Shown piece by piece: positions 1 to 36,836 of a stretch of DNA of 36,836 bases. The notes below the pieces were generated by a model, which searched no databases, was not told where the DNA came from, and saw only the letters and a program-made list of their open reading frames with translations. Every line of letters begins with the position of its first letter. The stretch's first letter is position 1. The position numbers were made by a program, and so were the translations under genes. The stretch is from Spirochaetota bacterium (GTDB lineage Bacteria; Spirochaetota; Spirochaetia; Treponematales; Breznakiellaceae): NCBI GenBank assembly GCA_009778155.1, contig WRKI01000352.1:1-36836 (forward strand), given 5' to 3'.

Positions 1-395
1 CGGCCTCGTTTGGCGCCTTCGCGGGGCAAGCCTGCAAGCGACAGCCCCGTTTGGCGGCTCCGCGGGGCAATCCCGGCGGGCGGCTCCCCTGTTTGGGACT
101 CGGCGGGTGAAGTCCGGCAAGCGGCCGTCCTGCTTGGGGGCTTGCGGGGGAAAGCCCGGCAGGCGGCCGTCCCGTTTGGGGGCTTGGCAAGTGAAAGTCC
201 GGCAAGCGGCCGCCCCGTTTGGAGGCTTGACGAGGAAAGCCCGGCAAGCGGCCACCCTGTTTGGGGCTTGGCAAGTGAAAGCTCGGCAAACGGCTCCCCT
301 GTTTTGGGGACTTGCAGGGAAACCCCGGCGAGCGGCCGCCCTGTTTGGGGCTTGGCGAGTGAAAGCCCGGCAAGCCGCCAACCGGAGCCTTAATC
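1..395. repeat. Degenerate 42-bp tandem repeat (about 9 units)
   Basis: Seen directly: a motif of the form CC(C/T)GTTTGGGGGCTTGGC followed by AAGTGAAAGYCCGGCAAGCGGC recurs about every 42 bp (anchors near 3, 45, 87, 129, 171, 213, 255, 297 and 339), and the array is cut by the window edge. Because 42 is a multiple of three, open frames run through it and yield a 14-residue pseudo-repeat (ASESPASGRPVWGL type). I treat those ORFs (10..393, 107..436) as by-products: they have no ribosome binding site and no recognisable fold. The units differ by substitutions and small indels. The array lies immediately upstream of the ettA promoter. Its function is unknown. Confidence 0.8.
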
Positions 396-404
396 CCCAG
401 ACAC

Positions 405-433
405 TAGCAACAAACCCTCGAATGTGCTACATT
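405..433 (+). promoter_or_regulatory. Putative ettA promoter, -10 six nt before ATG
   Basis: A -35-like TAGCAA (405-410), a 17-nt spacer and a -10-like TACATT (428-433) end six bases before the ettA ATG at 440. No Shine-Dalgarno sequence is visible, so the mRNA may be leaderless. The hexamers are imperfect. The same geometry recurs at better promoters in this window. Confidence 0.4.
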
Positions 434-439
434 TGAAAT

Positions 440-2140
440 ATGCCTACAACAGACGATAAAAAAATAATTTACTCGATGCACCGGGTTTCCAAAAAACACG
501 GGACAAAACAAGTGTTAAAAGACATAAGCCTCTCCTACTTTTACGGAGCCAAAATCGGCGTAATCGGCCTAAACGGTTCGGGCAAGTCATCGCTACTGAA
601 AATACTAGCCGGCGTGGACACAGAGATCGCAGGGGAAACATCCGTAAGCCCCGGCTACACAATCGGCTTCCTAGAGCAGGAACCGCATTTGGAAAACGGC
701 AAAACCGTCAAAGAAATCGTCGCCGAAGGAGCCAAAGAAATCGTCGAGCTACTTGCAGAGTTTGACAAAGTAAGCGAAGCCTTTGGCGAAGAAGACGCCG
801 ACTACGACAAACTCGGCGCAAAACAAGCCGAACTACAAGAAAAAATCGAAGCCGCCGACGGCTGGAACCTTGACAGCCGGCTGGAACTCGCAATGGAAGC
901 CCTCCGTTGCCCCCCCGGCGACGAAAAAGTCGATCACCTATCCGGCGGCGAGCGCCGGCGCGTCGCACTCTGCCGGCTCCTCCTGCAAAAACCCGACATC
1001 CTGCTTTTGGACGAGCCGACCAACCACCTTGACGCACAAACCGTCGCGTGGCTCGAGCGGCACCTGCAACAATACGCCGGCACCATCATCGCCGTAACCC
1101 ACGACAGATATTTTCTGGACAACGTCGCCGGCTGGATACTCGAACTTGACCGGGGCGAAGGCATCCCTTGGAAAGGCAACTACTCAAGCTGGCTAGAACA
1201 AAAAGAAGCGCGGCTAGCACAGGAAGAAAAAGGCGAAAGCGACCGGCGCAAAACCCTTCAGCGCGAGCTTGAATGGATACGCATGAGTCCCAAAGGCCGG
1301 CACGCAAAAAGCAAAGCGCGCATAACGCACTACGAAAAACTTTTTCAAGATGACGAGCGGGAACGTTCAAAAGGCGGGCAGGCATTAAGCAAGATCACAA
1401 TCCCCGCCGGCCCGCGCCTAGGCAACCTTGTAATCGAGGCCGCCGGGCTTTCAAAATCCTTCGGCCAGCGGCTCATCTTTGACAAAATGGAGTTCGCCGT
1501 CCCTCCCGGCGCCTGCGTGGGCATAATCGGCCCCAACGGTGCGGGCAAAACCACCCTCTTCAAAATCATCACTGGGGAGGAAAAACCAGACGGCGGGGAA
1601 CTTCGGCTTGGGGAAAGCGTCAAACTAGGCTACGCCGATCAGATGCGAGCCTCGCTTGACCCGGAAAAAAGCGTGTGGGAACAGCTCTCTGGCGGCCTTG
1701 ACCTCATCAAACTGGGCGATGCCGCCGGCGCACGCGAAGTCAACTCCCGCGCCTACTGCGCTTGGTACAACTTTTCTGGCGGCGACCAGCAAAAAAAAGT
1801 CGGCATACTGTCCGGCGGCGAGCGCAACAGGCTCAACCTTGCCCTCATGCTAAAGGAAGGGGCCAACGTCCTGCTTTTGGACGAGCCGACAAACGATCTC
1901 GACGTGAACACCCTGCGCTCGTTGGAAGAAGCCTTGGACAACTTCGCCGGGGCCTCCCTAGTGATCAGCCACGACCGCTGGTTTTTAGACCGGGTTGCCA
2001 CGCACATCTTGGCTTTCGAGGATGACGAAGTACTCTGGTACGACGGCAACTGGAGCGAGTACGCCGCCTGGCGGCGCGAGAAATACGGCGCGGCGGCGGA
2101 TGCGCCGGGGCGGCACGTTCACCGCAAGCTGGAAAGATGA
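440..2140 (+). CDS. ettA: Energy-dependent translational throttle protein EttA (ABC-F)
   Basis: This is a soluble ABC-F ATPase. In the family, EttA binds the ribosomal E site and gates early elongation according to the ATP/ADP ratio. Two ABC cassettes are visible. The first has Walker A GLNGSGKSS (about 43-51), signature LSGGE (about 167) and Walker B DEPTNHLD (191-198). The second has GPNGAGKTT, LSGGERNR and DEPTNDLD. The linker carries the basic, helical P-site tRNA interaction segment (PKGRHAKSKAR). The start YSMHRVSKKHG and the C-terminal region match EttA over the whole length (566 aa against about 555 in E. coli), which separates it from Uup and YheS. The stop overlaps the pyrK start by ATGA. 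There are no membrane segments, as expected. The last dozen residues diverge from the usual end. Confidence 0.95.
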   Translation: MPTTDDKKIIYSMHRVSKKHGTKQVLKDISLSYFYGAKIGVIGLNGSGKSSLLKILAGVDTEIAGETSVSPGYTIGFLEQEPHLENGKTVKEIVAEGAKEIVELLAEFDKVSEAFGEEDADYDKLGAKQAELQEKIEAADGWNLDSRLELAMEALRCPPGDEKVDHLSGGERRRVALCRLLLQKPDILLLDEPTNHLDAQTVAWLERHLQQYAGTIIAVTHDRYFLDNVAGWILELDRGEGIPWKGNYSSWLEQKEARLAQEEKGESDRRKTLQRELEWIRMSPKGRHAKSKARITHYEKLFQDDERERSKGGQALSKITIPAGPRLGNLVIEAAGLSKSFGQRLIFDKMEFAVPPGACVGIIGPNGAGKTTLFKIITGEEKPDGGELRLGESVKLGYADQMRASLDPEKSVWEQLSGGLDLIKLGDAAGAREVNSRAYCAWYNFSGGDQQKKVGILSGGERNRLNLALMLKEGANVLLLDEPTNDLDVNTLRSLEEALDNFAGASLVISHDRWFLDRVATHILAFEDDEVLWYDGNWSEYAAWRREKYGAAADAPGRHVHRKLER

Positions 2141-2874
2141 AAACGATAGACTGGCCGAACTTTTCAAGCTACAAGCTGGCGGGCAACCGGGCGCTTGGCG
2201 GCGGTTACTATTTAATGGAAGTAGAAAATCCGCTGCCAGTAAAAAGCGGCCAGTTTTACATGATGAGGGCCTGGGATACCGAGCCGCTTCTTTCGCGCCC
2301 CTTGAGCGTTTTCGATGCCGGCGGTGGGCGCACCGCCTTTGTCTACCGGGTGATTGGCAGGGGAACCGCAATTTTTGCCGCGCTTAAACCGGGCGATTCT
2401 GTAAAACTGCTTGGCGCGTTGGGGAACGGCTTTCCCGCGCTTGACGGGACGGCGGCCATTGTCGGCGGCGGCGCGGGTTGCGCCCCTCTTTACCTTGCCG
2501 CCAAGCAGATCATGTCAATCGGTGCCGGCAAGGTTGACGCATATCTCGGTTTCAGCGGCGAGCCTTTTCTATTGAAGGAATTTGAAGGCGTGGCAAACCG
2601 GCTTACCGTAAACACCTACGGCCTTATCCCGGACGATGTTGAGCCGGCCGCTTACGACTACATCTTCAGTTGTGGCCCGCCCGCCATGATGAACGCGCTT
2701 TACGAAAAATGCAAGGCAGCGGGCAAAGGCGGCAGTTTGTACGTTTCTATGGAAGCTCGCATGGCTTGCGGCATTGGGACTTGTCTTGTCTGCTCTTGCG
2801 CGGCGGCCGGCGGGCGTAAAAAAGTTTGCCGCGACGGGCCGGTCTTCCCGGCGCAAGAGGTATTCGGCTTATGA
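2137..2874 (+). CDS. pyrK: Dihydroorotate dehydrogenase B, electron transfer subunit
   Basis: PyrK passes electrons from the PyrD flavin through FAD and a [2Fe-2S] cluster to NAD+ in pyrimidine synthesis. The 245-aa protein shows the ferredoxin-reductase layout: an FAD-binding SRPLSVFD motif (about residue 51), a nucleotide-binding glycine run GGGAGCAP (about 110) and a C-terminal cluster motif ACGIGTCLVCSC followed by a fourth cysteine in KKVCRDG. It starts inside the ettA stop codon and ends in an ATGA overlap with pyrD, so the three genes are probably translationally coupled. The cytoplasmic type 1B partner pyrD directly follows, which confirms the assignment. Pairing with ettA is not an obvious functional link. 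Confidence 0.93.
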   Translation: MKTIDWPNFSSYKLAGNRALGGGYYLMEVENPLPVKSGQFYMMRAWDTEPLLSRPLSVFDAGGGRTAFVYRVIGRGTAIFAALKPGDSVKLLGALGNGFPALDGTAAIVGGGAGCAPLYLAAKQIMSIGAGKVDAYLGFSGEPFLLKEFEGVANRLTVNTYGLIPDDVEPAAYDYIFSCGPPAMMNALYEKCKAAGKGGSLYVSMEARMACGIGTCLVCSCAAAGGRKKVCRDGPVFPAQEVFGL

Positions 2875-3776
2875 AAGCATCGCTTGAAACAAATTTCGCT
2901 GGGGTGGTTTTCAAAAACCCCATCGTGCTTGCCTCTGGAACCTGCGGCTTTGGGCAGGAACTCCGGGAATGGTTTAACCCAGGCCGCCTTGGGGGGCTTT
3001 GTTCCAAGGGGCTTACCTTGAACGCCCGCTCTGGCAATGGCGGCATCCGGGTTTGGGAAACGGCCAGCGGTATGATGAACAGCGTCGGGTTGGAAAACCC
3101 CGGCGTTAGGTGCTTTATCGAGCGGGAGCTGATTTTGATGAAGGCTCTGGGGACGGCCGTTATCGTAAACTTGGCCGGGCACTCAATCGATGATTATCTT
3201 GAAGCCGTGGAACTTTTGAACGCCGCAAGTTTCGATCTGTTAGAGCTAAACATTTCCTGCCCTAACCTAAAGGCTGGCGGCGCGATTTTTGGCGCAGATG
3301 CCGATCGTGCCGGGGAAGTTGTCCGCAAGGTGCGGGCGGTTTGCAAGCACAAGCTTGTGGTAAAACTTTCGCCGGCGGCCAACGACATTGTCGGCGTTGC
3401 CCGCACTTGCCAAGATGAGGGCGCGGACGCGCTTTCCCTGGTGAACACTTTTCCGGCTATGGCTATCGACACGGAAAAACGCTCTGCGGTTTTTGACAAC
3501 ATTTATGCCGGGCTTTCTGGCCCTGCAATAAAGCCAATCGCCTTGCGTATGGTTCACCAGGTGGCTAAGGCGGTGTCTATCCCGGTTATGGGCATTGGCG
3601 GCATAACTACCGCGCAAGATGCTATCGAGTTTATCATGGCCGGGGCGCATCTTGTGCAGGTTGGCAGTGCGAACTTTATCAACCCGCTTATCTCCTTGGA
3701 AATTCTGGAAGGTCTGCAAACATGGCTGGACTCCAAGGGGCTTGCCAGTGTGGGCGAAATTCGCGGGGTTGTTTAG
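2871..3776 (+). CDS. pyrD: Dihydroorotate dehydrogenase (NAD+), catalytic subunit, class 1B
   Basis: PyrD oxidises dihydroorotate to orotate using FMN and hands the electrons to PyrK. I chose the ATG at 2871 (301 aa) over the track start at 2826. It gives the family start MKASLETNFAGVVFKNPIVLASGT, has GAGG upstream and overlaps the pyrK stop by ATGA. Visible family features are the class 1 catalytic cysteine in NISCPN, the substrate/FMN lysine in VVKLSP, the late FMN phosphate loop MGIGGI, and the VQVGSA segment near the C-terminus. There is no N-terminal membrane helix, unlike class 2 enzymes. The gene ends 16 bp from the convergent glycosyltransferase gene, with no obvious terminator between them. 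Confidence 0.94.
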   Translation: MKASLETNFAGVVFKNPIVLASGTCGFGQELREWFNPGRLGGLCSKGLTLNARSGNGGIRVWETASGMMNSVGLENPGVRCFIERELILMKALGTAVIVNLAGHSIDDYLEAVELLNAASFDLLELNISCPNLKAGGAIFGADADRAGEVVRKVRAVCKHKLVVKLSPAANDIVGVARTCQDEGADALSLVNTFPAMAIDTEKRSAVFDNIYAGLSGPAIKPIALRMVHQVAKAVSIPVMGIGGITTAQDAIEFIMAGAHLVQVGSANFINPLISLEILEGLQTWLDSKGLASVGEIRGVV

Positions 3777-3792
3777 CGAGCCGGCAGACGGG

Positions 3793-5085
3793 TTAAATGC
3801 CCCGGCGCACTTCTTCGAGTGTTTTCACGGCGTTATGTGCAATGGGCTTCCATTCGACCCGCCTAAACAGTGCCGCCATTGCGATTGGTATGTATGTAAG
3901 CATGAACACCGGGAAAGCAAAAAGGTAGGCAATTTTAAGGAAGGCCTGGCAGTGTATCCGCTTCCATTCTGTAGCGACAGTTATACTCGCTATCGTAAAA
4001 AGCAATATGTACAGAGTAATCACGGCAGAGGCAAACAAACCGCCGATAGCGGATGCGTCAAAACCCAGCGCAAAAGAAAAAGCTATCACCGCAAGGTTAA
4101 ACAGCATTGTAACTGCCGTAAAGGTTGCGGCAGGCCATATTGTCATAAACATATCGAAGGCGCAAAAACTGCGTTTTTTTATCATCGTTTTTATTAAAAC
4201 CGCCCCGTACTTGCCAAAAACTTGATAAAACCCTTTTGCCCAACGCAACCGCTGATCCCATGACTGGCGGAATGTTACTGGCTGTTCATCGTAAAAAATC
4301 GCCGCCTTGCAATACATTATGCGATTGCCGGCTATCGCGTTATGCACCGAAAACTCTATGTCTTCGGTTAACGTAAAAAAAGGCCAGCCATTGTTTTTAA
4401 GCACTATATCCGCCGAAACCAAAAAGCCTGTGCCGGATATGGCGCAACTTGTGCCGAGTAGCATACGCGCATTGTTCATGAACTTTGACTCGCGCAAAAA
4501 CCAAAGGGCATAACCTGCGGATAACCAGTTTTCGGCATAATTTTTAGAGTTTCTGTAGCTTGTTATAATTTTATGCCCCCGGTTAAATGTTTTGTTCATT
4601 TCTGCGATATAATTTTCGTCAAGAAGGTTGTCGGCATCGAACACGAAAAAGCCGTCAAAATCGCTTTGCGCGTAACTTTCAAATATTTTCCCAAACAGGA
4701 AATCAAGGGCGTATCCTTTTCCGACTTGCTTTTTGTTAAAGCGTTCCCAGACACGCGCCCCGGCATTTTTTGCTATTGCGGCGGTGTCATCGCTGCAATT
4801 ATCGGCGGCTACAAAAATTGTTATGTTTTCCTTGGGGTAGGTCTGGCGGTGAATGCTGGCGATAAGTTGTTCAATAACCTGCGATTCGTTTCTTGCCGGT
4901 ATTAACACGGCATAGTTATATATGCGCGGTGCGGCCGCCGGCATTTCACGTTTTTTCAAAACGAAAGGAGCCAGCAGATAGATCACTTGATAAGAATAGC
5001 CTATCGAAAATATTGCTGACATGGCTATATTAAAAACGAGCAAAATCTGTACGAAAAGGCTGTACTCCTCTAAAGCAAAAAACAC
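3793..5085 (-). CDS. Membrane-embedded processive-type GT2 glycosyltransferase
   Basis: The protein resembles the cellulose/hyaluronan/poly-GlcNAc synthase branch of GT2. A membrane segment near the N-terminus is followed by a cytoplasmic GT-A domain opening with VLIPARNE, then FDADN (the DxD metal/nucleotide-sugar motif), TEDIE (catalytic base region) and QRLRWAKG (the Q/RxxRW acceptor motif). At least three hydrophobic helices follow at the C-terminus. The track start at 5121 lies upstream of a perfect AAGGAGG. I prefer the GTG at 5085, five bases after it, giving about 430 aa; the GTG at 5091 overlaps the ribosome binding site. The substrate cannot be told from sequence. No partner c-di-GMP, deacetylase or export gene adjoins it. 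Confidence 0.85.
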   Translation of the reverse strand: MFFALEEYSLFVQILLVFNIAMSAIFSIGYSYQVIYLLAPFVLKKREMPAAAPRIYNYAVLIPARNESQVIEQLIASIHRQTYPKENITIFVAADNCSDDTAAIAKNAGARVWERFNKKQVGKGYALDFLFGKIFESYAQSDFDGFFVFDADNLLDENYIAEMNKTFNRGHKIITSYRNSKNYAENWLSAGYALWFLRESKFMNNARMLLGTSCAISGTGFLVSADIVLKNNGWPFFTLTEDIEFSVHNAIAGNRIMYCKAAIFYDEQPVTFRQSWDQRLRWAKGFYQVFGKYGAVLIKTMIKKRSFCAFDMFMTIWPAATFTAVTMLFNLAVIAFSFALGFDASAIGGLFASAVITLYILLFTIASITVATEWKRIHCQAFLKIAYLFAFPVFMLTYIPIAMAALFRRVEWKPIAHNAVKTLEEVRRGI

Positions 5086-5136
5086 ATTCACCTCCTTCGT
5101 TTTTGCACATCGAAGTTTCACATTTTCAAAATAAGT

Positions 5137-5871
5137 TTACTGCACATAGCCTAACTTTTCAAGTAGCCTTTGTTCGATTTCGCCCATTGCGAAAGAGCCG
5201 TAGCGTCTGTCCCGGCGGGCAAGGTCTATTTTTTCATCGTGGATAATGCCTTGCCCGGATTGTCCAAAGACCAGAACCCTTTGGGCAAGATAAACGGCCT
5301 CGCGGGGTTCGTGGCTTACGATTACGGCAAGGCGGGGGTAGTTTTCCAAAAGCGAAAGCGACAAATCCATAAGTTTTATCCGCAGGGGAATGTCGAGGGA
5401 CTGGAAGGGTTCGTCCATTAGCAGAATGTCTGCCGGGCAGGAAAAAGCACGGGCCAGGTTTACCCGCTGTTGCTCCCCGCCGGAAAGCTCCTTGGGCAGG
5501 GAATCCGCCTTGTGCGAAAGGGAAACCTGCTCCAGAAAATGCCGGGCGACCTCTTGCGCTTCTTTTTTTCCAAGTTTTTCCGTTATGGGGAGGCAGATGT
5601 TTTCCAGCGCGGTTTTCCAAGGCAACAATCTGGATTCTTGAAACACCATGCTTGCCGCCCCGGCCGCAATGTCGCCTGCGCCCGGCGTTAAAAGCCCTGC
5701 GATTAGTTTTAACAAGGTAGTTTTCCCGCAGCCAGACGCGCCGAGTATTGCCGCCGGGCTGTTCTCGCCGGACACCTCCAAGTTCAGGTTTTTGAAAACG
5801 GGCTTGCCGGGGTTAAAGGCAAAGTCCAAGTTGCGGATTGAAATTGCGCTTTTTTCAGACGGGGTTTTCAT
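5137..5871 (-). CDS. ABC transporter ATPase, nitrate/sulfonate/taurine type
   Basis: This is the cytoplasmic ATP-hydrolysing subunit of an importer. It has Walker A GASGCGKTT, Q-loop MVFQESRLLPW, signature LSGGEQQR, Walker B ILLMDEP and the switch histidine in IVSHEPREA. The Q-loop and ESRLLPW wording is typical of the SsuB/TauB/NrtD group. The ATG at 5871 (244 aa) follows the permease stop by five bases and has AGGTGAA upstream; the longer track ORF would overlap the permease by 85 nt. It forms a pair with the permease. No substrate-binding protein is next to it, so the ligand (sulfonate, nitrate, a thiamine precursor or other) is undetermined. Confidence 0.88.
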   Translation of the reverse strand: MKTPSEKSAISIRNLDFAFNPGKPVFKNLNLEVSGENSPAAILGASGCGKTTLLKLIAGLLTPGAGDIAAGAASMVFQESRLLPWKTALENICLPITEKLGKKEAQEVARHFLEQVSLSHKADSLPKELSGGEQQRVNLARAFSCPADILLMDEPFQSLDIPLRIKLMDLSLSLLENYPRLAVIVSHEPREAVYLAQRVLVFGQSGQGIIHDEKIDLARRDRRYGSFAMGEIEQRLLEKLGYVQ

Positions 5872-5876
5872 TGGTT

Positions 5877-6620
5877 TCACCTGCGTTTTTGCATAAGGCC
5901 CAGAATGACGCTTAACGCCGCTTGGCACAGGGCGGCGGCAAGTATCGTTCCGGCAGTCCATGCGTAAAGCTCCGCTGTTTCAAGCTGTGCCCTTGCGTTC
6001 TGCATTCCGGTTCCAAGGGCGCGTGCCGGCTGTACCATTACCTCAGCGGCGACGACGACTTTCCAGCACAACGACAGGCCGCTTCGCAATGCACCTAACA
6101 CAAAGGGGGCGATGCCGGGGATGTAGAGCGATAAAAGCCGCTGTTTTTTGGACAGGCGGTAAATGTCAAAAACTTCTTTCAGTTTTGGATCGATGGCGTT
6201 TATCCCGGCGATTGTGTTTGCGGTTATTATGGGAAAGATCATCAGAAAGGCTGTGAAGACGGGGGTGCGTTCCTGTCCGAACCACAAAAACGCGATGAGT
6301 ATTACCGAGATTACTGGCGTTGCCGAAATCGCTATGAGTACCGGTTTTAACAGTGCCTCTATGCGTTTGTCCAAGGCGATAAGAATGCCTGCGGCGATGC
6401 CAGAGGGTACGGAAACAAGCATTCCAAAGGCCACCCGGTAAAAGCTGCCCCAGAGCGCAAGCCAAAAACGCTCGCTTGCGGCAAGGCTGGCAAAGGTTCG
6501 CATGACGGACACTGGCCCCGGCAGCAAAAGCTCGTTCCCCCGCAACTGGGCTAGGGCCTCCCATGCAGCAAAAAAAAGAAAAATGCCCGCCACGGAAAAC
6601 AAAACAAAAGATTTTTTCAT
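5877..6620 (-). CDS. ABC transporter permease, SsuC/TauC/NrtB type
   Basis: This 247-aa inner-membrane permease (BPD_transp_1 family) is clearly hydrophobic, with about six helices. An uncleaved hydrophobic N-terminus (KKSFVLFSVAGIFLFFAAWE) precedes the core. The region around KEVFDIYRLSKKQRLLSLYIPGIAPFVLGALR is the EAA-type cytoplasmic loop that docks on the ATPase. It belongs with the downstream ATPase gene (5-nt gap) and probably with the small upstream gene ending 20 nt before it. The usual third component, a periplasmic binding protein, is missing here. Confidence 0.86.
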   Translation of the reverse strand: MKKSFVLFSVAGIFLFFAAWEALAQLRGNELLLPGPVSVMRTFASLAASERFWLALWGSFYRVAFGMLVSVPSGIAAGILIALDKRIEALLKPVLIAISATPVISVILIAFLWFGQERTPVFTAFLMIFPIITANTIAGINAIDPKLKEVFDIYRLSKKQRLLSLYIPGIAPFVLGALRSGLSLCWKVVVAAEVMVQPARALGTGMQNARAQLETAELYAWTAGTILAAALCQAALSVILGLMQKRR

Positions 6621-6640
6621 TCGTGGCTAGAAGAAATCCT

Positions 6641-6850
6641 TCATTCTTTTTCGGTTTTTTGGGCCGGCAAAGGCCTTTCCGCTATAAACTCGTCCAGTTC
6701 CCGTTCCAAAACGGCCAGGGAATTCTGCATTTCGCAAATGCGCTGAATACAGTGTTTTACCTGCTTTTCCATAAGGCGCTCGCAGGTCTCGTCTACAACG
6801 TCGCCGAATGAGAGCTTGTTGAAAACCGCCGCCTTTTCTTTGTATGCCAT
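6641..6850 (-). CDS. Small helical protein of unknown function
   Basis: This 69-aa reading frame starts at the ATG at 6850 (MAYKEKAAVF), not at the track start. A strong promoter ends six bases before that ATG. The product is charged and predicted helical: heptad-like spacing in ERLMEKQVKHCIQRICEMQNSLAVLEREL suggests a short coiled coil. It has two cysteines, no membrane segment and no recognised domain. It ends 20 nt before the ABC permease on the same strand and may be co-transcribed with it. I do not recognise a family. Confidence 0.6.
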   Translation of the reverse strand: MAYKEKAAVFNKLSFGDVVDETCERLMEKQVKHCIQRICEMQNSLAVLERELDEFIAERPLPAQKTEKE

Positions 6851-6856
6851 TTTAAA

Positions 6857-6884
6857 ATTATAGCACATTTTGGCGGTTCGTCAA
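6857..6884 (-). promoter_or_regulatory. Sigma-70-like promoter, leaderless geometry
   Basis: On the minus strand TTGACG (6884-6879), a 16-nt spacer and a perfect TATAAT (6862-6857) are followed by six bases (TTTAAA) and then the ATG at 6850. No Shine-Dalgarno sequence lies between. Confidence 0.7.
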
Positions 6885-6913
6885 TAGGGGGTCTGCAAGC
6901 AAGATTAAGGCAA

Positions 6914-6938
6914 CCTCGAAGCTAATCAGCGTTTCCCT
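6914..6938. repeat. Half copy of dispersed palindrome family A
   Basis: CTCGAAGC followed by TAATCAGCGTTTCCCT matches the loop and right arm of the palindrome at 32064-32108. The left arm is not recognisable. The copy lies in the 265-bp divergent gap between the small minus-strand gene and the large TPR gene. The rest of that gap holds the two promoters and GC-rich sequence with no other clear feature. Confidence 0.7.
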
Positions 6939-7080
6939 AAATCGCCCGGCAGGGGTTCGGCCGCCGGTTACCTGCCCCTAAAGCAAACCCTCCGTGTTCG
7001 GCTGGCGGGGTTTTCTCTCTTTAGGGTAACCGTTTGCGTTTTTTTTCGCAAAAAAACTGCCGGGTTCTGTTTTTATGGCT

Positions 7081-7108
7081 TTTTCAAAATCGAAAAATAG
7101 CGTATAAT
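7081..7108 (+). promoter_or_regulatory. Promoter of the TPR/STAND-like gene
   Basis: A perfect TATAAT (7103-7108) ends seven bases before the ATG at 7116. The -35 candidate TTTTCA (7081-7086, 16-nt spacer) is weak. The intervening TAGGGGA could serve as a very close ribosome binding site, but the likely transcription start falls at or next to the ATG. Confidence 0.55.
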
Positions 7109-7115
7109 TAGGGGA

Positions 7116-10073
7116 ATGGCAGAGTTTCTTTTTTACACCCGATTTAAAAGCCAGCTCCAGCGCACACGCCCCGTGCTAATGCGGCAGTTGGAAAAAACTA
7201 TCCTAAAGTCGATAACCGATGCAGGGGGAAAAAGCACCGGGGACAGGCAGTTTCTAAAAGCCGCCTTCAACGAAAATGCCATCGGTTTTTGGCTCGATAT
7301 GCGCCTACTCTTGGAAATAATCGAAGAAACACTGGAAAAAAAAGAAGACCTGCTTTACGGCTACTCCATGATAATCAGCAAAGCGCCAATTGACACCCCA
7401 GAACAGGTTAGCCGAGTGCTTTCCATTTGCGGCGGCGGCATTTTTTTCGACAAAGACGCGGCCAAAGGCATGGCTCCCTATGCCATTATTGACGAGCCGG
7501 AAAAATGGCTCGAAAAAAGAATGGTGAAAAAGCACAAAATACGCGGCTTTTACCGGCTAAGGGACTTGAAAAACCTAAGCTCCGGGGAAAAAAAGACATC
7601 GGTGCTGGTGGAAAACATCAGCTTGCGGCTGGCTCAAGGGGCTACCCGGAACACCCTTCTTTTGGGGCCGGCTTTTTCCAACAAACGCAAAAGCTTGCGC
7701 CATTATTGCCAAGGATTGAACGGCGGCTTTCCCCCGCTGGCCGTCTGCTTTGGCAGGGGCGCACTTAACGCGCTTATCGATGCTTATACCCCCAGATTGC
7801 AATCCGTTTTTTCCGAAGCTGCGCAGGTTGCGGCGCAAAACGCGGCACAGCTTGCCGCGCAATCGGAAGCACAGCTTGCCGCACAGCCTGCCGGGCAAGT
7901 TGCGGAACAGGATTCGGCGCAAATCGCGGAGCAGGCTGATGTGCAAATTGATGTGCAAGTCGAGGAAATCTTCCAGGTGGAGCAAAATGCGGCTTTGGCG
8001 GCCGCCTTGGCCGATGCACAAGCCGAGGCCAAGGCCGTTGCGAGTGCTGTGGCCGAAATTGACAAAATGTGGGAAGCCTTGTTCAAAGAACGCCTGCGCG
8101 ACGAAGTAACCCCGTTTTTCGCCCAAAAAACGCAGGACTTCTTTGCCAAACTACTCGAAGTTTATTTTAACATGGCCACAGCCCAAAAACGCGCCCCAGT
8201 GCTTTTGCTCATAGACATACAGCTTGTCGAAAAATCGGCGGAAAAAGTCCTCTTTGACATCTTTGCCGGGACACAGGCCGATCTTGTCGGCAAGTTTTTT
8301 GTAATGGGAACCTGCGAAGAAAGCCTAAGCATAGACAGCTTGCGCAAGTGGGAATATGTTTTTAAGCGCATTGTAAAAACCGAAGCCGTAAAACAGGACA
8401 GCTTTAATTTATCCAGCCTGCCAAGCGAACTTGTGGAAGTCGCCTACACCCTGTTTCTGTTTGGCCGGCATTACCCCTACAGCCTTTTCCCCAAATTAAT
8501 GGAAGAAGAAGGCAAAAACCAGCAAATGGTCTCCAAAGTGTTGTCGTTTCTCGTCGGAATGGGCGTAATAGAAAGCACAGTAGACACCGAACCCAGCATC
8601 GAAGGCTTCCTATTTAAGGCAGAGCAGGTTCTAGGAAAAAAAACGGAGCCGATCAAAGCGATGGTAATAAGACGGCTCTTGGCCTGGGTCAAACGGGGAA
8701 AAATCAGCCCCTGCTTCCGGCTGCTTTCCGTCATAAAAGAGCTTGACGAGACGACAAAAATAAGCGAACAATTGATAGTCGAAGCCATTGTTTCCGACCT
8801 GCACCGAGGAACCTTTGCCAGCCTTTTGCTGGCCGACAAAACGTGGCAGTTGAAAAAAATATCCGGCGACGACAGGGCAGATTCAGTCCGCTATATTTTG
8901 CAAACCATGCGCTTCCTGCTTTTAGGCAGTGAACAGGACATCTACGCAATCTTTAATAGCTCGATGCCGGAGTGCGCCAATCATCCCGTTCTAAAATCTC
9001 AAAGTCTGGTAAACATTTCAGCTTATCATCTAGGAACTAGAAATACCGCCGCCGCAATGAAAACGATAAAAGAAGCGGTGATGTTAAGCCAAGATAAAAA
9101 CAACTATTGCCTGCCCCAGTTGTACCGGCTCTTCTCGCTTGCGCACCTTTCCAAACAGCAGATAGGCCAGGCCGTGGATTACCTGAGCTTTGCAGTAGCG
9201 GCGGCGGAAAAGGCCGACAACCATTACGAACTGAGTATTTCCTATTATTATGCCGCAGTTTACCAGTATCTTTTTGGGAACTTGTCGCAGGCCGCCTTGC
9301 TCGCCGGCAAGTCCTTTGACTTTTCCGTAAAGGCAGGCCGCACCGGTTGGGCGGATCGCGCCCGTTTTATGGAAGGCAGAATCGCCTTTGAAATCGGCTC
9401 TTACAAAAAAGCGCAGGACATTTTCGAGGAACTTCGCAAAAACCCCCTTGACCGAAGCTCCGGCGAAAAAGAACAGGTTTTGGCCGCCTGGCACTACCGC
9501 GCAAGGGTGTATCTTTTGAACCCGCTGGTTCCCAAACCCTTAACCGGCGGCGCAGATGCCGATCTGTTCGAGCTAGAAGCCGCTTACATGGCCTCTGACC
9601 ACAAAAGATGCTTGGAACTTTCCAAAACCCTTGGCAAGGCTGAATATAAAATCGATTTTTACTTTACCGAACAACCCGATTGGCGAAGCGGCTTTGCCCA
9701 GTGCGAGCTAATGTATTTTGCCTATCCCGACCTCTTCAAGCGGATTATTTCGACATACCAGTCGCTCTCCCTTTGCCACCTGTCCGACAAGGGCAAAAAC
9801 GAAGCCATTCAAAATATGCAGAACCTTTTGCGCGTCGAGCGGTTTTCGGAAATAGACCCCTGGGATGTGTTTTACCACTATGCTTGGTACAAAATACTCG
9901 AACATACGAAGATGGGACAGGTCGATATAAGCACGGCAATCTCCGGGGCATTCAAGCGGCTGCAACGCCGAGCGGTGCGCATAGATGATGTTGAAGTCCG
10001 CCGGCTGTACCTTAACCTGTCCCGCTGGAACGGGGCCTTGTGCGAAAGCGCAAAAGAGTTTAAACTGATGTAG
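7116..10073 (+). CDS. Large TPR protein with a degenerate STAND/AAA-like ATPase region
   Basis: This 985-aa soluble protein has no signal peptide. Residues 1-160 are helical and charged. About 185-215 contains NTLLLGPAFSNKRKSLRHYC, placed like a P-loop but lacking the GxxxxGK core. Residues 236-283 are a four-residue xAQx repeat. A Walker-B-like strand APVLLLIDIQLVE (about 364) and a sensor-like FFVMGTCEES follow, then a winged-helix-like segment with RHYPYSLFPKLMEEEG. The C-terminal half (about 550-985) is rich in helix pairs resembling TPRs (AVDYLSFAVAAAEKADNHYELSISYYYAAVYQYLFGN type). I infer a STAND-type regulator that has lost ATP binding and now acts as a scaffold. That is inference; a treponemal conserved TPR protein of unknown role is equally fair. 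Confidence 0.7.
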   Translation: MAEFLFYTRFKSQLQRTRPVLMRQLEKTILKSITDAGGKSTGDRQFLKAAFNENAIGFWLDMRLLLEIIEETLEKKEDLLYGYSMIISKAPIDTPEQVSRVLSICGGGIFFDKDAAKGMAPYAIIDEPEKWLEKRMVKKHKIRGFYRLRDLKNLSSGEKKTSVLVENISLRLAQGATRNTLLLGPAFSNKRKSLRHYCQGLNGGFPPLAVCFGRGALNALIDAYTPRLQSVFSEAAQVAAQNAAQLAAQSEAQLAAQPAGQVAEQDSAQIAEQADVQIDVQVEEIFQVEQNAALAAALADAQAEAKAVASAVAEIDKMWEALFKERLRDEVTPFFAQKTQDFFAKLLEVYFNMATAQKRAPVLLLIDIQLVEKSAEKVLFDIFAGTQADLVGKFFVMGTCEESLSIDSLRKWEYVFKRIVKTEAVKQDSFNLSSLPSELVEVAYTLFLFGRHYPYSLFPKLMEEEGKNQQMVSKVLSFLVGMGVIESTVDTEPSIEGFLFKAEQVLGKKTEPIKAMVIRRLLAWVKRGKISPCFRLLSVIKELDETTKISEQLIVEAIVSDLHRGTFASLLLADKTWQLKKISGDDRADSVRYILQTMRFLLLGSEQDIYAIFNSSMPECANHPVLKSQSLVNISAYHLGTRNTAAAMKTIKEAVMLSQDKNNYCLPQLYRLFSLAHLSKQQIGQAVDYLSFAVAAAEKADNHYELSISYYYAAVYQYLFGNLSQAALLAGKSFDFSVKAGRTGWADRARFMEGRIAFEIGSYKKAQDIFEELRKNPLDRSSGEKEQVLAAWHYRARVYLLNPLVPKPLTGGADADLFELEAAYMASDHKRCLELSKTLGKAEYKIDFYFTEQPDWRSGFAQCELMYFAYPDLFKRIISTYQSLSLCHLSDKGKNEAIQNMQNLLRVERFSEIDPWDVFYHYAWYKILEHTKMGQVDISTAISGAFKRLQRRAVRIDDVEVRRLYLNLSRWNGALCESAKEFKLM
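7821..7964 (+). repeat. In-frame 12-bp repeat (12 units) encoding x-A-Q-x
   Basis: Twelve consecutive 12-bp units of the form GCGCAGNTTGCN fill exactly 144 bp and encode an Ala/Gln four-residue period. The later units drift to ADVQ and DVQ. The repeat lies between the P-loop-like and Walker-B-like regions of the host protein and looks like a recent expansion, perhaps forming an extended helix. Confidence 0.85.
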
Positions 10074-10154
10074 GGGCATCTGCCCCCGGAACGTTGTTCC
10101 GCCGGAACCCAGTTCCGCCTATACTTTTTTCTGGCATTTGCCGATGATAGAAAC

Positions 10155-12971
10155 ATGAAAAAGTCTGCATTTTTTAATACTGTCGTTATATTCGCTCTGG
10201 CTGTTTTTCTGCCACTGCTCGCCGGTTGCAGCAGCACCCCGGAGCCAATCCCGGTTCAGGCGGATAACGTATGGGTCATGCTCGAAAGCGGGGACACAAG
10301 AGCGATGGACCTCTTCCTTGGGGAAGTCGATGTAAACGCCCGCGACCCGGCAGGCAAAACGCCCTTGCATCATGCCGCAATGCTGGAAGACCCCATCCTT
10401 GCAGCGTTTTTCATCTCCCTGGGCGCAGAAATCGATGTTCTGGACAATGACAACCAAAGCCCGCTTGGAATAAGCGCGGAAAGGGACGACCCCTCCGTGG
10501 CCAGGGTGCTTGTAACGGCTGGCGCGGACATTCATTTCCCCTCAAGGAACAACCTGTCCCCGGCGCAGATTGCGCTTGCTTCCAGCAATGCGTTTTTCAA
10601 TTCCTTGCTTACCCCGGCAACGATAGAATCGACGGATGCCCAAGGCAGAACGATTCTGCACTTGGCAAGCGATGCCGGGAACATTCAGGCGGTAAGTAGC
10701 GTGCTTTCTGTGGCGCATTCTTACGGGCTTTTCCTGCCGGTTTACACTCGGACGAATGTCGGGCAGAACGCCCTTGATTTGGCCTTGTCTAGGGGGGACT
10801 CCCGCGACCACATGGAAATTGCCGAGCAATTGATCCTTGCCAATGCGGTTTCGGAGCATCCGATCTTCGCTTACTTTGCGCCGGCGGCTAGGACTGCCAA
10901 CTACAACATTCGCCGAAGCGACGGCCTTGCCGCCATACATCATGCCGCCCGCGACGGCCACACCGGGCTGATCTCTTTCATTCTTGAAAGGCGGGCAGAT
11001 ATTAACATTCAAACAAACTCCGGCTCCACCGCGCTTCACGAAGCGGCTCGTGCCGGCGACTTAAACGTAATGACCCTGCTTTTAATGAACGGGGCGGCAG
11101 TAAACGCCCAAGATGCACAGGGCAATTCCCCCTTGCATATAGGTATCCCGGCATCGGTCCACAGGGATGCGGCCGCTCTTTTTCTTGCTCACGGGGCAAA
11201 CCCCAATTTGCGGGATGCCAGCGGGGATTCTCCCTTGCATATCGCCGTTACCCTTAACCGAGATGCCGATCTTCTGCAAACGCTTTTGGACAGCGGCGCG
11301 GATGTATCAATAAGAAACATCGAGGGAAGAACGCCGCTGTTTACCGCCGTGCAAAGAAACCGGGTGGGGCTTATTTCCACCCTGCTGGTTTACGGTTCGG
11401 ACATTTTTGCCGCCGACTATGCCGGCACAACGCCGCTCGATTTGGCCTTGCGCAACGGCGGGGACATTCTTTTTACGCTGATCAGCCTTGATTCGGTTTT
11501 TCAAAGCGACAGCTACGGAAATACGATGCTTCATGCCGCTATAGAAAACAACGCGGCGACCGAACATATCGGGATGATTTTGGACAGGCGGCCTACGGTC
11601 AACGCCAGAAACCACGCCGGGGACACCGCGCTTCACCTTGCCGTAAGAAGGAACCAGGCGGCAAACGGGGAGTTTCTTATTATACGCGGCGCTGATATTT
11701 TTGCGGCCAATACATCGGGGGAAAGCCCGCTCTTCCTTTCCTTGACTGCTCCCGACAGTGTCCGCCAGTGGCTGTTTAACCCCACTGCCACTGCCGCAAG
11801 GGACGGGCTGGGGAACAATATGCTCCATTATGCGGCGCAGTGGGACTTGCATCATCATATTCCATTTATTGCGCAAAGGGGAGCCTCGCTTGCAAACTCC
11901 GCCAACGCTACCGGCGAAACGCCGCTTTTTACGGCGGTAACGCAAAACAGCCCGCCGGCTGTAAGGGCGCTTTTGACGGCTAATGCCAACATTAACGCCC
12001 GCGACAGCATGGGCAACTCTACGCTTCATGTTGCGGTTAGGTGGAATTCGCTGGACGCGGCCGCTACCTTGCTTGACGGCGGCATCGATGTAAACGCCGC
12101 TTCTTTGGCGGGCACAAGTTCGCTTCATTATGCGGTTATTCTGGAAAATACCAACATGGAAATCCTTCTTATCCAGCGGGGCGCGAACCTTGAAGTCCGG
12201 GACAACGAAGGCAATACCCCGTTCATGTACGCTGTAATGGCGGCTAACGTTGACTCTGTCCGGCGGCTTGCCTCGGCGGGAGCCAGCCCAATGGTACGAA
12301 ATGTACGGGGCGACACTCCGCTTCATCTTGCTGTCGCCATAGAAAACTACGAGGTGGCTGCAATGCTTTTGCAAATGGACACTTCGATTCACGCCCGGAA
12401 CACGCGGGAAAGAACACCCTTCCAAACCGCTCTTAGCGTTTCGCCGCGCATGGTGTCGTCGCTTCTTGCACACAACAGAATGAACACTCTGGACGATTTT
12501 GGCAACTCTGCCTTGCACGTCGCCATTGCGGAAAGGGCTTCGCCGGTAATCGTAAGGGAAATTCTTGCCACAGGGATTAGGACTAACGCGGTGGACTCCC
12601 ACGGGCGCACTCCTCTTAGGCGGGCAGTTGATCTTGAGGCCTGGGAAACGGCAAGGCTGTTGGCAGACTCCGGCGCAGACCCCTTCTCGCTGGCTGTTGA
12701 CAACAGAACCCCGGCGGAGGTCGCCATTCTTAGGGGCGAAGAAGCAATCATTGCGGTTTTTTCCGGCATGGCTGTAAGCGCGACTGACAGTTCGGGCAAC
12801 AATGTTCTGCATTACGCCGCCCGCTGGGGAACGCCGCAGTCTATCTCCCTGCTTCTGGAGCTTGGAGCCAACAGGAACTTGCGTAACATTGCCGCCGAAA
12901 GCCCTGTGGATATAGCCGTAAGGTGGAACCACCCGGCGAATGCGGCCTTGCTGCAACCTTCTAACTTTTAG
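10155..12971 (+). CDS. Very long ankyrin-repeat lipoprotein
   Basis: The 938-aa product begins with a lipoprotein signal peptide: KK, a hydrophobic stretch and the lipobox LLAG|C at about residues 22-25, followed by SSTPEP. It is therefore predicted to be lipid-anchored outside the inner membrane. The rest is an almost continuous solenoid of ankyrin repeats, roughly 25, with the recurring patterns G(K/N)TPLHxAAxxxxxxxxxxLLxxGA and (V/I)NARDxxGN(S/T)xLHxA. No second domain is seen. It probably displays a protein-binding surface in the periplasm or at the cell surface. No Shine-Dalgarno sequence is obvious; a TATACT lies 29 nt before the ATG. The large antisense ORF 11307..13007 is a shadow created by repeat codon usage. 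Confidence 0.9.
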   Translation: MKKSAFFNTVVIFALAVFLPLLAGCSSTPEPIPVQADNVWVMLESGDTRAMDLFLGEVDVNARDPAGKTPLHHAAMLEDPILAAFFISLGAEIDVLDNDNQSPLGISAERDDPSVARVLVTAGADIHFPSRNNLSPAQIALASSNAFFNSLLTPATIESTDAQGRTILHLASDAGNIQAVSSVLSVAHSYGLFLPVYTRTNVGQNALDLALSRGDSRDHMEIAEQLILANAVSEHPIFAYFAPAARTANYNIRRSDGLAAIHHAARDGHTGLISFILERRADINIQTNSGSTALHEAARAGDLNVMTLLLMNGAAVNAQDAQGNSPLHIGIPASVHRDAAALFLAHGANPNLRDASGDSPLHIAVTLNRDADLLQTLLDSGADVSIRNIEGRTPLFTAVQRNRVGLISTLLVYGSDIFAADYAGTTPLDLALRNGGDILFTLISLDSVFQSDSYGNTMLHAAIENNAATEHIGMILDRRPTVNARNHAGDTALHLAVRRNQAANGEFLIIRGADIFAANTSGESPLFLSLTAPDSVRQWLFNPTATAARDGLGNNMLHYAAQWDLHHHIPFIAQRGASLANSANATGETPLFTAVTQNSPPAVRALLTANANINARDSMGNSTLHVAVRWNSLDAAATLLDGGIDVNAASLAGTSSLHYAVILENTNMEILLIQRGANLEVRDNEGNTPFMYAVMAANVDSVRRLASAGASPMVRNVRGDTPLHLAVAIENYEVAAMLLQMDTSIHARNTRERTPFQTALSVSPRMVSSLLAHNRMNTLDDFGNSALHVAIAERASPVIVREILATGIRTNAVDSHGRTPLRRAVDLEAWETARLLADSGADPFSLAVDNRTPAEVAILRGEEAIIAVFSGMAVSATDSSGNNVLHYAARWGTPQSISLLLELGANRNLRNIAAESPVDIAVRWNHPANAALLQPSNF

Positions 12972-12975
12972 GGAA

Positions 12976-13009
12976 CGGTGATTAAATCCCAGCGGGGGTT
13001 TAATCACCG
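12976..13009. terminator. Hairpin after ankyrin gene (palindrome family B)
   Basis: The arms CGGTGATTAAATCCC (12976-12990) and GGGGTTTAATCACCG (12995-13009) pair over 15 bp with one G-U around the loop AGCG. It starts five bases after the ankyrin stop. There is no T-tract, so it is either a Rho-assisted 3' end structure or a repeat. Its arms resemble the hairpin at 20961-20994. Confidence 0.65.
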
Positions 13010-13023
13010 GTAAAAGAGGTGAG

Positions 13024-14076
13024 ATGAGCGATGCGTCTTTAATTTTTTCCGACTCCCCCCTTGTCGAAGATTTAGCGGCAGAAGTTGTCGCGGAAAATGA
13101 TTGCTGTTATTTGTATGTGCACAAAAAAAACTTTGCAGAGAAAACGCTGGAAGTATTTACGAACTGCTGGATAAAAAACCATGTGTTTGTCCCCGACGAA
13201 TACGACCCGGTGGACGATATGCAGGACGGTTTACAGCCGAAAGTACACACAAAACACTGCGACTTCAAAGACGACCTTCAACCCCTGCAAGAAGACGATT
13301 TGGAAATTGTCTGGGGCGAAGAAGGCCGCAGTGTCGGTCTTTACAACAAGGGCGAACTTATTTGCGCCATTCCGTACTGGACAACGGAGGATGCGCCCGG
13401 CTACTCAAAGTATTCCGGCCAAAATGATTTGCCCATGTTTCCTTTCCCGCTAACACCTGCCCTTGCCATGCACGAAAGAATGCAAAAAGCAAAAACATTT
13501 TGGGCGGGCGATTTTCAAAAAACATGGAAGGATTACAGCGGCGGCTATCTTGGCGAGTTGGAAGAAAAGTTCGGCAAACATACAAAGTATTTTGCGATTG
13601 ACGGCGGAAAGTTCCCGACAAAGGCTCTCGCCCTGTTTGAAAAAGACGGTTACAAATACGCCTTTACAATCGGCCTTGGAATGTTCCCGCAACCGACGGA
13701 ACAACGTTCCGGGGTGGAAGCAATGCCATTCATAGAACTGGCATTTTGTTACAAAAACGGCCTTGTTTTTGACGAAATGAAGGCCTTTTCCAACATTTCT
13801 TCGCTGGCCGGCATCCCTTGGGCGTATAACACATTTTTTAACCATTACCACACAGCCTATTTTTCCATTAACACGGAGTATAATGCGGCGGTTTTTGTTT
13901 GCGAACAAAAGGCCGGCATTGCAAGTTTAGATTTTCTAAAACAGCAGTCGATAAACCTTTTGTGGATTGTCCCCGTGCATGACAGCCTCTGCAAAAAACT
14001 ACGGGCAAAACCTTCGGACTACAGCGATGTAGACGCAATGGTAAAATCAAACTCGCTTGCACTGACAAAGTTCTAG
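13024..14076 (+). CDS. SUFU-domain-like protein (putative immunity protein)
   Basis: This 350-aa cytoplasmic protein has GAGGTGAG just before its ATG. Residues about 205-320 resemble the suppressor-of-fused (SUFU) fold as used in bacteria: YAFTIGLGMFPQPTE, then PFIELAFCYK, then IPWAYNTFFNHYHTAYFS, then LLWIVPVHDSLCKKL. In bacteria this superfamily is a frequent immunity protein in polymorphic-toxin loci (family knowledge). The N-terminal half, which is acidic, is unassigned. It is the first gene of a seven-gene, same-strand cluster reaching 17242. The resemblance is motif-level only, so the family call is moderate and the immunity role is inference from context. Confidence 0.6.
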   Translation: MSDASLIFSDSPLVEDLAAEVVAENDCCYLYVHKKNFAEKTLEVFTNCWIKNHVFVPDEYDPVDDMQDGLQPKVHTKHCDFKDDLQPLQEDDLEIVWGEEGRSVGLYNKGELICAIPYWTTEDAPGYSKYSGQNDLPMFPFPLTPALAMHERMQKAKTFWAGDFQKTWKDYSGGYLGELEEKFGKHTKYFAIDGGKFPTKALALFEKDGYKYAFTIGLGMFPQPTEQRSGVEAMPFIELAFCYKNGLVFDEMKAFSNISSLAGIPWAYNTFFNHYHTAYFSINTEYNAAVFVCEQKAGIASLDFLKQQSINLLWIVPVHDSLCKKLRAKPSDYSDVDAMVKSNSLALTKF

Positions 14077-14086
14077 AACTCCCGGC

Positions 14087-14115
14087 TTGACATTTTTGCA
14101 AATTGGTAGGACAAT
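14087..14115 (+). promoter_or_regulatory. Internal promoter before the NADAR gene
   Basis: A perfect TTGACA (14087-14092), a 17-nt spacer and GACAAT (14110-14115, four of six matches) end five bases before the ATG at 14121. This could transcribe the downstream cluster separately from the SUFU-like gene. The geometry is leaderless. Confidence 0.55.
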
Positions 14116-14120
14116 CAAAC

Positions 14121-14966
14121 ATGGATAGTAACATAAAAGAACCAATGCCCCCATTGTGGCTCATGTACCCATACATTACCCGATACAGCATAGGCTGGCG
14201 CATGGGTGCCGGGGAAGGCTACACCGAGGATTTTTGGAAGTGGTTCGGCTCGCTGGCAAACGAGGACAAAGAAACGTATGCCAAAATGTTCCCCGAACCA
14301 AAAGTGTGGCGGGGAATATACAACCCGGAACATAAAAACAAAGAAAAAGACGAGTTTTATTTTTTGGGCGTGGAATTATGGAACAAAAAGGGAGAGCCGC
14401 AATACAGCCGGGAAAAATGCACCGCCGAATATAACGCCGGCGGCAAGCTGGAGTATGAATTTTTTTGGAAGCCGCAAAGCGGTGTGATTAACGAATCCTG
14501 CCTTGGGCAATGGCACTTGTCAAAATTTAGCGTTGAGATTGACGACTATTGCTGTGCAGAACAATACATGATGGCGGAAAAAGCACGGCTGTTCGAGGAT
14601 GATGAAACCTGCGATGCCATAATGAAATCGAAAGACCCAAAAGAAATGAAAGCCCTGGGCAAAAAGGTAAAAAACTTTGATCAAACGGCATGGGACAAGG
14701 CAAAATACTCCATTGTCTTAAACGGAAACTACTACAAGTTTTCCCAAGACGAAGATTTACGCGGCTATTTGCTGTCAACCGGCAACAAAATACTCGTAGA
14801 AGCCAGCCCCTTGGACACAATCTGGGGGATAGGCCTTGGCAAGGAAAATGAAAAAGCGCACAACCCCAATACATGGCGGGGAAAAAACTTATTGGGGTTC
14901 GCTCTTATGGAAGTAAGGGACGAGATACAAAATGTGTATAAAAACTACGATAAAATCAAGTTCTGA
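14121..14966 (+). CDS. NADAR (YbiA/DUF1768) family protein with extra N-terminal domain
   Basis: The C-terminal ~165 residues carry the full NADAR signature: CLGQWHLSKF, then AEQYMMAEKARLF, KALGKKVKNF, KFSQDEDLRGYLLSTG, LVEASPLDTIWGIGL and WRGKNLLGFALMEVRDEI. NADAR enzymes are glycosidases. Some act on riboflavin intermediates, and others have been reported to remove ADP-ribose from guanine bases, working as antitoxins beside DarT-like toxins. The first ~110 residues (PLWLMYPYITRYSIGW and KVWRGIYNPEHKNKEKDEFYFLGVELW) form an unassigned domain. I prefer ATG 14121 (281 aa) to the TTG at 14103. Placement in a probable immunity cluster favours an antitoxin-like role, which is inference. Confidence 0.85.
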   Translation: MDSNIKEPMPPLWLMYPYITRYSIGWRMGAGEGYTEDFWKWFGSLANEDKETYAKMFPEPKVWRGIYNPEHKNKEKDEFYFLGVELWNKKGEPQYSREKCTAEYNAGGKLEYEFFWKPQSGVINESCLGQWHLSKFSVEIDDYCCAEQYMMAEKARLFEDDETCDAIMKSKDPKEMKALGKKVKNFDQTAWDKAKYSIVLNGNYYKFSQDEDLRGYLLSTGNKILVEASPLDTIWGIGLGKENEKAHNPNTWRGKNLLGFALMEVRDEIQNVYKNYDKIKF

Positions 14967-15372
14967 AGCTAGGCTGTTGTTAAGTTTTCACTCCGGGCGA
15001 AACCCCGATGTGAACAATCCAAAATGGACAGGCGGGTTTTTAGGCGCACTTAGGCCTTTCAAAAAAACATTGCCGGAAGAAAACTTTCACGAAATTATAA
15101 ACTGCCTTAAAGCCTTGAAGGATGATTTTGAAGCGGAGCAAATTAGCCGGGATGTAATTGCCGACTTGTGGGGAATATGTCATTTGGGCAGGGCTTGGGC
15201 ATTACACAAAGACGGAATGCTCCAAAGCAACAATCTTATAACACAGGAGCAAATCCAAACCATTGAAGACTGGATAAACATTATTTCACACACAGTAAAC
15301 AACCTGTTGGACGGCCAGGGCGATGAAGCTTTTTGGGAGTACGAAGAATATGTGCAAAGGGGAGGGGCATGA
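14932..15372 (+). CDS. Unknown protein in the immunity-like cluster
   Basis: This 146-aa helical, acidic protein has no signal or membrane segment. It contains GGFLGALRPFKKTLPEENFHEIINCLKALKDDF and a Trp/Asp-rich C-terminus. The ATG at 14932 overlaps the NADAR gene by 35 nt with only a weak ribosome binding site, so the true start may be a little further in, but the frame is open and codon use fits the neighbours. The stop overlaps the next start by ATGA. I do not recognise the family. Confidence 0.65.
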   Translation: MCIKTTIKSSSEARLLLSFHSGRNPDVNNPKWTGGFLGALRPFKKTLPEENFHEIINCLKALKDDFEAEQISRDVIADLWGICHLGRAWALHKDGMLQSNNLITQEQIQTIEDWINIISHTVNNLLDGQGDEAFWEYEEYVQRGGA

Positions 15373-15791
15373 CTATAATCGATATTATCGCGAAGCAATG
15401 GCAAGAGGAAAAACTCCCAGTAATTAACGGATTGGTAAAAACCGACGGCTCGTTTTACAGGTTAGGCACGGAGGGTTTGCTCCCGGCGGTTCCCATCGAT
15501 TTAAGCCAGACGGATTATAACGAAGAGTTTAGTTTTATTACCGAAATCGCCTCTTTGGAGCATTCCGGGCGAAAATACTATTGCGGCGAAGGCAGTCATG
15601 GCAGCGACGGGTGGCTTTTGGCGACAAGCGCCGGGGGCAAAATCGAATGGCTTTTTTTCGACGAGGTAAACCCGTTTGAAAAACTTTGGGTTGCAAACAA
15701 TGAGATTCACGTTATGAGCAATTTGAATACGGAGTGGATTTTTCCAATCGACAAGCCGGAGGAGATGCGTTTTGTTGAACGAAAACCCTAA
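15369..15791 (+). CDS. Unknown beta-rich protein in the immunity-like cluster
   Basis: The ATG at 15369 is preceded by AAGGGGAGGGG and overlaps the previous stop (ATGA); the track start at 15333 lies inside the upstream gene. The 140-aa product looks beta-rich with aromatic residues spaced along strands (SFITEIASLEHSGRKYYCGEGSHGSDGWLLA, then KIEWLFFDEVNPFEKLWV). This resembles the general look of small immunity proteins, but I cannot assign a family. Confidence 0.65.
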   Translation: MTIIDIIAKQWQEEKLPVINGLVKTDGSFYRLGTEGLLPAVPIDLSQTDYNEEFSFITEIASLEHSGRKYYCGEGSHGSDGWLLATSAGGKIEWLFFDEVNPFEKLWVANNEIHVMSNLNTEWIFPIDKPEEMRFVERKP

Positions 15792-16209
15792 AAAAGTGAA
15801 GATCGAATACTGCTGGGATGGCCACACCCTTGTAGAAGAATGCGTGGAATCTTTCGAGCAGTTGGAGCACCGGTTGCAAGAATTGAAAAAACGCTCTGGG
15901 GAATTGGCTGGGAAAAAACAATGCGTTTACACCGTTGACGTTGTTATCGAAAATACCGGGCGAATGTCTGTCGCCTTGGACGAAAATTGTATTTTGATGT
16001 TTTACGACGAAGTAGACGATTGTTATTTGACTTCCCTGGGCAACCCCTCGGCGGAAGGCTTTACAGAAGCGTTATACGATTTTGGCCAACTTGCAGAACA
16101 GCCTAACAAATACATTGTGCAATATAATGACGCGCTGGCTGTGTTAAAAGATTGGATTGTGTCCAAAAAGCTAAACACAAGAATAAGTTGGACAGATGAA
16201 ATCGATTGA
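15772..16209 (+). CDS. Imm1-like immunity protein, TTG start
   Basis: The start is a TTG (15772, or the next TTG at 15775) set about six bases after a strong GGAGGAG, overlapping the preceding gene by 20 nt. The 145-aa protein has the general Imm1 pattern: an early strand pair, a MSVALDENCILMFYDEVDDCYLT core resembling the 'sVGL...L.y' signature, a late helix ALAVLKDWI and the ending LNTRISW like the Imm1 terminal 'p..i.W'. Imm1 proteins neutralise deaminase or nuclease toxin tips (family knowledge). The match is by eye only. Confidence 0.6.
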   Translation: MLNENPKKVKIEYCWDGHTLVEECVESFEQLEHRLQELKKRSGELAGKKQCVYTVDVVIENTGRMSVALDENCILMFYDEVDDCYLTSLGNPSAEGFTEALYDFGQLAEQPNKYIVQYNDALAVLKDWIVSKKLNTRISWTDEID

Positions 16210-16223
16210 AAAGGTGTATAAAA

Positions 16224-16529
16224 ATGACAGCCAATGACAGTAATTTTGACCAAGGCAGCCTTCTTGAATATAACGGGGAAATGTATAAGTATTTAGGTAA
16301 CGGTTGGCGCGCTACCGGGGAAGGCTATGGCTGGCGAATGTCAAAAGACTTATACTTTAGATGTGCCGGTTGCGGTTATCTAATGAACGGCAATCCTCAA
16401 GAAAATGATAACTGCCCGTGCAACAAGCTGTACAAGGATTCCGACTGGGGCAGATTCGGCTCAACACTTGGCGGCGATGCCATAGCGGTTTACGAAAAAT
16501 GTCAGCCCGAAGGAGCGTTATCGAAATGA
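16224..16529 (+). CDS. Small zinc-ribbon-like protein
   Basis: This 101-aa protein starts at the ATG at 16224 (AAAGG nine bases upstream); the TTG at 16206 is less likely. It has a Cys pattern CAGC ... CPC (residues about 49-69) that could form a zinc ribbon or knuckle, preceded by an aromatic stretch YKYLGNGWRATGEGYGWRM and followed by SDWGRFGSTLGGDA. It shares the GW.GEGY wording with the N-terminus of the NADAR protein (GWRMGAGEGY), which is perhaps coincidental. The family is unknown. The stop overlaps the next gene's start by ATGA. Confidence 0.65.
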   Translation: MTANDSNFDQGSLLEYNGEMYKYLGNGWRATGEGYGWRMSKDLYFRCAGCGYLMNGNPQENDNCPCNKLYKDSDWGRFGSTLGGDAIAVYEKCQPEGALSK

Positions 16530-17242
16530 GGCCTAGCATAAACGGCGTCAAAGTGCCTTTTGACAAAAGCACGCAAGAATTATTTGCGATGCTGGATTGC
16601 GAGTTACCCTTGTTTTATGTTGCTTGCGAGGCTTTGGCCTATAAAAACGATGTTGTGTCATTTGAAAAATTGCTCTCTATTTTTCAAGACAGCGATCCTT
16701 ACAAAAAGCGCATCGCTCTTGAATGTTTGGGTAACCACTCAATGTTCGACACGGCCACGGCAGAAAAATATGTTTTTCCCTGTTTGGATGACTCATCTCC
16801 CTACATCGTAAGAACGGCTATAGATGTGTTGGTCAAGCATCGTGTTGCACAATCGCATGAAAAAATAATCCAATTGTTAAAATCCAAAGATGAAGCCACT
16901 CGTGAATGCGCGTTTTTCGCGCTTGAACATATTGGCAAAGCGAGCGATTTTGATTTAATTTTAAGTCTGTACAACGACAAAAACAAAAGAATCAAAAACT
17001 TCGTCCCATACATAACGCTCATTTTTGCGGATGAAACAAATTGGAAAAAAGCATACGATCTAATGCAACGCGGCGATCATGAAAAAGCCCGCCTGACCGC
17101 CTGCAAATTGCTTGATGCCTTTGGCACGGAAACAGAAAAAGGCGACGCAAGCCATTTCCTGCACGACAAAAGCGGCCATGTAAGAAATTACGCAAGCAAA
17201 ATGCTGGCAAGCTTTAAGGCTGTTGAAATAGAGGGCTGTTAA
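16526..17242 (+). CDS. HEAT-repeat-like helical protein
   Basis: The ATG at 16526 follows GAAGGAG and overlaps the previous stop by ATGA, giving 238 aa; the track start at 16418 is out of context. The sequence is an alpha-solenoid of about five HEAT/PBS-lyase-like repeats, with signatures DPYKKRIALECLGNH, SPYIVRTAIDVLVKH, DEATRECAFFALEHIG and GHVRNYASKML. Such small HEAT proteins occur both as bilin-lyase-like proteins and as immunity proteins in toxin loci. Here the last position in a seven-gene immunity-like cluster suggests the latter, as inference. Confidence 0.75.
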   Translation: MRPSINGVKVPFDKSTQELFAMLDCELPLFYVACEALAYKNDVVSFEKLLSIFQDSDPYKKRIALECLGNHSMFDTATAEKYVFPCLDDSSPYIVRTAIDVLVKHRVAQSHEKIIQLLKSKDEATRECAFFALEHIGKASDFDLILSLYNDKNKRIKNFVPYITLIFADETNWKKAYDLMQRGDHEKARLTACKLLDAFGTETEKGDASHFLHDKSGHVRNYASKMLASFKAVEIEGC

Positions 17243-17264
17243 AAATTAATTTTAGGCAACCCCC

Positions 17265-18194
17265 TCAAACCTTCCCTTTGTTGGAGCCGCTTTCGTCGCG
17301 CTCCCTGTACACAACCTCTCCCGGCTGCACTTCCGCTCTAGGTGCAAAGCTGACAATTTCGCTACCCTGAAAAATATATCGCTTGGGCGGAGCCGCCGTT
17401 ACAACAGCGTCGTAAGGCGCGACGAAAGGCTCGCCGTTCACAAAAGCCATCGCTTGCCCCTTTTCCACAAAACCCCCCGGCAGCACGGCAGGCTCGCAAA
17501 GACCGTCGCAACTAGACTTGTTGTTTTCGTCCATAGTTCCGCAAAAAAGCACATCGTCCGACAACCTCCCTTCACCTTCGATAACCCCAATGTATTTCAG
17601 ATAGTTCATTATCCTTGCCGCCGTCAACTCGGCCGAAGGGACATCAATCACCCCGTTGGGCTGACCCCCAGGAAGCTCGACCAAAAGACACTTCTGCCCG
17701 CGCTCCTCGCAAGACTCTATGTAAAACTGCCCCCGCGTCCCTTTCGTATGGACAACAACCGGGATGCCAAGAGCGCGACAAAGCTCGCGGGCAAAACCGT
17801 GGCGGCTGTACCAACACATCGTGTAAGCCGAGCCGTAAACACCGCAACAGTGCAAATCCAGAATGTAGTCTGCGCCCGCCGTTAAACCGTAAATATGACT
17901 GGCAAGCTGCTCGCTGTACGAGCCGCAAGGATTGCCCGGAAAAATGCGGTTTAAGTCAAGGCCGTCCTCCGGCGCGCCCCGCTCGTTGGCCTTGGCGGCA
18001 TGAAGGTTGCAAAGAGGGTAAATCGTAACCTCCCCAAGCAGCTTTTCCCTTTTTAGATTTTCCCAAACAAGCTCGGCAGTATAAGTTGCCGTCTGCTCGA
18101 CCCCGTGGATAGCGCCGGTTATGACAATATGCGGCCCCTCCCCCCCTTTCGCGTGATATTTCTTCAAGTCGAATGAATAAACCTCGTTTGACAT
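17265..18194 (-). CDS. Succinylglutamate desuccinylase/aspartoacylase family zinc hydrolase
   Basis: This 309-aa cytoplasmic protein is of the M14-like AstE/AspA family. Zinc ligands are visible as GAIHGVE (HxxE, about residues 27-33) and DLHCCG (second His). LDLNRIFPG gives the substrate-binding Asn-Arg pair, and LVELPGG carries the late catalytic Glu. The C-terminal ~80 residues form the beta-barrel seen in this family (PGGFVEKGQAMAFVNGEPFVAPYDAVV). The ATG at 18194 follows AGGAGGA. Family members hydrolyse N-acyl amino acids or related amides. The substrate here is unknown. It is divergent from the FAA hydrolase gene, so the two may serve one catabolic route. Confidence 0.87.
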   Translation of the reverse strand: MSNEVYSFDLKKYHAKGGEGPHIVITGAIHGVEQTATYTAELVWENLKREKLLGEVTIYPLCNLHAAKANERGAPEDGLDLNRIFPGNPCGSYSEQLASHIYGLTAGADYILDLHCCGVYGSAYTMCWYSRHGFARELCRALGIPVVVHTKGTRGQFYIESCEERGQKCLLVELPGGQPNGVIDVPSAELTAARIMNYLKYIGVIEGEGRLSDDVLFCGTMDENNKSSCDGLCEPAVLPGGFVEKGQAMAFVNGEPFVAPYDAVVTAAPPKRYIFQGSEIVSFAPRAEVQPGEVVYRERDESGSNKGKV

Positions 18195-18303
18195 AGTTCC
18201 TCCTATAGTTGCATTTTAGCGGACAAAGGGGTATATTTGAAAGAGGGCAAACATGGCAAACGTATGAACAAATTCTAAAGCCAAAAAGTCCAAGGGGGAT
18301 AAA

Positions 18304-19008
18304 ATGCTTGTTTTACCATTAAAGGGAGCCGCCGGCAGCACAGTCGAGATCAAGGCCGGCAAAATTATCGCGGTGGGGCTTAATTACAGGGATCACGTCA
18401 AAGAAAGCAAGGTTTTTTCGGACAGCGGGCAGGACGCGCCTTCCGAGCCGGTGCTTTTTGCCAAAACACCGAACACGCTAATAGGGCCGGGGGAAGCGAT
18501 TGTAATCCCGTCGCACATAAAGGCCTACAACTTCAAAAACGAAAGAGTTGACCCGGAGTGCGAGCTTGCAATAATCATCGGCAAAAGAGGCAAACGCATA
18601 ACGGAAGCGGCGGCACTCGATCACGTTTTGGGTTTTACCTGCTTTAACGATGTCAGCCAAAGAAACATCCAAAAGCAAGACCCTTCCGGCTGGTTTCGCG
18701 GCAAATCATTTGACACCTTCGGCCCCATAGGTCCCGCGGTAGTTCCGCTCAAAGAACTGGGCAACCCCCAAGCGCTGAATATAAACTGCAAAATCAACGG
18801 CGTGGTAAAACAATCCGCCAACACCGCCGACATGATTTTTAGCATCCCCTTTTTGATTTCATTCATTTCGCATCAGTTCACCCTTGAAGAAGGGGACATC
18901 ATCGCCACAGGAACCCCGGCGGGCATTAGCCCCATCGTGCCCGGCGACATTGTGGAGGTTGAAATCGAAGGAATCGGCGTGCTTAAAAACCCGGTGGTGG
19001 CGGAGTAA
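18304..19008 (+). CDS. Fumarylacetoacetate hydrolase (FAH) family protein
   Basis: This 234-aa soluble enzyme has the FAH C-terminal fold: the opening IIAVGLNYRDHVKES, metal ligands in DPECELAIIIGK (ExE) and CFNDVSQRNIQ (Asp), GKSFDTFGPIGP, and the terminal GDIIATGTPAGIS and GDIVEVEIEGIG. Family members are Mg2+-dependent C-C hydrolases, decarboxylases or oxaloacetate tautomerases/acylpyruvases. The short length and motif spacing fit the acylpyruvase/YcgM-like branch best, but the substrate is not determined. The start follows a GGGGGA-rich ribosome binding site. The gene diverges from the aspartoacylase-like gene across a 109-bp gap that must hold both promoters. Confidence 0.88.
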   Translation: MLVLPLKGAAGSTVEIKAGKIIAVGLNYRDHVKESKVFSDSGQDAPSEPVLFAKTPNTLIGPGEAIVIPSHIKAYNFKNERVDPECELAIIIGKRGKRITEAAALDHVLGFTCFNDVSQRNIQKQDPSGWFRGKSFDTFGPIGPAVVPLKELGNPQALNINCKINGVVKQSANTADMIFSIPFLISFISHQFTLEEGDIIATGTPAGISPIVPGDIVEVEIEGIGVLKNPVVAE

Positions 19009-19035
19009 GCAGACAGGGACAGGCCGCCCCAGCCC

Positions 19036-19644
19036 CTAAAACGCGGCCAGAGTTACCAGCAGGCCGACACTTACCGGCAGAGCCAGATTGTCATAATCGC
19101 CCAGGGGCAAGGCTTCGACACTTGTGGCGCAAGCGGCGGCGATTAAAGCCAGCCTAAAGTCGAGAGAGACCCAGTAGGCAGAAATTAGTACAGCGAAAAA
19201 ACAGGCAAGGGAACCCTCGATACTCTTGCCGTAGAGAAACGCCGGGCGCAACCTGCCCAAAAACTTGCCGACAATACTTGCAAAACCGTCGCCAAAGGCA
19301 AGAGCGTAAATAGCAATTGCGGCAAAAGGCGGCGGGAAAAAAAGCAAAGTGAAAACCGCCCCCAAACCCAAAGTAACCGGCCCCAGAACAAAACGCCCCC
19401 TGTCCCTCGACCTAGCCGCCATGCCGATTAAAGAAGAAACAACAGGAACCCTGATCCCTAAAAGCCGCAAATTTTCTATGTAAATATAGGCCAAAGTACC
19501 CGCAACAAGAAAAACAATTGCAAAAGGCCTACTTACAGCGGCAATAGCAGGTACAAAAGCGACAAGAAAATGAATAGATTTTCTGACAATTTCGGTTTTA
19601 AGCTCGCCGGAAATACCCGACACGCTGTTTTTCACAAGCTCCAT
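19036..19644 (-). CDS. CTP-dependent diacylglycerol/phytol/dolichol kinase-like membrane protein
   Basis: This 202-aa polytopic membrane protein has about six helices. KTEIVRKSIHFLVAFVPAI near the N-terminus and the late IYALAFGDGFASIVGKFLG and KSIEGSLACF match the Dgk1/Sec59/phytol-kinase family, which phosphorylates lipid alcohols with CTP. The ATG at 19644 is chosen because a TATACT -10 ends six bases before it and the family start MELVKN... follows; the 39 residues upstream in the track are atypical. The gene converges with the FAH gene. The lipid substrate is unknown. Confidence 0.8.
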   Translation of the reverse strand: MELVKNSVSGISGELKTEIVRKSIHFLVAFVPAIAAVSRPFAIVFLVAGTLAYIYIENLRLLGIRVPVVSSLIGMAARSRDRGRFVLGPVTLGLGAVFTLLFFPPPFAAIAIYALAFGDGFASIVGKFLGRLRPAFLYGKSIEGSLACFFAVLISAYWVSLDFRLALIAAACATSVEALPLGDYDNLALPVSVGLLVTLAAF

Positions 19645-19650
19645 GCCAAT

Positions 19651-19678
19651 AGTATAGCAAAAACCGTGCCAAGTGAAA
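19651..19678 (-). promoter_or_regulatory. Promoter with leaderless geometry (lipid kinase)
   Basis: TATACT (19656-19651 on the minus strand) is followed by six bases and the ATG at 19644. The -35 candidate TTTCAC with a 16-nt spacer is weak. No Shine-Dalgarno sequence is visible. Confidence 0.45.
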
Positions 19679-19840
19679 TTATTTTTCGGGAAAAACGCTA
19701 TCTTCTTATCTAGCATAGACTTGTTAAAGCCGACGAACCCGCCGGCAAAACAGATGTACAAAAAAAGATACAGGCATTTTGATATATTTACTATCGAAAC
19801 AGCCCTGCTGTCAGCCGGTAGACTTCACCCGTAATGCCTA

Positions 19841-19869
19841 TTGCCAAAAAATCAGTCTTACGCTACAGT
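19841..19869 (+). promoter_or_regulatory. Promoter with leaderless geometry (RHH antitoxin)
   Basis: TTGCCA (19841-19846), a 17-nt spacer and TACAGT (19864-19869) end six bases before the ATG at 19876. It lies in the divergent gap with the lipid kinase gene. Confidence 0.55.
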
Positions 19870-19875
19870 GTAAAC

Positions 19876-20121
19876 ATGAAAATAGCAGTATCCCTTTCAG
19901 ATACCCTTTACGAAAAAGCAGAGCAAACAGCTCAGCACATGGGCATTACACGCAGCAAACTGCTTGTAAACGCACTGGAAGAATATATTGCCAAACATAA
20001 CGGAGAAGCCATCACGCAAAAATTAAACGAATTCTATGAAAAAATCAATACAGACGACTTTGCAAGAGACATGGACATTGGCGTTGAATCATTAAGGGAA
20101 TTGACAAAAAATGATGCGTGA
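19876..20121 (+). CDS. Ribbon-helix-helix antitoxin (MazE/ParD-like)
   Basis: This 81-aa protein opens with the RHH DNA-binding strand and helices MKIAVSLSDTLYEKAEQTAQHMGITRSKLLVNALEEYI. The C-terminal tail (QKLNEFYEKINTDDFARDMD) is acidic and helical, typical of the toxin-neutralising arm of MazE-type antitoxins. The ATG at 19876 is favoured over the track start at 19834 by the promoter six bases upstream. No toxin gene follows: a frame beginning with GTG overlapping the stop by GTGA ends after 15 codons. It is therefore an orphan antitoxin or a remnant of a pair. Confidence 0.82.
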   Translation: MKIAVSLSDTLYEKAEQTAQHMGITRSKLLVNALEEYIAKHNGEAITQKLNEFYEKINTDDFARDMDIGVESLRELTKNDA

Positions 20122-20165
20122 ATAACCAAGATATAATCCAAGCCCAGCCCTGGAGATTGTCTTAA
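20118..20165 (+). pseudogene. Possible remnant of the partner toxin start
   Basis: A GTG overlapping the antitoxin stop opens a frame reading VNNQDIIQA before a stop 15 codons on. MazF-type toxins often begin with a short basic or polar lead and then G/Q-DI(V/I), at this same stop-start overlap. The match is far too short to be proof. Confidence 0.2.
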
Positions 20166-20185
20166 AATTGCGAGCATTCCCCCCG

Positions 20186-20923
20186 TTACCTAGCCCAGAG
20201 ACCCCTTTCTAGCCGGCGGGCTTCGGTTTCCAGAGTGCGGAACTCGTCCATGAACTGAAAGCGGAAAGCCAGAAGCGCCTCGGCGTAACCCTCGTAGACA
20301 AGCCTTGCGTTGAAACTGCGGCCTTGTTCCGTGTAAATGTAGGCCAAAAGCCGGCCAAAACGATCGCGCAAGTCCCAGTCGAAGGCAAGCCTCACCGTGC
20401 GGCCTAAAAGCTCCTGCCTAACAAAATCGCTAGTTTCCTGCCCAAAATGTTCCGCCGGGCGGTTCGGGTGTACAGTTTCGGGAGCGTCCACCCCCAAAAG
20501 ACGCACCACCTCGATAACGGACAAGCCCGGCGGCGGATTGGGGATTCTTACCCGAACCGTGTCGCCGTCAATGTGGCCGATCACCACCGCCGGCAGCATT
20601 TGGGCAAAAGCCGCCTCGGAACAATCGTTCCTGCCGGCCAAATTGACACGGTATAATGGAACATAATCGTGCGGAAAGTCGCTAACATTCGCCCCAAGAA
20701 CAGGCGGCCGGCAGCGCGAGCAAGGGTTAAACCCCGAGCGGACAGCATCGATCAGAGCTACGGCAATTTGCGAGCGCGCCAAAGAAGCGCAGCCGTCCAA
20801 GTGGTACACCCGCCCGGTATTGGTAACATAGACCGTTTCGGTAGGGGCGGCCTGCCCCAAAACAACAAAAACAGGGATTAAAAACAGGGCAATAACCCCA
20901 AATTTCCGATTTAGACCCCTCAT
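20186..20923 (-). CDS. Secreted staphylococcal-nuclease-like thermonuclease
   Basis: The ATG at 20923 sits just after AAGGAGGAAGG and gives 245 aa; the track start at 21028 would run through a hairpin. A signal peptide (RKFGVIALFLIPVFVVLGQAAP) predicts export. Residues about 30-75 hold a YHLDGCASL ... GFNPCSRCRPP module, a cysteine-containing motif often fused to SNase domains and possibly metal-binding. The nuclease core follows: GDTVRVRIP, RLLGVDAPETVHP (equivalent to Arg35/Asp40/Glu43 of the S. aureus enzyme) and DRFGRLLAYIY (Arg87). All catalytic residues are present. It would degrade DNA/RNA outside the cytoplasm. Confidence 0.9.
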   Translation of the reverse strand: MRGLNRKFGVIALFLIPVFVVLGQAAPTETVYVTNTGRVYHLDGCASLARSQIAVALIDAVRSGFNPCSRCRPPVLGANVSDFPHDYVPLYRVNLAGRNDCSEAAFAQMLPAVVIGHIDGDTVRVRIPNPPPGLSVIEVVRLLGVDAPETVHPNRPAEHFGQETSDFVRQELLGRTVRLAFDWDLRDRFGRLLAYIYTEQGRSFNARLVYEGYAEALLAFRFQFMDEFRTLETEARRLERGLWAR

Positions 20924-20960
20924 CCTTCCTCCTTTTTCGCAACTAGCTTCCATATGGAAA

Positions 20961-20994
20961 CGATTATTAAATCCCATCGAGGATTTAATAATCG
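20961..20994. repeat. Hairpin upstream of thermonuclease gene (palindrome family B)
   Basis: Perfect 14-bp arms CGATTATTAAATCC and GGATTTAATAATCG surround CATCGA. They share GATTAAATCC-like arms with the hairpin at 12976-13009. Here it lies 5' of the nuclease gene, so it would sit in that mRNA leader or act as an operator. Confidence 0.7.
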
Positions 20995-21032
20995 CTCTTA
21001 CCCGCATTTTGCGCAATAAAATGAGCAAATGC

Positions 21033-21077
21033 GTAGGGAAGCACTGATTAGCTTCGAGTTAATCAGTGCTTCCCTAC
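21033..21077. repeat. Palindrome family A, full copy 1
   Basis: Perfect 18-bp arms GTAGGGAAGCACTGATTA and TAATCAGTGCTTCCCTAC flank a 9-nt loop GCTTCGAGT. A second full copy is at 32064 with the loop in the opposite orientation, and a half copy is at 6914. There is no open frame in or around it. Confidence 0.9.
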
Positions 21078-21189
21078 AATGTCGGCCTGCTTGCAAATTC
21101 AGTGTACAATTTTTTAGAAAAAAACAGAAGCAGCCGGCAATCAGCTTTTTTCGCTTTGAGCAAACTGCACGCGCACGCAAACCGTCCTA

Positions 21190-21219
21190 TTGACAAAATG
21201 GGCAAAAGTGATGTATTAT
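21190..21219 (+). promoter_or_regulatory. Strong promoter with leaderless geometry
   Basis: A perfect TTGACA (21190-21195), an 18-nt spacer and TATTAT with TG two bases upstream (21214-21219) end six bases before the ATG at 21226. The ORF track uses the -35 TTG as a start codon, which is unlikely. Confidence 0.7.
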
Positions 21220-21225
21220 GGAAGA

Positions 21226-21486
21226 ATGAAACTGGCAGAAGCTATGAATACTTATAACCCGGCTTTGTTTGAAGTTGAGAAAATGGGCTATAAAATTTCC
21301 CTAGAGTTGACCGATGACGAGTTGGAAATTTCAGCATGGAAGGCGGTAAAAAACGATGTTCGAATATCTGGATTTAACCCGCTGTCGCTTTTGGGCTTGG
21401 TGGTAATAGCTGAGCGATATGGGGAAAACTGGAATAAGATTGATACCGGGGACTTATACGACAAAATGCTAGAAAACTATTATTAG
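21226..21486 (+). CDS. Small acidic protein of unknown function
   Basis: An 86-aa product starts at the ATG at 21226, which lies six bases after a -10 hexamer; an alternative ATG at 21244 has a weak AGAAG upstream. The sequence is acidic (LELTDDELEISAW, IDTGDLYDKMLENYY) with a central hydrophobic GFNPLSLLGLVVIAERYG. There is no signal peptide or known motif. It ends 44 nt before the GntR regulator on the same strand. The family is not recognised. Confidence 0.55.
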   Translation: MKLAEAMNTYNPALFEVEKMGYKISLELTDDELEISAWKAVKNDVRISGFNPLSLLGLVVIAERYGENWNKIDTGDLYDKMLENYY

Positions 21487-21530
21487 GGAAACTTGCCTTC
21501 CTAAAACCTGCTATCGCTTTTGGAAAAAAA

Positions 21531-22199
21531 ATGAACAAAATAGAATTATCGCGTATGCAACCCATAAGAGACGTTGTGTACCAAAAAATCCGCAAGGCTA
21601 TACTGCGCGGCGATCTGCTCCCCGGCGAGCGGCTTATGGAAGAAGCCTTGGCGCGAACTATGGGCATAAGCCGCACCCCTGTACGCGAGGCCTTGCGCAA
21701 ACTGGAAGTCGAAAAAATGGTTTTGCACAACCCGCACAAAGGAGTTGTCATATCCGAGGTCAGCATCGACGAGGGCGAAGACCTGTACAACATACGCACA
21801 CTTGTAGATTCGGTAATCGCCCGGCGAGCCGCGCAAAACGCCACGCCTGCCAGCATTGACGAGCTTTTGCGAATTTTGGAACGAAGCGAAAATGCCGAAG
21901 ACCAAGATGCCGCCTCCGAAGCTATCGACGAGTTTAACGAAAAACTTTCGCAAATCGCCAACTGCCCGGTTATCGCAGACCTGTCAAGGCAGATTAGGGA
22001 AACCTTAAGCCGGATGATTCTTTCGACCTATTTAAAACCAACCCGCCGCCAAGATGCCCAGCGCGAGCACCGGCAAATCGTGGCGGCAATTGCGGCAGGC
22101 GATGCCGATCTTGCCCAAGAGCTTACAGCCCAGCACATACGCAACGCCGCCAAGACCCTTGCCGATATGCAGGCCGGCACAAAGCAAGGCAGTGCATAG
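21531..22199 (+). CDS. GntR-family (FadR/FCD type) transcriptional regulator
   Basis: This 222-aa DNA-binding protein has an N-terminal winged helix (VYQKIRKAILRGDLLPGERLMEEALARTMGISRTPVREALRKLE), the canonical GntR motif. The C-terminal helical FCD ligand domain contains EHRQIVAAI and AQHIRNA, which supply two of the usual metal-binding histidines. The position normally reading FH in 'D..FH..L' reads FN (EFNEKLSQIAN), so one ligand is missing or replaced. The gene overlaps the start of citXG by one base, so it most likely controls the citrate lyase maturation genes in response to a carboxylate. The start codon is preceded by GGAAAA. Confidence 0.9.
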   Translation: MNKIELSRMQPIRDVVYQKIRKAILRGDLLPGERLMEEALARTMGISRTPVREALRKLEVEKMVLHNPHKGVVISEVSIDEGEDLYNIRTLVDSVIARRAAQNATPASIDELLRILERSENAEDQDAASEAIDEFNEKLSQIANCPVIADLSRQIRETLSRMILSTYLKPTRRQDAQREHRQIVAAIAAGDADLAQELTAQHIRNAAKTLADMQAGTKQGSA

Positions 22200-23590
22200 T
22201 GGACAACCCAAGCCTGCACGAAATTCTTGCCGCAAAAGAGGCAAGGGCTAACTTGCAGGCGGCCCTGGCGGAAAAACACCGGGGCGCAGGCGGCGGGGGC
22301 GGCGCAATCGTAAGTTACACGCTGAACATTGCCGGCCCCCGCAAGCGTTCCCCGCTGGCCGACCGCAGTTTTCACGCGGGGGTAAAACTTGCCGAAGTCC
22401 TTTTCCGCCGGCTGGGCTACACCCTGGCGGAATGCGTAAAAACCGATGCCCCCACCGGGCTTGAATGCCTGTGGGTTGTGCATGGGGACGCGGCACTTGC
22501 CGTGGCCGATGCCGGCCGCCTAAAAACAGAGCTTTGCCGGCTGGAAGACGAACACCCGCTTGGCCGGCTCTTCGACATGGACGTAATCGGGCAGGACGGC
22601 CAAAAACTTTCGCGGGGTGGCACACGGCCCTGCCTTATCTGCGACCGGCCGGGGCACGATTGCGCAAGAAACCGCACCCACCCGGCAGAAGAAGTGGCGG
22701 CGCGGACGCATCAAATAATGGAAGAATACTTTGCGGCAAAGGATGCGCGGTTTATCGCCGATTGCGCCACGCGCGCCTTGCTATACGAGCTTGCCGCAAC
22801 GCCAAAGCCGGGGCTTGTTGACCGTGCGAACAACGGCTCCCACGCCGACATGGGCTTTTTTACCTTTGTTGACAGCGCGGCCGCCCTTGTCCCGTACTTT
22901 GCAAAAATGGCCAAAACAGGAGCCGCCCTTAGAGGCAGGCCGCCGGGGGAAATGCTCGCCGGCCTGCGCCCGCTGGGAATCGCCGCCGAAGAAGCCATGT
23001 ATGCGGCAACAGGCGGCGCAAACACCCACAAGGGCGCAATTTTTTCGCTGGGCATCGTTTGCGCGGCGGCCGGCAGGCTGGGATGCCCCCTCCCCCCCTA
23101 CCGCCAGACGCTCGCACTTGCCGGGCAAATTGCCGCGCCCGCCCTGCGGGACAACTTGGCGGACAAAACCAACGGGGAGCGGGTTTACAGGCAATACGGC
23201 CTAGCCGGCATACGCGGCGAGGCGGCCGGCGGCTTTGCCTCCGTAAGCGATGTTGCCCTGCCAGCCCTCCATGCCGCGCTGGAACGCGGAGCCACAATCG
23301 AGGAGGCCGGCATCGAGGCCTTGTTGCGGCTGATCGCCACCGCGCAGGATACAAACATGATAACCCGGTGCGGCGGCGAACAAGCGGCGGCGGCGATACG
23401 GCAAGAGCTAGCCGCCTTTTTGGAATCCCGGCCGAGCGGCGCTCAGATAATCGCCCATGCCGAAAAACTTGACGAAAGCTTTATCAAAAGCAACATAAGC
23501 CCCGGCGGTTGCGCGGACTTGCTGGCGCTTACATATTTTATGCACTTGCTTGGCAAGGACTGGGAGGAATCTTATGAATTTTTCTGTTGA
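22199..23590 (+). CDS. citXG: CitX-CitG fusion: citrate lyase prosthetic-group synthesis and transfer
   Basis: The 463-aa bifunctional protein makes and attaches the phosphoribosyl-dephospho-CoA arm of citrate lyase ACP. Residues about 1-165 are CitX (apo-ACP transferase): VSYTLNIAGPRK, HPLGRLFDMDVI and the terminal RPCLICDRPGHDCARNRTH. Residues about 175-463 are CitG (triphosphoribosyl-dephospho-CoA synthase): ATPKPGLVDRANNGSHADMGF and GGANTHKGAIFSLG. The start is a GTG overlapping the regulator stop, with only a weak ribosome binding site, so translation is probably coupled. It overlaps citC by 17 nt. The fusion is known in several bacteria. The lyase subunits citD, citE and citF are not in this window. 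Confidence 0.93.
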   Translation: MDNPSLHEILAAKEARANLQAALAEKHRGAGGGGGAIVSYTLNIAGPRKRSPLADRSFHAGVKLAEVLFRRLGYTLAECVKTDAPTGLECLWVVHGDAALAVADAGRLKTELCRLEDEHPLGRLFDMDVIGQDGQKLSRGGTRPCLICDRPGHDCARNRTHPAEEVAARTHQIMEEYFAAKDARFIADCATRALLYELAATPKPGLVDRANNGSHADMGFFTFVDSAAALVPYFAKMAKTGAALRGRPPGEMLAGLRPLGIAAEEAMYAATGGANTHKGAIFSLGIVCAAAGRLGCPLPPYRQTLALAGQIAAPALRDNLADKTNGERVYRQYGLAGIRGEAAGGFASVSDVALPALHAALERGATIEEAGIEALLRLIATAQDTNMITRCGGEQAAAAIRQELAAFLESRPSGAQIIAHAEKLDESFIKSNISPGGCADLLALTYFMHLLGKDWEESYEFFC

Positions 23591-24632
23591 AGAACTGCGC
23601 TTGAACGACGCTCGCGGCCAGCGGCTTTTTGACAAACTGCTTGGCGAAGCCGGCATCAAGCGCGACAACAATCTTGACTACATTGCGGGCATCTACGATG
23701 CGGACTACAATCTGGCGGCCGCCGGCGCGTGCTTTGGGAACACCCTGCGCTGTCTTGCCGTGGGCGATGCCTTTCGGGGGGAGGGCCTCATGGCGCCGGT
23801 TGTAACTCATCTTGTCGAAAGGCTTACAAATGCCGGCCAGCATCATATCTTTTTGTATACAAAGTGCGAGAATGCCGATGTTTTTTCCGCGCTTGGCTTT
23901 TACGAGATAGCCCGGGTGCAGGACGAGGTTTTGCTTATGGAGAACTTGCGCCGTGGCTTTGCGGGTTTTTTGGAAGATTTGAACAAGGAAAAGCGAGAGG
24001 GGGAAGGGTGTGCCGCCGGCTCTGTCGCCGCGCTTGTGATGAACTGCAATCCCTTCACTCTGGGGCATCGGCACTTGATCGAAACGGCCGCCGGCAGGGC
24101 GGACACTCTGCACATTTTCGCCGTGGCCGAAAACCTCTCTCTCTTTCCCTTTGCCGATCGTTTCGCTCTGATTCAAAAGGGCTGCGCCGATTTGCCGAAT
24201 GTAAGGCTGCACAGTACCGGCAGCTACATGGTATCGCAGGCTGTCTTTCCATCGTATTTTTTGCGGGACGAGGCCGAAGCTATCGAAGCGCAGGCGCGGC
24301 TGGATGTCGCCATTTTCAAGCGCATTGCCGCCGCCGTTGGAGCCACGACGCGCTTTGTGGGGGAGGAGCCTTTTAGCGTTGTTACCGGCATCTACAATCG
24401 CATTATGGGCGAAAGCCTGCCGGCCGCCGGCATAACCTGCACGGTTATTCCCCGCAAGGAGTTTCAAGGGGTTCCGATAAGCGCGTCGCGTGTGCGCAAG
24501 TTGCTGCAAGCCGGCGACGTTCAGGCTACAAAAGAGATGGTTCCGCCCACGACTTTCGATTATTTCGATTCGCCGCAGGGTCGGCAGGTGATTGCCAACA
24601 TCCAAAAGGAGCGGGAGGTGGAACACTACTGA
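23574..24632 (+). CDS. citC: [Citrate (pro-3S)-lyase] ligase
   Basis: CitC acetylates the thiol of the citrate lyase prosthetic group with ATP and acetate, which switches the enzyme on. The ATG at 23574 (352 aa) follows GGGAGGA; the track start at 23550 lies in the citXG frame region. The N-terminal ~130 residues are a GNAT-like domain (RCLAVGDAFRGEGL). The C-terminal part is a nucleotidyltransferase with MNCNPFTLGHRHLIE (the HxGH-type motif) and the late ISASRVRKLL (ISxSxxR). The product is cytoplasmic. It forms an operon with the GntR regulator and citXG. After it there is a 223-bp gap to cstA. Confidence 0.94.
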   Translation: MNFSVEELRLNDARGQRLFDKLLGEAGIKRDNNLDYIAGIYDADYNLAAAGACFGNTLRCLAVGDAFRGEGLMAPVVTHLVERLTNAGQHHIFLYTKCENADVFSALGFYEIARVQDEVLLMENLRRGFAGFLEDLNKEKREGEGCAAGSVAALVMNCNPFTLGHRHLIETAAGRADTLHIFAVAENLSLFPFADRFALIQKGCADLPNVRLHSTGSYMVSQAVFPSYFLRDEAEAIEAQARLDVAIFKRIAAAVGATTRFVGEEPFSVVTGIYNRIMGESLPAAGITCTVIPRKEFQGVPISASRVRKLLQAGDVQATKEMVPPTTFDYFDSPQGRQVIANIQKEREVEHY

Positions 24633-24701
24633 TCGCGGGCATTTTGCCGAGGTTTTCGGGCAGGAATTTTTACCAATTGCAACTTTTTTTCAAAAAAGGT
24701 C

Positions 24702-24730
24702 TTGCTATTTTTGCGTGGCGGTTATATACT
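24702..24730 (+). promoter_or_regulatory. cstA promoter with ~120-nt leader
   Basis: TTGCTA (24702-24707), a 17-nt spacer and TATACT (24725-24730) predict transcription from about 24737. The resulting ~119-nt leader holds small stems (GGCGCGTGTCGCC, GCAATCCTTGC) and ends in an AGGAGG ribosome binding site. I recognise no known riboswitch class in it. Confidence 0.65.
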
Positions 24731-24855
24731 TATTAAACATAGCTACTTGGCGCGTGTCGCCGGGTGCAATCCTTGCAGAGGCAGACTGTTTGTGGCGGCT
24801 TGACGTGGGTGGTTAGGCTGTCGCTGTGGGGTAATTTATAGGAGGCAGGGACTTT

Positions 24856-26313
24856 ATGGTAACGTTTTTTGTCGCATTTGTCATTCTTTTGTTCGGCTAC
24901 TTTATTTACGCCAAAGTTGTCGAAAAGTATTTCGTTGTCAACCCGAACTTTGTAACCCCGGTGCACACAAAAGCAGACGGCGTTGACTATGTACCTTTAT
25001 CTGACAGAAAAGCTACGCTGATCCAGTTTATATCGATTGCCGGTACGGGGCCGATTTTCGGCGCGATTCTCGGCGCGATGTGGGGGCCGGCGGCCTTCTT
25101 CTGGATCGTGTTGGGTTGCGTTTTTGCCGGGGCGACTCACGACTATGTGTCCGGTATGCTTTCGCTTCGCCAAGGCGGGGCTACGCTTGCGGAAATGGTC
25201 GGGTCGGAGCTTGGCAATACAATCAAAACCGTGTGTCGCGTGGTTATGGTCTTCCTTCTTATGATGGTTGCGGCAGTCTTTACAATGAGTCCGGCGGATA
25301 TTCTGGTTACTATCTCGCCAAACGCTCTTGTAGAGGCTTTGCCGGCCGGCGGCGCAAGGTGGTTCTGGATAGTCCTAATTGTCGGTTACTTCGGCGTGGC
25401 CACGGTTATTCCCATCAACAAGCTGATTGCAAAGCTTTACCCGGTGTTCGGCGTTGGCATGATTCTTCTTGGCGCGGGCATGGCGGTTATGTTGTTCGTA
25501 ACTGGGGCTATCTCGCGTGTGCCGGAGTTCAGCTTTGTCAACCCGCACCCGGCTGGCAGGTCGCTTTGGCCTTACTTGTTCATAACGATTGCTTGCGGCG
25601 CGATTTCGGGCTTCCATGCCACGCAGTCGCCGCTTATGGCGCGTTGTATGGCCAACGAAACTGGCGGGCGCAATGTGTTCTACCGAGCAATGATTTTCGA
25701 AGGTTTCCTGGCGCTCATCTGGGCGGCGGTGGCGATGACTTTCTTCTACAATCCCGCGGCCGGCATTAGCGCGCTTGAAGGGCTTGGAATGGCTGGGCCT
25801 CCGGCGGTTGTTGTTAGCGTTATCTCCTTTGCTTACTTTGGGGTTATCGGCGGGGTTATTGCGGTTATCTGTATTGGTATTTTCCCGATTTCCACCGGCG
25901 ACACTGCTTTGCGCGTATGCCGTTTGGCGATTGCCGACGCTTTTAAAATGGACCAAGGCCCGATCTTGAACCGTTTCAAGGTTTCGATTCCCTTGTTCAT
26001 CGTGCTTGTGTCGCTTCTCTTTATCGACTTTGGCATCCTTTGGAGGTACTTCGCATGGCTTAACCAGACTCTTGCGGTCTTTACGCTTTGGACTGGCGCG
26101 GTCTATCTGGCCAAGAGAAGGAGCAACCACTGGATTTGTACGATCCCGGCGGTGTTCATGACTTTCTTGACGCAGTCTTACATCATGGTTGCCACGGAAG
26201 GTTTGCGGTTGCCGCACGCTATTGGTATGCCGATTGGCGGGCTTATTACGATTGCCTGTATCGTGGCTTTTGCCAGAAAGTGCAAATCTTTGTCTGACAA
26301 TCCTCTCTCGTAG
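24856..26313 (+). CDS. cstA: CstA-family carbon starvation transporter
   Basis: This 485-aa polytopic membrane protein has roughly 12-14 helices. The family core is clear: VDYVPLSDRKATLIQFISIAGTGPIFGAILGAMWGP, HDYVSGMLSLRQGG, GFHATQSPLMARC and the late IFPISTGDTALR. CstA and its relatives import peptides or pyruvate during carbon limitation. It is shorter than the ~700-aa E. coli protein and lacks the long C-terminal extension, like the compact versions in other anaerobes. The start follows ATAGGAGGCAGGG. It is a single transcription unit with its own promoter and a terminator at 26340-26384. Confidence 0.93.
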   Translation: MVTFFVAFVILLFGYFIYAKVVEKYFVVNPNFVTPVHTKADGVDYVPLSDRKATLIQFISIAGTGPIFGAILGAMWGPAAFFWIVLGCVFAGATHDYVSGMLSLRQGGATLAEMVGSELGNTIKTVCRVVMVFLLMMVAAVFTMSPADILVTISPNALVEALPAGGARWFWIVLIVGYFGVATVIPINKLIAKLYPVFGVGMILLGAGMAVMLFVTGAISRVPEFSFVNPHPAGRSLWPYLFITIACGAISGFHATQSPLMARCMANETGGRNVFYRAMIFEGFLALIWAAVAMTFFYNPAAGISALEGLGMAGPPAVVVSVISFAYFGVIGGVIAVICIGIFPISTGDTALRVCRLAIADAFKMDQGPILNRFKVSIPLFIVLVSLLFIDFGILWRYFAWLNQTLAVFTLWTGAVYLAKRRSNHWICTIPAVFMTFLTQSYIMVATEGLRLPHAIGMPIGGLITIACIVAFARKCKSLSDNPLS

Positions 26314-26339
26314 GCTTGTACGAGGCAGGAATAAGCTTC

Positions 26340-26384
26340 GGGCTGTTGTCGTTCGCATTTGCGAGGGGCGACAGCCCTTTTTTT
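26340..26384 (+). terminator. Rho-independent terminator of cstA
   Basis: GGGCTGT pairs with ACAGCCC around an inner TCGC/GCGA stem, followed by seven T residues. It begins 26 nt after the cstA stop. Confidence 0.85.
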
Positions 26385-26603
26385 CTTGTTTGGGGCTTGG
26401 CAAAGGTCGAAAAATGTGGCACAATTAGTTTGCAGACAGGTTGTTTCGTAACTAACTTGGTTTTTAATGAACGGTGCCGGCAGGTGCCATCAAGCCCCTT
26501 AGAACGAAAAAATCGAAATCTCGATTTTCACGCAAAAAAATCCCAAAATTACGATAGTTACGAAAAAACCCGCCTGCAAAAATTTTATTTTGGAGAGGCA
26601 AAA
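26385..26603. other. Intergenic region before the betaine-binding gene
   Basis: AT-rich gap. A small perfect hairpin (AAAATCGA/TCGATTTT, near 26505-26525) and two GTAACTA/TAGTTAC words are visible. I see no open frame with a plausible start and no clear promoter pair. The GGAGAGG before the ATG at 26604 is the next gene's ribosome binding site. Confidence 0.4.
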
Positions 26604-27614
26604 ATGAAAAAAAGCAGGATTTTTTTTCTATTGCTCGTTACCGCCCTTTTGCTGGGGACGGTAACCGGATGCGGGGCCGGCGCAGATGACGGCATTATCA
26701 CGATTGTTGTGGCAGACAACGGCTGGGACAGTCAGCGTATCCACAACGCGCTGGCAAGGATTGTTGTGGAAAACGCTTTCGACGGTTTCAGGCTGACGCT
26801 TTCAACGGCTTCGACCCCGATGAATTGGGAATCGATCCGAAACGGCGATGTCGATCTTGAAATCGAGGCGTGGGCGGAACACGTTGCCACTTTCCCGGAG
26901 GATGTGAGCAGCGGCGACATGGTTGTTCTTGGCGTGGTTGTCCCAGACGGCCGCCAGGGGGTGTTTGTCCCGCGTTTTGTAATCGAAGGCGACCCGGCCC
27001 GGGGGATTGCTCCTATGGCTCCGACTTTGGTCAGGCTTGACGATTTGCCAAGGTATGCCCATGTGTTTCCCGACTATGAAAACCCCGCTAGGGGCAGGCT
27101 TTTTGGCGCGATTCCCGGCTGGATGTCCGACGAGCGTTTGTACATGATTTACTTGTATCACGGGCTTGATGCCTACTTCAACTACATTAGGCTTGGCAGT
27201 GAAGCGGCTTTGTTTGCCTCGTTAATTTCCGCATACGAAATGGGGGTTCCTTGGCTTGGCTACAGTTACTCGCCTTCATGGATTGCCGGTGTTTTGGACT
27301 TGGTTGAGCTGGAAACTGACCCTTTCGAGCCGGAGGCTTTTCTGGAAGGCAGGACGGGGTTTCCTATCCAGCCGCTTATGACGATAAGCAGTCGTTTCTT
27401 TTCCGACAGGGTTGGGCCGGAGCTTGTGGGGTTCTTTAACCGTTTTGCCACGGGCGGAGAGCTTATTTCACAGGCTTTGGCCTACATGATTAACACGCCG
27501 GGGGCTACTCACGAGCAAACGGCTATCTGGATGCTGACAAACAACGATCACTTGATTGACGAGTGGCTGGAGCCGGAAAACGCGCAGAGGTTGCGGGCTT
27601 TCCTTTCGCAGTAA
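26604..27614 (+). CDS. Glycine betaine/proline-type ABC substrate-binding lipoprotein
   Basis: This 336-aa protein has a lipoprotein signal (KKSRIFFLLLVTALLLGT then lipobox VTGC), so it is anchored at the membrane or periplasmic face. The mature domain follows the OpuAC/ProX pattern: IVVADNGWDSQRIHNALARIVVEN, the early ligand loop NGDVDLEIEAWAEH, IPGWMSDERL, and a late PWLGYSYSPSWIAG segment with aromatic residues suited to a quaternary-ammonium cage. The ATG at 26604 is set by GGAGAGG; the track start at 26316 lies in untranslated sequence. No permease or ATPase adjoins it, which is unusual. It may serve a transporter encoded elsewhere. Confidence 0.87.
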   Translation: MKKSRIFFLLLVTALLLGTVTGCGAGADDGIITIVVADNGWDSQRIHNALARIVVENAFDGFRLTLSTASTPMNWESIRNGDVDLEIEAWAEHVATFPEDVSSGDMVVLGVVVPDGRQGVFVPRFVIEGDPARGIAPMAPTLVRLDDLPRYAHVFPDYENPARGRLFGAIPGWMSDERLYMIYLYHGLDAYFNYIRLGSEAALFASLISAYEMGVPWLGYSYSPSWIAGVLDLVELETDPFEPEAFLEGRTGFPIQPLMTISSRFFSDRVGPELVGFFNRFATGGELISQALAYMINTPGATHEQTAIWMLTNNDHLIDEWLEPENAQRLRAFLSQ

Positions 27615-27623
27615 AGAAGGCCC

Positions 27624-27651
27624 CGGACTAACCCCGGCTGGGGTTAGTCCG
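27624..27651. terminator. Bidirectional hairpin between convergent genes
   Basis: Perfect 12-bp arms CGGACTAACCCC and GGGGTTAGTCCG flank GGCT. It lies ten bases after the betaine-binding gene stop and overlaps the last codons and stop of alkA on the other strand. T-tracts are absent on both sides. Confidence 0.75.
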
Positions 27652-28249
27652 TATGCGACAGTTCCCACAGGTACAACGACGCGACGGAGCTGTAGGGCGA
27701 GTATCTTTTGGCGTATCGCTGGAATTTGTCTTTTGCGAGTTCTTTTAAGCCGTACAGGTTCATCATGCCCCGGCGTATGGCTAGGTCGCCGTAGCTTATT
27801 ACGTCGGGGCGTTCAAGGGAAAATATCAGGAGCATTTCTGCCGTCCACACTCCGACGCCTTTTATGGCGGTAAGTGTCGCGATTATTTCTTTGTCGGTTT
27901 TTTCGTGGAAGGTGGCAAAATCGACGGTTTTGCTTTGGGCAATTTCGGCGATGTTTTTTATGTAGCCGGCTTTGCGCATGGACATTCCGCAGGCTTGTAT
28001 TTCTTCCACGGATAGGGCGCAAAGTTTGCCGGCTTCCATGCCGCACAGGGAGTCGAGTTTGCCGCGAACTGTGGCTGCGGCCTTGTTTGAAATCTGCTGG
28101 CCGACGACGCTGTCCACAAGGGCGGCAAACAAGTCCGGGGTTACCTGCCGTTTGAGCATCCCGATTCGGTCTATGGCTGCCCCCAGCTTTTTGTCGCTTT
28201 TGCGCAAGTGGGCTAATTCCGTTTCGCCATACTCAAAATACTTTTCCAA
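27644..28249 (-). CDS. DNA-3-methyladenine glycosylase II (AlkA-type HhH-GPD)
   Basis: This 201-aa base-excision repair enzyme removes alkylated purines from DNA. It has a helix-hairpin-helix LTAIKGVGVWTAEMLLIFSL followed by the catalytic aspartate in ISYGDLAIRRG. The opening ALVDSVVGQQISNKAAATV is the classic AlkA/Mag1 first-helix motif. There is no C-terminal iron-sulfur cysteine cluster, which excludes EndoIII/MutY. It is shorter than E. coli AlkA (282 aa) because the N-terminal TBP-like domain is missing, like yeast Mag1-type and many bacterial short forms. The stop lies within the shared terminator hairpin. Confidence 0.92.
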   Translation of the reverse strand: MEKYFEYGETELAHLRKSDKKLGAAIDRIGMLKRQVTPDLFAALVDSVVGQQISNKAAATVRGKLDSLCGMEAGKLCALSVEEIQACGMSMRKAGYIKNIAEIAQSKTVDFATFHEKTDKEIIATLTAIKGVGVWTAEMLLIFSLERPDVISYGDLAIRRGMMNLYGLKELAKDKFQRYAKRYSPYSSVASLYLWELSHTD

Positions 28250-28266
28250 TGTTTTTAACCCTGCAA

Positions 28267-28294
28267 ACCGGCGGAGCGGAAGTTGCCCCGCCGG
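28267..28294. terminator. GC-rich hairpin after jag
   Basis: CCGGCGG and CCGCCGG arms enclose a ~14-nt interior just past the jag stop, on the side where the rpmH-jag operon would end. No long T-tract follows in either direction. Confidence 0.5.
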
Positions 28295-28301
28295 GCGATT
28301 T

Positions 28302-29024
28302 TCAGCCGTAGCCCCTGTAGAAAACGCGAACCTGTTTGTACAAGCCGTCGCCTTCGCTTTTTGTGTGCACGTCGGAAATGTCGTTTAGGGTGGTGTGGAT
28401 AAGCCAGCGGTCGAAAGGATTCATCGGTTCCAGCAGAATGGAGCCGCGTGTCGAGCGAACCCTTTCGGCGGCGGAGTACGCCATGCGAACCAGCGATTCC
28501 TCGCGGCGAATACGGTAGTTTTCCGTGTCCAAAACCACGCGCATATCTTCCCGGCCAAGCCTGCTCGCGTAAATATTTGCCAAAAGTTGCAAGGCATCCA
28601 GATTTTTTCCCTTTTTGCCAATAAGAATCGATGAATGAGAGGATTCCATTCTAAGCCCGATTTTGTGGTTTTCCCTAAACTGAATAAAAAGCTTGCCGGG
28701 ATAACCCATGCGCTCAATAACCCCTTCCATAAAACCCACCAGCTTTTCCTCGAACTCGTCTTGGGGAGCAGGCTCGGCAAAAGTTGCACGCGGCTTCCCA
28801 GCCGGCACAGCCGCATCCACCCTGTCGGGCACCCTCGCCTTGCTTTCGCCCTTTGGGACGATTTTATCGGTATGCACCCGTATCTTTACATAACCCTTTT
28901 TGAACAACCCCGACTTTTGCTCTTCCAGAATTGTAATGTCAAAATCGTCTTTTCCAAGACCAAGCTCCTGCACCGCCCTGTCAACAGCCTCTGTCTCGGT
29001 ACGGCCTTCAAATTCGTATTCCAT
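28302..29024 (-). CDS. jag: RNA-binding protein Jag/KhpB
   Basis: This 240-aa cytoplasmic RNA-binding protein is linked in other bacteria to cell-envelope growth control and found beside YidC. An N-terminal Jag_N domain (MEYEFEGRTETEAVDRAVQELG, then SGLFKKGYVKIRV) is followed by a KH domain with the loop ILIGKKGKNLDALQ and a C-terminal R3H domain with RWLIH (R-x3-H) and the typical PFDRWLIHTTLNDI. It is the last gene of the rpmH-rnpA-yidD-yidC-jag series. A 125-bp gap with a long palindrome separates it from yidC, so its expression could be tuned separately. Confidence 0.93.
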   Translation of the reverse strand: MEYEFEGRTETEAVDRAVQELGLGKDDFDITILEEQKSGLFKKGYVKIRVHTDKIVPKGESKARVPDRVDAAVPAGKPRATFAEPAPQDEFEEKLVGFMEGVIERMGYPGKLFIQFRENHKIGLRMESSHSSILIGKKGKNLDALQLLANIYASRLGREDMRVVLDTENYRIRREESLVRMAYSAAERVRSTRGSILLEPMNPFDRWLIHTTLNDISDVHTKSEGDGLYKQVRVFYRGYG

Positions 29025-29053
29025 TAATATCTCCTAAGCGGATAAAACCCGCA

Positions 29054-29116
29054 TCCGGCGCTTAAAACTTTGACAACACCGCTTGAGCCGCGAAGTTCAA
29101 GACCTTAAGCGCCGGA
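29054..29116. repeat. Long palindrome between yidC and jag
   Basis: Perfect 12-bp arms TCCGGCGCTTAA and TTAAGCGCCGGA enclose 39 nt that can form an inner AACTT/AAGTT stem. It sits between two genes of one operon. There is no T-tract, so an RNA-processing or stability element fits better than a terminator. Confidence 0.75.
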
Positions 29117-29149
29117 ATAATTTTCACGTTGAAAGGTTTCCTCACCTTT

Positions 29150-31021
29150 TCACTTTTTCTTTTTCTTGCCGCCAGCCCCGCCGCCCTTGGGCGCAATCTT
29201 TGGCCCGGCCTTCGGCGCGATAACCGGTGCCGCCTCACGCGCCGCCTCCGGCGCGGCCGCCGCTGCTACAGCCGGCGATGCGGCATTCTTTTTAACAAGA
29301 AACTTGTTGATCAGCACCTGCTGGACAAGAGTAAGCAAGTTGGAAAAAATCCAGTAGACCAAAAGCCCGGACGGCATCTCGTAAAGAACAAAGAAGAAGA
29401 CAATCGGCATCAAGTAAAGCATCATCTTCATGTGCGGGTTTACCTGTTGCGCCGGGTTTTGCGTTACCTTGCCGTAAAGAAGCTGGGAAGCTACATATAT
29501 AAAGGGCAAAATCCTAAGAGCAGTCCAGCCCAAAAGCGGAATGCTCACCCCTTCGGGGAACTCCCAAATATATTCGGCAGAAGAAAGATCGTAAATCCAG
29601 CCGGGAATAAAAACCGCGTTCCTAAGCTCAAAGTGGCTGTTAAAAAGATTGAACATGGCGATAAAAATCGGCAACTGCAAAAGCATGGGCAAACAGCCGG
29701 AAATCGGATTGTAGTTCTGGCTCTTGTAAAACGCCGCCATTTCGGCGTTCAATTTTTGCGGATTGCCCTTGTGCTTTTCTTGAAGCTCCTTGATTTTCGG
29801 AGCCAGCGCCTGCATCTTGAGCATACCTTCCGAGCTTTTTCTTGTTAGCGGGAAGAAGACGATTTTTACAAGGAAAGTAAGCAGGATGATAGCCACACCG
29901 TAGTTCGGAATCCAGCCGTAAAAAGAGGTGAGCAACCAGCTTAACACCCTTTCCAGCGGGGCTAGAATGCCGCGAGTGGCGGCCTCCTCCGTAAGTTGCA
30001 GGTTTGTAATGCCCAAGGCGTTTGCCCCGGTATTGTAAATAACAAGCGACTGTAGATTTTTAGGCCCCAGATAAAAACGGTACACATCGGAGATTCTTGA
30101 AACGGCGGAGGCATCGCGCATAATGTGAAGCCTAGAGGCGGAAGGCAAGCCCGGCTCGTGCCTGTCGGTGAACATCATCGTGTTGTGTATAAAGAGGGGG
30201 ATGGCAAAAAGGCTGAAGTACCTGCCGGAAATGGCAACCCATGTAGGCCGGTCATCAATAAGCGAGTTTAGCCCCACCACCCGCCTTCTGCCGCCGGCAA
30301 AGGCGACATAGTTGCGGAACTCCCGGCGGCCGTCGAGCCTGTCGAAACGAGGCCCAATTTGCGGGCCGAAGGAAAGCGTGTAAGCATGGCCGCCAAAGTT
30401 AAAGCCGTCGATTGTGTGCCCGCCGTCCATCGTGATATTAAGCTCGAACATATACTCGTTGGGCAAAAAGTCGTAACGCTTCGTCAGGCGAAAGTGCCCG
30501 CCGGCAGGCAGGAAAAAGTACCGATAAAATTCCACCGAGTAATTTGATATGCGGTTTACATGAAACAGGGATGTTACCGGCTGGGCATCAATGCCGCCAA
30601 AGCCCAGGGTAAAAGCCCGCCCCTGTTCGTCGCCGGAAAAAATCATCTCGACTGGAACCCTTTCCCTGTCCGGCCCTCGGTCAAAGTGCTCGTTAAGCTG
30701 CCAAGAAATGATGTTGGCTCCAGCGTTGGAAAGAACCACCCGTATCAGTTCGGTCTCGATTGTTACATACTCGTGGTAGGCCGGCTCGACAAACTGCGGC
30801 TCGTCCGCTTCGTATTGAACCAAAGGTTCCAAAACGGCCGGGGCCAAGGGAGCCGCCGGAGCCACAACCGGGGGAGCCAAAACCGGGGCTACCGGCGCTT
30901 CCGGCGCTGTCGGGGCGACGGGAACCGGCTCCGGTGGCGGGTGGAGTATCCCCATTATTGCATAAAACCCAAAAATTACAACCATGGAAAGCACCACGGC
31001 CAATAATGTATTTTTTTCCAT
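29150..31021 (-). CDS. yidC: Membrane protein insertase YidC
   Basis: YidC inserts and folds inner-membrane proteins with or without Sec. The 623-aa form has the Gram-negative layout: an N-terminal membrane helix (LLAVVLSMVVIFGFYAIMG), a Pro/Ala/Val-rich linker (about 28-65), the periplasmic P1 beta domain, and five conserved helices with the core motifs FPLTRKSSEGMLKMQALAPKIKELQEKHK and GCLPMLLQLPIFIAMF. The C-terminus is an Ala/Pro stretch ending in KKKKK, which fits ribosome binding. The ATG at 31021 follows GAGGAAG. It lies 43 bp after yidD. Confidence 0.96.
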   Translation of the reverse strand: MEKNTLLAVVLSMVVIFGFYAIMGILHPPPEPVPVAPTAPEAPVAPVLAPPVVAPAAPLAPAVLEPLVQYEADEPQFVEPAYHEYVTIETELIRVVLSNAGANIISWQLNEHFDRGPDRERVPVEMIFSGDEQGRAFTLGFGGIDAQPVTSLFHVNRISNYSVEFYRYFFLPAGGHFRLTKRYDFLPNEYMFELNITMDGGHTIDGFNFGGHAYTLSFGPQIGPRFDRLDGRREFRNYVAFAGGRRRVVGLNSLIDDRPTWVAISGRYFSLFAIPLFIHNTMMFTDRHEPGLPSASRLHIMRDASAVSRISDVYRFYLGPKNLQSLVIYNTGANALGITNLQLTEEAATRGILAPLERVLSWLLTSFYGWIPNYGVAIILLTFLVKIVFFPLTRKSSEGMLKMQALAPKIKELQEKHKGNPQKLNAEMAAFYKSQNYNPISGCLPMLLQLPIFIAMFNLFNSHFELRNAVFIPGWIYDLSSAEYIWEFPEGVSIPLLGWTALRILPFIYVASQLLYGKVTQNPAQQVNPHMKMMLYLMPIVFFFVLYEMPSGLLVYWIFSNLLTLVQQVLINKFLVKKNAASPAVAAAAAPEAAREAAPVIAPKAGPKIAPKGGGAGGKKKKK

Positions 31022-31064
31022 ATTATCTTACTTCCTCAATGTCAATATACCAAGACCCCTCGGC

Positions 31065-31274
31065 TCAAGGAACCGGGTCAAAGCCGCCAGAATGGAATGG
31101 GTGGCAACGAAGAATTCGTTTAACCGCCAAAAGAGACCCGCGAAAAAAACCGTATTTCTGAACCGCTTCGTAACTGTATGCAGAACAAGTTGGATAATAC
31201 CTGCAACAAGGCGGAAAATGTGGAGAAATTGCATTTTGATAAAACCAGATAGTCCCCAGAACTATTTTTTTCAT
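31065..31274 (-). CDS. yidD: Membrane protein insertion efficiency factor YidD
   Basis: This 69-aa protein has the near-invariant family sequence [30 protein letters not shown], with three cysteines, and ends GGFDPVP. YidD sits at the membrane surface through an amphipathic helix and helps YidC-dependent insertion. The ATG at 31274 overlaps the rnpA stop by ATGA. The other frame in the track (31028..31234) is a shadow. Confidence 0.95.
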
Positions 31275-31642
31275 TTTATTAAACCGACTTTGGCAAAAAG
31301 CCTTTGCATCTGCTGAACCCTAAGGGAAAGCGTCGCATTTTCCTCCGGGTAAACCAGCAGGATTAAATCGTAGCCGTCGCAAAGCGGCTGCGTTTCAGGC
31401 TTGAGAAGCCGGTAGGCCTCTCTGCCCAAACGCCTTGCTCTGTTACGGCTAACCGCGCCCCCGAAGCCTCTAGGAAAGGTAAAACAGATGCGGTTGTGGG
31501 GCAGGTTGTTTTTCAACGCAAAAAGCCTAGCCCCCGGACATGAAACCCGTCTGCCCTTGTTAAAAACCGCTTTAATTTGGCTTCTTCCCTTTAGGCGCTC
31601 CTTAAAATCGAAGCGAAAATGCCCCCCTTTCAGAGTGTCCAT
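31271..31642 (-). CDS. rnpA: Ribonuclease P protein component
   Basis: This 123-aa basic protein binds RNase P RNA and aids 5' maturation of tRNA. It has the signature [15 protein letters not shown] (family RNxxKRxxRE) and the early phenylalanine-basic [17 protein letters not shown] leader-binding cleft region. It lies between rpmH (7-bp gap) and yidD (overlap), the usual bacterial arrangement. The start gives a slightly longer N-terminus ([10 protein letters not shown]) than some homologues, and no internal start competes. Confidence 0.95.
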
Positions 31643-31649
31643 TCAACAG

Positions 31650-31805
31650 CTAGTAGGGCTTTTTTTCATCGGAAATCGAAAGTTTCCAGCGGCCTTTTGC
31701 CCTGCGGCGTTTTAAGACCAGCCGGCCGCCCCGTGTTTTCATTCGGGCGCGAAAGCCGAACTTGCGGTTTCGCTTTACCTTGCTGGGATTGTAAGTCCGT
31801 TTCAT
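31650..31805 (-). CDS. rpmH: 50S ribosomal protein L34
   Basis: Not in the ORF track because it is only 51 codons. Read on the minus strand it begins [20 protein letters not shown] and continues [23 protein letters not shown], the universal L34 sequence, then a short acidic-basic tail (ISDEKKPY). AGGAGT lies eight bases before the ATG. L34 is a structural protein of the large ribosomal subunit. It is the first gene of the operon, preceded by a ~200-nt structured leader. dnaA, which often lies upstream of rpmH, is not here; dtd is instead. Confidence 0.97.
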
Positions 31806-31839
31806 CAGATTAACTCCTGTCTATAAAATACTTGAGAAA

Positions 31840-31960
31840 AAGAGCCTTTTGCAAAACTCGATTAGTTTTGCAAAAGGCTATGCAATTTCACAGCCTAAAG
31901 TCTGTGAAATATGCTTTTTAATCGGTTGTAATTACAAAACTGAAGTTTTGCAATTACCCC
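31840..31960 (-). promoter_or_regulatory. Structured rpmH leader with candidate terminator/antiterminator
   Basis: In mRNA order there are three stems. First is GTAATTGCAAAACT/AGTTTTGTAATTAC (about 31958-31926). Second is ATTTCACAG/CTGTGAAAT (about 31913-31889). Third is AGCCTTTTGCAAAACT/AGTTTTGCAAAAGGCT, immediately followed by CTTTTTCTC (about 31882-31840), which has intrinsic-terminator form. The GCAAAACT and AGTTTTG words occur in both the first and third stems, so they can exchange partners. Its end is about 35 nt before the rpmH start. Confidence 0.6.
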
Positions 31961-32009
31961 GAAAGTCAAAGGCCAAAAGCCCCGCTTTGCGGAACAATCG
32001 CCTACCTCT

Positions 32010-32038
32010 AGTATATCGGAAAGCAAAAAAATGATCAA
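32010..32038 (-). promoter_or_regulatory. Promoter of the rpmH operon
   Basis: On the minus strand TTGATC (32038-32033), a 17-nt spacer and TATACT (32015-32010) predict transcription from about 32003, giving a leader of about 198 nt before rpmH. Confidence 0.75.
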
Positions 32039-32063
32039 GAGGCCGAATTACCTCATAATTAAT

Positions 32064-32108
32064 CTAGGGAAATGCTGATTAACTCGAAGCTAATCAGCGT
32101 TTCCCTAG
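32064..32108. repeat. Palindrome family A, full copy 2
   Basis: The arms CTAGGGAAATGCTGATTA and TAATCAGCGTTTCCCTAG (17 of 18 paired, the other G-U capable) flank ACTCGAAGC. It lies between dtd and the rpmH promoter, a 354-bp gene-free stretch that otherwise holds only the promoter and leader described here. Confidence 0.9.
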
Positions 32109-32159
32109 GTTTTTAGTTATTAGGCATCACGTTGCAGAAGCCCCCGGCACAGCCCCCCG

Positions 32160-32636
32160 TCATTTCAAGTGGTCTGTGTCGAGCAGAATGGTAACAGGGC
32201 CGTCGTTTATGTAGGCCACCTTCATGTGGGCTTGGAACTCGCCGCATTCGCAGACAAGCCCTTGCTCGCGAACCTTTTCGACAAAACGCTCGTAAAGCTC
32301 CCTTGCCCGACCCGGCTCGGCCGCCCCGTGCAAGGAAGGCCGCCTTCCCTTGCGGGCATCGGAAAGCAGGGTAAACTGGGAAATCGCCAAAACGCCAAGC
32401 CCACCGCCGGGCAACGTGCCCTGCCCTTGAAGGTCTTTAATGGAAAGATTCATCTTTCCGTCGCTGTCGTGGAAAATCCTAAGATTGGCCACCTTTTCGG
32501 CAAGCCAGTCGGCGAAAGCCTCCGTGTCTTCGTGCGCCACCCCCAAGTAGACCAAAAGCCCCTGAGCAATACTCCCCTTGACAACCCCGTCAACAGACAC
32601 CGAGGCATCCACCACCCGTTGAATCACCGACTTCAT
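32160..32636 (-). CDS. dtd: D-aminoacyl-tRNA deacylase
   Basis: DTD hydrolyses D-amino acids wrongly attached to tRNA. The 158-aa protein has the family start MKSVIQRVVDASVSVDG, the catalytic ISQFTLLSD (SQxT) motif at about residue 86 and the C-terminal NDGPVTILLDT (NxGPVT, here NDGPVT), which with SQxT forms the active site. A small insertion (LQGQGTLPGGG) precedes the SQ motif. The ATG overlaps the stop of the upstream TPR gene by ATGA, so the two are an operon. Confidence 0.94.
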   Translation of the reverse strand: MKSVIQRVVDASVSVDGVVKGSIAQGLLVYLGVAHEDTEAFADWLAEKVANLRIFHDSDGKMNLSIKDLQGQGTLPGGGLGVLAISQFTLLSDARKGRRPSLHGAAEPGRARELYERFVEKVREQGLVCECGEFQAHMKVAYINDGPVTILLDTDHLK

Positions 32637-33799
32637 TGGGTAAACCTTGCCGGCTGGTGAATTGAAATACCGTCCAGCCGAATCGCGCTTTCAAACGCTC
32701 CTATGGGAGTTATCCGGCCAAGAACCTCCAGCGGCCGCTCGTTGCTGATAAAAACCGGCATATTAAAAACCACAGGCACAATCCCCTCCAAAGTTGTCCG
32801 AGTGTCGTAGCCGATCAAAAAATCAAAACTTGTAAAGTCGTCTTCGACATGAATGTTCGTGGCCATCCCCCGCCAAATAACGTGAACCCCCCGAAAAATC
32901 GCCGGCTCCATAATCGCTTCAGAAAAAGAAAAGTTGTCGGCGCGTTGAAAAGTTGCAAAACCGGGCGTATCCAGAAAACTTAAAAGCTGAATAGCCCTGT
33001 TTTGAAGCCCGTCCGAGGCGTTTGACTCTAAAATCGTGTTAAGATAGACCCTAGCAGGCTCGTCCCTGCCGGCGGTAAAAAGCGCCAAAGCCCTGTCGTA
33101 AGTTTCCACCGCCTCGCTAACCGTAAAAATGTGCCTGTAAACACCGGCAAGCTGGACAGGCGCGGCGCGTTCCGCCGCCGTAAGCATAAACTGAGCCGCC
33201 GAGCGATTGACAGGAGCCGCCGCCTGCCTCCCCGGAAACAAATTGCCCGGCAGCAGGTGCGCGGGCAAAAGATTGGCGGGGAAAATGTCGAATGTAAGCA
33301 ACAGGCCGAAACACAATGCAAGCGCCCCTATAATGGAAACCCCCGGCACCAAAACCCTTTTTAACGAAAAATCGACAGAAGGCAGGGGGGGATACAGCCG
33401 CACAACCTGCCCGGAGTCGCGCCAGACGGCAAAGGACTCAAGACCTGCGTGTTTGCGAATAATCGCAAGAGCCTTGCTAGCGGTTTTATTTTTGGGATCG
33501 ATGTCTTTTACGTCAAGATAGCAGTTGATCGCCTTTTCCGTTTCCCCGCGCTTCATGTAAAGTGCCGCCATCCCCAAAAGCACATGAGGGTCTCTCATTT
33601 TAATTTCCCGCGCCTTGTTAAAGTTCTTAAAAGCCCCGACATTGTTGCCGGAATACAGACAAATCACGGCCATAAGATAGGCATAGCGGAAAGTGCCTTC
33701 GTATAAATGCTCCCCGCTTTCGAGCATACGGATTGCGCTGTCGTATTTTTTGGACTTTGCCAGACTTATCGCCCTATTCATTATGAGATCGTTTTTCAT
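32633..33799 (-). CDS. TPR membrane protein with C-terminal beta-rich domain
   Basis: This ~388-aa protein has TPR-like helix pairs at about 1-130 (NRAISLAKSKKYDSAIRMLESG, KRGETEKAINCYLDVKDIDPKNKTA), one clear transmembrane helix (VLVPGVSIIGALALCFGLLLTF), then an extracytoplasmic part. The latter has a helical region (AVETYDRALALFTAGRDEPARVYLNTIL) and a beta-rich end (EGIVPVVFNMPVFIS). Conserved treponemal TPR proteins look like this, but the function is unknown. The start is uncertain: the track ATG at 33892, and ATGs at 33808 and 33799, all lack a ribosome binding site. I chose MKNDLIMNRAI because TPR homology begins there. Confidence 0.7.
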   Translation of the reverse strand: MKNDLIMNRAISLAKSKKYDSAIRMLESGEHLYEGTFRYAYLMAVICLYSGNNVGAFKNFNKAREIKMRDPHVLLGMAALYMKRGETEKAINCYLDVKDIDPKNKTASKALAIIRKHAGLESFAVWRDSGQVVRLYPPLPSVDFSLKRVLVPGVSIIGALALCFGLLLTFDIFPANLLPAHLLPGNLFPGRQAAAPVNRSAAQFMLTAAERAAPVQLAGVYRHIFTVSEAVETYDRALALFTAGRDEPARVYLNTILESNASDGLQNRAIQLLSFLDTPGFATFQRADNFSFSEAIMEPAIFRGVHVIWRGMATNIHVEDDFTSFDFLIGYDTRTTLEGIVPVVFNMPVFISNERPLEVLGRITPIGAFESAIRLDGISIHQPARFTQ

Positions 33800-33899
33800 G
33801 ATAATCATTAAAGCTGAATTTTGCTCCAGCCCCCCCAAATCCTTGCAATAATTCTGATGCCCGCCTTTTGGCGCAAGCCCCAGAGCCGCCATTTTGTGC

Positions 33900-34128
33900 A
33901 GAGCAGAGGAAAAGACCCCGTTGGTTTTATAGTTTTATGAGCTGCAACACCCGGCACCATAAAACACCCCGCCTCCCGCAAATATCGTACAGCAAGAACG
34001 CCTAAAAAGCAAGGCTTATTTTTGGAAATTTTTCAGCAAACCCATACTCAATCCCAAGACTATATATGGAAGATTTCGGCATAAACCGACAAGATGATTA
34101 GGAAAAAAATCGCCCGCCGGGAACGCTC
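33900..34128. other. Divergent gap before the Rpn units
   Basis: No convincing gene. AT-rich words such as ACTATAAAAC on the minus strand may contribute a promoter for the TPR gene. The last bases before 34129 read CTCTAGACAAAA, matching the junction between the two Rpn units, which suggests an earlier unit once ended here. Confidence 0.4.
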
Positions 34129-34157
34129 TAGACAAAAAGGGGCGAAGCCGATATGAT
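34129..34157 (+). promoter_or_regulatory. Promoter of rpn unit 1, leaderless geometry
   Basis: TAGACA (34129-34134), a 17-nt spacer and TATGAT (34152-34157) end six bases before the ATG at 34164. No Shine-Dalgarno sequence is present. The same promoter precedes unit 2. Confidence 0.7.
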
Positions 34158-34163
34158 AAAAAC

Positions 34164-35036
34164 ATGGATGAAGCATCAAAGAGTGAAAGCATCGATTTTT
34201 GGCCGCTAACTATGGACATCGTGTTTAAACTGATCTTCGGGGTTGCAAAAAATGTGGCCATACTGATCGGTTTTCTGAAAGCCGTGCTTGACCTGCCGGC
34301 AGAAGAGTTCGAGGCAATCGAGATCATAGACCCGCACCTTTTACGGGCGCACATTGACGATAAGCTTGGAATACTGGACGTAAAGGTAAAAACGAAGAAC
34401 GGCATAAAGATCAACGTAGAGATTCAGGTGCAGCCCAGAAGCGACTTCCCCAAGCGGGTAAGTTTTTACCAAGCCAAGATGATCGGCGAGCAGGTGAGCA
34501 AAAGCGGCAGGTATTCGGATATTCAAAAAGTGGTGAGCATAATCATCACGGATTTTAAGCTGTTTCAGGACGACGGACACTATTACAGCCGTTTTACAAT
34601 GTACGACCCGGCCAACGGGCGGGAATTTCCAAAAACGCAGGAAATCCACGTTTTGGAGCTGCCCAAGCTGCCGGAAACGGAAGACGGCACGGAGCGTTGG
34701 GCATGGAGCAAGTTTTTCAAAGCGAAAGATATGGAGGAGTTAAAAATGATAGCGGAAAAGTTCCCGGCAACGGAGATAAAACAAGCGGTAGCCCGCTATG
34801 CGGAACTGACCCAAGACGAGAAAACCCGTATGCTCATCGAAGCCCGCCAGATATACGAGGTAGACAGAAGGCAGGAAAGAGACTTCGCCGAAGCCAGAGG
34901 CGAAGCAAGGGGTGAAGTAAAGGGGCAGGAAAAAGAGCGTTTGGGGATTGCTAAAAAACTTTTGCTTGCCGGCGATTCCCCGGAAAAAATATCCCAAGTT
35001 ACAGGCCTTGACATTGAAACTATCAGAAAACTCTAG
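34164..35036 (+). CDS. Rpn family PD-(D/E)XK nuclease/putative transposase, copy 1
   Basis: This 290-aa protein is of the recombination-promoting nuclease (Rpn, PDDEXK_2) family. The nuclease core shows FWPLTMDIVFKLIFG, then GILDVKVKT (D72) and NVEIQVQ (E86-x-Q88), and the family segment RVSFYQAKMIGEQV. The C-terminal ~95 residues are helical: DEKTRMLIEARQIYEVDRRQERD, a Gly/Ala/Glu four-residue repeat (GEARGEVKGQ) and a small terminal helix domain (GDSPEKISQVTGLDIETIRKL). Rpn proteins are reported as toxic phage-defence nucleases held in check by their own C-terminal fragment. Here an internal start with a strong ribosome binding site is at codon 195. It is 72-80 % alike by eye to copy 2. Confidence 0.9.
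   Translation: MDEASKSESIDFWPLTMDIVFKLIFGVAKNVAILIGFLKAVLDLPAEEFEAIEIIDPHLLRAHIDDKLGILDVKVKTKNGIKINVEIQVQPRSDFPKRVSFYQAKMIGEQVSKSGRYSDIQKVVSIIITDFKLFQDDGHYYSRFTMYDPANGREFPKTQEIHVLELPKLPETEDGTERWAWSKFFKAKDMEELKMIAEKFPATEIKQAVARYAELTQDEKTRMLIEARQIYEVDRRQERDFAEARGEARGEVKGQEKERLGIAKKLLLAGDSPEKISQVTGLDIETIRKL
34746..35036 (+). CDS. Candidate nested RpnS-like small product, copy 1
   Basis: Inside copy 1, GGAGGAG (34733-34739) lies six bases before an in-frame ATG at 34746, giving a 96-aa C-terminal product (MIAEKFPATEIK...). The full-length start lacks any such site. This is the arrangement described for Rpn genes, where RpnS is translated separately and blocks the nuclease. Translation from it is inference. 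Confidence 0.55.
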   Translation: MIAEKFPATEIKQAVARYAELTQDEKTRMLIEARQIYEVDRRQERDFAEARGEARGEVKGQEKERLGIAKKLLLAGDSPEKISQVTGLDIETIRKL

Positions 35037-35298
35037 CCCCGATTCCCTGCCGGCGGAGCAGGCAAAGCAGCCTACAGCCGCCTGTGTGGAACTGGCGCAA
35101 GACGAGAAAACCCGTAAGCTCATGGAAGCCCGCCGGATATACGAGGTAGACAGAAAGCAGGAAAGAGACTACGCTCGCAAGGAAGGCCGTGTGGAAGAGC
35201 GTTTGGAGATTGCTAAAAAACTTTTGCTTGCGGGCGATTCCCCGGAGAAAATATCCCAAGTTACAGGCCTTGACATTGAAGCCGTCAGAAAACTCTAG
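35037..35298 (+). pseudogene. Shifted-frame rpn C-terminal fragment 1
   Basis: After the copy 1 stop, the +1 frame reads LPAEQAKQPTAACVELAQDEKTRKLMEARRIYEVDRKQERDY and ends GDSPEKISQVTGLDIEAVRKL, a second copy of the C-terminal ~85 residues. It has no good start or ribosome binding site; the open frame extends back into copy 1 (track 34948). It could be a dead duplicate, or be reached by frameshifting or re-initiation at the copy 1 stop. Its stop codon forms part of the next promoter. Confidence 0.7.
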
Positions 35299-35324
35299 AC
35301 AAAAGTGGGCAATGCGGATATGAT
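35296..35324 (+). promoter_or_regulatory. Promoter of rpn unit 2, leaderless geometry
   Basis: TAGACA (35296-35301, its TAG being the fragment 1 stop), a 17-nt spacer and TATGAT (35319-35324) end six bases before the ATG at 35331. Confidence 0.7.
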
Positions 35325-35330
35325 AAACGC

Positions 35331-36203
35331 ATGGATGAAGCAGCAAAGAGTGAAAGCATCGGCTTTTGGCCGCTAACTATGGACATCGTGTTCAAACTGA
35401 TCTTCGGGGTCGAAAAAAGCCTGGCCATACTCATGGATTTTCTTAGAAGCGTGCTGGATCAGCCGGCCGAAGAGTTCGAAGCCATTGAGCTAGTAGACCC
35501 GCACCTTTGGCAGGAGCACCCTGAAGACAAGCTGGGCATACTTGACATAAAGGTAAAAACGAAGAAGAGCGAGCCGATAAACGTAGAGACACAGGTGTTG
35601 CATAAAAGCAATTTTGCCAAACGAGTAAGTTTTTACCAAGCCAAGATGATCGCGGAACAGGTGGGCAAAGGCGATGATTACAAGAAAATTCAGAAGGTGG
35701 TGAGTATAATCATTACCGATTACAAGATGTTTCCGGACGACGGGCATTACTACAGCCGTTTTACCATGTACGACCCGGCCAAGGGCCGGCAGTTTTCGGA
35801 AATGCAGGAAATCCACGTTTTGGAACTGCCCAAACTGCCGGAGACCAAAGACGGCACGGATCGCTGGGCATGGAGCAAGTTCTTAAAAGCGGAAAATATG
35901 GAGGAGTTGAAAATGATAGCAGAAATGTATCCGGCAACGGAGATAAAACAAGCGGTAGCCCGCTATGCGGAAATGATGCAAGATGAAAAAACCCGCAAAC
36001 TCATTGAAGCCCGCCAGATATACGAAATAGACAGAAGAGAAGAAAGAGAGGACGCTCGCAAGAAAGGCGAAGCAATCGGCGAAGTAAGGGGACAGGAGAA
36101 AGAGCGTTTGGAGATTGCCAAAAAAGCTCTTGCCGACGGCCTTTCCGTGGAAGTAATAAGCAGTTTTACAGGGCTCGACATTGAGACTATCAGAAAGCTC
36201 TAG
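35331..36203 (+). CDS. Rpn family PD-(D/E)XK nuclease/putative transposase, copy 2
   Basis: This is a 290-aa paralogue of copy 1 with the same length and the same core (GILDIKVKT with D72, NVETQV with E86 and Q88, RVSFYQAKMIAEQV). Divergence is spread across the protein and strongest in residues 28-62 and near the C-terminus, where the terminal module reads ADGLSVEVISSFTGLDIETIRKL, not GDSPEKISQVTGLD. That end may change the specificity of any intragenic antitoxin. It has the same promoter, internal ribosome binding site and downstream fragment as copy 1, so the whole unit was duplicated. Confidence 0.9.
   Translation: MDEAAKSESIGFWPLTMDIVFKLIFGVEKSLAILMDFLRSVLDQPAEEFEAIELVDPHLWQEHPEDKLGILDIKVKTKKSEPINVETQVLHKSNFAKRVSFYQAKMIAEQVGKGDDYKKIQKVVSIIITDYKMFPDDGHYYSRFTMYDPAKGRQFSEMQEIHVLELPKLPETKDGTDRWAWSKFLKAENMEELKMIAEMYPATEIKQAVARYAEMMQDEKTRKLIEARQIYEIDRREEREDARKKGEAIGEVRGQEKERLEIAKKALADGLSVEVISSFTGLDIETIRKL
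35913..36203 (+). CDS. Candidate nested RpnS-like small product, copy 2
   Basis: GGAGGAG (35900-35906) lies six bases before an in-frame ATG at 35913, codon 195 exactly as in copy 1, giving 96 aa (MIAEMYPATEIK...). Conservation of the internal site in both copies supports use, although it could be conserved simply through the coding sequence MEELKMIAE. Confidence 0.55.
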   Translation: MIAEMYPATEIKQAVARYAEMMQDEKTRKLIEARQIYEIDRREEREDARKKGEAIGEVRGQEKERLEIAKKALADGLSVEVISSFTGLDIETIRKL

Positions 36204-36519
36204 CCCCGGCTTCTTGCCGGCGGAGCAGGTAAAGCGGTCTACAGCCGTCTATGCGGAACTGGCGCAAGATGAGAAAACCCGCAAACTCATTGAAGCCCGC
36301 CAGATATACGAAATAGACAGAAGAGAAGAAAGAGAGGACGCTCGCAAGGAAGGCCGTGTGGAAGGCCGGATAGAAGGCGAAGCAATCGGCGAAGCAAGGG
36401 GGCTGGAGAAAGCCAGTTTGCTTATCGCCAAAAGCCTTTTGCTTGCAGGCGATTCCCCGGAAAAAGTATCCCAAGTTACCGGCCTTGACGTGGAAACCGT
36501 CAAAAATTTGTCGGTTTGA
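36204..36519 (+). pseudogene. Shifted-frame rpn C-terminal fragment 2
   Basis: After the copy 2 stop, the +1 frame continues FLPAEQVKRSTAVYAELAQDEKTRKLIEARQIYEIDRREERED, then a four-residue repeat run EGRVEGRIEGEAIGEARG and the terminal module GDSPEKVSQVTGLDVETVKNLSV. It is longer than fragment 1 because of extra repeat units. A TTG at 36181 overlapping the copy 2 end could start it, without a good ribosome binding site. The frame has stayed open, which argues against simple decay. Confidence 0.65.
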
Positions 36520-36642
36520 CGGCCGGCGGGGGCTTTGCGGGGGTAATTTTCCCGCATGGCTGGCCGGTGAAAGAGGGAATTTTGTGTTTTTTCGGAATTT
36601 GCGAAAAAAAAGTGAAAAAAAATTATTTTTTTTACAAAGTGC
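36520..36642. other. Gene-free stretch after the Rpn units
   Basis: GC-rich sequence just after the last Rpn fragment gives way to A/T runs (GAAAAAAAAGTGAAAAAAAATT) before the last promoter. I see no gene or clear terminator stem. Confidence 0.4.
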
Positions 36643-36671
36643 TTGACACATTTTAATTTTTTTGCTATATT
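36643..36671 (+). promoter_or_regulatory. Strong sigma-70 promoter near contig end
   Basis: A perfect TTGACA (36643-36648), a 17-nt T-rich spacer and TATATT (36666-36671), preceded by A/T tracts resembling an UP element. An ATG lies seven bases after the -10. Confidence 0.8.
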
Positions 36672-36678
36672 TAAGGTA

Positions 36679-36836
36679 ATGAGTAACTTGGGTGTAACTT
36701 TCAGCATGATTTTTCTTTATGGGCAAGTTCTGGTTTCGAGCTTGTATTCCAGCGTGTGCTTTGGAGCGCGCCGGAGGGGGTGTCTTTTGGGCATTTTCCC
36801 CTTTGGATTAGTGGATTTGCCCCCCCCCCCCCCCCC
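36679..36836 (+). CDS. Possible start of an unknown gene, cut by the window end
   Basis: From the ATG after the strong promoter a frame stays open for about 50 codons (MSNLGVTFSMIFLYGQVLVSSLY...) to the edge. It is hydrophobic at first, then Gly/Arg-rich, with no recognised similarity, and it runs into a C homopolymer. It may be a real leaderless gene start, or the transcript may be non-coding. Confidence 0.25.
   Translation, partial: MSNLGVTFSMIFLYGQVLVSSLYSSVCFGARRRGCLLGIFPFGLVDLPPPPP
36820..36836. repeat. Terminal 17-C homopolymer
   Basis: Seventeen consecutive C residues end the window. This is most likely where assembly or sequencing stopped, or an artefact. A genuine phase-variable poly-C tract cannot be excluded. 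Confidence 0.9.

Follow-up and report, generated by a model that had tools for sequence, protein, structure and literature searches.

Two rpn genes lie in tandem near the right end of the window, the whole stretch of 36,836 nt analyzed here, which is contig C352 of a 3.51 Mb genome in 353 contigs. Each gene is followed directly by a second copy of its C-terminal part in the +1 frame. This arrangement raises the question of what the downstream copies are: additional antitoxins, extensions reached by frameshifting, a store of alternative C-termini, or remnants. The explanation we consider probable is that the locus consists of Rpn toxin-antitoxin units of a known kind, accompanied by start-less relics of the antitoxin part that recombine with the genes beside them.

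Anatomy and family identity of the two units

The coordinates given for both units in the original prediction proved right and are listed in Table 1. The genes are of equal length, with an exact offset of 1167 nt, and their proteins share 76% identity. An assembly duplication was rejected as the source of the two units because their DNA differs by approximately 18–21%.

Table 1. Features of the two Rpn units in the window
Feature	Coordinates	Strand	Evidence
Leaderless-type promoter and gene 1 start, CTAGACA...TATGAT-N6-ATG	34128..34166	+	sequence pattern, transcription start predicted
Gene 1 (290 codons), RpnL, full-length nuclease	34164..35036	+	TIGR01784 E=1.2e-44, PF12784 E=6e-47
Gene 1 internal start, GGAGGAG-N6-ATG, codon 195	34733..34748	+	SD-ATG survey
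Predicted antitoxin of gene 1 (RpnS part, 96 codons)	34746..35036	+	alignment; comparison with PMC10327210
Fragment 1 (86 codons, +1 frame), start-less RpnS copy	35037..35298	+	alignment
Leaderless-type promoter and gene 2 start; overlaps the fragment 1 stop codon	35295..35333	+	sequence pattern
Gene 2 (290 codons), RpnL, full-length nuclease	35331..36203	+	TIGR01784 E=1e-45, PF12784 E=1e-46
Gene 2 internal start, GGAGGAG-N6-ATG, codon 195	35900..35915	+	SD-ATG survey
Predicted antitoxin of gene 2 (RpnS part, 96 codons)	35913..36203	+	alignment
Fragment 2 (104 codons, +1 frame), start-less RpnS copy with more four-residue repeats	36204..36519	+	alignment

Both genes matched NCBIfam TIGR01784 and Pfam PF12784 over their full length and well above the cut-off. 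Their N-terminal part is the Rpn-family PD-(D/E)XK nuclease domain, with nuclease residues D72, E86, and Q88 present in gene 1 and gene 2 alike. The first RpnS helix contains four-residue repeats whose number varies among gene 1, gene 2, the fragments, and the paralogs; those of fragment 2 include GRVE GRIE GEAI GEAR. A Pfam search gave no DUF4351 match for the C-terminal part of these genes, the PADLOC defence models did not match them, and a sequence search for a solved structure returned none. The structure model of gene 1 (mean pLDDT 46) was too uncertain for use. Family membership, internal start, and four-residue repeats are all consistent with the originally proposed RpnL/RpnS reading, and the assignment of both units to RpnL/RpnS toxin-antitoxin genes is well supported at the sequence level. 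In both units, RpnL is predicted to be toxic and RpnS to neutralize it.

The contig itself ends in a run of 17 C (36820-36836). Several other contigs of this genome have G or C runs of 7–15 at their start or end, and only 3 internal runs of at least 9 occur in 437 kb; the assembly seems to break at G/C runs, and those at contig ends could be phase-variable tracts. Between 36643 and 36836, a further leaderless-type promoter (TTGACA-N17-TATATT, followed after 7 nt by an ATG at approximately 36679) precedes an ORF that enters the poly-C contig end.

Start signals of RpnS and RpnL

The sequence GGAGGAG (34733-34739 and 35900-35906) stands six bases before an in-frame ATG (34746 and 35913) at codon 195 of both genes, as originally predicted. 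To place this signal within the family, we took the RpnS boundary as the stretch 60–140 residues before the stop and surveyed 17 Rpn ORFs in this genome and 34 in the genus for Shine-Dalgarno (SD)-preceded ATGs. Such an ATG was found at the boundary in 17 of 17 and 30 of 34 genes, respectively (47 of 51 together). Among all ATGs at the RpnS boundary in this genome, 18 of 63 were SD-preceded, compared with 3 of 73 elsewhere in the genes (p=8e-5); the corresponding counts in the relatives were 31 of 117 and 1 of 103 (p=8e-9). The context of the internal ATG differs by subfamily (GGAGGAGTTAAAA-ATG, GGAGGTAAAAGAT-ATG, and AAGGAGGCGCTAAAA-ATG), a difference that favours selection acting on the start as such. 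The SD and ATG at codon 195 are the predicted translation start of RpnS, and this signal is position-specific across the genus.

The main start looks different. Both genes carry TAGACA-N17-TATGAT with a -10 box that ends six bases 5' of the ATG, and neither has a Shine-Dalgarno site before its main ATG, in agreement with what had been predicted. We searched the genome with the pattern CTAGAC-N16-19-TATNNT-N5-8-ATG, using the reversed pattern as a control, and obtained 13 distinct sites in 3.5 Mb versus 1 for the control. Nine of the 13 belong to rpn genes or, on C269, to rpnS fused in frame; the remaining sites lie ahead of a DUF1902 protein that appears HicB-like by eye, an eight-codon leader/ParE-type toxin, a protein without a Pfam match, and a lipoprotein-like gene. 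Under a general promoter criterion, a leaderless-type start was found for 11 of 16 Rpn genes and 19 of 299 background ORFs in this genome (p=3e-9), and four divergent Rpn genes (L012-L015) apparently have SD starts. The other genomes of the genus contain 0–2 sites of the CTAGAC pattern each, about the control level, and their Rpn genes mostly have ordinary Shine-Dalgarno starts; the promoter was rejected as a genus-wide feature. Judged by these patterns, the leaderless-type start is a trait of most Rpn genes in this genome and not of the family. Genes 1 and 2 would be transcribed without a leader from their putative promoters; the literature on leaderless transcripts in Treponema yielded nothing useful. 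Paired with a strong internal start, a promoter of this type points to a simple means of holding antitoxin above toxin, and we infer an L/S ratio of this kind in these units.

The same kind of promoter was seen at several other positions in the genome. On contigs C344 and C58 (L123 and L114), the rpn-type leaderless promoter precedes the eight-codon leader, with a leader stop that overlaps the ParE-type toxin's ATG, and the DUF1902 gene; it may mark toxin-antitoxin genes in this genome. On contig C269 (L122/L048), a leaderless rpn start is fused in frame to an RpnS part, giving 53 aa with the nuclease domain deleted. On contig C334 (L110, 11878-18456), five adjacent ORFs on one strand each have a leaderless-type promoter, with TAGAAT 6–8 nt before the ATG.

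Origin and fate of the downstream fragments

Both fragments are homologous to the C-terminal domain of the gene directly upstream, aligning to codons ~197-290 with 60–69% amino acid identity, and both are open in the +1 frame over the lengths originally described (Table 1). They begin just 3' of the position of the internal ATG, and for this reason the SD and ATG are missing: neither fragment 1 nor fragment 2 has its own start with a ribosome-binding site, and no promoter was found ahead of either. Downstream RpnS copies are common in the genus, and most have kept the Shine-Dalgarno site and ATG. The copies of L045 (same genome), L026, and L057 (two in a row) resemble those in the window in lying directly behind the gene with other repeats and another tail, but differ from them in retaining SD and ATG. 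The L034 copy has SD and ATG further upstream in its frame, and the L078 and L061 copies have kept the ATG without a recognised SD. Within this range, the window fragments are the degenerate end of a known series of downstream copies. A scan of GTDB genomes with the gene 1 protein found no relative, and no close orthologous unit was found outside this genome among 200 family genomes.

Two other loci show further rearrangements. In L057 (1250-2040), two RpnS copies stand one after the other behind the Rpn gene, with GAATAGATGAGGTAATAAATATG at each fusion point; the two have different repeat numbers, and their tails are unlike that of the gene, forming a multi-antitoxin array. In L006 (~413-533, contig C100), an rpn gene is broken by a palindromic insert of ~100 nt, part of which recurs at the start of contig C345 (L099) and has the look of a dispersed repeat.

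Simulations of neutral substitution without frameshifts left both fragments open with P 0.12-0.32; their openness can be explained by chance and is weak evidence of use. The raw dN/dS between fragments 1 and 2 was 0.40, or 0.29 past the first 17 codons. However, part of the differences between the fragments are also differences between the adjacent genes, and once the codons explained by exchange were removed, 8 synonymous and 20 nonsynonymous differences remained and neutrality was not rejected (p=0.29); constraint read from a raw dN/dS below 1 was discounted on this basis. The first 17 codons, which cover part of the first RpnS helix, contain 1 synonymous and 8 nonsynonymous changes. The fragments' own divergence looks neutral, and they are most likely not translated. 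Several features count against reading them as relics: both are still fully open and keep the helix-repeat region and the tail, the raw dN/dS would point to constraint if exchange were left out of account, and a TTG in the fragment frame lies ~23 nt inside the 3' end of each gene, where coupled re-initiation could occur.

The hexamer CTCTAG marks the left edge of unit 1 (34126), the stop of each gene (35031 and 36198), and the end of fragment 1 (35293), where the fragment 1 stop codon overlaps the -35 region of gene 2. With only 31 occurrences in 400 kb on both strands, its presence at the unit edges points to tandem duplication at short homology. Published rpn arrays have been described as direct tandem duplications, with the suggestion that Rpn itself may start the recombination that makes such copies (PMC10327210).

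A four-way alignment of the genes and fragments revealed a block structure. In the 5' block, gene pairs with gene and fragment with fragment; in the middle block, each gene pairs with its own fragment; and in the tail, gene 2 stands alone. Shared runs of polymorphic sites were longer than in shuffled order, at 21 sites for gene 2 with fragment 2 (0 of 10,000 permutations, p<1e-4) and 15 for gene 1 with fragment 1 (p=6e-4). Both fragments have exchanged sequence with their own upstream gene in these significant tracts. Over its last 84 nt (28 codons), gene 1 shares 94% identity with fragment 1 and 83% with fragment 2, but 70% with gene 2 and 64% with L003, its closest gene relatives; the tail of gene 2 is 80% identical to L003, equal to their 80% over the nuclease part. 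From these identities, the gene 1 tail is probably the one that was overwritten, most simply from fragment 1. In the window units, exchange between gene and copy came after the duplication of the unit.

These observations fit the following scenario. The full-length nuclease RpnL would be made from a leaderless-type message, probably with poor translation, and the C-terminal antitoxin RpnS would be initiated separately at the strong internal SD and ATG. A C-terminal piece, cut just behind the internal start, would have become attached 3' of an ancestral gene's stop codon, and the resulting gene-plus-fragment unit would then have been duplicated in tandem, probably at the CTCTAG microhomology. 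The fragments would persist as recombining relics that exchange sequence with the adjacent gene, one outcome being the fragment-type tail of gene 1.

An alternative is that the fragments are translated as extra stand-alone antitoxins from a weak start such as coupled re-initiation at the TTG, comparable to E. coli rpnES (ypaA). Expressed downstream copies have published precedent, and L045, L026, and L057 own copies with SD and ATG; both window fragments are open with the low raw dN/dS given above, and the weak structure model of fragment 2 (mean pLDDT 70) consists of one long and two short helices. On the other hand, neither fragment has the SD and ATG that most copies in the genus keep, or a promoter; the first 17 codons have diverged freely, fragment-specific changes look neutral, and the TTG, part of a conserved ATT-GA codon pair in the gene, may be there by chance. 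This possibility, put forward in the original prediction, is disfavoured for fragments 1 and 2, and we consider it improbable. A +1 frameshift at the gene end, which would fuse the fragment to both RpnL and RpnS as a second antitoxin domain, would agree with the +1 frame of both units, open across the junction, and with the identical CTC TAG CCC CG around the stop. However, AGA AAR CTC TAG C contains no recognisable slippery site; CTC TAG C is not known as one, because Leu-tRNA on CTC re-pairs poorly with TCT. The shared stop-region sequence is accounted for by the duplication of the unit, and frameshifting is very improbable here.

The start-less copies might instead be silent cassettes, that is, untranslated alternative antitoxin tails selected as a store of C-termini and copied into the adjacent RpnL/RpnS gene by gene conversion. 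Speaking for this idea are the tracts of exchange in both units, the fragment-type tail of gene 1, and the hypervariable C-termini of published Rpn proteins. Gene conversion between close tandem repeats needs no selection for it, though, most other downstream copies have kept their start, and in the middle block of unit 2 the exchange may have run in either direction; we regard the idea as rather unlikely. The predicted stock for swapping C-termini is supported as an evolutionary effect, given the exchange in both units and the apparently overwritten gene 1 tail, but not as a purpose for which the copies are retained. If the cassette idea were true, the rewritten gene 1 tail would be one such event. 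One DNA segment encodes the C-terminal end of the toxin as well as the antitoxin, so a tail copied in from the neighbouring fragment would alter both partners together, and their common C-terminus would change in one step and still match itself. Rpn antitoxin tails vary fast, and copies that swap sequence with the adjacent gene may illustrate how these tails change. Under the preferred reading of the fragments as recombining relics, the new point is the evidence that a downstream copy rewrote the tail of the adjacent gene.

Comparison with known Rpn systems

Genes 1 and 2 show no essential difference from the families TIGR01784 (Rpn family recombination-promoting nuclease/putative transposase) and PF12784 (PDDEXK_2), and their internal start agrees with the one demonstrated for RpnS in E. 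coli and C. difficile (PMC10327210). The downstream copy had been called new in the original prediction, but second RpnS copies of E. coli rpnE (downstream rpnES = ypaA) and rpnC (downstream rpnCS), as well as tandem rpn arrays, are already described, and the rpnES copy is made as protein (PMC10327210). The published independent origin of downstream RpnS copies, each of which clusters with its own gene, should be read with caution, as this pattern can equally reflect gene conversion. Like rpnE/rpnES and rpnC/rpnCS, the window units combine an internal RpnS start, a second copy of the RpnS part on the 3' side, and variable four-residue repeats; unlike rpnES, their fragments are start-less copies in the +1 frame that begin directly 3' of the internal ATG position.
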